Source: an uncultured Ectothiorhodospiraceae bacterium (GTDB taxonomy: Bacteria > Pseudomonadota > Gammaproteobacteria > XJ16 > Halofilaceae). From it: a stretch of 64,000 nucleotides of DNA. The first letter of the stretch is position 1; each line of letters begins with the position of its first letter. The notes below the pieces were generated by a model. That model saw nothing but the letters and a program-made list of their open reading frames with translations, was not told the DNA's origin and did not search any database. The stretch is from the NCBI GenBank assembly GCA_913055615.1, contig CAJXKK010000002.1:62001-126000 (forward strand), read 5' to 3'. Shown in pieces: positions 1-64,000 of the stretch. Both the position numbers and the translations under genes were made by a program.

Positions 1-1868
1 TGCGACAGTGCAAGCGTCTTGATGGCGACGATGCGATTGATCTTTGGATCACGGCCCTGGTAGACGGTGCCCATCGCCCCTTTGCCGATCTCTTTCTCGA
101 CATCGTAGCGACCCAGTTTCGGGTTCTCGATGTCATCACCACCCATCACCATGGTGCCGTCGCCGCCACTACTGCCTCCGCCGAGAACGACCGTCTCCTC
201 CATTTTCTTCGAGCGCTGACGACGAGTGGCAATGTCGCGGAAATCACCGTCGTGTTTCGCCATGTAGTCGTAGACGTTGCTCGCCTTGTTGAACTGGCGC
301 TTGCGTTCGTAGTCCAGTGCCAGGTTGTACAGCACCTCCATCATCGAGTCGTCGAGCGGGCATTTGCGGAATTTCTCGAACGCCGTGTCGAGCTGCCCCT
401 GGCTCTGGAACGAGAGCCCAAGCATACGGTTGCTCTCCGCCGACTCGGCGTCGGAACGGAGTTTGCCGCGTTCCGTGGCCAGAAAACGCTTGGTCATCAT
501 CAGCGTGTAGCCGACGACGAGCAGGGCGGCCGGCGTCGCGAGCGGGATCCACGTCTGTTGCGTAACCAGCAGTCCATACCCGGTGCCGGCCGCGCCGGCG
601 ACGAGCACGATGCCGATCACGGCCGCCACGCCGCCACGCAGCCTCGGGACCAGTACGACCAGATAGAGCGCGATCAGCGCGAACGCCCCGATCCGGGCCC
701 ATTGCGCCCAATCCGGGCTGAGGAAGAAGTCCTGTTCCAGGATGCTGGAGACGGCGTGGGCCAGCGTGATTACCGGGGCGGTCGTGCTGCTGATCGGCGT
801 GACCTGGGAATCGCCAACACCGGTGGCCGTGGCGCCCACGAGTACGATCCGATCTTCGTACTTCTCGGCGGGGATACGTCCTGACAGGACATCGTAAAAG
901 GAGTCCACTGTGAAAGCCGATCGGCCGCCGGCGCCATCCCCGCCGCCATAGAAAAACATGTTCATCTGCAGGTCCGGGTCGGTGGCGATATCCAGCCCAC
1001 CCAGGTGCACGCCGTCTCCCGGGCGGATCGTGATGTCTTCTGCGCCCAGATTCAGACCAAGGGCCGCAACTATCAGCGACAGCGACGGGTAGTAGTCGTC
1101 GAAGTAATCGATCACGAGCGGTTGTGAGCGGACGCCGCCGTCGATGTCGGGATTGAAATTCAGATGACCGATGGCGTCCGCGGCGGGGCCGACCGGCTCG
1201 ATCGGGGACAGGGCACGCCGCGCGGGCAGACCGAGGTAGCGCGGCAGCGCGCCCGTGCCTGGCGAGAGGTTCATGATCGTATTGGCGCGTACGTATTCGG
1301 GCAGAGGGTCGTCGGGTTTACCGACCGGCGATCCCAGTCGGAAGGGCATACCGAGGACGACGTTATCGGCGGCATCGATCGCCTCGGCGAGTTGCCGGTC
1401 GGTATCGAGGTCGGTGGCGGCGCGCCTCAGGCGTTCGTGCAGACCGTCAAGCCGGTCCCGCGCCTGGCCGGATACACCCGGATCCTCGATGATGGCCGGG
1501 AGTTCGCCAATGGCGCGCTGGTCGTAATACGCCAGCAGTTCGCGGATCCGGGTGAGACCGGGGTCGACCTGGGGTTCGAGGAAGAAAACGGTATAGCCAA
1601 TGGCGGCGGCGCCGCCATCGGCGAGCTTGCGGATCATCCGGCCATGCAGGTCGCGCGACCACGGCCAGCGTCCCAGGTTGGCGATGCTCTCGTCGTCGAT
1701 TGCGATCACGGCGATGCGATCGCTGGGCTCCGCCCGGGCGGCCGTCACGCCCCAATCGTAGAGGCTGCGCTCCAGACTCTGGAGGATCGCGGTCCCGGAC
1801 GCCGCGATGAATACGAGGCTGACGATGACACCGACAAACCAGTCGGATTTCAGGAAACCGGCCTTCAT
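1..1868 (-). CDS. CHASE2-domain serine/threonine protein kinase (3' end cut by window edge)
   Basis: The frame is open from an ATG at 1868 to the left edge, so the C-terminal part of the kinase domain lies outside the window. The protein starts with a membrane anchor (about residues 8-25), then a roughly 330-residue extracytoplasmic region with CHASE2 character (IAVIAIDDESI, DRIVLVGATATGVGD). Two or three membrane segments follow (about 393-455), then a TPR-like stretch (about 470-530) and the start of a Hanks-type kinase domain. The kinase start shows the glycine loop IGKGAMGTVYQGRD and the ATP lysine in VAIKTL. CHASE2 domains are extracellular sensors, so this is inferred to be a transmembrane receptor kinase; its ligand is unknown. 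It is divergent from the GAF/HD-GYP gene at 2032. Confidence 0.85.
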   Translation of the reverse strand, partial: MKAGFLKSDWFVGVIVSLVFIAASGTAILQSLERSLYDWGVTAARAEPSDRIAVIAIDDESIANLGRWPWSRDLHGRMIRKLADGGAAAIGYTVFFLEPQVDPGLTRIRELLAYYDQRAIGELPAIIEDPGVSGQARDRLDGLHERLRRAATDLDTDRQLAEAIDAADNVVLGMPFRLGSPVGKPDDPLPEYVRANTIMNLSPGTGALPRYLGLPARRALSPIEPVGPAADAIGHLNFNPDIDGGVRSQPLVIDYFDDYYPSLSLIVAALGLNLGAEDITIRPGDGVHLGGLDIATDPDLQMNMFFYGGGDGAGGRSAFTVDSFYDVLSGRIPAEKYEDRIVLVGATATGVGDSQVTPISSTTAPVITLAHAVSSILEQDFFLSPDWAQWARIGAFALIALYLVVLVPRLRGGVAAVIGIVLVAGAAGTGYGLLVTQQTWIPLATPAALLVVGYTLMMTKRFLATERGKLRSDAESAESNRMLGLSFQSQGQLDTAFEKFRKCPLDDSMMEVLYNLALDYERKRQFNKASNVYDYMAKHDGDFRDIATRRQRSKKMEETVVLGGGSSGGDGTMVMGGDDIENPKLGRYDVEKEIGKGAMGTVYQGRDPKINRIVAIKTLALS

Positions 1869-2031
1869 CCATGCCTCCCCCAAGGCCATTACCGGCTGAT
1901 CATACTACAAGAGCACTCGGCGGAAAGGGATGCGCGTGATCCGCCTCACGCGGGGCATCCCGGGCGGTTGTGATATCTTGCGTCCTCGTGTGCGGAATCG
2001 CCGTGCCGCCCGGCGACCCGGGAGCATCGTT

Positions 2032-3648
2032 GTGCGGGACCTCCTGAACCGTATCGAGCGCCTGAATGAGATCGGTGTGGCGTTGTCGGGCGAGCCGGAC
2101 CATACGCGGCTGCTCGAGACCATTGTCGAGCGTGCACGGGAACTGACGGCCGCCGATGGCGGGACGCTCTATCTCGTGCATGACAACCGCACGGTCACGT
2201 TCGAGATCCTGCGCACGGCCTCGCTCGGCCTGGCACTCGGGGGCAATACCGGCGAACCCATTCCGTTCCCGGCGCTGGCGCTCGAGGTCGATGGCGCGCC
2301 CAACGAGAGCATGGTCGTAACCCACGCGGTTCTGCGCCGCGAGACCGTCAATATCCCGGATGCATACGACGCCTGCGGGTTTGATTTCAGTGGGACCCGG
2401 GCCTTCGACCGGCGTATGGACTATCGCACGCAGTCGCTCCTGACGGTGCCGATGTGCGATCACGAGAACAGCGTGATCGGGGTCCTGCAATTGATCAACG
2501 CGATGGACGGAGGGCGCGTCATCCCGTTCGAACCGGCCGACCAGCGTCTGGTCGAATCACTCGCCTCGCAGGCCGCGATCGCGTTGTCGAACAAGCGCCT
2601 GCTGGATCAGCAGCGGGCACTGTTCGAGGCGTTCGTGCGCATGATCGCCGAGGCCATCGACGAAAAATCCCCGTACACCGGCGCGCACTGCCGGCGCGTC
2701 CCCGAATTGACCATGATGCTCGCCGAGGCGGCGTCCGGTACGAGCGAGGGGCCGCTCGCCGATTTCTCGATGACGGCGAACGATCGCTATGCGCTCTGGC
2801 TCGCGGGCTGGCTCCATGACTGCGGCAAGATCACGACGCCCGAGCATGTCATGGACAAGTCGACGCGGCTGGAAACGGTGTACGACCGGATCGAGACCGT
2901 GGCCGCGCGATGTGCCGCGCTGAGGCAGGAGATCCGCGCGGAGGCCGCGGGCGCGATCGCCGCGGCCGAGGCGCGTGACGATCACTCGAGCGCTGCGGCG
3001 AAAGCCGCCGAGCGTGACCGCGGGCTCACGGAGCTGGCGGACGATCTCGCGTTCCTGCGCGCAGTGAACCGGGGCGGCGAACGCCTGAGCGCTTCGGATC
3101 GGACGCGGATCCAGCGAATCGCCGCACGCCATTGGACCGATGCGGATGGGGTCCCGCGTCCGCTGTTGAGCGATGATGAACTGGACAATCTGCTGATCGA
3201 GCGCGGCACGCTGAACGCGGAGGAACGCCGGATCATCGAGCACCACGTCGTTGCGACGATCAACATGCTGCACGCGCTCCCTTTCCCGAAGCATCTGCAC
3301 AACGTCACCGAATACGCGGCCGGGCATCACGAGCGGATCGATGGTCAGGGCTACCCGAACGGGCTGACGCGGGACGAGATGTCGGTGCCAGCGAGGGCGA
3401 TGGCGATCGCCGACGTGTTCGAGGCCCTGAGTGCGGCCGATCGCCCTTACAAGACGGCCAAGCCGCTGTCGGAATGCCTGCGGATCATGCGCGCCATGCG
3501 CGACGAGGGGCATATCGACCCGGATCTGTTCGAGGTGTTTGTCCGTGAGGGGGTGTACCGGCGTTACGCGCGGGAGTATCTGGACCCCGAACAACTCGAC
3601 GAGGTCGACCCGGACAGCCTCCTGCTCACGGCACGCCGGGGGCGATGA
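2032..3648 (+). CDS. GAF domain / HD-GYP cyclic-di-GMP phosphodiesterase-like protein
   Basis: The N-terminal half (about residues 10-190) is a GAF sensor domain. The C-terminal half is an HD-GYP domain with the metal-binding pair in WLHDCGKI (about residue 262) and the signature HHERIDGQGYPNGL (about 434-447). HD-GYP proteins hydrolyse cyclic di-GMP; that activity is inferred from the intact HD and GYP motifs. Roughly 100 extra residues, partly charged and helical, lie between the HD motif and the HHE/GYP motif. The GTG at 2032 is chosen because GGGAG sits seven bases upstream and the protein-like sequence starts there. An in-frame ATG at 1930 would add 34 arginine-rich residues that do not look like protein. 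Confidence 0.85.
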   Translation: MRDLLNRIERLNEIGVALSGEPDHTRLLETIVERARELTAADGGTLYLVHDNRTVTFEILRTASLGLALGGNTGEPIPFPALALEVDGAPNESMVVTHAVLRRETVNIPDAYDACGFDFSGTRAFDRRMDYRTQSLLTVPMCDHENSVIGVLQLINAMDGGRVIPFEPADQRLVESLASQAAIALSNKRLLDQQRALFEAFVRMIAEAIDEKSPYTGAHCRRVPELTMMLAEAASGTSEGPLADFSMTANDRYALWLAGWLHDCGKITTPEHVMDKSTRLETVYDRIETVAARCAALRQEIRAEAAGAIAAAEARDDHSSAAAKAAERDRGLTELADDLAFLRAVNRGGERLSASDRTRIQRIAARHWTDADGVPRPLLSDDELDNLLIERGTLNAEERRIIEHHVVATINMLHALPFPKHLHNVTEYAAGHHERIDGQGYPNGLTRDEMSVPARAMAIADVFEALSAADRPYKTAKPLSECLRIMRAMRDEGHIDPDLFEVFVREGVYRRYAREYLDPEQLDEVDPDSLLLTARRGR

Positions 3649-3709
3649 GCGGTGCGGTCACCCGCTGCCGGCGATGCCGGTATGATGACGGGATACCGGA
3701 AGATGCAGG

Positions 3710-4804
3710 TCAGACGGAGCCGCCTGTCGTGATCGCGTCGGCCGGGACGCCCGCGAGGCCTTTTTTCAGGACCCGCACGTCGAATCCCCGCTCACTGAGG
3801 ATAAAAGCGGCGGCGGAACTGCGCCGTCCGGTGTCGCAGTAAAGGATCCACGTCCGCGCTGGATCCAGCCTCTGCGCCTTCATACGCAGGACGAACAGCG
3901 GCACATTGGTCGCGGATTCGATGTGACCATTGCCGAACTCGTCCGGCAGGCGTACATCGATCCATCCGGCGCGCTCTTCGATCCGCGCCGCGGCGGATTC
4001 GAAATCCACCCGCTCGATCAGCGGTTCCGTCAGCAGGGCATTGAAATCTTCCCTGGATAAGCGCATCAGCGTGCCCGATGAGAGCATCGTGACCGTGGCA
4101 TTGCGTGCCCTGTCGGCGATCAGCGCCTCTTCACCGAAGCTGTCGCCGGTGCCCAGTTCCGCAAGGCGGATACCATCCGGCTTCGCCTTCGTGGCCCGGG
4201 TCACCAGGCAGCGGCCATCGCGGATGATATAGAAGTAGTCGCCGGGCTCGTCCTGGCGGATCACGATATCGCCGGCCTTGCAGGTGACCGGTTCCATACG
4301 CATGAAGATCGCCTGGATATGGGCCGGGGGGATGCGCCGGAAGCTCTCCGTCTGCAGCAGCCGCGTCATCCAGTCGCCATCGTCTTCTTCACCGGCATCC
4401 GCGAGTTCCTCCACCCGGTAGCTCCCGGTCTGATCCCAGGTGAGCATCAGGTCGAGCAGATCGCGATCGACCGCGAGGGCGACCACATCCGTGCGGGCAC
4501 GCGCCGCGCGCGCCCCGGGCCCGATCACGTCGAGGGCGTTGCGCGCCGCCTCGGAATCGCCCTCGACGGTCTGCTCGATGCCGCTCGCGCCGTGGAGTTC
4601 GACCGTTCCCTTGACGAGAAACAGCCGGGCATCGCCCCGCTGACCGTCGCGGAACAGATGGCGGCCCGCGGCGAGCGACATGTACCGTGCCTTCGCGCTC
4701 AGTTCCTTGAGGTTGTCGGGGCCCAATGAAGCCAGTGGCGAGAAGCGCGCGAGGTCCCGTCTGCTGACATTATCGGCCATGGCTGCAGCAACAAGTCCCG
4801 TCAT
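3710..4804 (-). CDS. Double cyclic-nucleotide-binding domain protein with C-terminal rhodanese domain
   Basis: The first third resembles a weakly conserved cNMP-binding (Crp-like beta-roll) domain. A second, better cNMP-binding domain covers about residues 150-260 (GDSFGEEALIADRARNATV resembles the phosphate-binding cassette). The last 90 residues form a rhodanese domain with the active-site cysteine in ILYCDTGRRSSAA. No helix-turn-helix is seen, so this is probably a sensor or sulfurtransferase regulator and not a transcription factor; its partner is unknown. An internal ATG at 4780 is an alternative start, and neither start has a clear ribosome-binding site. It is divergent from the methyltransferase gene at 4953. 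Confidence 0.8.
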   Translation of the reverse strand: MTGLVAAAMADNVSRRDLARFSPLASLGPDNLKELSAKARYMSLAAGRHLFRDGQRGDARLFLVKGTVELHGASGIEQTVEGDSEAARNALDVIGPGARAARARTDVVALAVDRDLLDLMLTWDQTGSYRVEELADAGEEDDGDWMTRLLQTESFRRIPPAHIQAIFMRMEPVTCKAGDIVIRQDEPGDYFYIIRDGRCLVTRATKAKPDGIRLAELGTGDSFGEEALIADRARNATVTMLSSGTLMRLSREDFNALLTEPLIERVDFESAAARIEERAGWIDVRLPDEFGNGHIESATNVPLFVLRMKAQRLDPARTWILYCDTGRRSSAAAFILSERGFDVRVLKKGLAGVPADAITTGGSV

Positions 4805-4952
4805 TGTCGAAGCGGCGCCGAAAGTACCGGCTGGTTATTGCGAAAGCAACCGGAGTCGGCGCGGGCTTCGAGCGCCTGGTCGAACGCCCCCGGGGAGCCC
4901 GAAGATCAGTATAATCCCGGGATCGGGTGGGGCGGAGGTACGAGCGGTTCCA

Positions 4953-5708
4953 ATGAACCAGGACATTCAGACCTCTCCCATCGGCTGGGACGAAGCGCAG
5001 ACCGCATTGCGGATGTGGTACGAGACCGCGCCGGGAGTGGATCTGCACGCGCGGATCGCCGCCCGCATCGAGACCCTGCTGCGTGATCGTTATGCGCTCC
5101 ATTGCCTGCAGATCGGCGGCACCCGTTCCGGTGTCGATCTGCTGGCGGGGCGCGCGCTGATTCATCGAGTCCACGTCACCGGTGACGGGGCCGGCAGCAT
5201 GGCGGCGCATCCCGCCGCGCTGCCGCTGGCGAGTGGATCGATCGATTTCGTCCTGCTGTGTCACACGCTCGAATTCAGTGATGATCCGCATGCCATTCTG
5301 CGCGAGGTGGATCGGGTACTGACGCTGGACGGGCTGGTGCTCTGCGTCGGTTTCAATCCCTGGAGCCTGCTGGGGCTGCGCGGGCTGTGGGGGCGGGGTG
5401 TCCCGTGGTGTGGCCATTTCTACGGGCCGGGCCGGATCGCTGACTGGTTCGCGCTGCTCGGCTGGCGCATACAGCGCCGCGAGACACTCGGCTATGGCCC
5501 GCCCGTGCACAGCGAACGCCTGCGCCGGCGGTTGCTGGTACTCGAGCGGCTCCACCGCTGGCTGCCCGTCCAGGGGGGGATCCACATACTGCTGGGTCGC
5601 AAACATTCGATTCCCTTTACGCCCGTGCCGGCCCGGCGCCTGCGTGCGGAGCGCCGACCCGTAGTCGGTGGCGTCGTCCGCCCGACACGTTACACGGAGA
5701 TGCATTGA
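4953..5708 (+). CDS. YafS-like class I SAM-dependent methyltransferase
   Basis: This 251-residue protein has a methyltransferase type 11 core, with [20 protein letters not shown] and [15 protein letters not shown] marking the post-II/III region of the fold. The early glycine motif LQIGG is weaker than usual. Gene order (methyltransferase, rnhA, dnaQ) matches the yafS-rnhA-dnaQ order of enteric bacteria, so it is probably the YafS homologue; the substrate is unknown. GGAGGT lies 13 bases before the chosen ATG, which is long but the only good candidate. Its TGA overlaps the rnhA ATG by one base. Confidence 0.85.
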
Positions 5709-6154
5709 TGACTTCGCCGGTCGTAATCCACACCGATGGCGCCTGCCGGGGTAACCCCGGCCCCGGGGGCTGGGGCGCCGTCCTTGAGCACGACAGCCGC
5801 GAACGGGAGTTGTACGGCTATGAGCCCGAGACCACCAATAACCGCATGGAACTGATGGCGATCATCCGGGCGCTCGAAACCCTGAAACGCCCCTGCAAAG
5901 TCCGGGCCATCACGGACTCGCAGTACGTGATGAAGGGCGTGACGCAGTGGATGCCGGGCTGGAAAAAGCGCGGCTGGCGCACCGCGGCGCGCAAGCCGGT
6001 CGCCAATCGTGATCTCTGGGAGCGCCTCGACGCGGCGCTACAGCGTCACGAGGTCGAATGGGAGTGGGTCCGCGGGCATACCGGGCAACAAGGCAATGAA
6101 CGCGCCGACCAGCTCGCCAACCGCGGGATCGACGAAGCGGAGGACAAGTGCTGA
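5708..6154 (+). CDS. rnhA: Ribonuclease HI
   Basis: Ribonuclease HI cleaves the RNA strand of RNA/DNA hybrids. The 148-residue protein has the usual length and all four catalytic carboxylates in context: the Asp in [11 protein letters not shown], the Glu in [10 protein letters not shown], the Asp in TDSQYV and the Asp in NERADQLAN. The start is the ATG at 5708, which shares one base with the upstream stop codon, indicating translational coupling. The gene in turn overlaps dnaQ by one base. Confidence 0.97.
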
Positions 6155-6876
6155 TGCGACAGGTCGTACTGGACACCGAGACCACCGGACTGGAGCCGCA
6201 GCAGGGGCACCGGATCATCGAGATCGGTTGTGTGGAGCTGTTCGATCGGCGCCACACCGGCAACCGCTTCCATCACTACATCAATCCCGAACGGGCGGTC
6301 GAAGAGGGGGCCGCAGAGGTCCACGGGATCTCCAACGAGGATCTGGCGGACAAGCCGGTCTACGCCGATATCGCCGAGTCGCTGCTCGCGTTCCTGCGCG
6401 ACGCCGAACTGATCATCCATAACGCGCCGTTCGATGTGGCGTTCCTCAATGCGGAGTTCGAGCGGCTGGGTACGGAATGGGGCCGCATCGAGGATCACTG
6501 CCCGCGCGTGGTCGACACCCTGGTGATGGCGCGTGACCGGCATCCCGGCCAGCGCAATGGCCTGGACGCGCTGTGCAAGCGTTACGAGATCGACAACTCG
6601 GGGCGTGAACTCCACGGTGCCCTGCTGGACGCGGAACTGTTGGCCGATGTCTATCGGGTCATGACCGGCGGGCAGACCGCGCTCCACCTCGATGCGGCCG
6701 GCGGGGATGAGACCGGCGCGGGGACGCGGCACGGACCAGCCCGCAGGCGCGGCGCGGTGCCGATCGTGCGCGCCGACCCGGGCGAATGTGCGGCGCACGA
6801 GGAGCGCCTGGCGGATATCGTGGCGGCCAGCGGCGGCTGCCTGTGGGGGCAAGGAGAGGGCCGCGGCGAGGCCTGA
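6154..6876 (+). CDS. dnaQ: DNA polymerase III epsilon subunit (3'-5' proofreading exonuclease)
   Basis: This is the proofreading subunit of the replicative polymerase. Exo motifs are intact: VLDTETTGL (ExoI), HNAPFDVAFLNAEF (ExoII) and HGALLDAELLADVY (ExoIII, the His-x4-Asp type). After the exonuclease domain comes GGQTALHL, which fits the Q-T-x-x-h-x beta-clamp-binding motif seen in E. coli epsilon, followed by a tail that would bind the alpha subunit. The 240-residue length is normal. The ATG at 6154 is preferred over a GTG at 6148 because GGAGG is ten bases upstream of the ATG but only four from the GTG. Confidence 0.96.
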   Translation: MRQVVLDTETTGLEPQQGHRIIEIGCVELFDRRHTGNRFHHYINPERAVEEGAAEVHGISNEDLADKPVYADIAESLLAFLRDAELIIHNAPFDVAFLNAEFERLGTEWGRIEDHCPRVVDTLVMARDRHPGQRNGLDALCKRYEIDNSGRELHGALLDAELLADVYRVMTGGQTALHLDAAGGDETGAGTRHGPARRRGAVPIVRADPGECAAHEERLADIVAASGGCLWGQGEGRGEA

Positions 6877-6904
6877 ACAGGCCGCGCCTGCACCCGGGGC
6901 CGCT

Positions 6905-7387
6905 TCAGACCGCGTGGCGCATCAGGCGCTGACGCTGGCGTTCCCAGTCCTTTTCCTTCTCGTCTTCGCGCTTGTCGTGCTTGCGTTTGCCCTTGGCGAG
7001 GCCGATCTCCAGCTTCGCGCGACCCCGTTTCCAGTACAGCTGCAACGGCACCAGCGTATAGCCCCGGCGCTCGGTGGCTCCGATCAGTCGATCGATCTCG
7101 TGGCGATGCAGCAATAGCCGGCGCGTACGTGTCGGATCCGTGACCACGTGCGTGGAAGCGGAGGGCAGGGGCGGGATATGGGCGCCCAGCAGCCAGCACT
7201 CGTTCTTCTTGAGCACGACATACGCCTCCGCGATCTGGGCGCGACCGGCGCGCAGGCTCCGGACCTCCCAGCCCTGTAGTTCCAGACCCGCCTCGAGCCG
7301 ATCCTCGATCGAGAAATCGTGCCGTGCACGCCGATTGACGGCGATCACGTTGCCGGTGGGCGCCTTGTTTTTCTTCGCTTTGGCCAT
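6905..7387 (-). CDS. smpB: SsrA-binding protein SmpB
   Basis: SmpB binds tmRNA and brings it to stalled ribosomes for trans-translation. The 160-residue protein has the family core: [34 protein letters not shown], the [10 protein letters not shown] segment and the basic tail [13 protein letters not shown]. No ssrA gene is seen nearby. The ATG at 7387 is the natural start. A perfect TATAAT lies only six bases upstream on the same strand, so a leaderless or nearly leaderless transcript is possible. The gene is divergent from ratA and convergent with dnaQ. Confidence 0.97.
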
Positions 7388-7393
7388 CCTCTC

Positions 7394-7399
7394 ATTATA
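7394..7399 (-). promoter_or_regulatory. Candidate -10 box (TATAAT) for smpB
   Basis: On the minus strand the sequence reads TATAATGAGAGG directly before the smpB ATG. With the usual 6-7 base distance, transcription would begin at or within a base or two of the start codon. No good -35 box is seen 16-18 bases upstream, so this rests on the -10 match alone. Confidence 0.4.
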
Positions 7400-7606
7400 G
7401 GACAGTGGATGGGTCCGGCGCGCGGGTTGCAAAGTGGTCGAAGCTGTGGGCGCGCGCGGCGGCACTGTGGCATCGCCATGCCGGGTCATGTACCGATACT
7501 GTTCGCGGGTGCGCGCACGCTTGAGTCGCACGACCGGTTTGGAGACAATCCGCGCCACCCGGCCACGACCCGTCTGGCCGGTCCATCCACAACTACCGGA
7601 CCCATC

Positions 7607-8041
7607 GTGCCCCGAATCCAGCGTTCCGCAACGGTGCCCCATTCTGCCGAACAGATGTTCGATCTGGTGAATGACGTCGAGTCCTATCCGCGTTTCCTGC
7701 CCTGGTGTCGGAGCGCACGGGTATTGTCGAGCGGGCAGCGTGAGGTCCGGGCGCGCATCGAAATGGCCAAGGGGGCGCTGCATCGCTCCTTCAGCACGCG
7801 CAATGAACTCGAGCCCGGCCGCCGGATCCGTGTCCGCCTGGAAGACGGGCCCTTCAGCCGGCTCGAGGGTGACTGGCACTTCGATCCCGATGAGCGCGGC
7901 GGGTGCCGCGTCTCGCTCGATCTGGAGTACGAGTTCGCCGGGCGTGTGTTCAGTGCGGTGATCGGACCGGTCTTCAATCAGATCGCACAGACGATGGTCG
8001 ATTCCTTCGTCCGCCGGGCCGATTCGCTGTACGGTCGCTGA
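7607..8041 (+). CDS. ratA: RatA/COQ10-like START-domain protein
   Basis: This 144-residue protein belongs to the polyketide cyclase/START family that includes E. coli RatA (reported as an inhibitor of 70S assembly) and mitochondrial Coq10 (a ubiquinone-binding protein). Family hallmarks are the start [19 protein letters not shown], the FLPWC motif and the C-terminal helix [17 protein letters not shown]. Which of the two roles applies cannot be read from sequence. The GTG at 7607 gives the family's usual N-terminus. It is followed one base later by rnfH and is divergent from smpB, the order conserved in Gammaproteobacteria. Confidence 0.92.
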
Positions 8042-8042
8042 T

Positions 8043-8312
8043 ATGCGCGTAGAGGTCGCGTATGCCCGACCGGAGCGCCAGCGGCTGGTGACGGTGGAAC
8101 TGGCAGCCGGCGCGACCGCACGCGACGCGGTGTACGCATCCGGCCTCGCTGAGGAATTCCCCGAAATCGATCCCGAACGGGCCCCCCTCGGCGTGTTCGG
8201 GCAGGCCTGTTTCGGCGATGCCGTGCTGCGCGCCGGCGACCGCGTGGAGATCTACCGCCCGCTGGAGATCGATCCCAAAGAAGCGCGGCGACTCCGCGCC
8301 CGCGAGCGGTAA
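8043..8312 (+). CDS. rnfH: RnfH family ubiquitin-like protein (UPF0125)
   Basis: This 89-residue beta-grasp protein shows the family pattern MRVEVAYA, a central ARDAV helix, and the C-terminal [18 protein letters not shown]. RnfH proteins commonly sit next to ratA, as here (a one-base gap). The molecular function is unsettled; despite the name, no rnf electron-transport genes are in this window. Confidence 0.93.
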
Positions 8313-8318
8313 TCCCGC

Positions 8319-8765
8319 TCAGCTCCCGGGCATCTCCTGACCCGGGCCACGATCGCCGCCCGTGTCCGTCGGCCCCCCGTGCGTGTCCACATCCGGCAGC
8401 GGCTGGGCATCGCCCTCGGGCACCGGCTCATCCGGTGGCTGGTAGCGACTCCGGATGCTCGCGACCCGGTCCTGTTCATCGAAGTACAGCGTCAGGCGCT
8501 GCGGATTGCCTATGTCGCGCCCCGCTTTTGCGCGGTAGTAGAGGTAATCCCAGCGATCCCGGCGGAATGGGGCGCCGAGAATCGGCTCGCCCAGCAGTTC
8601 GCGGACCCGGGCCCGCGTCTGACCCTCCTCGAGTGCGGCGATATCCTCGTTCGAGAGCAGTTTACCCTGCTGGATTTCTGGCCTTTCGGCCTCCGGAACG
8701 AGGAAGGCGCAACCGCCGAGGAAAACGGCGGCGGCGGCGAGGGAACAGAATCGAATCAATGGCAT
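8319..8765 (-). CDS. bamE: Outer-membrane assembly lipoprotein BamE
   Basis: BamE is an accessory lipoprotein of the BAM complex that inserts beta-barrel proteins. The 148-residue protein begins with a lipoprotein signal ending in the lipobox LGGC (Cys about residue 19). The SmpA/OmlA fold follows: QGKLLSNEDIAALEEGQTR, VRELLGEPIL, RWDYLYY and LTLYFDEQDRVASI. The tail after about residue 110 is Pro/Asp/Gly-rich and likely disordered. It is divergent from fur, as in many gammaproteobacteria. Confidence 0.95.
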   Translation of the reverse strand: MPLIRFCSLAAAAVFLGGCAFLVPEAERPEIQQGKLLSNEDIAALEEGQTRARVRELLGEPILGAPFRRDRWDYLYYRAKAGRDIGNPQRLTLYFDEQDRVASIRSRYQPPDEPVPEGDAQPLPDVDTHGGPTDTGGDRGPGQEMPGS

Positions 8766-8793
8766 CGTCAGGACCGGTCAGATCGGGTAGAAT
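8765..8793 (+). promoter_or_regulatory. Candidate fur promoter overlapping the bamE start
   Basis: TCGTCA at 8765-8770 (four of six matches to the -35 consensus) and TAGAAT at 8788-8793 are separated by 17 bases, about 50 bases before the fur start. The -35 would overlap the bamE ATG on the other strand. No Fur box is evident. Confidence 0.35.
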
Positions 8794-8841
8794 GAGTCTA
8801 AATCATAACGCGTCCGCAGACTACGCGACGGGGCGGATTCA

Positions 8842-9282
8842 GTGGAAAATGAACAGCTCAAAAAGGCCGGACTCAAGGTTACCCTCCCCAGGGTCAAGGT
8901 ACTCGAGATCCTTGAACAGGTGCAGGCAGCGGGCGATGCGCATCACCTCACCGCCGAGGACGTCTATCGGCGCCTGATCGAATCGGGCTCCGAGATCGGC
9001 CTTGCGACCGTATACCGGGTGCTCTCGCAGTTCGAGACCGCCGGCATCGTGCAGCGCCATCACTTCGAGGGCGGCCAGGCCCGATTCGAACTCGCCCGCG
9101 GCCGGCACCACGATCATATCGTCTGTGTCCAGTGCGGCAAGGTCGAGGAGTTCGTGGACGACGTCATCGAGCGGCGCCAGAAGAATATCGCGCGCCAGCG
9201 TGAGTTCGACCTGCAGAAGCACAGCCTCGTCCTGTACGCGAACTGCCTCAGCTGCGACCACGAGGACGGCGAGGACCGCTGA
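8842..9282 (+). CDS. fur: Ferric uptake regulator Fur
   Basis: Fur is the iron-responsive repressor of iron acquisition genes. The 146-residue protein has the winged-helix start LKKAGLKVTLPRVKVLEIL, the recognition region IGLATVYRVLSQFETAGIV, and metal ligands in HHDHIVCVQCGKVEEF plus a second CLSCDH pair near the C-terminus. The start is GTG at 8842, giving the usual Fur N-terminus; no ATG is suitable. It faces bamE across a 76-base promoter region and converges with recN. Confidence 0.96.
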   Translation: MENEQLKKAGLKVTLPRVKVLEILEQVQAAGDAHHLTAEDVYRRLIESGSEIGLATVYRVLSQFETAGIVQRHHFEGGQARFELARGRHHDHIVCVQCGKVEEFVDDVIERRQKNIARQREFDLQKHSLVLYANCLSCDHEDGEDR

Positions 9283-9323
9283 CCTGCTGACCCGGCGTCA
9301 GCCGGGGCGAGGCGCGGTTGCCC

Positions 9324-10988
9324 TCAACCGTCGGCGAGCAGTTCCCGTGCATGTGCACGGCTCTGCTCCGTGATCCGGCGCCCGCCCAGCATGCGCGCGA
9401 TCTCCTCGATCCGATCCTCGGCCGCGAGCGCCTGCAGACGCGCCCGCGTTTCGTCGGATTCCGCCGATTTTGATACCTGCAGATGATGGTGCGCGCTGGC
9501 CGCGACCTGCGCGAGGTGGGTGACGCACAGTACCTGACGCTGCGCCCCCAGCGCGCGGAGCCGATCCCCCACCACGGCCGCAACGCCCCCACCGATGCCC
9601 GCATCGACCTCATCGAAGATCTGTGTCGGGATCCCCGCGTAGCCGGAGTCGATCATCTGGATCGCGAGGCTGATCCGCGAGAGTTCGCCGCCCGAGGCGA
9701 CCCGTTTCAGGGGCGCGAGCGGCTGGCCGGGATTCGCCGTGACCCGGAACTCGACGTCGTCGAAGCCATTCGGGCCCGGTTGCCGGTCCTCGCGGGCGGT
9801 TACGGCGCAATCGAACGCGCCGCCGGCCATGCCGAGTTCCTGCATCGCCGCGGTCACCTGCTCCGCGAGCGCCTGGCCAGCGCGCTCACGGGTCGCGTGG
9901 AGTGTCCGGGCGTGGTCACGCCAGCTCGCCTGCAGCGCCTCGACCTCGCGTTCGACTTCGGCCGCCCGCTCGTCCGCGTGTTCGAGTTCATCCAGTTCGC
10001 CCCGCAGCCGCTCCGTCAGCTCGGGCAGTTCGGTGGGCTCGACGCGGTGCTTGCGGGCCAGTTCGTGGATCGCGGACAGACGTTGCTCCACGTCTGCCAG
10101 CCGGTCGGGATCGAGTTCCGCATCGGCCGCGTAGCCGCGCAGCGCGGTCGCCGCCTCGTCGCACTGGATCAGGGCGTTGGCGATCATCTCGACGGCCGAG
10201 CCGAGGCGCTCGTCATGACCGGCGAGTGACTCGATCGCGTCATTCGCCCCGGTGAGCAGCCCATGGGCGGAGCGGTCGTCGTCGTACAGCAATGTCAGCG
10301 CCTGCTGGCAGCCCTCGATCAGTTGCCCGGCATTGGCCAGTCGGCGTTGCTCGGCGTCGGTCTGCTCGATCTCTTCCCGCGACAGGCCGAGCTGATCCAG
10401 TTCCTCGACCTGGTAGCGGAGCAGTTCGAGGCGTTCGGCGCGATCCTCTCCACTGCTGCCAAGGCGCGCCAGTCGTGCCCGGGCGTCGCGCCATTCGCGC
10501 CAGGTCTCCTCCACGACCGCCAGTTCGTCATCACAGCGGCCGAAACCATCCAGCATCACGCGCTGTGCATCCCGGCGCAGCAGTGACTGATGCTCATGCT
10601 GGCCATGGATGTCGACCAGCTGTTCGCCGAGTTCGCGCAGGAGTGTAAGGGGCGATTTGCGGCCATTGATATAACCGCGCGAGCGGCCATCGGCACCGAT
10701 TACCCTGCGCAGGCTGCAGTCACCGTCGGCGTCGAGGTCGTTGTCGGCGAGCCATTCGGCGACGTCGGCATGGTCGGCGATATCGAATTCGGCATCGATC
10801 TCGGCCCGCTCCGCCCCCGGGCGCACGGTTTGGCTGTCCGCACGGTCGCCGAGCACCAGCCCCAGCGCATCGAGCAGGATCGACTTGCCGGCACCGGTCT
10901 CGCCGGTCAACGCGGTCATGCCCGCGCCCAGCTCGAGCTCCAGCTCGTCGATGATCGCGAAATCGCGGATGTGGATATGCTTGAGCAT
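9324..10988 (-). CDS. recN: DNA repair protein RecN
   Basis: RecN is an SMC-like ATPase acting in double-strand break repair. The 554-residue length is typical. The N-terminus has MLKHIHIRDFAIIDELELEL and the Walker A motif TGETGAGKSILLDALGLVLG. The middle (about residues 160-370) is rich in E/R/A heptads and should form the coiled-coil arm, and the C-terminal head carries SGGELSRISLAIQMI and the Walker B region IFDEVDAGIGG. Expression is usually LexA-controlled, but no CTGT-N8-ACAG site is obvious upstream. A 187-bp inverted-repeat element begins 48 bases upstream of the start. Confidence 0.97.
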   Translation of the reverse strand: MLKHIHIRDFAIIDELELELGAGMTALTGETGAGKSILLDALGLVLGDRADSQTVRPGAERAEIDAEFDIADHADVAEWLADNDLDADGDCSLRRVIGADGRSRGYINGRKSPLTLLRELGEQLVDIHGQHEHQSLLRRDAQRVMLDGFGRCDDELAVVEETWREWRDARARLARLGSSGEDRAERLELLRYQVEELDQLGLSREEIEQTDAEQRRLANAGQLIEGCQQALTLLYDDDRSAHGLLTGANDAIESLAGHDERLGSAVEMIANALIQCDEAATALRGYAADAELDPDRLADVEQRLSAIHELARKHRVEPTELPELTERLRGELDELEHADERAAEVEREVEALQASWRDHARTLHATRERAGQALAEQVTAAMQELGMAGGAFDCAVTAREDRQPGPNGFDDVEFRVTANPGQPLAPLKRVASGGELSRISLAIQMIDSGYAGIPTQIFDEVDAGIGGGVAAVVGDRLRALGAQRQVLCVTHLAQVAASAHHHLQVSKSAESDETRARLQALAAEDRIEEIARMLGGRRITEQSRAHARELLADG

Positions 10989-11036
10989 GTGGCTCGATCA
11001 GTTTGTGTGGGTTCGGCTTTGGATACGCATTTTTTT

Positions 11037-11223
11037 CTCTCGCCAAGACGCGGAGCGCGCCAAGAAAGCAGGGCGGTCGAGGTCGATGCACGGTATTTAA
11101 GCGTATTATTAACATACTTAAATAAGTGTCTGATTTATTGAGTTCTTCTTCCAGTTATCAGGGACGTTCCGCTTTCCAGAAAACCATACTTTTTTCTTGG
11201 CGCGCTCCGCGTCTTGGCGAGAG
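11037..11223. repeat. Long-inverted-repeat element, copy A (perfect 31-bp arms)
   Basis: Positions 11037-11067 and 11193-11223 are exact reverse complements over 31 bases, enclosing a 125-base core. Arms start CTCTCGCCAAGACGCGGAGC. The core is AT-rich for this genome, with TATTTAAGCGTATTATTAAC and further A/T stretches. The element lies between recN and nadK, both on the minus strand, and no ORF is evident inside. Related but imperfect elements occur at 12208-12365, 23209-23371 and 34017-34178. Confidence 0.9.
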
Positions 11224-11249
11224 ATCAAACCCACGTATCAGAAATCCCG

Positions 11250-12113
11250 CTACCCCCAGTGGAGTTTCTCGCGCAGGATCGAGAAATAGTCGTAATCGGC
11301 CGGGTGGAGGAGCCGTATCTTGCGCTGCTTACGGCTGACGCGCACGCGGTCGCCGGCGGCAACGTCGATATTGTTCTGGCCATCGCTGACCACCTGACCC
11401 GTCTCGCTGATGTTCTCACGGATCCGGATCTCGATGTCGCTGCCAGAGTCGACCACGATCGGGCGGCTCGAGAGCGTATGCGGGCAAATGGGCAGGACGA
11501 GCATGGCTTCGAGCGACGGGTGCAGGATCGGCCCCCCTCCGGACAGCGCATAGGCGGTCGAACCGGTGGGGGTCGACACCACCATCCCGTCGGCGCGCTG
11601 GATATTGACGAAATTGCCATCGATCCAGGTCTCGAACTCGATCATGCGCACCACGTTCTTGATCCGCAGCACGACATCGTTGAGGGCGACCGCCGTCTGA
11701 ACGACCGTGTCGCCGCGGATGATCTCCGTCTCGACCAGGAAGCGCCGCTCCTCGGTGTACTGACCGCTGAGGATTTCCTCCAGGCGCTCGGTCATCGTAT
11801 CGGGCGATACATCGACCAGGAACCCGAGTCGCCCGAGATTGACGCCGACGATGGGGACACCGCAATCGGCGAGCGAGCGCGCGGCGGTCAGCAGCGTCCC
11901 GTCGCCCCCGACCACGATGGCGAGATCGCAGTGCTCCGCGATCTCGCGGCGCGGCACGGTGGCGTCGATCTCGAGGAATTCGTCAGTCGAGCGGTCGAGG
12001 CTGACCTCCAGGCCCCGGTCGAGCAGAAAGCGATGGATCATGCGCAGCGTGGCGCGTACCTGACCGTCGTCGTCGGTCTTGGCGATCAGGCCAATGGACT
12101 GGAAGCGATACAT
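11250..12113 (-). CDS. nadK: NAD kinase
   Basis: NAD kinase phosphorylates NAD to NADP using ATP. The 287-residue protein matches the family length. It has the GGDGTLL motif (about residues 63-69), the NLGRLGFL segment, LNDVVL, and the C-terminal ADGMVVSTPTGSTAYALSGG nucleotide-binding motif. The ATG at 12113 starts the typical MYRFQSIGLIAK; further in-frame upstream codons are Arg/Pro-rich and not protein-like. Repeat element B lies upstream and element A downstream. Confidence 0.96.
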   Translation of the reverse strand: MYRFQSIGLIAKTDDDGQVRATLRMIHRFLLDRGLEVSLDRSTDEFLEIDATVPRREIAEHCDLAIVVGGDGTLLTAARSLADCGVPIVGVNLGRLGFLVDVSPDTMTERLEEILSGQYTEERRFLVETEIIRGDTVVQTAVALNDVVLRIKNVVRMIEFETWIDGNFVNIQRADGMVVSTPTGSTAYALSGGGPILHPSLEAMLVLPICPHTLSSRPIVVDSGSDIEIRIRENISETGQVVSDGQNNIDVAAGDRVRVSRKQRKIRLLHPADYDYFSILREKLHWG

Positions 12114-12207
12114 TCGCGAAACGGTAGCACGCGGTCGCGGGCGCGTCACCGTGACCGCTCGCGCCGCCGGCGGGTTTGGGGACGCATGTGGGAACGGCGA
12201 AAACCGG

Positions 12208-12365
12208 TTTCTCGCAGAGGCGCAGAGAACGCAAGGAAGGCGTAAATCGATGATGCGGTTGAGTGCGATCGTCCGCTGGTGCGTGGCTGAGCGATTTGCG
12301 ATTCCCAGGCCCGGAAAAAAAATTTGTCTCGCCTTTCTCCGCGATCTCTGGGGCTCTGCGAGAAA
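12208..12365. repeat. Long-inverted-repeat element, copy B
   Basis: The left arm at 12208-12241 (starting TTTCTCGCAGAGGCGCAGAG) and right arm at 12331-12365 are imperfect reverse complements around a 90-base core. The first 12 arm bases match exactly. It sits between mutS and nadK. The core holds an A8 run at about 12315-12322 and no ORF. Confidence 0.75.
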
Positions 12366-12400
12366 CTGTTTTTTCTACGCCCGAGGTGGCCCAGGCGGGC

Positions 12401-15019
12401 TCATGTTGGATCGTCGTCGGCCAGTGAGCGCAGCCGATACAGCGCCTGCAATGCCTCGCGGGGCGTTGTCGCGTCGGGATCGAGTTCGTCCAAGGCCTCG
12501 CGGAGAGGGTCCGGGGCCGGCGTGGATGGCTGCGGTTCCGGTGCGGCCCCGGGCGCGGGCTTGTCGAACAGGCCGAGCTGTGGCTGGATGGCGGAGGTCT
12601 CGGTGGCGCGCCGTTCGAGTTCGCCCAGGCGCTCGCGGGCCTGGCCGATGACGCCGCGGGGGACGCCGGCGAGCTGGGCGACCTGGAGGCCGTAGCTCTG
12701 GCTCGCCGGTCCGTCCTTGACGCGGTGCAGGAAGACGATGCGCTCACCGTGCTCGACCGCATCGAGATGGACGTTGACGATCCCCGGATGGCGGTCCGGC
12801 AGGACGGTCAGTTCGAAGTAGTGGGTGGCGAACAGGGTGAACGCGCCGATGCGGTTGGCCAGATCCTCGGCGACCGCCCAGGCGAGGGCCAGGCCGTCGA
12901 AGGTCGAGGTACCGCGGCCGATCTCGTCGACGAGCACGAGCGAGCGGTCGGTCGCGTTGTGCAGGATGTTCGCCGTCTCGGTCATCTCGACCATGAAGGT
13001 CGAGCGGCCGCCGGCGAGATCGTCGGCGGCGCCGATGCGGGTGAAGATCCGGTCGAGCGGGCCGATCCGCGCCGCCCGCGCGGGCACGAAACTCCCGGCA
13101 CAGGCGAGCAGGGCGATCAGCGCGGTCTGGCGCATATAGGTCGATTTGCCGCCCATGTTCGGCCCGGTGATCAGCAGCATGCGCCGCTCGGCTTCGAAGG
13201 TGGTGTCGTTGGCCGTGAACGGCTCATCGATGGTCGCCTCCACCACCGGGTGGCGGCCGGCCTCGATCGCCAGGCCGGGCGCGTCGTCCATGATCGGCTG
13301 TACCCAGTCGAGCGTGCCGGCGCGCTCGGCGAGGGTCGTGAGCACGTCCAGTTCGGCGAGCGCCGCGGCCATCGCGCGCAACGGCTCCAGGCGTTCCAGC
13401 AGCTGGTCGAGCACCCCGTCGTACAGGGCCTTCTCGCGCGCGAGGGCGCGTTCGCGCGAAGACAGCACGCGCTCCTCGAAGCCCTTGAGTTCCGGGGTGA
13501 TATAGCGCTCGACCTGCTTGAGCGTCTGGCGGCGGGCGTATTCGCCCGGGAGGTTGTCCGCGTGCGTGCGGCCGACCTCGATGTAATAACCGTGCACCCG
13601 GTTGTAGGCGACCTTCAGCGTCGAGATGCCCGTGCGCTCGCGCTCGCGCAGTTCGAGATCGCGCAGGAATCCGTCGGCGTTCTCGGCCAGGCCGCGCAGT
13701 TCATCGAATTCGGCGTCATAACCGGCCGCGATCACGCCGCCGTCGCGCAGCAGGACCGGCGGCTCCGCCACGATGGCGCGCTCCAGCAGGTCATGGGTGG
13801 CGTCGTGATCTTCGAGCTCCGTGCTGAGCGCATCGAAGCGGTCGCTGCGCACGTCACGCACCGCGGGTGCCAGTTCCGGGAGGCAGGCGAGCGCGGTGCG
13901 CAGGGCCGACAGGTCGCGCGGGCGCGCCGAGCGCAGCGCGATCCGCGCCAGGATCCGTTCGATATCACCGATCCCCGCCAGCCGCTCACGCAAAGGCGTC
14001 GTAGCCGACGCCGCGATCACCGCCTCGATGGCGCCGTGGCGCGCGCCCAGGACCGTACGGTCGCGCAGCGGGCGATTGAGCCAGCGCCGCAGCAGGCGGC
14101 TGCCCATGGCCGTGACCGCGGTATCGACCACCGCCGCCAGGGTGCGGTCGCTGCGCCCGTCGATGCCGCGCTCGATCTCCAGATTGCGGCGGCTGGCGGC
14201 GTCGAGGACCACCGCCTCGTCGCGGTTCTCGGTGCGCAGCCCACGCAGGTGTGGCAGCGCCGTGCGCTGGGTCTCGCGGACGTATTCGAGCGCGCAGCCC
14301 GCCGCGCCGATCGCCAGCGGCAGATGCGCGCAGCCAAAACCATCCAGATCGCGGACGCCGAACTGGCGGGTCAGGGCCTCGGTGGCCGCGGCCGGGTCGA
14401 AGTGCCATGGGGGACGGCGCCGCGCGCCGGTGCGTTCCAGCAGGCGTGTGGCGACCGGGGCCTCTTCGTTGACCAGCAGTTCGGCCGGCGCCAGGCGTCC
14501 GAGTTCGGCGTCCAGCGCCTCCTCACCCTCGAACTCGCAGACACTGAAATCCCCCGCGCTCAGATTGATGCTGGCGACGGCGAAACGCTGGCCGTGCTGT
14601 TCGACGCTCACCAGTAGATTGTCGCCGCGCTCGGGTAACAGGGCATCGTCGGTCAGCGTACCGGGGGTGACGATGCGGGTGACGCGCCGTTCGACCGGCC
14701 CCTTGCTGGTGGCCGGATCGCCGATCTGCTCGCAGATGGCGACCGACTCGCCCTGGCGGACGAGCCGGGCGAGGTAATTCTCCACGGCGTGGACGGGCAC
14801 GCCGGCCATGGGTATATCCTCGCCGGCGGACTGCCCGCGCTTTGTCAGGGTGATATCGAGCAGGCGTGCGGAGCGCCGGGCGTCGTCGTAGAACAGCTCA
14901 TAGAAATCCCCCATGCGATAGAACACGAGGGTATCCGGGTGCTCCGCCTTGATGGCCAGGTACTGGCGCATCATGGGGGTGTGCTGCGGGGATCGGGAAG
15001 CGGCGCTGGTCTCGGTCAT
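12401..15019 (-). CDS. mutS: DNA mismatch repair protein MutS
   Basis: MutS recognises mismatches and recruits MutL. The 872-residue protein is full length. The mismatch-contacting Phe-x-Glu motif is in [16 protein letters not shown] (about residues 32-47), followed by connector and lever domains. The ATPase has Walker [16 protein letters not shown] (about 610-625) and [15 protein letters not shown]. The C-terminus has the helix-turn-helix dimer region and a Pro/Ala-rich linker before a final clamp/tetramer-like helix. The start ATG at 15019 is well placed; an initial [10 protein letters not shown] extension precedes the conserved core. Confidence 0.98.
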
Positions 15020-15212
15020 CCGGGCGAGTCTAAAGGAACGCCGCCGGTTGTCGCATCCGCTTTTCGGGGTTTTCGCAAGGACCCCGTCAACCTCACGTGT
15101 GCCGTCGCGCCAGGCTGCTCATGATGCCTTGCCGTGCGGGCCGTTGCGGCTGCAGTATCTCGGGCACACGGCGCTGCCGATAGATGCATCACGGCACAGG
15201 GGACGAACGACC

Positions 15213-15713
15213 ATGAATGAATCGGAAACCCTCGACGCCCTCGCCGAGCGCCTCGGCGCGGTGCTGGTCGCGCGCGGCTGGAGCGTGGCCACGGCGGAGT
15301 CCTGCACCGGCGGGGGCATCGCGGAGGTCATCACGCGCGTGGCCGGCAGTTCGGCCTGGTTCGAGCAGGGCTTCGTGACCTACAGCAACGCCGCCAAGCA
15401 GACGCAGCTCGGCGTAACGGCGGAAACGCTGGAGATATGGGGCGCGGTCAGTTCGGCCACGGTCGAGGCTATGGTCACGGGCGCATTGACGCACGGCACG
15501 GCCGACGCGGCGGTCGCGGTCAGTGGCGTAGCCGGGCCCGGCGGCGGTTCACCCAGTCGCCCGGTCGGCACGGTCTGGCTCGCGTGGGCGCGCCGCGGCT
15601 ATCCGCCCGAGGCCCGTTGCATCCATTTCCCGGGGGATCGCGCGGCGGTCCGCGAGGGGTCGGTCAGGGCGGCGATCGAGGGCCTGATCGCCGAGGCGGA
15701 AGCGACGCCGTGA
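15213..15713 (+). CDS. pncC: CinA-family nicotinamide-nucleotide amidohydrolase (PncC)
   Basis: PncC deamidates nicotinamide mononucleotide to nicotinate mononucleotide, recycling pyridine nucleotides. This 166-residue stand-alone CinA C-terminal domain shows VATAESCTGGGIAEVIT, FVTYSNAAKQTQLGV and VSGVAGPGGGSPSRPVGTVWLAWA. The N-terminal molybdopterin-like CinA domain is absent, which is common. In many relatives recA follows; here a small coiled-coil gene follows instead, overlapping by GTGA. AGGGGA lies about nine bases before the ATG at 15213. Confidence 0.94.
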   Translation: MNESETLDALAERLGAVLVARGWSVATAESCTGGGIAEVITRVAGSSAWFEQGFVTYSNAAKQTQLGVTAETLEIWGAVSSATVEAMVTGALTHGTADAAVAVSGVAGPGGGSPSRPVGTVWLAWARRGYPPEARCIHFPGDRAAVREGSVRAAIEGLIAEAEATP

Positions 15714-16012
15714 AGGTCCGGCGCCGACGGCCGGTTCTCCTCGCGCTCCTGGTGATTCTCATCGCGGGGATCACACGGCCATTGAACGCGGAGACGCACG
15801 GCGACTCGGCGGATGACGTCCCGACGGATGCCCGGATCGAACGCCTGCGCGAGGCGATCGAGCGCGAGCGAGAGGCGCTGGAAGACAATCGGCAAACCCG
15901 CCGCTCGATGGAAGCGGCGCTCGGGCAGGCGCGCGAAGAACTCGAGCGCACACGCCAGCAGGTCGAGGAGCTGGAGCGGGCGGCGAACCCGGACGCTGGG
16001 GGCGGGGACTGA
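15710..16012 (+). CDS. Small signal-anchored coiled-coil protein of unknown function
   Basis: This 100-residue protein starts at a GTG that overlaps the pncC stop (GTGA). A basic start (VKVRRRRP) leads into a hydrophobic segment (about residues 9-22, LLALLVILIAGI) ending near LNAE, which looks like a signal peptide or anchor. The rest is one long charged helix with heptad character (RIERLREAIEREREALEDNR through ELERTRQQVEELERAA). I do not recognise the family. Length and layout recall small periplasmic coiled-coil scaffolds. It converges on csiV with a four-base gap. Confidence 0.75.
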   Translation: MKVRRRRPVLLALLVILIAGITRPLNAETHGDSADDVPTDARIERLREAIEREREALEDNRQTRRSMEAALGQAREELERTRQQVEELERAANPDAGGGD

Positions 16013-16016
16013 ACGA

Positions 16017-17039
16017 TCAGCCGTCGCCTGAACCGTTGTCGCTGGCCTCATCCTCCTCATACGGGGTGACCAGCACGAGGATTCCGATCAGCGGATGATC
16101 GAGGTAATGCAGTTCCCCGCTGCGCATGCGCCGGCTCTGACGGAAGGGGAATGACAGCATGGCCTTATCGTCCGGGCCCCGGGCGACCGCCGCGCGCGTA
16201 TCCTCGTCGGTCGCGGACGGGGTGTCCTCGCCATCATCCGCGGCATCGCCGTCCGCGTTCTCCCCTTCGCCCGGGCTTTCCGCGTTATCCGATGGGGTGG
16301 CTGCGGCACCCGCGATCGGCTGCCGGGCCATGAATGCGTCGTCCCAGTCCACGGAGCGCGTGAAATACAGGTCGGCGTGGATGTGGAGATAGCGGCTGAC
16401 GACGAGCTCGATCGTGCCGTCCAGCGGATGGACGGACACACGCTCGGTGGCGCGGGCGTGTGGCGCGAGCATCGACTCCATTCCCGCCGAGTCTACGGGC
16501 AGGGCGGTGCTGTCGCCGATGTCCCCCGCGTCACCCTCCAGTGTGTTGTCGTCCATCACCGATTCGCCGGTAACAGCGCCCTCGCCCTCTTCGAGTTTCT
16601 CGTCCATGGATTCGTTATCGGCTGCCGGGACGGGCCGTTCGATCAGATCGATCGGTGCCTCGATCGCGATCGGGTCGCCGGAGCGCAGGCGGATGGGGGT
16701 CGACTCGCCCGGTTCGAGTGCGGGTTGGCGCCAGTGCAGGTGGCGCAGAACCCGGTACCTGGATGAGGATTCCAGTCGGTCCAGCGCCGGCCCGAGCCGG
16801 GTGTCACCGCTCGACAGGCGCTCGAACTTATCCGGCAGCGGGTTGCCCGTGTCGCCCGAGAATGTGCCGGCCCGCTCGAAGGAGGGTACGGCGACGCCGG
16901 GGTGCCAGCGTTCCTCGGTTGCGTCGCGGTCGCTCCTTTGTTCGATGACCACGATCTCGACGTCGTAGCGGGTCTCCGCCAGCGCGGGTGTCGCCAGCAG
17001 GGGCAGCAGGCAGAGCAGGGCGGTGCGGTGTGCGCGCAT
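16017..17039 (-). CDS. csiV: CsiV family periplasmic protein
   Basis: This 340-residue exported protein has a clear signal peptide (TALLCLLPLLATPALAETRYD). The conserved family start YDVEIVVIEQRSD and end SRRMRSGELHYLDHPLIGILVLVTPYE are both present. CsiV was described in Pseudomonas as a peptidoglycan-binding protein, and its gene neighbours mfd there as here. The middle (about residues 150-190 and 235-285) is an acidic, low-complexity D/E/S/A-rich linker. The start is the ATG at 17039, right before the signal peptide. Confidence 0.85.
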   Translation of the reverse strand: MRAHRTALLCLLPLLATPALAETRYDVEIVVIEQRSDRDATEERWHPGVAVPSFERAGTFSGDTGNPLPDKFERLSSGDTRLGPALDRLESSSRYRVLRHLHWRQPALEPGESTPIRLRSGDPIAIEAPIDLIERPVPAADNESMDEKLEEGEGAVTGESVMDDNTLEGDAGDIGDSTALPVDSAGMESMLAPHARATERVSVHPLDGTIELVVSRYLHIHADLYFTRSVDWDDAFMARQPIAGAAATPSDNAESPGEGENADGDAADDGEDTPSATDEDTRAAVARGPDDKAMLSFPFRQSRRMRSGELHYLDHPLIGILVLVTPYEEDEASDNGSGDG

Positions 17040-17126
17040 CGGGGTATCCGTTAACAGGAGCCTGTCCGGGAAATCCGTTCCGTAGCGAGCGCGTGGCACA
17101 GCAAGCAGATTGCCGGGCGCATCCCT

Positions 17127-17212
17127 GCGCCTCGCCCCTTCGGGGCTGGCGCGCAGAATCGCTCCCGGCGATTCTGTTTCGCGATCGTGAAACGAGCATG
17201 GTGGGCGCCATG
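17127..17212. repeat. Cluster of four adjacent inverted repeats between mfd and csiV
   Basis: Four small palindromes follow one another. They are GCCCC/GGGGC (17134-17146), CAGAATCGC/GCGATTCTG (17154-17176, nine perfect pairs), GTTTC/GAAAC around CGATCG (17176-17193, one mismatched pair) and CATGG/CCATG (17197-17212). The 245-base gap at 17040-17284 contains nothing else recognisable. This could be mRNA processing or termination structure between mfd and csiV, or a REP-like mosaic. Confidence 0.5.
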
Positions 17213-17284
17213 TGCGTTGAGCGATCGCGGAAAGCTGCTGCTGTGGTGCGCGCGCATCAGGTACATGCTTTCTCGGCGAGGCTC

Positions 17285-20200
17285 CTAGGTCGTGTTCGTA
17301 TCGGCGGCGCCGCGCAGGCGCTCGAGGAGATCAGTGACGAAATCGACGCGGGTCTCCTCGTCGGACAGGTCGGCCGCGAAGCGTAGCCCATTCGCGCCAT
17401 CGAAGCGATAGACGTCCGGGCGCGACTGGACGATGCCCACGAGCGCGCCGGTATCGAGCGCGGGATTGTCGCGGAACGTGAAGCGCCCGCCCTCGGGGCC
17501 GGCGTCCAGCCGGGCGATGCCGAGTGCGTCGCAGCGCAGGCGGACCGCCGTCACGCGGAACAGATTGCGCGCGGGCTCGGGCAGTTTCCCGAAACGGTCG
17601 ACGATCTCGACCCGCAGCTCCTCGATCTCATCGTCATTCTTCGCGCCGGCGATCCGTTTGTACAGGATCAGGCGCTCGTGCACATCCGGGACGTAATCCG
17701 CTGGCAAGAGGGCCGCCAGGTGCAGGTCGACGTCGGCGACCGTGTGCGGCGATGCATCGAGGTCCGGTGTCTCGCCCGAGCGCAGCGCCTCGACGGCCCG
17801 GTCGAGGAGTTCGCTGTAGAGCGAGAAGCCGACCTCCTGGATCTGTCCGCTCTGGCCCTCACCGAGGAGCTCGCCCGCGCCGCGGATCTCGAGGTCATGC
17901 GAGGCCAGCGTGAAGCCGACACCGAGGTCTTCCAGCGCCTCCACGGCCTCGAGGCGTTTCTCGGCATCGCCGGTCATCTCGCTTTTCGGCGGTGCCAGCA
18001 GGTAGGCGTAGGCGCGGTGGTGCGAGCGCCCGACCCGCCCCCGCAGCTGATGCAGCTGAGCCATGCCCATGCGGTCGGCGCGGTTGATGACGATCGTGTT
18101 CGCGGTCGGCACGTCGATGCCCGACTCGATGATGGTGGTGCACACCAGGATATTGAAGCGCTGGTGGTAGAAGTCGAGCATCACCTCCTCGAGTTCCTGC
18201 TCGCGCATCTGGCCGTGGGCCACACGCACCGTCGCGCCCGGCACGAGATCGGCGACCAGCCGGCCGATCCGGTCGATGGAGCGGACCTCGTTATGGATGA
18301 AGTAGATCTGCCCGCCGCGCCCGAGTTCGCGCTCGCAGGCCTCGCGCACGAGGGTGTCGTCCCACTCGTTGACGAGCGTCTTGATGGCGTGGCGGTGCGC
18401 GGGTGGCGTCGCGATGATCGACAGGTCGCGCAGGCCCGCGAGGCTCATGTTGAGCGTGCGCGGGATCGGCGTGGCGGTCAGGGTGAGCAGGTCGACCTCC
18501 GCCCGCAGGCGTTTGAGGCGCTCCTTGTCGCGTACGCCGAACCGATGCTCCTCGTCGACGATCACGAGCCCGAGGCGGCCGAAATCGACGTCCTTCTGCA
18601 GCAGCCGGTGCGTGCCGATCAGGATGTCGACCTTGCCCGCCTTCGCGTCGGCGAGGATCTTTTTCTGCTCGTTGGCGGAGCGCAGCCGCGACAGGGCCTC
18701 GATGCGCACCGGCCAATCGGCGAAGCGGTCGCGGAAGTTCTGCTCGTGCTGCTGGGCCAGCAGGGTGGTCGGCACCAGGATCGCGACCTGCTGGTTGTCG
18801 TCGATCGCCGCGAAGGCGGCGCGCATGGCCACCTCGGTCTTGCCGAAGCCGACGTCGCCGCAGACCACCCGGTCCATGGGGCGCGCGGCGCGCAGGTCCT
18901 CGAGCACGGCATCGATCGCCTGCTGCTGATCGGGCGTTTCCTCGAACGGGAAGGCGGCGGCGAACCGCGCGTAGTCGTCGGTGTCGACCGAGAAGGCATG
19001 GCCCTTGCGCGCGGCCCGGCGCGCCTGCACGTCGAGCAGTTCCGCGGCCGCGTCATAGGCCTTCTGTGCGGCCTTGCGGCGGACCTTCTGCCACTGTTCG
19101 CCGCCAAGGCGATGATGGGGGGCGTTCTCCGGGTCGGCGCCGGTGTAGCGGCTGATCAGGTGCAGCGCGGAGACCGGGACGTAGAGCTTGTCGTTGCCCG
19201 CGTACTCGAGCGTCAGGAATTCCTGTGTAACCGGGCCCACGGAGAGCGTGGTAAGCCCCTGATACCGGCCCACCCCGTGATCGATATGCACGACCGGGGA
19301 GCCGATATCCAGCTCCGCGAGATTGGAGACGACGGTGTCGGCGTCGCGCGTCTGGCGCTGGCGCCGGCGCTGCTGGCGGGCACGCTCACCGAGCAGCTGC
19401 TGCTCGGTGATCACGCTCGGGCCATCGCCGTCGATGACCAGGCCGGCCGACAGCGGGGCGACCGCGATCGCGTGCGGGGCGTCGTCGGCGAGGAATCCCT
19501 GCCAGCCCTCCACCTGGCTGCAGCGCAGCCCGTGATGCCACAGCGTCTCGAACAGCGATTCGCGCCGGCCCGCGGATTCGGCGGTGAACAGCACCCGCCC
19601 GCGGTGACCATCCAGGAAACGATCGAGCTCGGTCAGCGGATTCTCCGCGCGCGCCTGCATGGGCAGGCGCGGCGGGAGCGCGGCGGGGAGGTTCCAGCTG
19701 GCCTCGCCGGTCTGCTCCCACGCGTGGATATTGACCCGCGGCATCGCGTCGAAGCGCTCGAGCAGCGTGTCCGAATCGAGCCACAGGCGATCGGGGTGCA
19801 GCAGCGGGCGTTCGAGGTCGTGGCGGCGCTCCTCGTAGCGGTGCTCGATCTGCTCGCGGAACTGCCGCGCGGCATCGGTGCAGCCATCCATCAGGAATGG
19901 CCGGGTGCTATCGGGGAGGTAGTCGAACAGGGTCGCGAGTCGATCGAAGAACAGCGGCAGGTAATACTCGACCCCGGCGGGTGCGACGCCGTTGCTGACG
20001 TCGCGGTAGACGGGGCTGTTGCGCGAACCGGACTCGAAGGTCTCGCGGAAGGAACGGCGGAAGTGCTCGATGCCGGCCTCGGTCAAGGGGAACTCGCGTG
20101 CGGGCAGCATGTGCACGCCGTCGATGTGCTCGGCGCTGATCTGGGTCTCGGGATCGAAGGTCCGGATGGTGTCGATCTCGTCGTCGAAGAAATCGACGCG

Positions 20201-20770
20201 CAGGGGCTGCTCGCGGCCCATCGGGAAGAGATCCACCAGGGCGCCACGGACGGCGTACTCGCCGTGTTCACGCACCTGGCTCACGTGGCGGTAGCCGCCG
20301 CGCGCGAGTCGCTCTCGCAGTCCCTCGATGCCGGGCCGGTCGCCGCGCTCCAGGTCGAGCACATGCCCGGCGAGGTAATCCGGCGGGACGACGCGCTGCA
20401 ACAGGGTCGATACCGGCACCACCAGCACGCCCGCCCGCGCCCGGGGCAGCCAGTCGAGCGTTCGCAGGCGCTGCGAGACGATGTCCTGGTGCGGCGAGAA
20501 CAGATCGTAGGGCAGCGTTTCCCAGTCCGGGAAGTGGAATACCGGCAGATCATCGCCGGCAAAGAAGCCGATGTCGGCCTCCAGCGCCGCCGCATCATGG
20601 ACGGTCGCCGCCACGGCCAGCACAAGATCGCCGTGACGGCGGGCCGCCTCGGCGACGGCGAGCGCGGCCATGCTGCCATAGGCCTGTCCCCAGTCGCGGG
20701 CGCCGCGTGGAGGGTTGGGCAGTATCCGGTTATGCTTGACTGGCTGAGCGGGGGCTTCTACGGCGGTCAC
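17285..20770 (-). CDS. mfd: Transcription-repair coupling factor Mfd
   Basis: Mfd removes stalled RNA polymerase and recruits UvrA. The 1161-residue protein matches E. coli in length. In order it has the UvrB-like N-terminal modules (FHFPDWETLPYDLFSPHQD), the RNA-polymerase-interacting CarD-like domain (VVHIDHGVGRYQGL), the RecG-like helicase (Walker A GDVGFGKTEVAMRA, Walker B VDEEHRFGV, motif VI region QLRGRVGRS) and the C-terminal TRCF domain. The GTG at 20770 is chosen because it begins just before the conserved N-terminal region; the frame stays open further upstream but is not protein-like there. It lies downstream of aguAB. Confidence 0.96.
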   Translation of the reverse strand: MTAVEAPAQPVKHNRILPNPPRGARDWGQAYGSMAALAVAEAARRHGDLVLAVAATVHDAAALEADIGFFAGDDLPVFHFPDWETLPYDLFSPHQDIVSQRLRTLDWLPRARAGVLVVPVSTLLQRVVPPDYLAGHVLDLERGDRPGIEGLRERLARGGYRHVSQVREHGEYAVRGALVDLFPMGREQPLRVDFFDDEIDTIRTFDPETQISAEHIDGVHMLPAREFPLTEAGIEHFRRSFRETFESGSRNSPVYRDVSNGVAPAGVEYYLPLFFDRLATLFDYLPDSTRPFLMDGCTDAARQFREQIEHRYEERRHDLERPLLHPDRLWLDSDTLLERFDAMPRVNIHAWEQTGEASWNLPAALPPRLPMQARAENPLTELDRFLDGHRGRVLFTAESAGRRESLFETLWHHGLRCSQVEGWQGFLADDAPHAIAVAPLSAGLVIDGDGPSVITEQQLLGERARQQRRRQRQTRDADTVVSNLAELDIGSPVVHIDHGVGRYQGLTTLSVGPVTQEFLTLEYAGNDKLYVPVSALHLISRYTGADPENAPHHRLGGEQWQKVRRKAAQKAYDAAAELLDVQARRAARKGHAFSVDTDDYARFAAAFPFEETPDQQQAIDAVLEDLRAARPMDRVVCGDVGFGKTEVAMRAAFAAIDDNQQVAILVPTTLLAQQHEQNFRDRFADWPVRIEALSRLRSANEQKKILADAKAGKVDILIGTHRLLQKDVDFGRLGLVIVDEEHRFGVRDKERLKRLRAEVDLLTLTATPIPRTLNMSLAGLRDLSIIATPPAHRHAIKTLVNEWDDTLVREACERELGRGGQIYFIHNEVRSIDRIGRLVADLVPGATVRVAHGQMREQELEEVMLDFYHQRFNILVCTTIIESGIDVPTANTIVINRADRMGMAQLHQLRGRVGRSHHRAYAYLLAPPKSEMTGDAEKRLEAVEALEDLGVGFTLASHDLEIRGAGELLGEGQSGQIQEVGFSLYSELLDRAVEALRSGETPDLDASPHTVADVDLHLAALLPADYVPDVHERLILYKRIAGAKNDDEIEELRVEIVDRFGKLPEPARNLFRVTAVRLRCDALGIARLDAGPEGGRFTFRDNPALDTGALVGIVQSRPDVYRFDGANGLRFAADLSDEETRVDFVTDLLERLRGAADTNTT

Positions 20771-20852
20771 GATTCTCAGGTCGGTTCGGGCAGAAGCGGA
20801 ATTTTCCCACAGTTTCGCCTGCCGGTGGGGCACGACGGAATCGGTGAACCGA

Positions 20853-21704
20853 TCAGTCGCGGAATCGGCGCGCCAGCTCGACGTAGGCGTCGATCCGGCG
20901 ATCGCGCAGGAATGGCCAGACACGGCGCACCTGTTCCGGGCGGGCAGAATCCGGGTCGGCGCTGAGTACGGTCTCCTGCGCACCCGCGCGCGCCAGCATC
21001 TCTCCCTGGGGCCCGCAGACGAAGCTGTTGCCCCAGAAATGGTTGCCGTCTTCCGTGCCGACGCGATTGCAGGCGGCCAGCGGCAGGCCATTCGCGATGG
21101 CATGACCGCGCTGTACCGTGATCCAGGCATCGAGCTGGCGGGCCTGTTCGGCGTCGTCGTCGCTCGGGTCGAAGCCGATCGCGGTCGGGTAGAGCAGGAT
21201 CTCCGCGCCGGCCAGCGCCATCAGCCGCGCCGCCTCCGGGAACCACTGATCCCAGCACACGAGCACGCCGAGGCGGCCGACGGCGGTATCGATCGGCTCA
21301 AAACCCGTATCGCCGGGCGTGAAGTAGAACTTCTCGGAATAGCCCGGATCGTCGGGAATATGCGCCTTGCGGTAGCGCCCGGCGAAGCGGCCGTCGCGGT
21401 CCAGCACGACCGCGGTGTTGTGGTACACGCCCGCGGCCCGGCGCTCGAAGACCGAACCGACCACCACGACGCCGTATCGGGCGGCCCACCCCGACAGCCG
21501 TTCGGTGGTCGGGCCCGGTACGGGCTCCGCGAGGTCGAACGCCCGGACCTCTTCGCGCACACAGAAATACGGCCCGTTGTGCAGTTCCTGCAGGAGGACC
21601 AGATCGGCGCCGCCGGCGGCGGCCTCGGCGATGCCGTCATGCACGCGTCCGAGGTTCGCTTCGGGGTCTGCGCTGCAGGCGTGCTGGACCAGGGTGATTT
21701 TCAC
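20853..21704 (-). CDS. aguB: N-carbamoylputrescine amidase
   Basis: AguB hydrolyses N-carbamoylputrescine to putrescine, CO2 and ammonia. This 283-residue nitrilase-superfamily enzyme shows the catalytic triad context: the Glu in LLQELHNGPYF, the Lys in RYRKAHIPDDPGY and the Cys in VLVCWDQWFPEAARL. The GTG at 21704 begins the typical VKITLVQHA. It follows aguA by 17 bases on the same strand, so both steps from agmatine to putrescine are co-encoded. Confidence 0.95.
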   Translation of the reverse strand: MKITLVQHACSADPEANLGRVHDGIAEAAAGGADLVLLQELHNGPYFCVREEVRAFDLAEPVPGPTTERLSGWAARYGVVVVGSVFERRAAGVYHNTAVVLDRDGRFAGRYRKAHIPDDPGYSEKFYFTPGDTGFEPIDTAVGRLGVLVCWDQWFPEAARLMALAGAEILLYPTAIGFDPSDDDAEQARQLDAWITVQRGHAIANGLPLAACNRVGTEDGNHFWGNSFVCGPQGEMLARAGAQETVLSADPDSARPEQVRRVWPFLRDRRIDAYVELARRFRD

Positions 21705-21721
21705 GGTGGGATTCCGGCGTG

Positions 21722-22777
21722 TCAGCTCAGTGCGAGGTCTTCGAAGATGCCGGCGGGCAACTGCATCGTCAGGCAGTGCAGGGCACCGCCCTGTTCGACG
21801 AAGGTGCGCGCCGGCACGGGTACGACCGTGCGTTCCGGGAAGGCCGCCTGGAGGCGCTCGATGGCGGGCGCGTCGGCCGGGTCGGCGTACGCCGGTACCA
21901 GTACGCCGCCGTTGACCAGCAGAAAGTTGGTGTAGCTGGCGGCCAGCGGCGTGCCGTCGCTGGCCGTAATGGCGGCCGGCTCCGGCAGCGGGACCAGCCG
22001 GTACGGCGAGCCGTCGGCGCCGCGCAGCGCCGAAAGCTGTTGTTCGAGGGCGGCGTGCGTGGTGGCGGCGGCCGCGGATTCCCCGGCACCGGCCGCGGTG
22101 CAGGCGATCGTGCCGGGATCGCAGAAGCGGGCGAGGGTGTCGATGTGGCCATCGGTGTGGTCGCCTGGCAGGGCGGGCACGTCGAGCCAGAGCGTACGCT
22201 CGATCCCGAAGTGCTGCCGGAAATATGCCTCGGCACCTGCCGCGTCCAAACCCGGATTGCGGTCGGGGTCCAGGACGGTCGGGCGGTTCACCAGCAGATT
22301 GCCGGCGCCGTCGGATTCGAGCGCGCCGCCCTCGAGCGTGATCGGCGCGCGCTCGTATCCGAGTGTGGCGAAACCCGGCGTATCGATCAGCGCGCGGCCG
22401 AATTCGCGGTCCTTCGCGTGGTCGTATTTGCCGCCCCAGCCATTGAACCGGCAATGCACCAGCAGGGGCAGTTCGCCGTCCATGACCGGGATCGGCGCGA
22501 TATCGCGCGCCCAGGTATCATCGGTGTCGGCCAGGACCGTGGCCACGGCCGCCCGATTGCAGCCAACCCCCGCAAGCCGCTCCAGCGCGTTGCGCCGCAC
22601 GCCTTGATCGCGGCAGACGACGACCAGCGACTCGAAGCGTGTGATCGCGGTTGCGAATGCGGCCATGGCGGCCTCGGCCCGCTCCAGCGAACCGGCCCAG
22701 TCGGTACGGTCATGCGGCCAGATCAGCATGACGGCGCCCTGGGGCGCCCACTCGGCGGGCAGGCTCCGGCGGTTCAT
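21722..22777 (-). CDS. aguA: Agmatine deiminase
   Basis: AguA converts agmatine to N-carbamoylputrescine. The 351-residue protein is a pentein-fold enzyme with the start LPAEWAPQGAVMLIWPH, DTDDTWARDIAPIPV, FNGWGGKYDHAKD, GDHTDGHIDTLARF and the catalytic cysteine in GGALHCLTMQLPA near the C-terminus. The start is the ATG at 22777. Together with aguB it forms the arginine-decarboxylase-dependent putrescine route. A small secreted protein gene ends 13 bases upstream. Confidence 0.96.
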   Translation of the reverse strand: MNRRSLPAEWAPQGAVMLIWPHDRTDWAGSLERAEAAMAAFATAITRFESLVVVCRDQGVRRNALERLAGVGCNRAAVATVLADTDDTWARDIAPIPVMDGELPLLVHCRFNGWGGKYDHAKDREFGRALIDTPGFATLGYERAPITLEGGALESDGAGNLLVNRPTVLDPDRNPGLDAAGAEAYFRQHFGIERTLWLDVPALPGDHTDGHIDTLARFCDPGTIACTAAGAGESAAAATTHAALEQQLSALRGADGSPYRLVPLPEPAAITASDGTPLAASYTNFLLVNGGVLVPAYADPADAPAIERLQAAFPERTVVPVPARTFVEQGGALHCLTMQLPAGIFEDLALS

Positions 22778-22790
22778 CCGTGGCGGGGAT

Positions 22791-23081
22791 TCAGCGCTGG
22801 CGGTTCTTGACGGCGTGGAGCACGCGATCGTGCTCGAAATACACGGTGAAGCGGTCATAGACCCAGCGCGTGATCGGCGGCTCGCCCACGGGCCCGACCC
22901 GGCGATTCGGGTCGCCGAGGCGCGCGCGGACGGTTTCCATGGAGTTGCCGCGATCGGGCATGCCGGGCACGCGCACGACCACCTCGGCCGGGTCGATGTC
23001 GCCGGGCTTCGCGTCCGCGGACTGGGCGGAGGCGTACATCGGCAACAGCAGCAACAGGCAGATCGCTATGCGTCCAGTCAT
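22791..23081 (-). CDS. Small secreted protein, SmpA/OmlA-like fold suspected
   Basis: The 96-residue product has a signal peptide (IAICLLLLLPMYASAQSAD). Its mature part reads MPDRGNSMETVRARLGDPNR, ITRWVYDRFTVYFEHDRVLHAV. The M-x-x-V-x-x-x-x-G-x-P pattern and a final strand with a D/H-R-V turn recall the BamE/SmpA repeat, but no lipobox cysteine is present. The function is unknown. It is the first gene of a likely aguA-aguB(-mfd) transcription unit and is divergent from lolC. Confidence 0.75.
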   Translation of the reverse strand: MTGRIAICLLLLLPMYASAQSADAKPGDIDPAEVVVRVPGMPDRGNSMETVRARLGDPNRRVGPVGEPPITRWVYDRFTVYFEHDRVLHAVKNRQR

Positions 23082-23208
23082 GAGGAATCGAACCCGGTAC
23101 GGTCAACGTGGCTTGATCCTAGCACCGTGGAACGCGCATGTCCCGCAACTGCAGATCGGCGGGCGCGCGGAATTCCGATGCCCGTTATGGCTGGGATGTG
23201 CCGTTTAT

Positions 23209-23371
23209 GGGTTCTCGCAGAGGCGCAAAGAGCGCGGGGAATTCAAAATACAATACGACCGAATGCCTGCCCCCGGGGCCGTGGCGTGGCACAACGCAAG
23301 GAGGCGATCATCACGCGATTATCCCATCATCCGCGGCCAACTCTGCGCTCTCCGCGCCTCTGCGAGATCCC
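23209..23371. repeat. Long-inverted-repeat element, copy C
   Basis: The left arm begins GGGTTCTCGCAGAGGCGC at 23209. The right arm ends at 23371 and its reverse complement begins GGGATCTCGCAGAGGCGC. Both then read AGAGCGC after a two-base difference. The core is about 96 bases and includes ACAACGCAAGGAGGCG, a motif also seen in the arm of copy B. The element occupies the 397-base gap between the small secreted protein gene and lolC; nothing else is recognisable there. Confidence 0.75.
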
Positions 23372-23478
23372 AAACGTACTGCCAGGCCACGCCGACAACG
23401 CGAGGACCCGTACCAGGCGCCAAAGATCTTCTCACCAAGGCAGACACGGCCGCTGCGCGTGTGGTTTAATCCCGCGCC

Positions 23479-24729
23479 ATGTTTCGCCCACTCCCCCTCT
23501 GGCTCGGCCTGCGCTACACGGCGGCGAAACGCCGTAATCACTTCATCTCCTTCATCTCGCTGACGTCGATCATCGGTATCCTGATCGGCGTGACGGCACT
23601 CATCACCGTGCTGTCGGTCATGAACGGTTTCGAGAAGGAGCTGCGCGAGCGCATCCTGGGCGTCGCCTCGCACGCGACCGTGACCGCGTTCAGCGATCCC
23701 GTCTCCGACTGGCAGTCGGTCGTCGATCAGGTCAGCGGCAACGATGAGGTGATCGGTACCGCGCCGTATATCGAGGGCCAGGTGATGCTGGTGCGCGGCG
23801 AGCAGGTGACCGGGTCGATGGTGCGCGGGGTCCTCCCGGAGCGCGAGCCGGAGGTGTCCGATGTGGCCGCCAATATGCGCAGCGGTGAGCTGGTCGATCT
23901 GGAATCCGGCGAGTACGGCATCGTGCTCGGCAGCAAGCTGGCCGATTATCTCGGCGCCCGGCAGGGCGATCGCGTCACGCTCGTGACGCCGGAGGCCAAC
24001 GTAACGCCGGCCGGCGTGCTGCCGCGGCTCAAGCGGTTCACCGTGACCGGCATCTTCGAGATCGGCATGTACGACTACGATCGCTCGACCGCATTCGTGC
24101 ACATCGATGACGCGCGCAAACTGATGCGGATCGATGGCGAGGGTGTCACCGGTGTGCGCCTGCGGCTCGAGGACATGTTCCGGGCGCCGTCGGTCAGCGA
24201 GGCCCTGTCGGCCAGCCTTGAGCGCGGCCTCTGGGTCCGTGACTGGACCCAGCGGCATTCGAACTTCTTCCGTGCGGTGCAGACTGAAAAGACGGTCATG
24301 TTCGTGATCCTCACCCTGATCGTCGCGGTCGCCGCCTTCAATATCGTGTCCACGCTGGTCATGACCGTGCAGGACAAGCAGGCCGATATCGCCATTCTGC
24401 GCACGCTCGGGATCACCCCGGCCGGCGTGATGGGCATATTCCTCGTGCAGGGCTGCGTGATCGGTCTTGTGGGCACGGTGCTCGGCGTCGCCGGAGGTGT
24501 GAGCCTGTCTCTCAATATCGGTGAACTGATGCCGGCGCTGGAGGCGCTGTTCGGGGTCGATCTGCTGCCGGCCGACGTGTACTACATCAGCGATCTGCCA
24601 TCGGATATGGAGATCGAGGACGTGGTCAATATCACGCTCCTTTCATTCGGCCTCAGTATCCTGGCGACCCTCTATCCGGCGTTCCGGGCCTCACGCACAC
24701 AGCCGGCGGAGGCACTGCGCTATGAGTGA
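23479..24729 (+). CDS. lolC: Lipoprotein-releasing system permease LolC/LolE
   Basis: This is the transmembrane subunit of the ABC machine that releases lipoproteins from the inner membrane to LolA. The 416-residue protein has one N-terminal membrane helix ([20 protein letters not shown]), a periplasmic domain of about 230 residues, and three C-terminal helices typical of FtsX/LolC permeases. The Lol start [19 protein letters not shown] is conserved. Only one LolC/E-type permease gene is present here, so the complex may be a homodimer; a second copy could be elsewhere. It overlaps lolD by eight bases. Confidence 0.93.
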
Positions 24730-25429
24730 TACCGCGACAGGTAGTCCGACTACCCCGGCGATCCGTTGCGAAGGCCTGACGAAGCGTTATCGCCAGGGAG
24801 ATCTCGATGTCGACGTGTTGATGGGGATCGATCTGGCGATCGCGCCGCGTGAGCAGATCGCCATCGTCGGCGTCTCGGGCTCCGGCAAGAGCACGCTGCT
24901 GCACCTCCTTGGCGGGCTCGACGAACCCACCGCGGGCCGGGTCTCGGTGATCGGGCGGGACATGTCGAAACTGGGGCCGGCCGCGCGCGGTCGCCTGCGC
25001 AACCACGCCCTCGGTTTCGTCTACCAGTTCCACCACCTGCTGCCGGAGCTCACCTGCCTGGAGAACGTGGCGCTGCCGCTGACGATCGGGGGCCAGGCGA
25101 CCCGGGTCGCCGCGAAAGAAGCGGAGCGGCTGCTGGAACGGGTCGGGCTCGAGCATCGGCTGCGGCACAAGCCCGGCGAGATGTCGGGCGGGGAGCGCCA
25201 GCGCGCCGCGGTCGCGCGGGCGCTGGTTACAAGGCCTTCGTGCGTGCTCGCGGATGAACCGACGGGCAATCTGGACGAGCGCACGGCGGCCCGGGTCTGG
25301 GACCTGATCGCCGAGCTCAACCGGGAATCGGGCACGAGTTTCCTGGTCGCGACCCACGATCACGCCCTGGCCGGGCGGATGGACCGTGTACTGACGCTTA
25401 CCGACGGCCGCGTCGACGAATCGACCTGA
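24722..25429 (+). CDS. lolD: Lipoprotein-releasing system ATP-binding protein LolD
   Basis: This is the ATPase of the LolCDE complex. The 235-residue protein shows Walker [19 protein letters not shown], the Q-loop region [18 protein letters not shown], the signature [14 protein letters not shown], Walker [12 protein letters not shown] and an H-loop in VATHDHAL. It overlaps the end of lolC, indicating translational coupling, and converges on the DUF2062 gene with a ten-base gap. Confidence 0.96.
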
Positions 25430-25439
25430 GGGCGGCAGC

Positions 25440-25973
25440 TCAGCCGTTGCGTGATGCCGCACGACTGCGACGGCGCAGCAGCAGCGTGCGGATTACGTGG
25501 TAGCGCCAGAACAGGCGGCTGATCACGTACCCGAGCCCCGCGCTCACGATCCCCAGCAGCACACAGCCCAGCCCGAGCGGCTGCCAGATCATGCCAATCT
25601 CGGCGGTCAGCCACGCGAATGTCGGCTCGAACTGCACGGGCACGTAGGGCTCATCGAGCAGCCAGCGCCCGAGCCGCCAAGCGGACCAGTACATCGGCCC
25701 CATGGTCAGGGGATTGCTCACCCAGACGGCGACCACCGACAGCGGCAGATTGACGCGGACCAGCAGCGCGAGCAGCGCGGCCAGCACCATCTGTATCGGC
25801 AGGGGGATCCAGGCGACAAACAGCCCGATCGCGATCGCACCGGATGCGGAACGGCGGTTGAGGTGCCAGACGTCGGGATCGTGCAGGCGCCCGCCGAGCG
25901 CGTAACGAAGGGACGAGTAGGCCCGCAGGTCCTTGGGGGTGGGCAGGTAACGGCGAATCAGTTTCTTCGGCAT
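25440..25973 (-). CDS. DUF2062 membrane protein
   Basis: This 177-residue integral membrane protein has the DUF2062 start MPKKLIRRYLPTP and the conserved SASGAIAIGLFVAWIPLPIQ, VSNPLTMGPMYW and C-terminal GYVISRLFWRYHV. At least three membrane segments are visible (about residues 45-78, 80-100 and 135-158). The family is widespread in Proteobacteria and often lies near comEC; its function is not established. It is divergent from comEC across about 79 bases. Confidence 0.9.
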   Translation of the reverse strand: MPKKLIRRYLPTPKDLRAYSSLRYALGGRLHDPDVWHLNRRSASGAIAIGLFVAWIPLPIQMVLAALLALLVRVNLPLSVVAVWVSNPLTMGPMYWSAWRLGRWLLDEPYVPVQFEPTFAWLTAEIGMIWQPLGLGCVLLGIVSAGLGYVISRLFWRYHVIRTLLLRRRSRAASRNG

Positions 25974-26052
25974 CGTCACTGCCGGGTTGCGGGTGGACCG
26001 GGCGGCTACTGCGCGGGCATTATCCACGAATCGCAGGGATGCGGGAACTGCC

Positions 26053-28407
26053 ATGGTCCGTTTCGCGGCCGGGATGCTGCTCGGCGTTTTGCCCATCGCG
26101 TCATTGGCGGCGCTGCCCTCGGCGTGGTGGCCGCTCCTGCTTGGTGCGGGCGGCGCGGGTCTGCTCGTGCTGCGCCGCTGGCTGGTGCTGGCGGGCGCGC
26201 TGGTGGGGCTCGCGGTCGCCCTGGGGTCGGCCCAGGCAAGGCTCGCCCATGGCCTCGAGCGGGGGCTCGAGGGCCGGGACCTCACGATCACCGGTGCGGT
26301 GACAGGCTTTCCCGAGAGCGAAGGGCGCCGCACCCGGTTTCGGCTGGCGGTGGAGGCGGCCGAGCGCGACGGGGCGTCGGTCGAGGTCCCGGCGGTTGTC
26401 CGGCTCAACTGGTACGGCAACGACCGGCCGGACATCGAGCCCGGCATGCGCTGGCGCCTCGGCGCGCGCCTCGAGCGGGCACGGGGCTTTGCCAACCCCG
26501 GGACATTCGATTACGCCCTATGGCTGTTCCGCGAGGGGATCGGCGCGACCGGCTACGTACTGGAGCCCGAAAACGCGCGCCGGCTCGCGGACACGGCAGG
26601 GCCTTCGCTATCCGCTGCTCGGGAGCGGCTGCGTGAGCATCTGCAGCCGTTGATGCCGGGGGGGACGGGTGGCGGCATCCTCATGGCGCTTGCGCTCGGC
26701 CACCGGGGCGGGATCGCCGCGCACGAGTGGGACATCCTGCGGGCGACCGGCACCACCCACCTGGTGGCCATATCGGGCCTGCATATCGGCATCGTCGCGC
26801 TGCTCGGCTTCCAGTGTGGACGCGTGGTCTGGCGTCTGGTATCTCCGCTGCGCCGACTCGGGCCGCGCCCGATCGCCCAGGCCTGGATCGGACTTGTGGC
26901 GGCGGCGGCGTATGGCGCGCTCGCCGGTTTCGCGCTGCCAACGGTCCGCGCCCTGCTCATGCTCACGGTCGCGCTGGCGACCATCGTGCTGCGCCGCCGC
27001 GCGCGCCCGGTTGAGGGCCTCGCCACGGCCGCCGTCGCGGTGCTGCTGTTCGACCCGCTGGCCCCGCTCGCGGCTTCGTTCTGGCTCTCCTTCGGGGCGG
27101 TCGCCGCGATCCTGTATCTGGTGACCGGGCGCCTGGCGCCGCTTGCACGGACGCAGCGCTGGTTCGGTCTCCAGCTGGGGATTACCGTCGCCTTGACGCC
27201 CCTGCTGCTGGGCTTTTTTGGCCAAGCCTCGCTGGTGGCCCCCGTCGCCAATCTGATCGCGATCCCCTGGATCAGCCTCGTGGTCGTGCCCGTGACCCTG
27301 GCCGGGACGACGCTGGCGGTGGTCTGGCCGGATGCCGGCCAGCTGCTGTTCGGGCTCGCGGACGAAGCGCTTGGGCCCCTGTGGCACCTGTTGCGCGCAT
27401 GCGCCGACTGGCCGTTCGCGGAGTGGCATGGCGCGCGACCGCCGCTGGCGATCCTGCTGCTCGGGCTCGCGGGCGTGGGGCTGCTGATCGCCCCGCGCGG
27501 CATGCCCGGTCGCGGGGCCGGGCTGTTGGCCGTGTTGCCGCTGCTGCTGTGGCAGCCCGCGCGCCCCGATGAGGGCGGTGTACGTCTCGATCTGCTCGAT
27601 GTCGGTCAGGGCCTCGCGGCGGTTGTACGGACGCGGGACCATACGCTGGTATACGATACCGGCGCCCGGTTCTCCGCGCGCTTCGACGCCGGATCGGCCG
27701 TGGTGGTGCCGTTCCTGCGCGCGCAGGGCGTGCGTCGGATCGACGCCCTGGTGCTGTCCCATCTGGACAACGACCATGCCGGCGGCCGTGATGCGGTACT
27801 CGACGGGTTGGCGCCGGCGAGCGTGTGGTCCAGCGCACCCCAGCGCCTGGATCATGGATCACGGTTCTGCGGGCGCGGGCGGGGCTGGAGCTGGGATGGT
27901 GTCGAATTCCGCTTCCTGCACCCGGATCCCGACGACGCCCTGACCGGCAACGACGCATCCTGCGTGCTGCGCATCGACGCGCCGGGCGGATCGCTGCTGC
28001 TGCCGGGTGACATCGAGGCGACCGCGGAGTGGCGGCTGCTCGCACGCGCGGCCGATGTCGACGCCGATGTCGTGGTCGCCCCGCATCATGGCAGCTTGAC
28101 CTCGTCGACGCCCGCATTTGTCCGGGCCGTGGATCCGCGGCACGTGCTGTACGCGGTCGGCTACCGCAACCGCTGGGATTTTCCGCGCCCGGAGGTTGTC
28201 CGCCGGTGGTCACCGGCGAGCGCCACGGGCTCCGATTGTGCCGGCGCGATCCGCGTTTCCATCGACCCTGAGAAGGGCGTGGCTAGGCCCGTGGGCTGGC
28301 GCCAGACGGCGCCGCGCTTCTGGCGGGCCGGGTGCGCCCGTGTCGGGAAATCCGGTACCATGCGCGCGGTCGAGCCGGGGGGTTCCACGGCCCAATCGGG
28401 AGGATAG
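26053..28407 (+). CDS. comEC: DNA internalization-related competence protein ComEC/Rec2
   Basis: ComEC is the inner-membrane channel for single-stranded DNA during natural transformation. The 784-residue protein has N-terminal membrane helices and a DUF4131-like domain, the central Competence domain (GTTHLVAISGLHIGIVALLG, FALPTVRALLM) and a C-terminal metallo-beta-lactamase-like domain with LSHLDNDHAGG (about residue 568) and HHGS. The last roughly 50 residues form a basic extension. The ATG at 26053 starts a natural membrane N-terminus. exbB follows three bases after the stop. Confidence 0.94.
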   Translation: MVRFAAGMLLGVLPIASLAALPSAWWPLLLGAGGAGLLVLRRWLVLAGALVGLAVALGSAQARLAHGLERGLEGRDLTITGAVTGFPESEGRRTRFRLAVEAAERDGASVEVPAVVRLNWYGNDRPDIEPGMRWRLGARLERARGFANPGTFDYALWLFREGIGATGYVLEPENARRLADTAGPSLSAARERLREHLQPLMPGGTGGGILMALALGHRGGIAAHEWDILRATGTTHLVAISGLHIGIVALLGFQCGRVVWRLVSPLRRLGPRPIAQAWIGLVAAAAYGALAGFALPTVRALLMLTVALATIVLRRRARPVEGLATAAVAVLLFDPLAPLAASFWLSFGAVAAILYLVTGRLAPLARTQRWFGLQLGITVALTPLLLGFFGQASLVAPVANLIAIPWISLVVVPVTLAGTTLAVVWPDAGQLLFGLADEALGPLWHLLRACADWPFAEWHGARPPLAILLLGLAGVGLLIAPRGMPGRGAGLLAVLPLLLWQPARPDEGGVRLDLLDVGQGLAAVVRTRDHTLVYDTGARFSARFDAGSAVVVPFLRAQGVRRIDALVLSHLDNDHAGGRDAVLDGLAPASVWSSAPQRLDHGSRFCGRGRGWSWDGVEFRFLHPDPDDALTGNDASCVLRIDAPGGSLLLPGDIEATAEWRLLARAADVDADVVVAPHHGSLTSSTPAFVRAVDPRHVLYAVGYRNRWDFPRPEVVRRWSPASATGSDCAGAIRVSIDPEKGVARPVGWRQTAPRFWRAGCARVGKSGTMRAVEPGGSTAQSGG

Positions 28408-28410
28408 ACG

Positions 28411-29049
28411 GTGTTCGAACTCGTACAGGCAGGCGGCTGGCTCATGGCGCCGATCATCCTCTGCTCGGTGGTCGCGCTCGCGATCATCGTCGAACGGGCC
28501 TGGTCGCTGCGTCAGCGCCGCGTCGTCCCCTCGGACCTGGTCGCCCGCGTCTGGCGCCAGGCCTCGAAAGGCCCCGTCACGGAGGAACAGATACGGGCCG
28601 TGCGCGCGCATTCCCCGCTGGGCCGGATCCTCGCGGTCGGACTCCTCAACCGCGACCGCGACCGCCAGATCATGAAGGAGGCGATCGAGGAGGTCGGTCG
28701 CGCCGTATCGCATGAACTCGAGCGCTTCCTCACCGCCCTCGGCACGATCGCGGCGATCACGCCCCTGCTCGGGCTGCTAGGGACGGTGATCGGCATGATC
28801 AGCGTGTTTACGACCATCACCAATCTCGGCGTCGGCGATCCGGCCGAACTCGCGGGCGGTATCTCACAGGCATTGATCACGACGGCCGCGGGCCTGTCGG
28901 TCGCCATCCCCAGCCTGATTTTCTATCGCCATTTCCGCGGCAAGGTCGATGCGTTGACCGTTGAGATGGAGCAGGAAGCGATCAAACTGGTGGAAGTGCT
29001 GCACGGCGACCGCACGATCAGCCAGGCGCGGGGGAGCGAAGAAGCGTGA
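28411..29049 (+). CDS. exbB: MotA/TolQ/ExbB proton channel family protein
   Basis: This 212-residue protein is the channel subunit of an ExbB/TolQ-type proton-driven motor. It has an N-terminal helix (WLMAPIILCSVVALAIIVERAW) and the conserved pair of helices (FLTALGTIAAITPLLGLLGT, VIGMISVFTTITN and LITTAAGLSVAIPSLIFYRHF). The GTG start follows comEC, and the gene overlaps exbD by GTGA. The comEC-exbB-exbD-(msbA)-lpxK order is common in pseudomonad-like gammaproteobacteria; the driven partner (a TonB) is not in the window. Confidence 0.93.
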   Translation: MFELVQAGGWLMAPIILCSVVALAIIVERAWSLRQRRVVPSDLVARVWRQASKGPVTEEQIRAVRAHSPLGRILAVGLLNRDRDRQIMKEAIEEVGRAVSHELERFLTALGTIAAITPLLGLLGTVIGMISVFTTITNLGVGDPAELAGGISQALITTAAGLSVAIPSLIFYRHFRGKVDALTVEMEQEAIKLVEVLHGDRTISQARGSEEA

Positions 29050-29468
29050 ACTTCCGCCCCCGCCAGCGCGAGGAACTGGAGCTCAACATCACGCCATTGA
29101 TCGATATCGTGTTCCTGCTGTTGATCTTTTTCATGGTCTCGACCACCTTTCAGAAACAGTCGGAACTCGAGATCCAGTTGCCGAAAGCCGAGCAGGAAGC
29201 CACCAGTGAGCCCCCGGATCCGCTGGAGATCGTGATCAGTGCCGACGGGCAGTACGCGATCGGCGGGCGCAAGCTCTCCGATAACGATCTGGAGACCCTG
29301 ATCGATGCCCTTGGCAGCGCCGCCGGCGATAACCGCGACCGGCCGCTGATCGTGCGTGCCGACGCGCGGACGCCGCATCAGGCCGTCGTACGGGCCATGG
29401 ACGCGGCCTCCAAACTCGGTCTCGACCGGCTGTCCATAGCCACCGCACGCGATACCGGCGCGGACTGA
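29046..29468 (+). CDS. exbD: ExbD/TolR family biopolymer transporter
   Basis: The 140-residue partner of ExbB has a single N-terminal membrane helix (LNITPLIDIVFLLLIFFMVS) carrying the proton-path aspartate in PLIDIV, then a periplasmic domain ending GLDRLSIAT. The GTG start at 29046 overlaps the exbB stop. It belongs to the same transcription unit as exbB and msbA (18-base gap). Confidence 0.94.
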   Translation: MNFRPRQREELELNITPLIDIVFLLLIFFMVSTTFQKQSELEIQLPKAEQEATSEPPDPLEIVISADGQYAIGGRKLSDNDLETLIDALGSAAGDNRDRPLIVRADARTPHQAVVRAMDAASKLGLDRLSIATARDTGAD

Positions 29469-29486
29469 AGCCACCAGGAGCCGGAT

Positions 29487-31256
29487 ATGGCCCAGACGGG
29501 CGAATACCCATCCGCAGTCGAGACTTATCGGCGGCTGCTGTTCTATGTGCGCGAGCACTGGGGCCCATTCACGCTCGCGCTGGTGGGTCTGATCGGCTAC
29601 GGCGGCACCGACGCCGCATTCGCGGCGCTGATGAAGCCGATGCTCGACAGCGGCTTCGTCGACAAGGATCCGGACAACATCCGCCTGGTCGCCCTCGGCC
29701 TCATCGGGGTCTTCGCGCTGCGCGGACTGAGCGGGTTCATGTCCAACTACCTCATGGAATGGGTCGGCTGGCGGATCATCACCCGCATGCGCCAGCAGAT
29801 GTTCACCAAGATCCTGGAGATGCCTACGAGCTTATTCGACACGACACCGTCGGGCGAGCTGATCTCGAAGCTCACGTTCAACGTCCAGCGCGTGGCGCAG
29901 GCCGCGACCAACGCCGTGACCATCGTGGTGCGGGATACTTTCACCGTGATCTTCCTGCTGGGCTGGATGGCGTATCTCAACTTCTGGATGACGGTCGGCG
30001 CGCTGCTGATCGCGCCGGTGCTCGGATTGATCTTCCGCTACATCACGCAGCGGTTCCGCAAGATGAGCCGCCGCATCCAGAATCAGATGGGCGGCGTTAC
30101 CCATGTGATCGAGGAGGCGGTCGAGGCCAACCGCGTGATCAAGATCTTCGGGGGGCGCGAATACGAGGTGGATCAGTTCAGCCGCATGAACGAGCGCATG
30201 CGGCGTTTCCAGATGAAGATGGCGTACACCAAGGCCGCGAGCGTGCCCCTCATCCAGTTCCTGCTGGCGCTCGTGCTGGCCGCCGTGGTCTACGCCGCGA
30301 GCATGCCCTCGGTCGTACAGGCGAACAGCGTCGGCGCTTTCGTGTCGTTCTTCACTGCACTTATGATGATCTTCCCGCCGATGAAGCGCCTCACCAACGT
30401 CAACGCGCAGATCCAGAAGGGCATCGCGGCTGGCGAGAGCGTGTTCGATCTGCTGGACCGCGATGGTGAGCGCGACACCGGCACGCAGACGATCGAGAGG
30501 GCGCGCGGCGATGTCCGCTATGAAGATGTCCACTTCGCCTATCACCCGGAGAAGGGCGCCGTGCTCACCGATGTCAATATCGAGATACGCGCCGGCCAGA
30601 CGGTGGCCCTGGTCGGGCGTTCCGGCAGCGGCAAGACCACGCTGGCGAACCTGTTGCCGCGCCTGTACGAGGTCGACGGCGGCCGCATCCTGCTCGACGG
30701 CATCGATACCGGCGATCTGACGCTCGACAGCCTGCGCGCCCAGATCGCCTACGTCGGCCAGACCGTGACGCTGTTCAACGACACGGTTGCGAACAATATC
30801 GCCTATGGCCGTCTGGGCGGCGCGACCCGTGAACAGGTCGAGCAGGCGGCGCGCGACGCCCATGCGGCCGATTTCATCGAGCGGCTGCCGGAGGGCTACG
30901 ACACCCAGGTCGGCGAGGACGGCATCATGCTCTCGGGCGGCCAGCGCCAGCGCCTGGCGATCGCCCGCGCGCTGCTCAAGGATGCCCCCGTCCTGATCCT
31001 CGACGAGGCCACCTCGGCGCTGGACACCGAGTCCGAGCGCGCGGTGCAGGCGGGACTGGAACGCCTCGTCCACAACCGGACGACCCTGGTGATCGCGCAT
31101 CGGCTGTCGACCATCGAGGGTGCCGACCGGATCGTCGTCATGGATGCCGGGCGCGTGCATGAGCAGGGCTCGCACGCTGATCTGCTGGCACGTGACGGGG
31201 CCTACGCCAACCTTTATCGCATGCAATTCGGTAACGCGGCGGTGGACGGCACCTGA
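29487..31256 (+). CDS. msbA: Lipid A export ATP-binding/permease protein MsbA
   Basis: MsbA flips lipid A core across the inner membrane. The 589-residue half-transporter has six membrane segments in the first about 320 residues. Its nucleotide-binding domain has Walker [20 protein letters not shown], the signature [18 protein letters not shown], Walker [13 protein letters not shown] and the H-loop in [15 protein letters not shown] precedes the ATG. lpxK starts two bases after its stop, which supports the lipid A export role over a generic multidrug exporter. Confidence 0.94.
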
Positions 31257-31257
31257 G

Positions 31258-32253
31258 GTGAATCGATTCAGTCGCTGGCTGGTGCGGCGCTGGCGCGCGC
31301 CAACGCTGGCCAGCCGAATACTCCTGTGGCCACCGGCGGCGGTGTTCAGCATCCTCGCGGCATGCCGCCGACACGCGTACCGGCGCGGCTGGTTCCGCGT
31401 GCAGCGGCTCCCGGTGCCGGTCGTCGTGGTCGGAAACCTGACCGTCGGTGGCAGCGGCAAGACGCCGCTGGTCATCCATCTGGTCACGGCGCTGCAGGTG
31501 GCCGGCTGGTCACCGGGTGTGGTGAGCCGCGGCTACGGCGGCGCCGGTGGCGACGCTCGGCGGGTGGATGGGGATACGGGCCCCGAGCTGGTCGGCGATG
31601 AGCCGGCACTGGTCCACTGGATCTGCGGCTGCCCCGTCGCCGTGGGGGCCGATCGGCCCGCGGCCGCCCGTGCGCTGGTGCCGGACTGCGATGTCATCGT
31701 CGCCGACGATGGGCTCCAGCACTATGCCCTGGGTCGTGATATCGAAATCGCCGTCGTCGACGGCCATGAGGGCCTGGGCAACGGGTGGCCGTTGCCGGCC
31801 GGCCCGCTGCGCGAAGCGCCCAGCCGCCTCGGGTCGGTGGACTTCGTCGCCGTGCGCGACGGCGAGCGCAAGGGGGCGTGGCCGATCGATGTCCATGCCG
31901 ACACGGTCCACCGGGTTGACGGCAGCGGGGAACCGGAACCGCTCGACGCCTGGCGCGACCGCTACGTCCATGCGGTCGCGGGTATCGGCGTACCGGAGCG
32001 CTTCTACAGCCAGCTCGAACGCGCCGGGATCATGATCGAACGGCATACCTTCGCGGACCACCACGCGTACCGCCCGGAGGATTTCGACTTCGGCGACGAG
32101 CGCCCGGTACTGATGACACGGAAAGATGCGGTAAAGTGTCGCCTGTTTCCCGATGCGCGCCTGCACTATGTCGCCGCGCGGGTCGATGACCGCAGCCGTC
32201 TCGCCGCTGCGATCGTCGATCGCCTCAACAACCTGCAGGCAACCGAGAGGTAG
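31258..32253 (+). CDS. lpxK: Tetraacyldisaccharide 4'-kinase LpxK
   Basis: LpxK phosphorylates the lipid A precursor disaccharide at the 4' position. The 331-residue protein has an N-terminal hydrophobic segment ([18 protein letters not shown]) and the P-loop [18 protein letters not shown], then [20 protein letters not shown] and GPLREAP. The start is the GTG at 31258 just after the msbA stop. Its position between msbA and kdsB fits the lipid A/Kdo pathway. Confidence 0.95.
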
Positions 32254-32255
32254 TA

Positions 32256-32453
32256 ATGGATCGCCGTTTGCTGGATATCCTCGTCTGTCCAATATGCAAG
32301 GCGCCGCTGGTGTATCGCCGCAAAGAGCAGGAATTCGTCTGCACCGGCGATCGCCTGGCCTTCCCGATCCGCGACGGGATCCCCGTCATGCTCGAGGACG
32401 AGGCACGGAGTGTCTCGCTCGAAGAGGCGGAAGAACTGCGCAAGGGCCGATGA
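32256..32453 (+). CDS. Trm112 family protein (YcaR-like)
   Basis: This 65-residue protein has the family pattern [17 protein letters not shown] and [16 protein letters not shown]. The usual second cysteine pair is reduced to a single Cys in [11 protein letters not shown]. Eukaryotic and archaeal Trm112 activates methyltransferases; the role of the bacterial version is not established. The lpxK-ycaR-kdsB order is conserved. It begins two bases after lpxK and overlaps kdsB by ATGA. Confidence 0.92.
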
Positions 32454-33202
32454 CCACCCCATTCCGCGTCGCCATACCCGCGCGGTACGCCTCGACCCGC
32501 TTCCCGGGCAAGCCGCTCGCCCCGATCGCCGGACGCACGATGCTGGAACACGTCTGGAGACGCGCGTGCGAAGCGGGCGCCGAAGAGGTGGTCGTGGCGA
32601 CCGACGACGAGCGGATCGCGGCGGTGGCCGATGGCTTCGGCGCCGCCGTGTGCATGACCCGCGCCGACCACCCCTCCGGCACCGACCGCCTGGCCGAGGT
32701 CGCACAGGCCCGTGGCTGGTCGGATGACGCGATCGTGGTCAATCTGCAGGGCGATGAGCCGCTGATGCCGCCGATCGTGCTCCGCCAGGTCGCGCAGGAT
32801 CTGGCCACGTACCCGGATGCCGCGCTCGCCACTCTGGCCGTGCCGCTTGCGGAGGAGGGCGAACGGGCGGAGGCGAATATCGTCAAGGTGGTGACGGATC
32901 GCGTCGGTTATGCCCTGTATTTCAGCCGCGCACCGATCCCGTATCCGCGGACGTCCGATGGCGCGGATGCGCACCGGCATCTCGGCATCTATGCCTATCG
33001 GGCGGGCTTTCTGCGCCGGTTCAGCGGACTGGAACCGGCGCCCATCGAGCGGGCCGAGCAGCTGGAGCAGCTGCGCGCCCTCTGGCATGGTCATCGTATC
33101 CATGTAGCCGAGGCGGCCGCCGTCCCCGCCGCGGGCGTGGATGACCCGGGCGACGTCGCCCGGGTAGAGGCCGCCCTGCAAGCGGGTCAGCGAGATGCGT
33201 GA
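32450..33202 (+). CDS. kdsB: 3-deoxy-manno-octulosonate cytidylyltransferase (CMP-Kdo synthetase)
   Basis: KdsB activates Kdo as CMP-Kdo for lipopolysaccharide inner core synthesis. The 250-residue protein has the start [20 protein letters not shown], the [12 protein letters not shown] segment, VNLQGDEPL (about residues 95-103) and [11 protein letters not shown]. The ATG at 32450 overlaps the previous gene. It overlaps nudF by eight bases. Confidence 0.97.
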
Positions 33203-33812
33203 CTGGGAACTGACCGACCGCGAGATACTCTACGAAGGTTTCTTCCGGCTCGCGCGCTACCACCTGCGGCACGAGCGTTTCGATGGCGCATGGAGCCCGG
33301 TGCTCCAGCGCGAGATCTTCGAGCGGGGTCACGCGGCCGCGGTTCTGCCTTACGATCCGGTCACGGATCGCATCGCCTTGATCGAGCAGTTCCGTCCGGG
33401 CGCGCTCGAGGCGCCATCCGGCCCCTGGCTGCTGGAATTCGTGGCCGGCATCATCGAGGCGGGGGAAACGCCCGAGGATGTCGTGCGACGCGAGGCGATC
33501 GAAGAGGCGGGCTGCACCATCGGCCGGCTCGAGTCGATCTGCCGCTACCACGTCAGTCCCGGAGGCACGACCGAGACGACGGCCGTGTTCGTCGGCGAGG
33601 CCGCGCTGGACGGCGTCGGCGGTGTCCATGGCAACCCCGATGAGAACGAAGACATCCAGGTCCACATCGTGGATGCGACCGAGGCGATCGCCATGGCCGA
33701 CGACGGCCGCATCGCCAACGCCATGGGACTGATCGGACTGAACTGGTTCGCCCGCAATCACGAACGCCTGCGATCGGAGTGGCGGGCCGGAACTCCCTCG
33801 GGCCCCCTGTAG
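33195..33812 (+). CDS. nudF: ADP-ribose pyrophosphatase-like Nudix hydrolase
   Basis: This 205-residue Nudix protein resembles NudF/ADP-ribose diphosphatase. The Nudix box is complete: GIIEAGETPEDVVRREAIEE followed by AGC, fitting G-x5-E-x7-R-E-U-x-E-E-x-G-U. The conserved YYHVSPGGTTE-like region (here CRYHVSPGGTTE) and the dimer region FRPGALE support the ADP-ribose group. Its stop codon TAG at 33810-33812 lies inside a REP sequence (33808-33833), so the REP inserted at, or replaced, the original end of the gene. Confidence 0.9.
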   Translation: MRDWELTDREILYEGFFRLARYHLRHERFDGAWSPVLQREIFERGHAAAVLPYDPVTDRIALIEQFRPGALEAPSGPWLLEFVAGIIEAGETPEDVVRREAIEEAGCTIGRLESICRYHVSPGGTTETTAVFVGEAALDGVGGVHGNPDENEDIQVHIVDATEAIAMADDGRIANAMGLIGLNWFARNHERLRSEWRAGTPSGPL

Positions 33813-33943
33813 GAGCGAGCTTGCTCGCGAACCGGCGTCCTGGTCCCCAACGCTCCAGGTCAATCGCCACGCGCCATACTGCGATCCCAGCGAGATACGC
33901 ATGCGCCTGCAGAAAACGGTTCGCGGCCAAGGCCGCTCCTACA
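33808..33943. repeat. REPIN-like doublet of two inverted 26-base REP sequences
   Basis: Positions 33808-33833 and 33918-33943 are inverted copies of a REP of the GTAGGAGCG...CGCGAACC type familiar from Pseudomonas. The outer bases are identical, but the inner stem differs in a compensated way: GCGAGC-TT-GCTCGC in one arm and GCGGCC-TT-GGCCGC in the other. Both hairpins therefore remain perfect. An 84-base spacer separates them. No RAYT transposase gene is in the window. Confidence 0.88.
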
Positions 33944-34016
33944 AGCGTTATTCACGTCGCCTCGGGATGAACACGCGGTTCGCCTCTGATCCGGGAGTAA
34001 CCGTCTCGGGTGACCT

Positions 34017-34178
34017 GAGGGGCTCTCCAGGCCGCTAAGGAACGCAAAGAAAACCGAAAACGTTTCAAGTGGAAGAACCGCAGGCCGAGACAGGGGTAAG
34101 CCCCGGGATCGTATTCACCCGGACTTATTCCCGATTCTTCTTTACTTTGCGTTCCTCGGCGCCTTGGCGAGAACCCTT
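34017..34178. repeat. Long-inverted-repeat element, copy D
   Basis: The left arm (34017-34053) includes GCTAAGGAACGCAAAGAAAA. The right arm (34137-34178) reads TTTACTTTGCGTTCCTCGGC and then GCCTTGGCGAGAACCC. The arms are imperfect reverse complements around a roughly 83-base core. With the REPIN-like doublet it fills most of the 422-base gap between nudF and the DUF7931 gene; the remaining bases show no feature. Confidence 0.72.
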
Positions 34179-34234
34179 AAGCACCGCCCCGGTCAGGCGA
34201 TCCGCCTACACGAAGTGCGACCCCCCATCCGCCA

Positions 34235-34765
34235 TTAGAGCCGCAGGCGCCGGAATTCCGGATCCGGCTGGCTGTTCTCCCACACATTGTCGAACCATCT
34301 GCGCAGTTCCCGCGCCCGCGGGCCGGCATGGAAATCGACGCTGCCCTCGAACCGGTCCGCGGCAGGGCGCCACAGGACGCCCTGTTCGTCGGCGATCTGG
34401 AACGCGAAGCGCTCGTCCCGCCAGTCGGCGGCTACGCGGCGCACGCCGATATGGGTCGGCAGATGCTGGATCAGGCCGATCAGGCGGTGATTGTCCTGGA
34501 CGGCACGACTCGGATCCTGGACCAGGATACGAATGAATGAGCGTCGTCCAGCGCGTGCAAGCGCGCTGACCGCCGAATAGAAGTCGTCATTCGAATACAG
34601 CCGCGGATCGAGATCGTGCGTGAAGATGCGCAGCGACAGCCGGGCCTGCGTGGCCAGCGCCAGGGCGGCATCGGCGGTGTCCGCCGGGCCATCGACGCGC
34701 TGCTCGCCTGCCGTCTCCCCCAGGCGGAAAGCGGTGTCCTGCGTGAATCGCGTGCGTTCGTTCAT
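34235..34765 (-). CDS. DUF7931 domain protein of unknown function
   Basis: The 176-residue soluble protein reads as a compact alpha/beta domain: ALALATQARLSLRIFTHDLD, YSAVSALARAGRRSFIRILV, DWRDERFAFQIADEQGVLWR and a C-terminal amphipathic helix ARELRRWFDNVWENS. The pattern vaguely recalls a phospholipase-D-like half domain (strand-His-Asp-Leu-Asp, then a helix and an I-R-I-L-V strand), but no HxK motif is present. From memory, homologues lie beside purB and an acetyltransferase gene in pseudomonads. A GTG at 34777 overlapping the purB stop is an alternative start; the ATG at 34765 has GGAG upstream. Confidence 0.75.
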   Translation of the reverse strand: MNERTRFTQDTAFRLGETAGEQRVDGPADTADAALALATQARLSLRIFTHDLDPRLYSNDDFYSAVSALARAGRRSFIRILVQDPSRAVQDNHRLIGLIQHLPTHIGVRRVAADWRDERFAFQIADEQGVLWRPAADRFEGSVDFHAGPRARELRRWFDNVWENSQPDPEFRRLRL

Positions 34766-34773
34766 GGTGGCGT

Positions 34774-36171
<1,398 letters not shown>

Positions 36172-36261
36172 TTATACACCCGCCAACGGCCGCGGTTGTA
36201 TCGCAAGGGGGGTCGGGTCATCATGTTGCGCCCGATTCCCGAACAAGGAGAAGCGCCCGCG

Positions 36262-37650
36262 ATGAGCGCCAGCGGATTCCGTACCGAACGTGACAGCATG
36301 GGTGAACTCAAAGTCCCCGCCGATGCCCATTATGGCGCGCAGACCCAGCGCGCCGTGGACAATTTCCCGATCAGCGGCATCACGATGCCGTTCCCCGTCA
36401 TTCGCGCCATCGGCCTGATCAAACGGGCCTGCGCCCAGGTCAACACCGAGTTCGGGCTGCTCGATCCGGACATCGCCGCGTCGATCCGCGAGGCGGCGGA
36501 TCGCGTGAGCGGCGGGCAGATGGCCGGTCAGTTTCCGGTCGATGTCTTCCAGACCGGCTCCGGCACCAGCTCCAACATGAACGTCAATGAGGTGCTGGCG
36601 CATGTGGCGACCGAAATCGGCGGGCAGACGGTGCACCCCAACGATCACGTCAATATGGGGCAGAGCTCCAATGACGTCTTCCCGACCGCGATCCATGTCG
36701 CCGCCTGCCTGGAGATCCATGAGCGCCTGCTGCCGGCCATGGATCATCTCGCCGAGACGATCGAGCGCCGGGCCGAAGAACTGGACGGTCACGTCAAGAC
36801 CGGCCGCACGCACCTGATGGATGCGATGCCGGTGACGATCGGCCAGGAGCTGTCCGGGTGGGCGGCCCAGGTGCGCCACGGGGCCGAGCGGATCCGCGCG
36901 TCGCTGCCGCGCCTGGAGGCGTTGACGCAGGGCGGCACCGCGGTCGGTACCGGCATCAACGCGTCCGAGGGCTTCGGTCCGCGGGTGGCGGCCGAACTGC
37001 GTTCGGTCACCGGCGTGGCCTTCACCAGCATGGACAACTATTTCGAGGGCCAGAGCAGCCAGGACGCGGCCGTCGAGATGAGCGGGCAGCTCAAGACCTA
37101 CGCGACCAGCCTGATGAAGATCGCCAATGATCTGCGGTGGATGAACAGCGGCCCGCTGGCCGGGCTCGGCGAGATCTCGCTGGTACCGCTGCAGCCCGGT
37201 TCGAGCATCATGCCGGGCAAGGTCAATCCGGTGATCCCCGAGTCGGTGGCGATGGTCGGGGCCCAGGTGACCGGCAACGACGCGACCATCGCGGTCGCGG
37301 GGCAGTCCGGCAATTTCCAGCTCAACGTCATGCTGCCGGTGATCGCCTACAACCTGCTGCAGAGCATCGAACTGCTGACCAATTCGAGCGCCGTACTGGC
37401 CGACAAGGCCATCGCCGGATTCACCGTCAACGACGATAAACTGCGCGAGGCGCTGGATAAAAACCCCATCCTGGTGACGGCGCTGAACGCCGTGATCGGC
37501 TACGAGCAGGGTGCGGCCATCGCGAAGAAGGCGTACGCGGATGGCCGGCCGCTGATCGAGGTCGCGCGGGAGATGACCGAGCTCTCCGAGGAGGAACTGA
37601 GGTCACTGCTCGATCCAGCGCGGCTGACCGCCGGGGGCCTGGTCAAGTGA
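36262..37650 (+). CDS. fumC: Class II fumarate hydratase
   Basis: FumC interconverts fumarate and malate in the TCA cycle and is iron-independent. The 462-residue protein has FRTERDSMGELKVPADAHYG, FQTGSGTSSNMNVNEVLA, QSSNDVFPTAIHV and the signature GSSIMPGKVNPVIPESV with the catalytic Ser loop. AAGGAG lies 11 bases before the ATG at 36262. It is divergent from purB. Confidence 0.97.
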   Translation: MSASGFRTERDSMGELKVPADAHYGAQTQRAVDNFPISGITMPFPVIRAIGLIKRACAQVNTEFGLLDPDIAASIREAADRVSGGQMAGQFPVDVFQTGSGTSSNMNVNEVLAHVATEIGGQTVHPNDHVNMGQSSNDVFPTAIHVAACLEIHERLLPAMDHLAETIERRAEELDGHVKTGRTHLMDAMPVTIGQELSGWAAQVRHGAERIRASLPRLEALTQGGTAVGTGINASEGFGPRVAAELRSVTGVAFTSMDNYFEGQSSQDAAVEMSGQLKTYATSLMKIANDLRWMNSGPLAGLGEISLVPLQPGSSIMPGKVNPVIPESVAMVGAQVTGNDATIAVAGQSGNFQLNVMLPVIAYNLLQSIELLTNSSAVLADKAIAGFTVNDDKLREALDKNPILVTALNAVIGYEQGAAIAKKAYADGRPLIEVAREMTELSEEELRSLLDPARLTAGGLVK

Positions 37651-37675
37651 TTGCCGGGATGCGCATCGCCGGTTC

Positions 37676-38284
37676 ATGAGCCGGGCGGAGGGTATTCACG
37701 AATTCTGGTTCGGGGCACTCGACGCGAGCGGCCGCCCCGAGCCGGATCGTCCCGCCCGCTGGTTCACGGCCGACGAGGCATTCGACGCGGAGGTCCGCGG
37801 CCGCTTCGAGGCGGACCTGCGCAACGCCGCCGGTGGGCGTCTGGGGCGCTGGGAGCGGACACCGCGCGGCGCGCTCGCGCTCATCCTCCTGTTCGACCAG
37901 TTCCCCCGCAACATGTACCGCGGAACCGCGCGGGCCTTCCTGTTCGACGAGAGCGCCCGGGCGGTGCTGGACCGGGCGTTGCCGCCGGAATGCATCGATG
38001 GCCTGTGGCCGATCGAGCGGGTGTTCGCATGGATGCCGCTGGAGCACGCCGAGGACCGCGACTGCCAGGCGCGTTCGGTGGAATTGTTCGCCGGCCTGGC
38101 CGAGGAGGTCGATGCGAGCGAGCGCGGCCGGTATGAGGATTTCCTGCGGCATGCCGAACGCCATCGCGACGTGATCGAGCGCTTCGGTCGATTCCCGCAT
38201 CGCAATGCGATCCTCGGGCGCGAGAGCACGCCGGAGGAACTGGAGTGGCTGGCGGACGGGAAGCAGGACTGGGGGCAGGCGTAG
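37676..38284 (+). CDS. DUF924 family protein
   Basis: The 202-residue, mostly helical protein has the family pattern IHEFWFGALD near the start, RWFTADEAFDAEVRGRFE, GALALILLFDQFPRNMYRG, FAWMPLEHAEDRDCQ and HRDVIERFGRFPHRNAILGR. The family is TPR-like and of unknown biochemical role. The ATG lies 25 bases after fumC, so co-transcription is possible. It converges on rlmM. Confidence 0.92.
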   Translation: MSRAEGIHEFWFGALDASGRPEPDRPARWFTADEAFDAEVRGRFEADLRNAAGGRLGRWERTPRGALALILLFDQFPRNMYRGTARAFLFDESARAVLDRALPPECIDGLWPIERVFAWMPLEHAEDRDCQARSVELFAGLAEEVDASERGRYEDFLRHAERHRDVIERFGRFPHRNAILGRESTPEELEWLADGKQDWGQA

Positions 38285-38299
38285 CCGCCTCGGGACCGG

Positions 38300-39373
38300 T
38301 CAGCGTGTCAGCGGTGCACGCGTGACGAAGAGCGTGATCTCCTCCCGATCGTGGTAGAGCTGATTCGCCAGCAGGCGACCATCCCCGGGTAATGCGGCCG
38401 CGATCGTCTCGAGCTGGCGGGCCACCGTCTGCCAGCGCTGTTTCATGGGCAGTTTGAGATTCACGATGGCGTGGCGGCAATCGCCGCGCGACAGCCACTC
38501 GGCCAGCAGCCGCGCGATCCGGTGCGGGCGCTCCACCATGTCGCAGACGAGCCAGTCCACTGGCCGCCGGGGCCGGTACCGGAACCCGTCCTCGGTCCGG
38601 TGTTCGACGCGGGGGTCTTCCTGCAGTGGGCCTGCGAGTGGCCCGTTGTCGACGGCGGTGACCGTCACGCCGTAATTCCGCAGCAGCCAGGTCCAGCCGC
38701 CGGGCGCCGCCCCTAGATCGACGGCGGTCCGTCCCGGGCGCAGCCATGCGGCGCGCTCGTCATCGTTCAGGAACCGTGCGATCGCCTCGTCGAGCTTCAT
38801 CACGGATCGGCTCGGCGCCTGGCGGTGTGCTCGCAGGCGGGGTATGCCCAGCGGCCAGGGCGCGGAATTGGCCGGGTCGGACAGGCCGAGCAGGGCGGTA
38901 CCGCCGTCGAGCAGGGCGCAGTGCAGTATCGGCCCTTCTCCGTCGGATGCGATGCCCGGTGCCTTCGCGATGGCGGCCTCGAGCGGGCGGGCGAGGGCGC
39001 GGGCGAGGCGTGCCAGCGGGCGCCCCGAGTCCGTGTCCGGGTACTCGATCCGCACGGCGCTCACCGACCGTGGTATGGCCGCCGCCGCGCGGGCGAGTGG
39101 CGCTACGCGGTCGTCCGGTGGCAATCCCCGGCATACGGCGAACCGGGCGAACCACTGGCGCGTGAAGACGAGTTGCCGGAAAGACAGCTCCCGGGCCAGT
39201 GCCGGCAGCCGATCCGCGGGGGTCGGGTGGAACTCGACCAGGCCCTCCGCGGTCCGGCACCAGCCACCGACACCCGCCGCCGCGGCCCGCTCCACCAGCT
39301 CGGCCGCACAGTCGGATTCCATGCCTGCGCGGGTCCACGCACATACCGCATCACTGGAGTCGATCGGCCACAT
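38300..39373 (-). CDS. rlmM: 23S rRNA (cytidine-2'-O)-methyltransferase RlmM
   Basis: RlmM 2'-O-methylates C2498 in the peptidyl-transferase region of 23S rRNA in E. coli. The 357-residue protein has an N-terminal THUMP-like region and a C-terminal FtsJ/RrmJ-fold domain. That domain has the SAM motif TAVDLGAAPGGWTWLLRNYG, the catalytic Lys in PSRSVMKLDEAI, the Asp in DWLVCDMVERP and the Lys in VNLKLPMKQRW. The ATG at 39373 starts the conserved protein; the upstream in-frame region is not conserved-looking. Confidence 0.93.
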   Translation of the reverse strand: MWPIDSSDAVCAWTRAGMESDCAAELVERAAAAGVGGWCRTAEGLVEFHPTPADRLPALARELSFRQLVFTRQWFARFAVCRGLPPDDRVAPLARAAAAIPRSVSAVRIEYPDTDSGRPLARLARALARPLEAAIAKAPGIASDGEGPILHCALLDGGTALLGLSDPANSAPWPLGIPRLRAHRQAPSRSVMKLDEAIARFLNDDERAAWLRPGRTAVDLGAAPGGWTWLLRNYGVTVTAVDNGPLAGPLQEDPRVEHRTEDGFRYRPRRPVDWLVCDMVERPHRIARLLAEWLSRGDCRHAIVNLKLPMKQRWQTVARQLETIAAALPGDGRLLANQLYHDREEITLFVTRAPLTR

Positions 39374-39524
39374 CGGCGCGACTCTGGCACAGGCGACCAT
39401 GCGATTCCATGCGTGTGCTGGACGCAATCCGGTACGATACTGTCCGCGTGGGCCAGCAGGCATCTGGTTTACACTGACAACGACTATCGCCCCTTGTCAT
39501 TCCATCGAATCCACAGGAGCACCC

Positions 39525-39851
39525 ATGACCGCATCGAAACGCAATGCAATTCTTGCCGCCGGCATGACCGCTGTGCTCGGGGGCTGCAGTTTCGTCACCG
39601 TCGATCCTGAGGCGGAGGACGTGCTCGTCCTGGAAGCGGACCGCACGAAGGACTGCGAACGGCTCGGACAGACCCGTGTGTCCGTGGCCACCAAGATCGG
39701 TTTTATCAAACGCGGTAAACCGGCCATCAGCGAGAATCTCGAGACCCTCGCGCGCAACAGCGCCGCGGAAATGGGCGGTGACACAATCACCGCTGAGACC
39801 GAAGTCAGCAATGGCAAGCAGACGTTCGGCATCTTTGACTGCGTGAAGTAA
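39525..39851 (+). CDS. DUF4156 lipoprotein
   Basis: The 108-residue lipoprotein has a signal with lipobox LGGC (Cys about residue 21). The mature part, CERLGQTRVSVATKIGF through LARNSAAEMGGDTITAETEV and ending GIFDC, fits the DUF4156 pattern (two conserved cysteines and an N-x-A-x-x-x-G-G-x-x-I motif). The function is unknown. AGGAG precedes the ATG at 39525. thiD starts six bases later. Confidence 0.88.
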   Translation: MTASKRNAILAAGMTAVLGGCSFVTVDPEAEDVLVLEADRTKDCERLGQTRVSVATKIGFIKRGKPAISENLETLARNSAAEMGGDTITAETEVSNGKQTFGIFDCVK

Positions 39852-39857
39852 CGCGCG

Positions 39858-40703
39858 ATGGCACATGAGCGTATTCCGAACGTCCTGTCGATCGCCGGGT
39901 CGGATCCGTCGGGCGGTGCCGGTGTCCAGGCCGACCTGAAGGCCCTGTCGGCGCTGGGCGCCTACGGGATGTGCGCCGTAACGGCGCTGACCGCACAGAA
40001 CACGACCGGGGTGCGTGGCGTCTCGGGTGTGGATCCGGCCTTCCTGCGCGATCAGATCGATGCCGTGTTCGACGATGTGCGCGTCGATGCCGTCAAGATC
40101 GGCATGGTGGGCAGCGCGGCCTCGGTCAAGGCCGTGGCGGAGTGCCTGGAGCGTTACCGCCCGCCCCTGGTGGTCGTCGATCCGGTCATGGTCGCCAAAA
40201 GCGGTGACCGCCTGATCGACGATGCGGCGGTCGATGCTCTGCGCGAACGGTTGCTGCCGCTGGCCAGCGTGATCACCCCGAATCTGCCGGAGACCGCCGT
40301 TTTGCTCGAGGACCGCCATGCGCCCGCGAGGACCGACGACATGGAGGCGGCGGGCATGCGCCTGCTCGACCTGGGTGCGCGGGCGGCCCTGGTAAAGGGA
40401 GGGCACCTGGACGGCGACGCGGTTACGGATGTGCTCTGCGAGCCGGCGGGAACGCGGACGTACGGCTCGGAGCGCGTGCGCACCGCCAACACGCACGGGA
40501 CGGGGTGCACGCTGTCCTCCGCGATCGCGGCGCTGGCGCCGGCGTCGGGCTCGATGGCGGAGGCGGTCGAGGCCGCCCGACGCTATCTCGTGATGGCGCT
40601 CGGGGCGGCCGATCGGCTGTCCGTCGGTCAAGGCTGTGGTCCGGTGCACCACTTCGTGGATCTGTGGGCGAATGATCCGGCGCGGCGCTGGCTCGAGAAC
40701 TGA
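39858..40703 (+). CDS. thiD: Hydroxymethylpyrimidine/phosphomethylpyrimidine kinase
   Basis: ThiD phosphorylates HMP twice for thiamine synthesis. The 281-residue ribokinase-fold protein shows VLSIAGSDPSGGAGVQADLK, AVTALTAQNTTGV, DAVKIGMVGS, VVVDPVMVAKSGDRLI and the C-terminal anion-hole motif NTHGTGCTLSSAIAA. No TPP riboswitch is seen upstream; the gene follows the DUF4156 lipoprotein gene directly. Confidence 0.96.
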   Translation: MAHERIPNVLSIAGSDPSGGAGVQADLKALSALGAYGMCAVTALTAQNTTGVRGVSGVDPAFLRDQIDAVFDDVRVDAVKIGMVGSAASVKAVAECLERYRPPLVVVDPVMVAKSGDRLIDDAAVDALRERLLPLASVITPNLPETAVLLEDRHAPARTDDMEAAGMRLLDLGARAALVKGGHLDGDAVTDVLCEPAGTRTYGSERVRTANTHGTGCTLSSAIAALAPASGSMAEAVEAARRYLVMALGAADRLSVGQGCGPVHHFVDLWANDPARRWLEN

Positions 40704-40735
40704 TCGAGCCGCGCCCTGGATCACCTGAGTGCCGC

Positions 40736-41311
40736 TCAGCGCGTCTGCCGTGCGCCGGAGCGGGCCGGGAATGTGCGCACCTCGCGAAAGCGCCGCCAGT
40801 CTCCCGGTTCGGCACGGGTATAAAGGGCGATCCGCTCGAGGGTTACCGGTATGTGTGCCGCATATTGGTCTATCCATATCGCGAGTGCCCGTTGCCAGGC
40901 CGCATCGGTCCGCCGCGGCGGGCGTCCGAGCGTCACGTGCGGGCGTACCGGCCGCTCTTCCGCCGCCAGTCCCGCCGCCGCGCGGACCTCGTTGCGCCAT
41001 GCCGCGATGCAGTGGGTGAGTGGACTTTTTTCGGCCCCGATATCGAGATCGAGTCCCAGCGCCGAGGGCCTGCGTGGCGGGCCGAATACCGCCCGCGGTC
41101 CGATGGTCGCCGGCAGCGGCAGGGCATCACCGGTGTCGAGCCGTGCCCACGCGTCCAGGGCGCGCCGCTCCCCGATCGCACCGAGGAATGCGACCGTCAC
41201 GTGGAGATCCGCGGGGGCGAATGCGCGCGTCCCCGCAGGCAACCGGGTCAGTTCCTCGCGTGGCAGCGACGCCGCCGGGAACGGCAGTGCGATAAACCAG
41301 TTCGCCTCCAT
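40736..41311 (-). CDS. thpR: RNA 2',3'-cyclic phosphodiesterase (2H family)
   Basis: ThpR opens 2',3'-cyclic phosphates on RNA ends. This 191-residue protein carries the two catalytic histidine motifs of 2H phosphoesterases: DLHVTVAFLGAIG (about residue 36) and RPHVTLGRP (about residue 126). The start is the ATG at 41311 (MEANWFIALPFP). It converges on thiD and is divergent from the membrane protein gene at 41362 across 50 bases. Confidence 0.93.
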   Translation of the reverse strand: MEANWFIALPFPAASLPREELTRLPAGTRAFAPADLHVTVAFLGAIGERRALDAWARLDTGDALPLPATIGPRAVFGPPRRPSALGLDLDIGAEKSPLTHCIAAWRNEVRAAAGLAAEERPVRPHVTLGRPPRRTDAAWQRALAIWIDQYAAHIPVTLERIALYTRAEPGDWRRFREVRTFPARSGARQTR

Positions 41312-41361
41312 GGGGATACCGACCTCGTGTTTATGGAACCGTTGGTACTGTACGCTCACGG

Positions 41362-42204
41362 GTGGCCTATCCGAATACGGCTGAGGACGGGCTGGATGAT
41401 GAATCGGCACCGGCGGCAAGCGAGGGGAGCGTCAACGTGGTGGTAACGATCCACGCCCGCGGTGCGGAACGGGGCACGCAATGGCTGCGTGGTGGATGGC
41501 GCCTGTTCATCGCCGCGCCCGGGATGTGGATTGTCCTGACGATCGTATTCCTGCTCATATTCATCATGCTCAATCTGGTCCCGGTCATCGGTATGCTCCT
41601 CGCCCTGGTGCTGGCGCCGGCGCTGTCAGGTGGCGTGCTGCTCGCGGCCCGGGACGCCGATGCCGGCCGGCCGCTGGATCTCGGGCGGCTGTTCGAACCG
41701 CTGCTCACGCAGGGCGTGCGCGGGGACATCGTCATCCTGGGGCTGCTGTACGCCGGTGCCCATGTGGCGGCGGCCGTGGTCAGCATGCTGTTGCTGCTCG
41801 TGACCGCCGACCTCTCTGCACTCGATCCCGGGCAGTTGTCCGGCCATGTTGGGGTCGATCCGGGCAGTGCCGCGTCCATGGGACTCGGCGTGCTGTTCGC
41901 CTGCCTGATCTGGTTAGCGCTGGGCGTGGCGGTCATGGTCGTATTCTTCTATGCGATCCCGCTGATCGTGCTGGCAGCCCTGCCGCCGATCCATGCGATC
42001 GGCCAGGGCGTACGGGGACTGCTGCGGAACGCGCTGCCCCTGCTGGTGCTGGGCCTGGTCTGGACCGTCCTCGCGCTGCTGGCGTCACTGCCGATGATGC
42101 TGGGCTGGCTCGTGCTCTGGCCGGTCACCTGGGCGGCGTGGTACACGAGCTACCGCGATATCTTTGACCCGGCGGAAGTGATCCCGGGCGTCAGCGGGGA
42201 TTGA
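41362..42204 (+). CDS. BPSS1780-like multi-spanning membrane protein
   Basis: The 280-residue protein has a hydrophilic N-terminal 45 residues, the motif GAERGTQWLRGGWRLFIAAPG, and five to six membrane helices (about residues 52-92, 115-145, 175-205 and 220-262). The tail WAAWYTSYRDIF is conserved in BPSS1780-type proteins, a family without an assigned function. The start is GTG at 41362; the region contains no strong ribosome-binding site. Confidence 0.8.
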   Translation: MAYPNTAEDGLDDESAPAASEGSVNVVVTIHARGAERGTQWLRGGWRLFIAAPGMWIVLTIVFLLIFIMLNLVPVIGMLLALVLAPALSGGVLLAARDADAGRPLDLGRLFEPLLTQGVRGDIVILGLLYAGAHVAAAVVSMLLLLVTADLSALDPGQLSGHVGVDPGSAASMGLGVLFACLIWLALGVAVMVVFFYAIPLIVLAALPPIHAIGQGVRGLLRNALPLLVLGLVWTVLALLASLPMMLGWLVLWPVTWAAWYTSYRDIFDPAEVIPGVSGD

Positions 42205-42227
42205 ATCCAGTGGCCCACATGGCCCAC

Positions 42228-42236
42228 TAAGGAGGT
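42228..42236 (+). promoter_or_regulatory. Full-consensus Shine-Dalgarno sequence before the glycosidase-like gene
   Basis: TAAGGAGGT, a perfect match to the 16S anti-Shine-Dalgarno, ends four bases before the ATG at 42241. Most other genes here have partial sites, so this gene is probably translated efficiently. A tandem nine-base repeat TGGCCCACA/TGGCCCACT lies just upstream. Confidence 0.8.
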
Positions 42237-42240
42237 CGAT

Positions 42241-44490
42241 ATGGCATGGCGCTGGTTGCCATGGCGAGCGATCGTGCGTCGTGCGGCGCACGCGTACGGT
42301 GTCATCGACCCGCTCAGGGTCATGGCCCGCCTGCGCCGTTTCTCGCAGCCATCGGAGGTCGCGGAGCCGCTGGAATTGCTGCGCGCCGGCCTCGTCTTCC
42401 ATGCCCGTGGTCTCGTCAACACCAAGGCGATCCAGCACAACCTGGACTGGGTCTGGCCGTACTGGGTCGTGCGCCAGTTCGATCCGGGCGATGCTTCGTT
42501 CATTCCCCGGGCGTTTTCGTTCTCCCACGTCAATCTGACTCACCGCAACTGGACCGCTGTGGGCCTGCCGGACTGCCCGCACTATCCGATCGTCGACCCG
42601 CGCGGGTTATGGACGCCGCTGCATGATGGCTGGTCGATCGACTGCTGGATCGTCGCGGCCGACGGCAATCACCTGCTGCCGGCGCAGTGTCATGAGGCGC
42701 AGCAGTCGCAGGACACCAGGGCCGGACTGACCGTGGATACGGCGCTCAGCGCCGGGCCGCGACGGCTCGAGCTGCATGCAAGCGTTGAGCGCATCGACGG
42801 TCGCGCGTGGGCGCTGCTCGACATAACGGCCCGAGGCCGTGCGGGGGACCGCCTCGCGCTCTCCGTGCGCCCCTACAACCCGGAAGGCATCCAGTTCATC
42901 GACACCCTGCACCCGGCCCCTGAAGGCCGTGGTTTTCGGGTCAACGACCTGAGCGATGTCGAATTGGACCCGGCACCCGCGGACCTGCGTTTTCGCAGCT
43001 ATCGTGAGGGGGATGTATTCCACACGCTGGACGGCGATGTCGCGGCGAACCGTGAGGGCCTGCACTGCCCGGTGGGCATGGCGACCGGGGCCGCCCTGTA
43101 TCCCATGCCGGAGGGCGAGCGGCGGCTGCGTGCCCGGGTCGCGCTCGACGAGGCGCCCCTGCCGCACGGGCGGCGGTGCACCTGGGCCGACGCCCATACG
43201 GACGCGGCCACAGTCGAGATCCCGGACACCTGGCTGCAGCAGCTGTTCGAGGCCGCGCGCACGAGCCTCGTCCTGCATTCGGTCGACGAGATCGTGCCGG
43301 GGCCCTACACCTATCGCCGCTTCTGGTTCCGCGACGCCTGCCTGATCCTCCATGCGCTGCTGGCGGGCGGCTACATCGATCGCGCCCGGCGGGCACTGGA
43401 AGGCTTCCCCGATCGCCAGCGCGCTACCGGGTACTTCCAGTCGCAGGAGGGCGAATGGGACTCCAATGGCCAGGTCCTGTGGGCCTACGGCCGTTTCCAG
43501 GCGATGACCGGGGAGTCATTGCCGGCGCCCTGGCTCGACGCCATGGAGCGCGGCTGCCGCTGGATCCGGCGCAAACGCCTGCGGGCCGATGCGGGGCCCG
43601 GTATCGCGGGCCTGCTGCCGGCCGGCTTCAGCGCGGAGCACCTGGGCCCGAACGACTATTATTACTGGGATGACTGGTGGGCCCTGGCCGGGCTGCAGGA
43701 GGCCGCGCGCGTGCTCGCCGATGCCGGGCGGGAACATGCGGCCGGGCGCGCCCGCGCGGAGGCGGAGTCGCTGCGGCAGGCGATCCACCGGAGCATTGAG
43801 CGGATTCCGCACGAGCGCAGTGGTGGCGGCATGCCGGCGGCACCGGAGCGGCGCATGGATGCCGGCGCCATCGGCTCGCTGGTTGCGGATTATCCGTTGC
43901 GCCTGCTCCCGGCCGGTGATCCGTGGACACTGGCGACGGTGGATTACCTTGAGCGCGATTCCTTTTTTGACGGCGGGTTCTTCCAGAACATGATCCATTC
44001 GGGTGTCAACGCCTATCTGACGCTGGATATCGCCCAGAGCCTGCTGCGGGCGGGGCAGCCGGAGCGGGCGTGGCCCATGATCCGCCGCGTGGCCGAGCTG
44101 GCGTCCAGCACCGGCCACTGGCCCGAGGCCATCCATCCACGCACGGGCGGTGGCTGCATGGGCGACGGCCAGCATGTCTGGGCCGCGGCCGAGTGGTTCA
44201 TGATCATCCGCAGCCTGTTCGTGCGTGAGGAGGGCGACAGCCTCGTGATCGCCAGCGGTCTGCCGCCCGAGTGGCTGCAAAGCGGTCAATGGCTGCGCTT
44301 CGGTCCGACCTGGACCGCCTGGGGCCAAGTCGAGGTCGCGGTGGATACCGCCGGTTCGGCGCCACGGGTGCATGTGCAAGGGCGCTGGCATGACCGCGCG
44401 CCGCGCACGATCGCCTGCCTGCCGGGCTGGATGGACACCGCGGTGCCGGCGGATGGTTCGGCCGTAGAGCCCGTGCCGGAACCGCAATGA
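42241..44490 (+). CDS. Six-hairpin glycosidase-like / debranching-type protein
   Basis: The 749-residue cytoplasmic protein has an N-terminal beta-rich half (about residues 1-320) and a C-terminal (alpha/alpha)6-barrel-like half. The latter has repeated helices such as YRRFWFRDACLILHALLAGG, GYFQSQEGEWDSNGQVLWAY, NDYYYWDDWWALAGLQEAAR and GGCMGDGQHVWAAAEWFMII. The acidic residues in FRDACL and QEGEWDSNGQ resemble catalytic carboxylates of glucoamylase/GH15-like and glycogen-debranching enzymes. No signal peptide is seen. It overlaps the glycosyltransferase gene by ATGA, so the pair likely works on one glycan or glycolipid; the substrate is unknown. Confidence 0.75.
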   Translation: MAWRWLPWRAIVRRAAHAYGVIDPLRVMARLRRFSQPSEVAEPLELLRAGLVFHARGLVNTKAIQHNLDWVWPYWVVRQFDPGDASFIPRAFSFSHVNLTHRNWTAVGLPDCPHYPIVDPRGLWTPLHDGWSIDCWIVAADGNHLLPAQCHEAQQSQDTRAGLTVDTALSAGPRRLELHASVERIDGRAWALLDITARGRAGDRLALSVRPYNPEGIQFIDTLHPAPEGRGFRVNDLSDVELDPAPADLRFRSYREGDVFHTLDGDVAANREGLHCPVGMATGAALYPMPEGERRLRARVALDEAPLPHGRRCTWADAHTDAATVEIPDTWLQQLFEAARTSLVLHSVDEIVPGPYTYRRFWFRDACLILHALLAGGYIDRARRALEGFPDRQRATGYFQSQEGEWDSNGQVLWAYGRFQAMTGESLPAPWLDAMERGCRWIRRKRLRADAGPGIAGLLPAGFSAEHLGPNDYYYWDDWWALAGLQEAARVLADAGREHAAGRARAEAESLRQAIHRSIERIPHERSGGGMPAAPERRMDAGAIGSLVADYPLRLLPAGDPWTLATVDYLERDSFFDGGFFQNMIHSGVNAYLTLDIAQSLLRAGQPERAWPMIRRVAELASSTGHWPEAIHPRTGGGCMGDGQHVWAAAEWFMIIRSLFVREEGDSLVIASGLPPEWLQSGQWLRFGPTWTAWGQVEVAVDTAGSAPRVHVQGRWHDRAPRTIACLPGWMDTAVPADGSAVEPVPEPQ

Positions 44491-45773
44491 AGATCTGCAT
44501 GCTGACCAATACCTACCGGCCGCATGTCGGCGGTGTGGCGGGTTCGGTGTCCACCCTGGTCGAGGAGTGCCGCGCGGCGGGGCATGAGGTCCGCGTCGTC
44601 GCACCGGGTTTCCCGGGCGACGAGCATGAACCGGACCCGGGCATACTGCGCGTGCCGGCGTGGCAGCGTTTCAACGGCAGCGATTTCTCGGTGCCGGTAC
44701 CACTGCCACACCGGGTCGCGAAGGAGCTGGCCGATTTCCGGCCCGATATCGTCCACAGCCACCACCCGTTCCTGCTGGGCGACGCGGCACTGCGCTGGAG
44801 CTATGCCCATCACGTGCCGCTGATCTTCACGCACCACACCCTCTACGAGAACTACACCCACTACGTGCCGCTGGATTCGCCGGCCCTCAAGCGCTTCGTG
44901 ATCCACCTCGCCACCGCGTATGCGAACGGCTGTGACGCGGTGATCGCGCCCTCGCGGGGGATTGCCGATCTGTTGCGCTCGCGCGGGGTCGAGTCGCGCA
45001 TCGAGGTCATTCCCACCGGCATCGATACGCGGGCGTTCGCGGGGGCGGACGGCGATGAATTCCGGCGTGTGCGCGGCATACCCGCCGATGCCATGGTGCT
45101 GGGACACGTCGGCCGCCTCGCGCGGGAGAAGAATCTGGATTTCCTCGGCGAGGGTGTTGCCCGCTGGTTGGGCAACGGGGCGAACCGCTGGTTCCTGCTG
45201 GTTGGTGATGGCGCACGCAGTCAGGCCCTGCGCGAATTGTTCGAACGGGCAGGGGTGGGAGAGCGGGTCCTGATGACCGGCAAGCTCACCGGGTCGACGC
45301 TGTGCGACGCCTATGCCGCGATGAACGCCTTCGCCTTCACCTCGCTGACCGAGACCCAGGGCATGGTCGTCGCCGAGGCGATGGCCGCCCGGCTGCCCGT
45401 GATCGCGCTGGATGGGCCGGGTGTCGGGGATGTGGTGGTCGATGGGGATAACGGCCGGCTCCTTGGAACCAAAAGCAGGGTGGCCGATTTCGCCGCCGCC
45501 CTCGAGTCGGGAGTCAAAGAATCGGTGCTTGCCGGCTGGCGCCCGGCGGCACGCGAGACCGCGCAGGCATTCGATCGAAGTACCTGCGCGCAATCGGTCA
45601 TGGATCTGTACGCGGCGCTGGGTGGGCGGCGCGTGCGGGCCAGCCACGACCTGAATTGGTGGGACCGCCTGCGCGGGCGGGTCGAGGCGGAGTGGGAACT
45701 GATCTCCGCGCGGGCGGATTCCGCCAGTGGCACGTTCCGGGATCGTGATCACAAAGATGGTCGAGGTGCTTAG
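44487..45773 (+). CDS. GT4 family glycosyltransferase
   Basis: The 428-residue GT-B protein starts MKICMLTNTYRPHVGGVAGS and has IVHSHHPFLLGDAALRWSY, VIPTGIDTRAF, LGHVGRLAREKNLDF and the EX7E region SLTETQGMVVAEAMAARLPV. It resembles bacterial 1,2-diacylglycerol 3-glucosyltransferases and PimB/MshA-type enzymes, so the product could be a glycolipid or a glycosylated small molecule. The C-terminal about 45 residues are charged and unlike the family core. It overlaps the glycosidase-like gene, and two hairpins follow it. Confidence 0.85.
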   Translation: MKICMLTNTYRPHVGGVAGSVSTLVEECRAAGHEVRVVAPGFPGDEHEPDPGILRVPAWQRFNGSDFSVPVPLPHRVAKELADFRPDIVHSHHPFLLGDAALRWSYAHHVPLIFTHHTLYENYTHYVPLDSPALKRFVIHLATAYANGCDAVIAPSRGIADLLRSRGVESRIEVIPTGIDTRAFAGADGDEFRRVRGIPADAMVLGHVGRLAREKNLDFLGEGVARWLGNGANRWFLLVGDGARSQALRELFERAGVGERVLMTGKLTGSTLCDAYAAMNAFAFTSLTETQGMVVAEAMAARLPVIALDGPGVGDVVVDGDNGRLLGTKSRVADFAAALESGVKESVLAGWRPAARETAQAFDRSTCAQSVMDLYAALGGRRVRASHDLNWWDRLRGRVEAEWELISARADSASGTFRDRDHKDGRGA

Positions 45774-45822
45774 CGTCGGCAGCGCGATCGTTTTCCTGCT
45801 GCCGGCATTTGCCACCGGTGGG

Positions 45823-45842
45823 ATAAAACGCGTCCGTTTTAT
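45823..45842 (+). terminator. Hairpin downstream of the GT4 gene
   Basis: ATAAAACG (45823-45830) and CGTTTTAT (45835-45842) are perfect inverted repeats with a four-base loop. The stem is A/T-rich and lacks a following T run, so this is a weak terminator or an operator-like palindrome. Confidence 0.4.
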
Positions 45843-45860
45843 TCGTAATAGTATTTATTG

Positions 45861-45884
45861 AAAAAGCGTCTAATACGCTGTTTT
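45861..45884 (+). terminator. Terminator-like hairpin with flanking A and T tracts
   Basis: AGCGT (45865-45869) and ACGCT (45875-45879) pair around CTAAT. A5 precedes and GTTTT follows, so it could act in either direction. The stem is short. Confidence 0.4.
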
Positions 45885-46075
45885 GAAACGGTAAAAATAT
45901 TGAATTTTTCTCCGGTTACATCCGCACTGCCGGGCTGGCCCGCTGAATCCCGTTTCGGGTGGGACGCGGTGCGGGGATGTTTCACGAAAATCAAACCGCT
46001 GGCGTGGCAGACACCACCCGCTCGCGTTTATCCTCCGCCGGAGCCGCGCAGGTTTTCTGGAGGACCTGAATCCCT

Positions 46076-47143
46076 GTGAATCACACCTGTGGATGTCAGA
46101 GCAGCCGTCGCAGGATTGGACTCGTTTTCGGCCGGCTCGTGGATGAAAACCCGGAACTGGCGGATGCGATCGAACGCTTTGGCTGGGCATGGGACGGTGA
46201 TCTGGGGGCGGCCGTTGCCGACGTCGGCGACGGCACGCGCTTCAATGCCATGGCCGGGATTTTCGACCTCATAGCTGGTCTGCTCGGTGAACCCGCTGCC
46301 CATGACGTGCGGGCGGCCTGGCTGGAAGACAGTCCGCTGCAGCAGCAGATGGGAAAGCTGGTGCAGGCGGAACGGATGAGCGAATTCGTGCCGCGAAAGG
46401 ACAGTCCCGTGGCCCGGCTGCTTGAGGCGCGGGCACTGGAGACCTGGTTGCAGCCCGTGGTCGATGCCGCCTCGGAGGCCGTCGTCGGGCACGAGTGTCT
46501 CGCACGGGCGCACCACCCGGATGATGGCCGCTTGATCACGCCGGGAGACATGATCGGCTGGGCGCGTGCAGAGAACCTGCTGTTCATGTTCGACCGCTTC
46601 TGCCGCGAAACCCACATCAAACGGGCCGCCGCCACCGGGCTGGCCGCCGATCACATGTTCCTGATCAACTTCCTGCCAAGCGTGATCTATGAGCCGGAAT
46701 TCTGTTTGCGGACAACGGTAAACGCGATCGAGTGCACGGGATTACGTCCGGAACAGATCGTATTCGAGGTCGTTGAAACCGAGTCGGTCGAGGACCATGG
46801 CCACTTGCGCGCTATCCTGTCCTGTTATCGAAAAAATGGCTTCCGGGCAGCGCTGGATGATCTCGGCGCGGGTTATTCCGGGCTCTCGCTGATGGCGGAT
46901 CTTGAACCGGATCCGATCAAGATCGACCGCAGTGTCGTCGCGCGCGCCGACGAGTCGGAGGCCCATGCCCCGGTCTGCCGCGCGATCATCGAACTGGGCC
47001 GTTCTGAGGGGCGCCAGGTGCTCGCTGAAGGTGTCGAGACGCAATCGCAGCGTGGCTACATGCGCATGCTGGGTGTCGACATGATGCAGGGCTACTTCTT
47101 CGGGTGGCCGGCGCCGGAGCCCGCGATGGGAGCGATGGCTTAA
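46076..47143 (+). CDS. EAL-domain cyclic-di-GMP phosphodiesterase
   Basis: The 355-residue soluble protein has an uncharacterised N-terminal 110 residues (starting with CGCQSSRRR) and a C-terminal EAL domain. The metal and catalytic residues appear intact: E in GHECLARAHHP (ECL in place of EAL), N in LINFLPS, E in FEVVETESV, the DD pair in LDDLGAGYSGL, K in PIKIDRSVV, E in AEGVETQSQ and Q in MMQGYFFGWP. Hydrolysis of cyclic di-GMP is therefore plausible. No membrane segment is seen. The start is GTG with GGAGG about 12 bases upstream. Confidence 0.85.
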   Translation: MNHTCGCQSSRRRIGLVFGRLVDENPELADAIERFGWAWDGDLGAAVADVGDGTRFNAMAGIFDLIAGLLGEPAAHDVRAAWLEDSPLQQQMGKLVQAERMSEFVPRKDSPVARLLEARALETWLQPVVDAASEAVVGHECLARAHHPDDGRLITPGDMIGWARAENLLFMFDRFCRETHIKRAAATGLAADHMFLINFLPSVIYEPEFCLRTTVNAIECTGLRPEQIVFEVVETESVEDHGHLRAILSCYRKNGFRAALDDLGAGYSGLSLMADLEPDPIKIDRSVVARADESEAHAPVCRAIIELGRSEGRQVLAEGVETQSQRGYMRMLGVDMMQGYFFGWPAPEPAMGAMA

Positions 47144-47146
47144 CCC

Positions 47147-47362
47147 GTTGTTCGCGCCCCGACCGCGGCGCGGCGTATGGGTCTGCGGAGTACCGGGACC
47201 TGATCGCCTGGCTCGGGCACCCGGCCCGGGGCCGATCGCCAGGGCGCCGCGATCGAGGCCCTGCTGGCGCGCCCGCGGGCGGAGCGGGAGGCGGAGGCGG
47301 GCCCGGTGTTCAGTGGCGTCGCCGAGTGGACCGCCAGGGCCCTCGCGGTGAGTGCTCAGTAA
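47147..47362 (+). pseudogene. Frameshifted remnant of a protein-coding gene (C-terminal fragment)
   Basis: Two adjacent frames together read as a continuous protein tail: AYGSAEYRDLIAWLGHPARG in one frame, then ADRQGAAIEALLARPRAERE and PVFSGVAEWTARALAVSAQ in the next, ending at TAA 47360-47362. The switch falls in CCGGCCCGGGGCC at about 47221-47233. No start codon is evident, and I do not recognise the family. A sequencing error is possible. The stop overlaps the convergent outer-membrane protein gene. Confidence 0.45.
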
Positions 47363-48102
47363 CTGCGCTCGAACAGGAGGTGCAGCCCGCGGGCCGCGCC
47401 ACTGTCCGCGCGCAGATGGATGCGGCCGCCGTTGCCGGTGAGCAGGCCGATGCCGACGAATCCACCCGTAACCCGGTCTTCGCGGAAGCCGGTCGTCGAG
47501 CGCGTCGCACCGGTAACGCGCTCGTCGCCGTCCAGCCACTGTGCGCGCAGACCGGCCCGGAGTTCGACGCGCTCGCCCAAAGTGACTGCCGCGGCGGGGC
47601 GCAGGGTGGCGCTCCACCAGTCGAGATCGACCCTATCGTCGCCGCTGCTGTCATCGGCCTCGGCATAGGCCACGCGGCCGCCGAGTTCGAGACTCAGGCG
47701 CCGGGTGAGCGCCCAGCGCCCCAGGCCGTCGAAGCCGACGAAGTACCCGGACGGGTCGAGGCCGGCGGTGGCCGGGCGCCCGCTCTGGCTGATCCCCAGG
47801 CGACCGATGGATATCCCCAGGCGGACACCGGGTGCCGGCGACTCGAACAGCGAGATGCCGATACGGCCGATCTCGAGCCGGTCGCCGGCGCTGCCATCGT
47901 CGTAGCGCACGTCCAGATCCGTGCGTTCGACGTGCAGATCGATGCCGAGCCCCGGCTGCGGATCACCACCCACGGTGCCGCCGATGCGACCGCGCACGTA
48001 GACGTCGGCGGCGGCCAGCGTGCTGAAGACCAGCAGCAAGAGCGCGATACAGCCCAGGCGCCAGGGCGCCGGGCCGGTGCGGCCACCAGATATCGCGTTC
48101 AT
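47356..48102 (-). CDS. Predicted outer-membrane beta-barrel protein
   Basis: The 248-residue protein has a signal peptide (LGCIALLLLVFSTLAAADVYV). The mature part has about ten alternating amphipathic strands (such as RLEIGRIGISLFE, GVRLGISIGRLGI, WALTRRLSLELGGRVAYAE and RVELRAGLRAQWL) and ends LHLLFERSY, a typical barrel C-terminus with a final aromatic residue. It may belong to the YfaZ-like group. The start codon lies inside a 23-base duplication that creates a second upstream ATG. Confidence 0.8.
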   Translation of the reverse strand: MNAISGGRTGPAPWRLGCIALLLLVFSTLAAADVYVRGRIGGTVGGDPQPGLGIDLHVERTDLDVRYDDGSAGDRLEIGRIGISLFESPAPGVRLGISIGRLGISQSGRPATAGLDPSGYFVGFDGLGRWALTRRLSLELGGRVAYAEADDSSGDDRVDLDWWSATLRPAAAVTLGERVELRAGLRAQWLDGDERVTGATRSTTGFREDRVTGGFVGIGLLTGNGGRIHLRADSGAARGLHLLFERSY

Positions 48103-48134
48103 CCGTGCAGAGATCTAGCGTTCATCCGTGCAGA
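48095..48134. repeat. Tandem duplication of a 17-base sequence, 23-base period
   Basis: GCGTTCATCCGTGCAGA occurs at 48095-48111 and again at 48118-48134, separated by GATCTA. The first copy contains the start codon of the minus-strand outer-membrane protein gene. Confidence 0.95.
48099..48125 (-). CDS. Nine-codon upstream ORF before the outer-membrane protein gene
   Basis: The duplicated start region encodes MNARSLHG and a TGA that overlaps the ATG of the barrel gene (ATGA). Expression is unproven; it could couple or dampen translation, or be a neutral by-product of the duplication. Confidence 0.35.
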   Translation of the reverse strand: MNARSLHG

Positions 48135-48195
48135 ATAGGCGCTCCGGCGCGTATACTTCAATGGGCCCCAGGGTATCCGGAATCCGACGCCATCC

Positions 48196-48711
48196 ATGCA
48201 GTGCCCCTTCTGTCACCACGCCGAAACCCGCGTGATCGATTCGCGTCTCGCGAACGAGGGCGAACAGGTCCGTCGTCGGCGTGAATGCGCCGCCTGTGGC
48301 GAACGCTTCACGACGTATGAGAGTGCTGTCGATCTCGCGTTGCCGCGGATCGTCAAGCGCGATGGCTCACGCGAGACCTTCTCGGTCGATAAGCTCCGGG
48401 CCGGCGTGATGCGGGCGCTGGAGAAGCGCCCCGTTGAGACGGTCGCGATCGACGCGGCCGTGGAGCGGATCCGGCGACGCCTGCGGGCCAATGGCGAGCG
48501 TGAGATCGATTCGCGCCGGCTCGGCGACTGGGTGATGGCGGAACTGCGAGGGCTGGACCAGGTCGCCTACATCCGCTTCGCCTCGGTGTACCGGGAGTTC
48601 GAGGACGTGGCCGCCTTCCGCCAGGAGATAGAGCGCCTCGAGCGCGAGCCGGATCCGCGCGACGACACACGCCCGCAGCTCGGCCTGCCCGGCGTCGGCG
48701 AGGAAGGTTGA
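48196..48711 (+). CDS. nrdR: Transcriptional repressor NrdR
   Basis: NrdR represses ribonucleotide reductase genes in response to ATP/dATP. The 171-residue protein has the zinc ribbon [17 protein letters not shown] with [12 protein letters not shown], then the ATP-cone domain [20 protein letters not shown] and [17 protein letters not shown]. It is slightly longer than usual because of a charged C-terminal tail. It precedes ribD by four bases, the usual gammaproteobacterial order. No clear NrdR box is seen upstream. Confidence 0.97.
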
Positions 48712-48715
48712 GGCT

Positions 48716-49840
48716 ATGGCCAGTGGTACCGATTGCGCCTGGATGGCGTGGGCATTGCGGCTGGCTCAGCGTGGGCTCTATACCACTGATCCGAATCCGC
48801 GTGTCGGCTGCGTGGTCGTACGCGACGGCGAGGTGGTCGGCGAGGGCTTTCACGCGCGCGTGGGCGAGCCGCATGCTGAAGTGGCCGCGCTCGGGATGGC
48901 CGGCGAGGCGGCGGCCGGTGCGACCGTCTACGTAACGCTCGAGCCCTGCTGCCACCATGGCCGTACACCGCCGTGCACTGATGCATTGATCGATGCGGGG
49001 GTCGCACGCGTCGTCTATGCCCTGCGCGATCCGAATCCGTGGGTGTCAGGGGGCGGTGCCGGGCGTCTCGGGGAGGCCGGGATCGCGGTCGAACGGCTTG
49101 ATGCGTCCGCACCCGACGCACGGGCGCTGAATATCGGTTTCGTCAAACGCATGGCGACCGGGCGGCCGTGGATCCGCGTCAAGCTTGCGATGAGCCTCGA
49201 CGGCCGCACGGCGCTGGCCTCCGGCGAGAGCCGCTGGATTACCGGGGCCGACGCACGCACCGACGTGCACCGCTGGCGGGCGCGGGCCTCGTGCATCCTG
49301 ACCGGCCGCGGAACGGTCGCCTCCGATGATCCGTCGATGACGGTCCGTCTACCTGAACAAGAGGTGCCGGCCGCCGCGCGTCCACCCTGGGTCGCGATCG
49401 CCGACTCCGGTCTCGCGGTTGCGCCGACGGCGCGCCTGTTCGACCTGCATGAGCGCGTGGTGATCTTCACGCTGTCGACGGAAAACGACGCAGCGGCGGC
49501 CCTGCGCGCGCGCGGCGCCGAGATCGTCGCGCTGCCGGGCGACCGCGACGGTCACGGCATCGATCCGGCGTCCCTGTTCGCGGAACTGGGGCGGCGCGAG
49601 GTCAACGAGGTCCATGTCGAGGCCGGCCCGACGCTGTGCGGCCGCCTGCTGGAGACCGGCTATGTCGATGAACTCATCGTCTACATGGCCCCCCAGGTGC
49701 TCGGTGACGGTGCGCGCGGGCTCTTCTCGATGACCCCGCTGGCGTCGATGGCCGAACGTACCCGGCTGCATCTGCAGGAGGTCCGCCACGTCGGCGGCGA
49801 TCTGCGCCTGCGCGCATTGCCGCTGATCGACCGGGAGTAA
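48716..49840 (+). CDS. ribD: Bifunctional riboflavin deaminase/reductase RibD
   Basis: RibD performs the deaminase and reductase steps of riboflavin synthesis. The 374-residue protein has the N-terminal zinc deaminase (GEPHAEVAAL with HAE; TLEPCCHHGRTPPCTDALI with both Cys ligands) and the C-terminal reductase (RVKLAMSLDGRTALASGESR, GRGTVASDDPSMTVR). It is first of the rib genes, with four bases before the HslV-like gene. Confidence 0.96.
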   Translation: MASGTDCAWMAWALRLAQRGLYTTDPNPRVGCVVVRDGEVVGEGFHARVGEPHAEVAALGMAGEAAAGATVYVTLEPCCHHGRTPPCTDALIDAGVARVVYALRDPNPWVSGGGAGRLGEAGIAVERLDASAPDARALNIGFVKRMATGRPWIRVKLAMSLDGRTALASGESRWITGADARTDVHRWRARASCILTGRGTVASDDPSMTVRLPEQEVPAAARPPWVAIADSGLAVAPTARLFDLHERVVIFTLSTENDAAAALRARGAEIVALPGDRDGHGIDPASLFAELGRREVNEVHVEAGPTLCGRLLETGYVDELIVYMAPQVLGDGARGLFSMTPLASMAERTRLHLQEVRHVGGDLRLRALPLIDRE

Positions 49841-49844
49841 TCGC

Positions 49845-50441
49845 ATGTCCACCGTCGTCGCCGTTCGCCTTGGCTCCACGGCCTGTATCGCCGCGGATTC
49901 GCTGACCACGTTCGGCGAGCAGAAACAGACCGCCCGCTACGACCGCTTCAGCGACAAGTTGCAGACGGTCGAGGACGGCGCCATGGCGATCGTCGGCAGC
50001 GCCGCCCATTCGCTGGTGCTCGACAGCGTGCTGCGCGAGCGGCGCGTGCGGTTCGACCTGCGCGATCGCCTGGCGATTTTTGAATCCTTTCGGCGCCTGC
50101 ATTCGGAATTGAAGGAACACTACTTCCTTAATCCGAAGGAAGAGCACGGGGACGAGACCGATCCCTATGAATCCTCGCGCATCGACGCGCTGATGGTGGG
50201 CCCGGACGGCATCTTCGGCGTCTACGCCCTGCGCGAGGTCTACGAGTACGCGCGGTTCTGGGCGATCGGCTCGGGGGCCGAGTATGCGCTGGGCGCGATG
50301 CACGCCTGCTACGCCGGCGCGGAATCGGCCGAGGCCGTCGCCGAGGCGGGCGTCACCGCCGGCGCGGAGTTCGACGCGGGCAGCGGTATGCCGCTGACCC
50401 GGCGCAGCTTTGCGCTGCGCCATCCGCTGGTGGAGGAATAA
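49845..50441 (+). CDS. HslV/proteasome-like Ntn-hydrolase family protein
   Basis: This 198-residue protein aligns by eye with HslV and proteasome beta subunits. MSTVVAVRLGSTACIAADS matches the N-terminal strand pair, and FWAIGSGAEYALGAMHACYA matches the HslV AIGSGGPYAQAAARAL helix. After Met removal, Ser would occupy the nucleophile Thr1 position, Asp17 is conserved, and the Lys in SDKLQTV (about residue 37) may replace Lys33 after a four-residue insertion. No hslU, ClpX-like or other unfoldase gene is adjacent. It sits four bases after ribD and three before ribE, so it is co-translated with riboflavin genes. The function is unknown. Confidence 0.75.
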   Translation: MSTVVAVRLGSTACIAADSLTTFGEQKQTARYDRFSDKLQTVEDGAMAIVGSAAHSLVLDSVLRERRVRFDLRDRLAIFESFRRLHSELKEHYFLNPKEEHGDETDPYESSRIDALMVGPDGIFGVYALREVYEYARFWAIGSGAEYALGAMHACYAGAESAEAVAEAGVTAGAEFDAGSGMPLTRRSFALRHPLVEE

Positions 50442-50444
50442 ACC

Positions 50445-51119
50445 ATGTTTACGGGACTGATCGAGGCGGTGGGTCGGATCGCGCGGGTCGACGCGCACGG
50501 GCGCGACCGGCGCCTGCGTATCGAGCCGGGCGAGGAGCTCATGCGGGATCTGCAGCCCGGCGACAGCATCGCCGTCGCCGGGGCCTGTCTGACCGCGGTG
50601 GATCCGGACGCCACTGGCTTCCATGCCGATGTCTCCGCGGAGACGCTGGCGCACACCGGCCTGGGCGGCCGTGGGCTGGGGGACCGCGTGAATCTCGAAC
50701 GCGCGCTACTGCCGACGACCCGGCTCGGCGGTCATCTGGTCTCCGGTCACGTCGACGGGGTCGGCGAGATCGTCGGCCGCGGGGCGGACGGGCAGTCCTG
50801 GCGTTTCCGCATACGGGTGCCCGATTCACTCGCCCGCTACGTCGCCCCGAAAGGGTCCATCTGCGTCGATGGCATCAGCCTGACCGTCAACGAAGTCGAC
50901 GGGGCCGTGTTCGGGGTCAATATCGTCCCACACACGATGGCGATGACGACGCTGGCGGATACCGCCGAGGGTGACCGGGTCAACATCGAGGTCGACTTGA
51001 TCGCGCGGTATCTCGAACGGCTGCTGGCCGGCGGCGATGCTCCGCCCGGCGGGATTACGCGCGACACGCTCGCGCGGACGGGATTTGTCGATGACCCGGC
51101 GGGCGATGGAGGCCACTGA
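50445..51119 (+). CDS. ribE: Riboflavin synthase alpha subunit
   Basis: RibE dismutates two lumazines to riboflavin. The 224-residue protein shows two lumazine-binding repeats, the first starting [12 protein letters not shown] and the second with [26 protein letters not shown]-type ([12 protein letters not shown]) and [12 protein letters not shown] loops mark the paired active sites. The C-terminal tail beyond about residue 200 is short and variable. It is followed after 97 bases by ribBA; no FMN riboswitch was recognised in that gap. Confidence 0.96.
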
Positions 51120-51216
51120 GGTCATCATGGCCCGCCTACTGGCAACAACGCCGCCCGCGGTGTAACCTGCCGCGCTCGCGCGACCGCCGCTGGCGGCCCG
51201 ATCCGATGAGGGGAAC

Positions 51217-52329
51217 ATGCAGCTCGATCCGATCGAAGAGATCATCGAAGACATCCGCCGCGGGCGGATGGTCATCATCATGGATGACGAAGATCGCGAG
51301 AACGAGGGCGATCTCGTCATGGCCGCCGAGGCGGTCGGCCCGCAGGACATCAACTTCATGTCCATGCACGGGCGTGGCCTGATCTGCCTGACCCTCACCC
51401 GCGAACGCTGCCAGCAGCTGCGCCTGCCGCTGATGGTCAGCGATAACCAGGCGGCCCACCGGACCAATTTTACTGTCTCGATCGAGGCCGCCGAGGGCGT
51501 GAGTACCGGGATTTCCGCCGCCGATCGCGCGCGCACCGTCCAGGCTGCAGTCGCCGAGGAGGCGCGCCCCGAGGACCTGGTACAGCCCGGCCATATCTTC
51601 CCGCTCATGGCCCAGACCGGCGGTGTGGTCACCCGGGCCGGGCACACCGAGGCGGGGTGTGATCTCGCGCGCCTGGCGGGCCGGCAGCCGGCGGCGGTGA
51701 TCGTCGAGATCCTCAACGACGACGGCACCATGGCCCGGCGCCCCGATCTGGAGAAATTCGCGCAGCAGCACGGCATCAAGATCGGCACCATCGAGGATCT
51801 GATCCGCTATCGCATGCAGCACGAGAAGACGCTGGAGTGCGTCGCCGAGACCGAATTCCCGACGCAGTTCGGCGAGTTCCGCCTCTACGCCTACCAGGAC
51901 ACGATCGAGAACGGTCTCCACCTGGCGCTCGTGAAGGGCAGCATCTCACCGGACCGGCCGGTCAACGTGCGCGTGCATGTCGAGAACCTGCTCTGCGATA
52001 CGCTTGGCGCGAAGCACGGCTGCGGCTGGCCGCTGCACGATGCGATGCAGCGCGTCGGCGAGATGGAGGACGACGGTGTCGTCGTGATCCTGCGCAAGCC
52101 CGAGAGCGCGCGCGATCTCGTCCAGCGCATCCACCAGTATCAGATGTCGGGTGGGCAGCCGGAACAGGAGCGCCATCGGGAGGCGCCCGAGGATCTGCGC
52201 ACCTACGGCATCGGCGCGCAGATCCTTTCCGATCTCGGCGTGAGACGCATGCATCTGATGAGCGCGCCCAAGATATTCCACGGCATCGCCGGCTTCGGCC
52301 TCGAGATCGAGGATTACATCACACACTAA
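51217..52329 (+). CDS. ribBA: 3,4-dihydroxy-2-butanone-4-phosphate synthase fused to a degenerate GTP cyclohydrolase II domain
   Basis: The N-terminal 200 residues are RibB, which makes the four-carbon unit of riboflavin: [20 protein letters not shown], the acidic loop, [16 protein letters not shown] and [12 protein letters not shown]. The C-terminal about 165 residues resemble GTP cyclohydrolase II ([15 protein letters not shown]), but key features are missing. The zinc-ligand region reads [20 protein letters not shown] in place of the Cys-x10-Cys-x-Cys arrangement, and the catalytic REGRGIG-like loop is replaced by [12 protein letters not shown]. So RibB activity is expected and RibA activity probably lost. 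Confidence 0.92.
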
Positions 52330-52331
52330 AT

Positions 52332-52352
52332 AAACGGTGTAAAATACTGTTT
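52332..52352. promoter_or_regulatory. Imperfect 21-base palindrome between ribBA and ribH
   Basis: AAACGGT (52332-52338) and ACTGTTT (52346-52352) are inverted with one mismatch around GTAAAAT, in an AT-rich 50-base gap. It could be an operator or a short mRNA hairpin. TAAAAT at 52340-52345 resembles a -10 box. No known regulator's consensus is matched. Confidence 0.35.
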
Positions 52353-52379
52353 CTCCAAACGATTACCGGAATCCCCCGA

Positions 52380-52850
52380 ATGACCGACCTCCGAACGATT
52401 GAAGGTGAACTGCAGCCTGAACAGGCGCGGATCGCGCTGGCCGTGACCCGGTTCAACGGGTTCATCACGGAGTCCCTGCTCAATGGCGCGGTCGATACGC
52501 TGCGCCGCAGCGGGATCGACGACGATGCCATGACCGTGGTGCGCGTCCCGGGCTGTTACGAACTGCCGCTCGTGGTCGACCGCCTCGCGGCCAGCGGCAG
52601 CTACGACGCCATCGTGGCGCTGGGCTGCGTGATCCGCGGCAGTACCGCGCATTTCGAGTACGTTGCGGGCGAGTGCAGCCGCGGTCTCGGTCAGGCCATG
52701 CAGCGCCACGGTATCCCGGTCGCCTTCGGGGTGCTGACCACCGATACCATCGAGCAGGCGCTGGAGCGCGCCGGTACCAAAGCGGGTAACAAGGGCGCCG
52801 ATGCCGCCGGCAGCGCGCTTGAGATGGTCAGCCTGATGCGGCAACTCTGA
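52380..52850 (+). CDS. ribH: 6,7-dimethyl-8-ribityllumazine synthase
   Basis: RibH condenses the butanone phosphate with the pyrimidine intermediate; the product feeds RibE. The 156-residue protein shows [55 protein letters not shown] and [20 protein letters not shown] with the conserved phosphate and His contacts. It is followed by nusB after five bases. Confidence 0.97.
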
Positions 52851-52855
52851 ATACG

Positions 52856-53305
52856 ATGAGCGGACCCCGACAGCGCGCCAGCGGTGCGCGGCGCCGTGCC
52901 CGCCGATTCCTCGTCCAGGCGCTGTATCAGTGGCAGATCTCCGCCGAAAATCCGGATGACGTGCTGGTCCAGTTCGTCGACGGGCGTAACCTCGGCAGCG
53001 CGGATATCGACTACTTCCGGGAATTGATGCGGGCGATCCCCGCGGATGTGGATGCGCTGGACGCACAGATCGCGCCACTGCTCGAGCGCTCCGTCGCCAT
53101 GATCGATCCGGTCGAACGCGGGATCGTGCGGCTCGCCTGTTACGAGTTGCGGGATCGCCACGAGGTCCCTGGCCGGGTCGTCATCGACGAAGCGGTGGAG
53201 TTGGCCAAGGCCTTCGGTGCGGACCAGAGCCATCGCTTCGTCAACGGAGTCGTCGATCGCCTGGCGCGGCGCCTGCGCCCGCGCGAGTTCGGGCGGACGG
53301 GCTGA
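52856..53305 (+). CDS. nusB: Transcription antitermination factor NusB
   Basis: NusB, with NusE, binds boxA RNA in rRNA antitermination complexes. The 149-residue all-helical protein has RRRARRFLVQALYQWQIS, LLERSVAMIDPVERGIVRLA, CYELRDRHEVPGRVVIDEAV and AKAFGADQSHRFVNGVVDRL. The ribH-nusB-thiL order is conserved in gammaproteobacteria. Confidence 0.96.
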   Translation: MSGPRQRASGARRRARRFLVQALYQWQISAENPDDVLVQFVDGRNLGSADIDYFRELMRAIPADVDALDAQIAPLLERSVAMIDPVERGIVRLACYELRDRHEVPGRVVIDEAVELAKAFGADQSHRFVNGVVDRLARRLRPREFGRTG

Positions 53306-53334
53306 CCGCCACGGTCGAGCGGGGCGCAACCGTC

Positions 53335-54294
53335 ATGACCGACGAATTCGAGCTGATCCGCCGCTACTTCTCCGTGCTCACGCCGCGCGGCGGTGACGTG
53401 CTCCGCGGTCCCGGTGACGACTGCGCGCTGCTGCGCCCGCCGCCGGATCGTGAACTCGCCGTATCCATCGATACCCTGGTCGAGGATGTCCATTTCCCCG
53501 CCGCGACCGCGGCCGGCGATATCGGCTGGAAATCCCTGGCCTGTGGCCTGAGTGACCTCGCCGCGGCCGGTGCGCAGCCGGCCTGGTGTCTGTTGTCGCT
53601 GACCTGTCCCGCCGTCGACGAGGCGTGGCTGGCAGCCTTCGCTGATGGTTTCGGTGCGCTTGCGAATCGCGAAGGGGTTACGCTCGCGGGCGGTGATATG
53701 AGCCGCGGCGGGCTCAGTATCACGGTCCAGGTCGCCGGTTATGTCGAACGGGGTCGGGAACTGACGCGGTCCGGGGCGCAAGTCGGCGATGGCGTGTTCG
53801 TCTCCGGCTGGCCCGGCCGCGCGGCGGCCGGGCTCGCGCGCCGCCTGGCGTCAACGGACTCGGCGGGTGACCCGCTGGTCGAGGCGCTCAATCGGCCGCA
53901 GCCGCGTACGGCACTCGGTCAGCGGCTCGCCGCGGCGGGCGCGACCGCCTGTATCGATGTCTCGGACGGGCTCGCCGCCGACCTCGGGCATATCCTGGCC
54001 GCGAGCGGGGTCGGCGCCGGACTCGATGCCGCCGCGCTTCCGATCACCCCCGAACTGGCCGCCGCGGGCTCGGCTGAGCAGGTCCGTGCATGGGTGCTCG
54101 GCGGTGGTGATGATTACGAGCTGTGCTTCACCGGGCCGGACGACCTCGATGCCGAGCGCCTGACCGCGACGGACGGGGTCGCGGTGACCCGGATCGGCCG
54201 GATCACCGGTGGTGGTGGCCTTCAACTCGTCGAGCCGGATGGCAGTCGCTCGGCGTCGGCCGATCACGCCGGGTACCGCCATTTCGGTCCCTGA
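53335..54294 (+). CDS. thiL: Thiamine-monophosphate kinase
   Basis: ThiL phosphorylates thiamine phosphate to thiamine pyrophosphate. The 319-residue PurM-fold protein has EFELIRRYFSVL, RGPGDDCALLRPP, VSIDTLVEDVHFP, LACGLSDLAAAGAQP, the DVSDGLAADLGHI loop and GGGDDYELCFT. It follows nusB by 29 bases. The 150-base gap after it includes an AT-rich stretch at about 54310-54365 with no clear element. Confidence 0.96.
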   Translation: MTDEFELIRRYFSVLTPRGGDVLRGPGDDCALLRPPPDRELAVSIDTLVEDVHFPAATAAGDIGWKSLACGLSDLAAAGAQPAWCLLSLTCPAVDEAWLAAFADGFGALANREGVTLAGGDMSRGGLSITVQVAGYVERGRELTRSGAQVGDGVFVSGWPGRAAAGLARRLASTDSAGDPLVEALNRPQPRTALGQRLAAAGATACIDVSDGLAADLGHILAASGVGAGLDAAALPITPELAAAGSAEQVRAWVLGGGDDYELCFTGPDDLDAERLTATDGVAVTRIGRITGGGGLQLVEPDGSRSASADHAGYRHFGP

Positions 54295-54444
54295 TCCGGG
54301 GTGCGGCAGAAAGATAGAAGCCTTTGAATCAGAGATTTACAGTTATTTCTTGAGAATCGTTGGGAAGCTGTGTCCGTCCCGGTGCAGCGGCGATCGGCAT
54401 CTGCCGCCGCCTCGTGGCGGGCACAGCGCCAACCTGGAGTCCCC

Positions 54445-54930
54445 ATGTCGAACCCGAGCGCGGCCCGGCCGGGCCATCTGCGTGACCCGATCCTGCTGCT
54501 CGCGCTCGGGTTCGGATCCGGCCTCGCAAGGCGTGGACCCGGCACCGCCGGCACGGCGGTCGGCGTGGGGCTGTATCTGCTGATCGCGCCGTTGCCGGTG
54601 GCGGCCATGGTCGCGATCACGGTCGCCGTGGTGGCGATCGGCATCCCGTTGTGCGGCCACGCGGCGCGGCGGCTCGGCGTGCACGACGATCCGGCCATCG
54701 TCTGGGATGAGATCGCCGGGTATCTCGTCACCATGCTCCTGCTGCCGGTCGAGGCCCACTGGATCGTCGCCGGATTCGTGCTGTTTCGGATCCTCGACAT
54801 CGTGAAGCCGTGGCCCATCGGCTGGCTCGATCGGCGGGTCGGGGGCGGCACTGGGATCATGGTCGACGATATCCTCGCCGGCGCCTTCGCCTGCCTGTTG
54901 CTCCATCTGGTTCGTCTGGGGATCAGCTGA
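54445..54930 (+). CDS. pgpA: Phosphatidylglycerophosphatase A
   Basis: PgpA dephosphorylates phosphatidylglycerophosphate. The 161-residue membrane protein has ALGFGSGLARRGPGTAGTAVG at the start, DDPAIVWDEIAGYLVTMLL in the middle, and RILDIVKPWPIGWLDRRV with GGTGIMVDDILAGAFACL at the end. Three to four membrane segments are visible. GGAG lies five bases before the ATG at 54445. It converges on maf. pgsA, the preceding enzyme in the pathway, is at 61819. Confidence 0.95.
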   Translation: MSNPSAARPGHLRDPILLLALGFGSGLARRGPGTAGTAVGVGLYLLIAPLPVAAMVAITVAVVAIGIPLCGHAARRLGVHDDPAIVWDEIAGYLVTMLLLPVEAHWIVAGFVLFRILDIVKPWPIGWLDRRVGGGTGIMVDDILAGAFACLLLHLVRLGIS

Positions 54931-54944
54931 GGGTTGCGGTGCAA

Positions 54945-55529
54945 TCAGGGCAGGGGCCAGCCGAAATCGCTCAGCAGCGTGCAGAGCCGGATCAGCGGCA
55001 GACCGACCAGCGCGGTGGGGTCGTCGCCCTGCATGCGCCGGAAGAGGACCACGCCATAGCCCTCGGAACGGATACTGCCGGCGCAGTCCCAGGGCTGTTC
55101 CGCGGCCAGGTAGCGCTCGATCTCGGCGTCCCCGAGTTCGCGGAAATCGACCGTGTAGTCGACGCACACACTGACCTCGCGCCCGCTGGCGCTGTCGATC
55201 AGGGCGAGGCCGGTGTTGAACACGACACTGACGCCGCTGCTGGCGCGGAGCTGCTCGAACGCCGTCGCGTGATCGCCCGGCTTGGTCAGGATGCGATCGC
55301 CCAGTGCAGCGACCTGATCGGATCCGATCACGATGGCATCGGGCTCATGGGCAGCGACACTCGCGGCCTTGTCGCGCGCCAGCCGGGTGACCAGATCGGC
55401 CGGCTTTTCGCCGGGCAGCGCGGTCTCGTCGCAGTCGGGACTGACGGTCGTGAAGGGGACCCGCAGGCGTTCCAGGAGTTCGCGGCGGTAAGGCGATGTG
55501 GAGGCGAGAATCAGGCGGTGAGCGGTCAT
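54945..55529 (-). CDS. Maf-family nucleotide pyrophosphatase (YceF-like, m7GTP type)
   Basis: The 194-residue protein shows LILASTSPYRRELLERL, SPDCDETALPGE, IVIGSDQVAALGDRILTKPG and the Maf C-terminal GYGVVLFRRMQGDDPTALVG. YceF hydrolyses 7-methyl-GTP in E. coli; the arrangement opposite yceD-rpmF-plsX-fabH matches yceF, not the dTTPase yhdE. The start is the ATG at 55529. Confidence 0.92.
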   Translation of the reverse strand: MTAHRLILASTSPYRRELLERLRVPFTTVSPDCDETALPGEKPADLVTRLARDKAASVAAHEPDAIVIGSDQVAALGDRILTKPGDHATAFEQLRASSGVSVVFNTGLALIDSASGREVSVCVDYTVDFRELGDAEIERYLAAEQPWDCAGSIRSEGYGVVLFRRMQGDDPTALVGLPLIRLCTLLSDFGWPLP

Positions 55530-55725
55530 GGCGAATCCGATTGCCGGCGGGTTATCCCGACTGAGGCCGGCGCAGTCGCGCCGGAGGCCGGAGCCTAACG
55601 GAGGCGGGCGCGCACGGCAATATACCGACCCGGGCGTTGATCGGGCGGCGCGGGCCGTGCCGGCCTCGTATAAAGGGTATTCCGCTTTGACACGCGGCGC
55701 CGCGCGCCGTAGCATCCACCGGCTT

Positions 55726-56259
55726 ATGTCCGAGCGCTTGCCCGTTCATGTAGACCCGCTGACACTGGCCGATCGCGGCCGTGCTTTGTCGGGGGTCGTG
55801 CCGGTATCGGCCTGCAGGCGCCTGTCGCACTGGCTGGATTCCGACGACGGCGAATTCGCGGTCGAATTGCAGTTCGGGCGCGACGAGAGTCGGCGGCGCG
55901 TGCTGACCGGTCGCGTGCGCGGGCGGGTGATGCTGACCTGTCAACGCTGCCTTGGCGCGTTCGGGCTGGACCTCGACCTGCCGCTCGGTGTCGTACTCGT
56001 CGACAGCGAGGCCGAGGCGGAGACGCTGCCCGAGGAGGTCGATGCGCTGGTGGTCGGCGACACTGCGACGATGCACACGGTCGACATGATCGAGGATGAC
56101 CTGATTCTCGCATTGCCCCTGATCGCGAAATGCCCGGACGCTTCCGGTTGCACGCCGGCGGTCGAGGTTTTCGACAGCGAGCGGATGAGCGGGCAGGATG
56201 CGGGTACGCAGCGCCCGTTCGCGGATCTCGACGATTCCGACGACGCTGATAACAGTTGA
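55726..56259 (+). CDS. yceD: YceD family protein (DUF177)
   Basis: The 177-residue protein has the family core RVMLTCQRCLGAFGLDLDLP and DMIEDDLILALPLIAKC, with conserved cysteines at CQRC and a further CPDASGC pair. The plant homologue functions in 23S rRNA accumulation; the bacterial role is not settled. It lies directly upstream of rpmF, as in most bacteria. The start is the ATG at 55726. Confidence 0.93.
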   Translation: MSERLPVHVDPLTLADRGRALSGVVPVSACRRLSHWLDSDDGEFAVELQFGRDESRRRVLTGRVRGRVMLTCQRCLGAFGLDLDLPLGVVLVDSEAEAETLPEEVDALVVGDTATMHTVDMIEDDLILALPLIAKCPDASGCTPAVEVFDSERMSGQDAGTQRPFADLDDSDDADNS

Positions 56260-56285
56260 AAGTTGAATGATGGAGAACGATTCCC

Positions 56286-56480
56286 ATGGCGGTACAGAAA
56301 GGGCGTAAGACCCCGTCCAAGCGCGGTATGCGGCGGGCACATGACAGTCTCGGCGGGCCGACGCTCTCCACGGAGCCGACCACCGGCGAGCAGCATCGGC
56401 GCCATCACGTCTCGGCCGAGGGCTACTACCGCGGCCGCCAGGTCGTGGAGAGCCGTGACGACGACGAAGACGAAGATTAA
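56286..56480 (+). CDS. rpmF: 50S ribosomal protein L32
   Basis: The 64-residue protein has the L32 start [20 protein letters not shown] and the body [20 protein letters not shown]. The C-terminus extends into an acidic tail, RDDDEDED, that typical gammaproteobacterial L32 lacks. It has no zinc-binding cysteines, as expected for this group. GGAG lies about nine bases before the ATG. Confidence 0.96.
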
Positions 56481-56525
56481 CAGGCCTCGCGCCCCCGTCG
56501 GTCGGGGTCGTCAGTCCGTTCTGCG

Positions 56526-57560
56526 ATGAGCGAACCCAAGCGCATGACCATCGCGCTCGACGCCATGGGCGGCGATCACGGCCCGCCCGTGGTCGTGCCG
56601 GCCGCGTTGAGCGCCCTCTCGCGGCACCCGAACCTCGAGCTCATTCTGGTGGGCGATGAGGCGGTGCTGAGCGCGGAGCTGCCGGGCAACGGCGACAGCC
56701 GCCGCGAACGGCTCCACATCCGGCATGCATCGCAGACCGTCGGCATGGATGAGCCGCCGGCCCAGGCGCTGCGTCTGAAGAAAGACTCGTCGATGCGGGT
56801 AGCGCTGGATCTCGTGCGCGCCGACCAGGCCAAGGCCTGCGTCAGCGCCGGCAACACCGGTGCGCTGATGGCGACGGCGCGCTATGTGCTCAAGACGCTC
56901 CCGGGCATCGATCGGCCCGCGATCATCACCGCGATCCCCGCGCTGCAGGGGCATACGCACATGCTCGATATCGGCGCCAACGTGGACTGCACCGCGGAAC
57001 ACCTCGCCCAGTTCGCGACCATGGGGGCCATCGTTGCCTCGGCCGTCGACAGCATCGAGAATCCGCGTATCGGGCTGCTGAACGTCGGCGCCGAGCAGAT
57101 CAAGGGCAACGACCAGGTCAAGCAGGCGGCGCGTCTGCTCGCGGCCGGCGATCTGAATTACATCGGCTACGTCGAGGGTGACCAGATCTACGGTGACCGG
57201 GCGGACGTGGTCGTCTGTGACGGCTTCGTCGGGAACGTGTCGCTGAAGACGAGCGAGGGCGTCGCGCGCATGATCAGCCACTACCTGCGTGAGGAATTCC
57301 GGCGCACGACGCTTAACAAGCTGATCGGCCTGATCGCGCTGCCGGTGCTGAACACTCTTCGGCGCCGGATCGATCCGCGCAGGTACAATGGCGCCAGCCT
57401 GCTCGGTCTGCAGGGCATAACGATCAAGAGCCATGGCGGCGCGGATGCGGTATCGTTCGGCAATGCCATCGACATCGCCGTGCTGGAGGTCCGCAAGGAC
57501 GTGCCCAACCGCATCGACCGCCATATCGAAGAACATCTGCCTCAGGGAAACCCTGCGTGA
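56526..57560 (+). CDS. plsX: Phosphate acyltransferase PlsX
   Basis: PlsX makes acyl-phosphate from acyl-ACP for phospholipid synthesis. The 344-residue protein has [20 protein letters not shown], the [20 protein letters not shown] motif, [38 protein letters not shown] and the C-terminal [14 protein letters not shown]. It follows rpmF and overlaps fabH by GTGA. Confidence 0.97.
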
Positions 57561-58525
57561 CATTCGCGCGGATCACGGGAACCGGTAGCGACCTGCCGGA
57601 GAAGGTGCTGACCAACGCCGACATCGAGGCGATGGTCGACACCAGTGATCAATGGATCCGCGAACGCACCGGTATCCGCCAGCGCCACATCGTCGCGCCC
57701 GAAGAGGCCACATCCGACCTCGCCGAACGCGCCGCGCGCTGCGCGCTGGAGGCGGCAGACCGGCGCGTGGGCGACATCGACCTCATCATCGTCGCCACGA
57801 CCACGCCGGACCGCGTGTTCCCCTCGACCGCCTGTCTGCTGCAGCAGCGCCTGGGGATCCACGGCTGTGCGGCGTTCGACATCCAGGCGGTCTGTACGGG
57901 GTTCGTGTACGCGCTCGGGGTGGCCGACAAGTTCATCCGCTGCGGCAGCGCACGCTGTGCACTTGTGATCGGGGCCGAGACGATGTCACGCATCATCGAC
58001 TGGACCGACCGCTCGACCTGCGTGCTGTTCGGCGATGGCGCCGGTGCCGTGGTGCTGGAGGCATCCGACGAACCCGGCGTGCATTCATCGCATCTCCATG
58101 CCGACGGGCATTATGCCCACCTGCTGCACGTGCCGCGGGGCTCATCCACGGCCCCGGACGATGTCGGCGCGGTCCGTACCTTCGTGGAGATGAAGGGCAA
58201 CGAGGTGTTCCGCGTGGCCACCAACACCCTCGGTCGCATTGTCGACGAGACACTGGCCGCCAATAATCTCAACAAGAGTGATATTGACTGGCTGGTGCCC
58301 CATCAAGCCAACATCCGTATCATCGAGGCGACCGCGCGGAAGCTGAAAATGTCGCTCGATAATGTGATCATCACGGTCGACCGTCACGGCAATACGTCGG
58401 CCGCTTCGGTCCCCCTGGCGCTCGATCAGGGGGTGCGCGACGGCCGTATCAAGCGCGGCGACATGCTTCTGCTCGAGGCATTCGGGGGCGGGTTCACCTG
58501 GGGGTCCGCGCTCGTCACTTACTGA
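57557..58525 (+). CDS. fabH: Beta-ketoacyl-ACP synthase III
   Basis: FabH starts fatty acid synthesis by condensing acetyl-CoA with malonyl-ACP. The 322-residue protein has the catalytic triad: Cys about residue 113 in [14 protein letters not shown], His in [12 protein letters not shown], and Asn in [15 protein letters not shown]. The start is GTG at 57557, overlapping plsX. fabD and acpP, which often follow, are not here; a GacA-type regulator comes next. Confidence 0.97.
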
Positions 58526-58606
58526 CCCCGACACCGCTGAAGCGACACCGCGCGCATTCGGCCGTATCCGGGGGCGTTATTGAAACCACCGTGCGGGGCG
58601 GGATCC

Positions 58607-59254
58607 ATGAAGGCTACGGTCCTTATTGCCGATGACCATGAATTGGTCCGCACCGGTATCCGGCGGCTGATCGAGGACCTGGGCTGTGAGATCGTCGGCG
58701 AGGCCGCCACCGGTGAACAGACGGTGGACCTTGTACGCGAACTGCATCCCGACATCGCACTGATCGATATCCAGATGCCGGGCATCGGCGGGCTCGAGGC
58801 GAGCCAGCGGCTGCGGCGTTTCGAGCCGGATTGCCGCGTGATCATCCTCACCGCCCACAGTGAAGGCCCGTTGCCGCGGGCTTTGCTCGAGACGGGCGTG
58901 GCCGGTTTCCTGACCAAGGGCTGCGCGTTCGAGGAGATGCAGGAGGCGATCACCCGCGTCGCCGCCGGCGAACGCTACGTCAGCCAGGACGTGGCGCAGC
59001 GGCTCGCGCTCGATGCCGTCGCCGGGGGCGAGAGCAATCCGTTCGATCGCCTTACCGGGCGCGAGCTCCAGGTGGCGCTCATGCTGGTCTCCGGGGAGAC
59101 GAACCGGAATATCTCGCAAGCGCTTCGGCTGAGCCCGAAAACGGTCACGACCTATCGCCAGCGCATCCTCGCGAAGACCGAGGTCCGCACGCTGGCGGAT
59201 CTGCTCCGGCTTGCGATCCAGTACAACCTGACCGCCCCCGATCAGATCGCATGA
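58607..59254 (+). CDS. gacA: GacA/UvrY-type response regulator
   Basis: The 215-residue NarL/FixJ-type regulator has a receiver domain (VLIADDHELVRTGIRRLIED, phospho-acceptor Asp in IALIDIQMPGIGG at about residue 54, Lys in GFLTKG) and a LuxR helix-turn-helix (LTGRELQVALMLVSGETNRN, SQALRLSPKTVTTYRQRILA). Position upstream of uvrC and pgsA matches uvrY/gacA, which with BarA/GacS controls Csr/Rsm small RNAs; that link is inferred from family and context. The ATG at 58607 is used; an upstream in-frame codon at 58580 is less likely. Confidence 0.9.
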   Translation: MKATVLIADDHELVRTGIRRLIEDLGCEIVGEAATGEQTVDLVRELHPDIALIDIQMPGIGGLEASQRLRRFEPDCRVIILTAHSEGPLPRALLETGVAGFLTKGCAFEEMQEAITRVAAGERYVSQDVAQRLALDAVAGGESNPFDRLTGRELQVALMLVSGETNRNISQALRLSPKTVTTYRQRILAKTEVRTLADLLRLAIQYNLTAPDQIA

Positions 59255-59904
59255 ACAGCCGTGGCGATCGCGATCGCCCCGGGATCGCATTCGACCCGGG
59301 ATGCCGCGCCTGTCCGCGCCTCGCGGCCCATCTCGATGCCGTGCGCGCGAAGTACCCGGATTACCACTGCGCGCCGGTTCCCGCTTTCGGCGACCCCGCT
59401 GCCCGGCTGCTGATCGTCGGTCTGGCGCCAGGCGAACACGGCGCCAATGCGACCGGGCGCCCGTTTACCGGCGACTACGCCGGCCGGCTGCTCTACTCGA
59501 CCCTGTACGCGTTCGGATTCGCCAGCGAACCGGAATCGAGGGCCGCGGACGATGGTCTGGCACTGACCGACTGCCGCATCACGAATGCCGTAAAATGCCT
59601 CCCACCCGGCAACAAACCGATCGGTGCCGAGATACGGGAATGCAACGGCTTCCTGCAGGTGGAGATCGCGGCACGGCCACCCAAGGTACTGCTGGCGCTG
59701 GGGCGGGTCGCCCACGACGCCACACTGCGGGCCCTCGGTCTGCGCCAGCGGGATCATGTGTTCGGGCACGCCGCCGTCCATCGGCCCGCGGGGCAGCCGG
59801 TCGTGATCGACTCCTATCACTGCAGCCGCTACAACACCCAGACCCGCCGGCTGACGGAGGCGATGTTCCACGACGTGTTCCGGCTCGCGCGTGCGCATCT
59901 CTGA
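59251..59904 (+). CDS. Uracil-DNA glycosylase, family 5 (UDGb)-like
   Basis: The 217-residue protein has an N-terminal Fe-S half-site (DPGCRACPRLAAHL), the pocket motif LIVGLAPGEHGANATGRPFT, further cysteines in NAVKCLPPGNKP and IRECNGFL, and the C-terminal motif SYHCSRYNTQTRRLT. These fit the Fe-S-containing family 4/5 glycosylases, best family 5, whose motif 1 has Ala in place of an acidic residue. It would excise uracil and related deaminated bases. It starts within the gacA stop (ATGA), so it is inserted into the conserved gacA-uvrC pair. Confidence 0.88.
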   Translation: MNSRGDRDRPGIAFDPGCRACPRLAAHLDAVRAKYPDYHCAPVPAFGDPAARLLIVGLAPGEHGANATGRPFTGDYAGRLLYSTLYAFGFASEPESRAADDGLALTDCRITNAVKCLPPGNKPIGAEIRECNGFLQVEIAARPPKVLLALGRVAHDATLRALGLRQRDHVFGHAAVHRPAGQPVVIDSYHCSRYNTQTRRLTEAMFHDVFRLARAHL

Positions 59905-59961
59905 GGCCGGCGAAGCGCCAACCCCGTTGCAATCCGACGCCGCGCCCCCAGGATCGGAAGG

Positions 59962-61818
59962 ATGACGTCTGACCAGGAAAACACCGACGGATTTGACGCG
60001 AAGGCGTTCCTGCGCACCGTAACCACGCGGCCGGGCGTCTACCGCATGCTCGACGAGCGCGGCACCGTGATCTACGTCGGCAAGGCCGCCAACCTGCGCA
60101 ACCGCCTTGGCAGCTATTTCCGCGGCGATCCGGGCTCCACCAAGACCCGGATCATGGTCTCGCACATCGCCGAGGTGCAGGTTACGGTGACCCATACCGA
60201 GGCCGAGGCACTGCTGCTTGAGCACACGCTCATCAAGGAGCACCGCCCGCGCTACAACGTCCTGCTGCGCGACGACAAGAGCTACCCGTATATCTACCTG
60301 TCCACCCAGGACCACTATCCGCGTCTGGCCTTCCATCGCGGCAGCACGCGCGGCCCCGGCAAGTATTTTGGGCCGTATCCATCGCCGACCGCCGTGCGCA
60401 GCACGCTGTACCTGATGCAGAAGGTGTTCCGCGTCCGCCAGTGCACGGACTCGTATTTCAGCAACCGGTCGCGCCCCTGTCTGCAGTACCAGATCGACCG
60501 CTGCACCGCCCCCTGTGTCGGCTACATCTCCGAGGAGGACTACGCCCGCGACGTCGAGCATGCGCGGCTGTTCCTCGAGGGCCGCGAGACCCAGGTCCTC
60601 GAGTCGCTGGTCCAGCGCATGGAAGAGGCCTCGGCGGCGCTGGATTTCGAGACGGCGGCACAGTACCGCGACCGGATCCAGGCGATCCGCCGGGTGCGCG
60701 AGCGCCAGCACGTGAGCGGCGAGGGCGGCGATCTGGATGTCGTCGCATGCCGCACACAGGCCGCACAGAGCTGCGTGACGGTGTTTTTCGTGCGCAACGG
60801 GCACAACCTTGGCAACAAGACGTTCTTCCCGCGTACGCCTGACGATGCCGCCGAAGAGGACGTCCTCTATGCCTTCCTGACCCAGTTCTACCTGGAACAC
60901 GACGTGCCCGCCGAGATCCTGCTGTCACACGCGGTCGACGGCGCGGACGTGCTCGCCGAGGTCCTGCGTGAGCGCGCCGGCCACCGGGTCACGCTGTCGG
61001 CGCGCCTGCGCGGCGAGCGCCGGCGCTGGATGGACCTGGCCCGCTCCAACGCCGCCGATGCGCTCGGCACCCGGCTGGCCTCCCGCGCGGGTATGGCCGC
61101 GCGGCTCGATTCGCTGGCCTCCGTGCTTGGGCTGGACGCGCCGCCGGGGCGGATGGAGTGTTTCGATATCAGCCACACCCGCGGCGAGGCCACGGTCGCC
61201 TCGTGCGTGGTGTTCGGTCCGGAGGGGGCATTGCGGCGCGAATACCGCCGCTTCAATATCGACAATATCGAACCCGGCGATGACTACGCCGCCATGCGCC
61301 AGGCGGTCCAGCGGCGTTACGCGCGCCTGCAGCGCGAGGACCGTCCCCTGCCGGACATCGTGTTCATCGACGGGGGCAAAGGTCAGCTCGGCCAGGCGAG
61401 GCAGGTGATGGACGAACTCGGCATCGGCCCGGGAGAGATGCTGCCGGTCGGTATCGCCAAAGGGCCGGAACGCAAGCCGGGCATGGAGACCCTGTACATC
61501 GGCGACACCCTCAACGAACGCCACCTGGCCGAAGACACGCCCGGTCTGCACCTCATCCAGCAGATCCGGGACGAGGCGCATCGCTTCGCGATCAGCGGCC
61601 ATCGGGGCGCAAGGGCCAAAAGCCGCAATCGTTCGGTACTCGAGGACATCCCCGGGCTCGGCCCGAAACGCCGGGCGCAGCTGCTGAAACATTTCGGCGG
61701 CCTGCAGGGCGTCCGCAAAGCGGGGGTCGAAGATCTCGCGGCGGTGCCCGGAATCAGTACGAAACTGGCTCGCATCATTTATGATACGACCCATGGCTCG
61801 GGCTCTGGAGCTCCCTGA
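59962..61818 (+). CDS. uvrC: Excinuclease ABC subunit C
   Basis: UvrC makes both incisions in nucleotide excision repair. The 618-residue protein has the N-terminal GIY-YIG nuclease (PGVYRMLDERGTVIYVGKAA), the UVR helix (VQRMEEASAALDFETAAQYR), the RNase H-like 5' nuclease (MECFDISHTRGEATVASCVV, FIDGGKGQLGQA) and C-terminal helix-hairpin-helix motifs (LEDIPGLGPKRRAQLLKHFG). It is followed with no gap by pgsA. Confidence 0.97.
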   Translation: MTSDQENTDGFDAKAFLRTVTTRPGVYRMLDERGTVIYVGKAANLRNRLGSYFRGDPGSTKTRIMVSHIAEVQVTVTHTEAEALLLEHTLIKEHRPRYNVLLRDDKSYPYIYLSTQDHYPRLAFHRGSTRGPGKYFGPYPSPTAVRSTLYLMQKVFRVRQCTDSYFSNRSRPCLQYQIDRCTAPCVGYISEEDYARDVEHARLFLEGRETQVLESLVQRMEEASAALDFETAAQYRDRIQAIRRVRERQHVSGEGGDLDVVACRTQAAQSCVTVFFVRNGHNLGNKTFFPRTPDDAAEEDVLYAFLTQFYLEHDVPAEILLSHAVDGADVLAEVLRERAGHRVTLSARLRGERRRWMDLARSNAADALGTRLASRAGMAARLDSLASVLGLDAPPGRMECFDISHTRGEATVASCVVFGPEGALRREYRRFNIDNIEPGDDYAAMRQAVQRRYARLQREDRPLPDIVFIDGGKGQLGQARQVMDELGIGPGEMLPVGIAKGPERKPGMETLYIGDTLNERHLAEDTPGLHLIQQIRDEAHRFAISGHRGARAKSRNRSVLEDIPGLGPKRRAQLLKHFGGLQGVRKAGVEDLAAVPGISTKLARIIYDTTHGSGSGAP

Positions 61819-62397
61819 ATGCAACTCACGCTACCCACCGTCCTCACGCTCGGGCGCCTGGTCCTCGTACCGATTCTCGTGCTGCTGTTCTACCTGCCGT
61901 TCGAGTGGGCCGGTCCGGCGGCCGCGGTCGTGTTCGCGCTGGGCGGCTTCACCGACTGGCTGGACGGCTACCTCGCACGGCGCCTGAACCAGTCGTCCTC
62001 GTTCGGGGCCTTCCTCGACCCGGTCGCGGACAAGGTCATGGTGGCGGTCGTCCTCGTGATGCTCGTTCAGGCGAACCCGTACCTCTGGATGGCGCTCCCG
62101 GCGATGGTGATCATCGGCCGCGAGATCGTGATCTCGGCCCTGCGCGAGTGGATGGCGGAGATCGGCCAGCGCGCGCAGGTGGCCGTCAGCTCGCTCGGCA
62201 AGATCAAGACCGTGGCCCAGATCGCGGCGCTGCTGTTGATGCTGTATCATGACCCCATAGGGGCGTTGCCGACGTTCCTTGTTGGCGTTGGGCTGCTGTA
62301 TCTGGCCGCGGTGCTGACGCTGTATTCGATGGTGGTGTACCTGCGGGCAGGGTGGATCGCGGCCAATCGCGCCGAGGAACAGGCCTCATCCCCTTGA
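61819..62397 (+). CDS. pgsA: CDP-diacylglycerol--glycerol-3-phosphate 3-phosphatidyltransferase
   Basis: PgsA makes phosphatidylglycerophosphate. The 192-residue membrane protein has the CDP-alcohol phosphatidyltransferase motif D-G-x2-A-R-x8-G-x3-D-x3-D in DWLDGYLARRLNQSSSFGAF and LDPVADK. Four to five membrane segments are visible. It begins right after the uvrC stop. Its stop codon overlaps the -35 box of the downstream tRNA promoter. Confidence 0.96.
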   Translation: MQLTLPTVLTLGRLVLVPILVLLFYLPFEWAGPAAAVVFALGGFTDWLDGYLARRLNQSSSFGAFLDPVADKVMVAVVLVMLVQANPYLWMALPAMVIIGREIVISALREWMAEIGQRAQVAVSSLGKIKTVAQIAALLLMLYHDPIGALPTFLVGVGLLYLAAVLTLYSMVVYLRAGWIAANRAEEQASSP

Positions 62398-62421
62398 CAG
62401 CCACGCGGCACTGAATAGAAT
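62394..62421 (+). promoter_or_regulatory. Strong sigma-70 promoter for the tRNA cluster
   Basis: TTGACA (62394-62399, perfect) and TAGAAT (62416-62421, five of six) are spaced by 16 bases, followed by a GC-rich discriminator GGCGC typical of stringently controlled stable-RNA promoters. The start of the first tRNA is 13 bases after the -10 box. The -35 overlaps the pgsA stop codon. Confidence 0.85.
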
Positions 62422-62433
62422 GGCGCTCGCCAT

Positions 62434-62508
62434 GCGGGAATAGCTCAGTGGTAGAGCACAACCTTGCCAAGGTTGGGGTCGCGAGTTCGAATCTCGTTTC
62501 CCGCTCCA
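62434..62508 (+). tRNA. tRNA-Gly (anticodon GCC)
   Basis: The acceptor stem GCGGGAA pairs with TTCCCGC. The D arm is AGCTCAGTGGTAGAGC, the anticodon loop TTGCCAA gives GCC, and the T arm contains GTTCGAATC. CCA is encoded. It is first of three tRNAs after pgsA, in the same order as E. coli glyW-cysT-leuZ. Confidence 0.97.
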
Positions 62509-62522
62509 GATTTCCGAAAGAA

Positions 62523-62546
62523 CCTCGGCAGTCCCGGGGTTTTTTT
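62523..62546 (+). terminator. Rho-independent terminator-like hairpin after tRNA-Gly
   Basis: CCTCGG (62523-62528) pairs with CCGGGG (62534-62539) around CAGTC, followed by seven T residues (62540-62546). It lies between the first and second tRNAs, so it should reduce readthrough into tRNA-Cys and tRNA-Leu. Confidence 0.75.
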
Positions 62547-62613
62547 GTTTCCGGCCACCGGGAAGGGCCGGAGCAGCGGCGGGCAGGGAGGCCCGACAAC
62601 AGCATATGAGCCC

Positions 62614-62688
62614 GGCCAGGTGGCAGAGTGGTTATGCGACGGCCTGCAAAGCCGTTCTACGTCGGTTCGATTCCGGCCCTGGCCTCCA
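62614..62688 (+). tRNA. tRNA-Cys (anticodon GCA)
   Basis: The acceptor stem GGCCAGG pairs with CCTGGCC. The anticodon loop CTGCAAA gives GCA, and the T loop contains GTTCGATTC. CCA is encoded. Confidence 0.97.
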
Positions 62689-62730
62689 ATCCCCTTCGAT
62701 ATCCGCAGCACCCCAGCGCATCACACGCCC

Positions 62731-62817
62731 GCCCGGATGGCGGAATGGGTAGACGCAAGGGACTTAAAATCCCTCGGCCGCAAGGCCGTGCCGGTTCAAG
62801 TCCGGCTCCGGGCACCA
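62731..62817 (+). tRNA. tRNA-Leu (anticodon TAA)
   Basis: The acceptor stem GCCCGGA pairs with TCCGGGC. The anticodon loop CTTAAAA gives TAA. A long variable arm (CTCGGCCGCAAGGCCGT) marks a class II tRNA, and the T loop contains GTTCAAGTC. CCA is encoded. Confidence 0.97.
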
Positions 62818-62901
62818 TTTCAGGCACAACCGAAGGACGTTTACGAGTGGTGAGGCGAGTAGCCGCCCGTCCGTGGGCGGGTCCCCGCGCGGGGTGGGCC
62901 G

Positions 62902-64000
62902 TCAAACGCGCAGCAGCAGGTACTGGCGCTCCCATGAGCTGATGACGCGGAAGTAGGCGCGGTACTCGGTGCGCTTGGCCGCGAGATAGGCCTGCGTGAA
63001 GCGCTCGCCCATGAGCTGGTGGAGGGTCCGGCACTCCTCCAGTGCATCCAGGGCCCGGTCGAGGTCGGATGGCAGATTCTGACCGGCCTTGTAGCCGACG
63101 CTCTGCAGCGGCGGTCGGGGCTCGATCTGCTCCATCATCCCCAGATACCCGCACACCAGATTGGTCGCCATCGCGAGGTACGGGTTGGCGTCCGCGCCGG
63201 CGATCCGGCTCTCAATCCGGGTCGCCTCGGGAGAGCTGTGCGGCGCGCGCAGGCCGACCGTACGGTTGTCGTAGCCCCATTCGGTATTGATCGGCGCAGC
63301 CAGATTGCCTGGCGCGAGGCGCCGGTAGGAATTCACGTTCGGCGCCAGATAGGCGATGGCCGATGGCAGGTAGCGCTGCAGGCCGCCCATATAATGCTGG
63401 AACAGCCGACTCGGTTGGCCATCGTCGCTGGCGAAGATATTCTCGCCGCTCTCGCTGTCCGTCACGCTCTGATGGATATGCAGCGAACTCCCGGGCTCGT
63501 GTTGCATCGGCTTGGCCATGAACGTCGCATAGATACCGAACTCGAAAGCGACCTCGCGCAGCGTGCGCTTGAACATGAAGATCTGATCGGCCAGGTCGAG
63601 GGGCGACCCGTGCTGGAAATTGATCTCCATCTGGCCGGAGCCTTCCTCCTGGATCAGCGTATCGATATCGAGATCGAGCGCTTCGCAGTAGTCGTACATC
63701 TTCTCGAACAGCGGATCGAACTCGTTGACCGCATCGATCGAGTAGGCCTGGCTGGACGCGCCCTGACGACCGGAGCGGCCGATCGGTGCCTCCAGCGGGT
63801 AATCGGGATCGGTGTTCTTCTGGACGAGGTAGAACTCCACCTCCGGCGCGACGACCGGCTTCCAGCCGCGCTCTTGGAACAGTTCGAGCACGCGGTGCAG
63901 GACGTAGCGCGGGGCGAGGTCGACCGGCTCGCCGTTGAGGTAGTAGCAATCGTGGATGACCTGGGCCGTCGGTTCGTCGACCCACGGTACCAGGCGCATG
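62902..64000 (-). CDS. Glutamine synthetase family protein, gamma-glutamylputrescine synthetase-like (5' end outside window)
   Basis: The visible C-terminal 366 codons contain the glutamine synthetase catalytic core: VVAPEVEFYLVQ, GSGQMEINFQHGSPLDLADQ, the ammonia/ATP His motif PGSSLHIHQSV, APNVNSYRRL, NRTVGLRAPHSSPEATRIES and ADANPYLAMATNLVCGYLGM. The sequence lacks the GlnA adenylylation-loop tyrosine motif and resembles PuuA/PauA, which ligate glutamate to putrescine in polyamine catabolism. Substrate assignment is an inference. Two GC-rich hairpins (for example CCGCCC/GGGCGG at 62863-62880) follow its stop. Confidence 0.85.
   Translation of the reverse strand, partial: MRLVPWVDEPTAQVIHDCYYLNGEPVDLAPRYVLHRVLELFQERGWKPVVAPEVEFYLVQKNTDPDYPLEAPIGRSGRQGASSQAYSIDAVNEFDPLFEKMYDYCEALDLDIDTLIQEEGSGQMEINFQHGSPLDLADQIFMFKRTLREVAFEFGIYATFMAKPMQHEPGSSLHIHQSVTDSESGENIFASDDGQPSRLFQHYMGGLQRYLPSAIAYLAPNVNSYRRLAPGNLAAPINTEWGYDNRTVGLRAPHSSPEATRIESRIAGADANPYLAMATNLVCGYLGMMEQIEPRPPLQSVGYKAGQNLPSDLDRALDALEECRTLHQLMGERFTQAYLAAKRTEYRAYFRVISSWERQYLLLRV

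Follow-up and report, generated by a model that had tools for sequence, protein, structure and literature searches.

We describe a family of small elements in which a gene for a protein of the GxxExxY family is bounded by inverted arms made of iterated 7-bp units. The inverted-repeat structure at positions 11037-11223 of the window (the entire stretch of 64,000 nucleotides analyzed here), denoted copy A, is probably an old, gene-less, non-autonomous member of this family, with GxxExxY as the putative mover. The comparisons described below point to a little-noticed kind of small bacterial mobile element rather than a special switch of recN, the gene that copy A precedes; for recN, copy A seems to be of little importance and looks like neutral baggage. 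The features of the window that are relevant for this analysis are the following:

Left arm of copy A, 11037..11067, plus strand: CTCT CGCCAAG A CGCGGAG CG CGCCAAG AAA, with three 7-bp units
Core of copy A, 11068..11192, unstranded: A/T-rich, gene-less, inverted relative to the flanks in the sister species G002
Right arm of copy A, 11193..11223, minus strand: inverted copy of the left arm
ORF read as recN, 9324..10988, minus strand: start at 10988, downstream of copy A
ORF read as nadK, 11250..12149, minus strand: upstream of copy A
Second copy in the window, 12200..12373, unstranded: CGCAGAG-type arms, 85% complementary, different core
Third copy in the window, 23208..23372, unstranded: CGCAGAG/CGCAAAG-type arms, 89% complementary, different core
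Fourth, more degenerate copy in the window, 34023..34171, unstranded: 81% complementary

We take the ORF at 9324-10988 to be recN, based on its sequence and on the name given in the earlier note, and the ORF at 11250-12149 to be, presumably, nadK. Copy A occupies the spacer after the nadK-like ORF and before the recN ORF, both of which are on the minus strand, and extends from about 48 to 235 bases upstream of the recN start (about 50-200 bases in the earlier note). As the earlier note had recognized, its arms (window positions 11037-11067 and 11193-11223) are exact reverse complements at 31 of the 31 positions, which for an inverted pair at such a distance is far beyond chance; with mismatches allowed, the arms reach 37 nt at 95%. 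In both arms, the units come in the order CGCCAAG-1-CGCGGAG-2-CGCCAAG. The whole structure is 187 bp long and consists of the perfect arms and a 125-nt core without a gene, which contains TATTTAAGCGTATTATTAAC and has a G+C content of 40.8%, compared with 67.4% for the whole window; only 0.12% of the 125-nt windows in the 64 kb equal it in A/T-richness, so the A/T excess of the core reported before is real.

Copy A is short and gene-less and has terminal inverted repeats, as do MITEs, but several genomic copies with a common core were not found: neither the whole-genome search nor the 859 kb examined of the genome that contains the window (G000, 3.0 Mb) yielded a second copy of the core, and therefore we call copy A MITE-like rather than a MITE. 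No target-site duplication is evident around it. There is no nuclease gene between its arms, so that it does not qualify as an autonomous GxxExxY element; the triple of CRYNRAK units, with spacers of 1-3 bp, in each of its inverted arms places it in the GxxExxY-arm element family as defined in this analysis. When the core was compared with the elements that carry the GxxExxY gene, blastx found nothing and blastn nothing convincing, so that no remnant of this gene is recognizable in it.

The arms of copy A belong to a large set in G000. In a search of this genome with copy A, in which 40 of the 61 candidates were scored, 67 matches reached an E value of 0.001 or less; one covers the full element and the rest are arms. 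A loose arm pattern has 70 exact matches in the 859 kb examined for element counts; a partner that faces inward lies within 700 bp of 55 of these, and none of the 70 has an outward-facing neighbour. Altogether, 37 elements were delineated, with arm variants composed of CGCCAAG, CGCAGAG and CGCGGAG units. Among the 45 left arms with a partner, the highest complementarity scores are 31/31 (twice), 30 (twice) and 29 (three times), and the second perfect pair is at C5:42114; accordingly, the arms of copy A are indeed unusual, as had been noted, but their perfection is not special to copy A (2 of 45).

The cores are much less uniform than the arms. Copy A and 20 other elements, that is, 21 of the 37, have cores with no stretch in common with another core; the remaining 16 have some such stretch, 8 of the 37 over more than half of their length, and include GGTTCTCGCC-type elements, with a REP-like repeat contained in some. 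The idea of a core common to the elements of these 859 kb was accordingly dropped. The 21 unrelated cores are unlike what would be expected of copies of one transposon, and this counts against the reading that we prefer. A REP-like inverted pair, TGTAGGAGCGAGCTTGCTCGCGAACCG, is also present at window positions 33808-33943, and similar stretches occur within the cores of C1:25184 and C4:19327 in G000. Some elements are nested, with the arms offset by 43-47 bp (C1:75326-75679, C8:47417-47755 and C37:4190-4446 in G000, and the G002 site corresponding to C4:23114), often with a CCAAG pair located within a CAGAG or CGGAG pair. Additionally, the 17 bases outside both arms of the 37 G000 elements show a mean complementarity of 8.16 (the maximum of 1000 permutations is 8.08), and GTCAAAGGCG and CTGCAATG recur in these outer flanks; either the arms are longer than delineated or the elements prefer a palindromic target.

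The sister species G002 contains the copy A element at the same site, with flanks that are 88-90% identical. The two cores are 56% identical (67 of 119 alignment columns) after inversion: the score of the inverted global alignment is 76 compared with 27.2 +/- 7.2 for shuffled sequences (0 of 1000 as high), and that of the direct alignment is 35, a value reached by 59 of 1000 shuffles. In the more distant G001, of the same genus, only about 35 bp separate recN from the nadK-like gene and the element is absent. Given the occupied site in G002 and its absence in G001, the element entered before the split of G000 and G002 or was lost in G001. The earlier note had suggested that copy A might be a recent arrival and had proposed a search for an empty site in sister strains; the element is absent from G001, but G002 is occupied by an element with a diverged and inverted core, which contradicts the proposed age. 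For the same reason, we give very little credence to copy A having come in recently as an ordinary MITE that belongs to a DDE transposon: the perfect arms and the lack of a gene fit such an origin, but the core has no sibling copy and the matching arms in G000 bound a nuclease gene.

The second explanation offered for the perfect arms, homogenisation, fares better and is supported in part. The middle units of the copy A arms in G002 are one CGCGGAG and one CGCCAAG, and in G000 both are CGCGGAG; arm units that are alike in G000 and differ in G002 look like the result of exchange between the arms. The same perfect arms at this locus in distant genera, which had been named as an argument against a recent origin or homogenisation, were not seen: by a two-unit pattern, an arm pair is present at 0 of 10 loci from other genera (L011-L020). 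Both flanks of 13 of the 37 G000 elements are contained in the part of G002 examined, and 12 of these 13 sites are armed there too (occupancy was scored by the arm pattern). Conversely, for 16 of 20 G002 elements, the flanking sequences on both sides are contained in the examined part of G000, where one of the 16 sites (the C11:164490 region) is without an insert. At the 13 sites, three cores have the same orientation in both species, one of these being the GxxExxY gene; three are inverted, two of them very clearly, with copy A among the inverted; six show no similarity between G000 and G002; and one, of 37 nt, is ambiguous. Between these two species, then, element positions are stable while the cores flip and turn over.

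The conservation pattern also bears on the proposal that the core of copy A adds a promoter for recN or otherwise affects its expression. The copy A sequence contains one sigma-70-like match, where 0.3 +/- 0.7 are expected, so this promoter reading finds no sequence support and was dropped. A search of copy A for an intrinsic terminator (a short GC stem with a loop of 3-8 nt and a T run) returned none, the loop here being 125 nt. Retention of copy A for the regulation of recN, with its 31-bp RNA hairpin or its core as a terminator, attenuator or promoter, could be suggested by its location in the spacer before recN and by the strong predicted fold of its RNA (-92 kcal/mol compared with -46.3 +/- 4.4 for shuffled sequences). 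We nevertheless regard it as very improbable because the element is absent in G001, its core in G002 is only 56% conserved and inverted, dozens of such elements are found elsewhere in the genome, and neither a terminator-like site nor an excess of promoter-like matches is present. As no promoter or terminator stands out and both the letters and the orientation of the core differ between the sister species, a role of copy A for recN is unlikely on sequence grounds.

The clue to the nature of these elements comes from those that contain a gene. Because repeats of this kind were expected beside GxxExxY genes, this gene was looked for first. G000 encodes two GxxExxY proteins (TIGR04256; PF13366, PD-(D/E)XK nuclease). 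The first gene, of 129 codons (C5:74917-75258), is located within an element at C5:74857-75312, the left arm of which differs from the copy A arm in 2 of 27 letters (TCTCGCCAAGACGCCAAGCGCGCCAAG); it scores 133 and 130 bits to the PF13366 and TIGR04256 models and lies between ORFs that we take to be trpE and trpG. It is kept at this site in G000, G002 and G001 (in the last, it is cut by contig ends) and its dN/dS between G000 and G002 is 0.11; its constant position beside the trpE/trpG-like ORFs in three species gives no sign of present activity at this locus, a point against the preferred reading. The second gene, C6:15829-16167, is preceded directly by a presumably topoisomerase-like ORF and is bounded by a different inverted arm composed of CACAGAT units. 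Its G002 sister (on C14) has CACGAAT arms.

The family is found in 68 of 370 genomes of the class. At loci that, in all tests of the arms, were chosen by the presence of the GxxExxY gene, an inverted repeat with a score of at least 14 bounds the gene in 26 of 32 cases (the two of G000 and the 30 best-scoring others of more than 100 matches in the class), compared with 1 of 59 control windows. Further loci that were fetched show a bounding inverted repeat in 17 of 20 cases, 6 of the 20 repeating the first set. Across phyla, where the best 80 of at least 570 relatives were selected by similarity to one clade and 7 of the 80 had too little flank, 46 of the 73 testable loci have such a repeat, compared with 0 of 130 control windows; some of the 46 (e.g., L269, L288, L303 and L318) are composed of different letters or point outward. 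A common design emerged from these loci: three units of 7 bp that conform to CRYNRAK follow one another in each arm at intervals of 1-3 bp, or about one unit per helical turn. Triples of this unit are present on both sides of the gene at 82 of 116 loci (38 of 43 and, in the cross-phylum set, 44 of 73) compared with 1 of 130 controls, and at 34 of 116 they were not found on both sides; the score was designed after the first 32 loci had been seen and is partly circular for these, with 44 of the 82 positive loci coming from the 73 cross-phylum ones.

The distribution of arms across the 370 genomes follows that of the gene, in part. A strict version of the G-type arm pattern is present in 70 genomes, in up to 245 copies, with 0 or 1 match to the reversed control pattern. 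Such arms were detected in 43 of the 68 genomes with GxxExxY and in 27 of the 302 without it (Fisher P 1.5e-20), and at least five of them in 34 of 68 and 13 of 302 genomes, respectively (Fisher P 7e-19); these P values ignore kinship, the genomes not being phylogenetically independent. In the other 25 gene-bearing genomes, this pattern, the one arm type scanned for, is lacking, which also counts against the preferred reading. The 13 genomes with at least five arms and no GxxExxY, three of which are single-contig assemblies, contain no PF13366 match either (0 of 13), so that arms can exist without GxxExxY; in these genomes, the elements may have persisted after loss of the gene or may be moved by a different enzyme. 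Six genomes without GxxExxY or PF13366 (G056, G076, G113, G120, G216 and G345) have 51 to 99 strict arms each.

We also tested another small gene, the four-helix TIGR02436, in arm-rich genomes that lack GxxExxY. Of its 11 matches, found in 7 of 19 genomes, 10 have both flanks, and none of these 10 testable loci is surrounded by CRYNRAK triples, so that TIGR02436 was rejected, on these loci, as a further gene for which such arms serve as boundaries. The flanks of some TIGR02436 genes (L345, L347, L348, L353 and L354) contain inverted arrays of other units, such as AGTAGCAAGT, GGTGATG and GGGCCAA; by their layout, these look like a sister arrangement with another gene.

The letters of the units are alike within a locus and different between loci, and they are inherited together with the protein. 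For the comparison, a quick tree of 124 columns was built for 76 of the 82 loci with triples on both sides; six loci (L081, L093, L193, L326, L331 and L342) were dropped by hand because of a stop or because the triple was not clear in one arm. The seventh unit letter is G at 66 loci, T at 6 and A at 4. The G-letter loci form one side of a branch with 96% support, and 3 changes suffice to map the letter on the protein tree, compared with a mean of 9.8 for shuffled letters (0 of 200 shuffles as low). The spacers differ too, all 6 T loci having 3-bp and all 4 A loci 2-bp spacers, and each of the two G000 genes has arms of the type found in its protein clade. This pattern suggests that GxxExxY reads its arm.

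It might still be that GxxExxY is a passenger and that the arms are spread by another enzyme or by host recombination. The 13 arm-rich genomes without GxxExxY and PF13366, the vertical maintenance in three species of the gene beside the trpE/trpG-like ORFs, and the cores of G000, 21 of 37 unlike any other and that of copy A without a gene remnant, are what such a scenario predicts. We consider it unlikely, given that the arms closely bound the gene in many phyla (at loci chosen by the gene), that the arm letters follow the protein clades, even for the two genes within G000, and that TIGR02436, another small gene, is without such arms at 10 testable loci.

Evidence of dispersal that is in line with GxxExxY as the mover comes from G249, of another family. 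This genome contains two arm-gene-arm units of 464 bp that are 90.5% identical and have unrelated flanks; one of the two has a stop codon. In addition, G249, G375 and G155 contain short derivatives, mostly of 150-180 bp, in which the arms are retained together with part of the 3' end of the gene and, in some, with the gene start region. Letters derived from the gene extend beyond the arm at 17 of 20 fetched derivative sites, which were picked from the matches to the query. The derivatives in G249 and G375 retain both arms around an internal deletion, and here, a common core of the kind expected of MITEs is observed. The segment that holds the intact G249 unit is missing from G155, where one base lies between the matched flanks; the missing segment also includes a neighbouring 165-bp element, so that two adjacent elements are absent together. 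At the position that is empty in G155, a third species contains yet another insert. A six-base repeat, TAAGAC, at one G249 site is a possible target duplication, although no clean one could be established. The second short element, of about 165 bp (L212, approximately 1330-1494), has CACGAAA arms and a common core, with 22 matches of 84-95% identity in G375; in G249, such a CACGAAA-armed element adjoins the intact GxxExxY unit.

These sites also allow an assessment of a homing-like scenario, in which GxxExxY would cut an empty target that resembles the arms or their junction, repair from an occupied copy would convert the site, and the arms would serve as homology and recognition tracts. PD-(D/E)XK homing nucleases exist, and the scenario predicts position-stable elements with cores that turn over, much as observed within the genus, where 12 of 13 orthologous sites are armed in both species and the cores are often replaced or inverted; the nested arms with an offset of 43-47 bp and a weak Foldseek match to I-Bth0305I (3r3p, E 0.34) could be accommodated too. 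Nevertheless, we deem homing improbable: the whole unit and its many deletion derivatives at unrelated sites represent dispersal, and the single empty site seen, that of G155, the only one that was read closely, does not resemble the arm.

The protein itself has the features of a PD-(D/E)XK nuclease. GxxExxY proteins consist of 120-130 residues, and in the AlphaFold2 model (pLDDT 94, pTM 0.87) the D...(D/E)xK catalytic signature of PD-(D/E)XK enzymes falls on a predicted nuclease core; D67 and K79 are invariant in 20 sequences, and E77 is found in at least 90%. The VIA-align Z scores of the model are 9.5 to SSO0001 (4ic1), 9.1 to 3ijm and 6.8 to the Holliday junction resolvase-type Hjc structure 1gef. 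A Foldseek search with the model gave no match at E 0.001 or better, the weak hit to 3r3p being the one mentioned above. With middling scores to several nuclease families and no Foldseek match, we claim no single relative. PADLOC models of anti-phage defence families matched none of three proteins, a single weak endonuclease match to PHROG was obtained for one of the three proteins, and the gene matches TIGR04256 and PF13366 only, with no sign of a tyrosine transposase.

Taken together with the arms, these features suggest the following tentative scheme. The complete element, arm - GxxExxY gene - arm, would be about 450 bp long. GxxExxY would bind the units of both arms and cut at the ends, and the freed or copied segment would be set into new sites, perhaps via host recombination, which we invoke because the protein is too small to include a strand-transfer domain as well. 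After loss of the gene, copies could still be moved in trans. After insertion, the inverted arms would recombine, so that cores flip or are replaced and the arms are evened out. The arm structure, its association with the gene, the co-inheritance of arm letters and protein, the two whole units at unrelated sites and the internally deleted derivatives in another family, the occupied and empty sites, and the inversion and turnover of cores are observations; cutting of the arms and movement of the elements by GxxExxY itself, and an origin of copy A in this manner, are what we infer from them. In its most general form, the hypothesis is bolder, and we put it forward as a possibility that still falls somewhat short of probable: that this is a pan-bacterial autonomous element of approximately 450 bp, perhaps among the smallest, the sole gene of which encodes a stand-alone PD-(D/E)XK nuclease, some 125 residues long, that reads an arm of three letter-coded units (CRYNRAK, with G, T or A in the seventh position depending on the clade) and moves itself and its gene-less derivatives without a transposase domain, copy A being one fossil of this activity.

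The anatomy resembles that of RAYT/REP and IS/MITE pairs, with another enzyme and another repeat. RAYTs are accompanied by REPs, BIMEs and REPINs. According to PMC2817692, an inverted copy of a short repeat lies on either side of the RAYT gene, further copies of this repeat are scattered without it, the repeat co-evolves with the protein, the presence of the gene correlates with the number of repeats, and RAYTs evolve rapidly. The GxxExxY elements share the single gene between short inverted repeats, the gene-free dispersal of the repeat, the co-evolution and the correlation between gene and repeat number. Flanking on both sides by inverted repeats, constant for RAYT genes, was observed at 26 of 32 and 46 of 73 GxxExxY loci and is common there. 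Unlike RAYTs, which are tyrosine transposases related to IS200/IS605, GxxExxY is a PD-(D/E)XK nuclease; its arm is built of three direct 7-bp units rather than a REP hairpin, and its gene is under purifying selection (dN/dS 0.11), whereas RAYTs are reported to evolve rapidly (PMC2817692). Insertion sequences with their MITEs resemble the elements of G249 and G375 in the occurrence of arm-gene-arm at two sites together with shorter, internally deleted derivatives; they differ in that the GxxExxY element has no transposase, its arms are composed of iterated units, the letter code of which varies, a clean target duplication was not found, and 21 of the 37 G000 cores are unlike any other. PD-(D/E)XK homing endonucleases, Hjc and Cas4 share the fold class with GxxExxY, but none of them was retrieved by Foldseek at E 0.001, and the fold alone does not indicate the function.

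The C5 gene clearly belongs to PF13366 and TIGR04256 (133 and 130 bits); these entries name only the nuclease superfamily or the motif, and the link to arms and elements is the part added here. In the literature searched, which did not extend to preprints and most subscription journals, we found no description of this link: in the relevant passages of PMC8934634 and PMC9756366, only the GxxExxY family names are mentioned, and those of PMC4666352 concern a different repeat. A scan of GTDB contigs confirmed at least 570 GxxExxY relatives among the 588 stretches listed. For a family that is common yet unexplained, a tie to a dispersed, coded inverted repeat would provide a job, and conversely, the link between arm and gene would account for a class of repeats that is found in many phyla. 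It would also offer a very small DNA-cutting or DNA-moving system with a specificity that can be read from the repeat, and the letter code makes predictions about the residues that recognize each base. Arm-like letters (CTCTGTGTTCTCTGTGGTG) appear, without comment in the passage of PMC3090145 concerned, in a Bacteroides fragilis primer upstream of BF2782, near an invertible promoter region.
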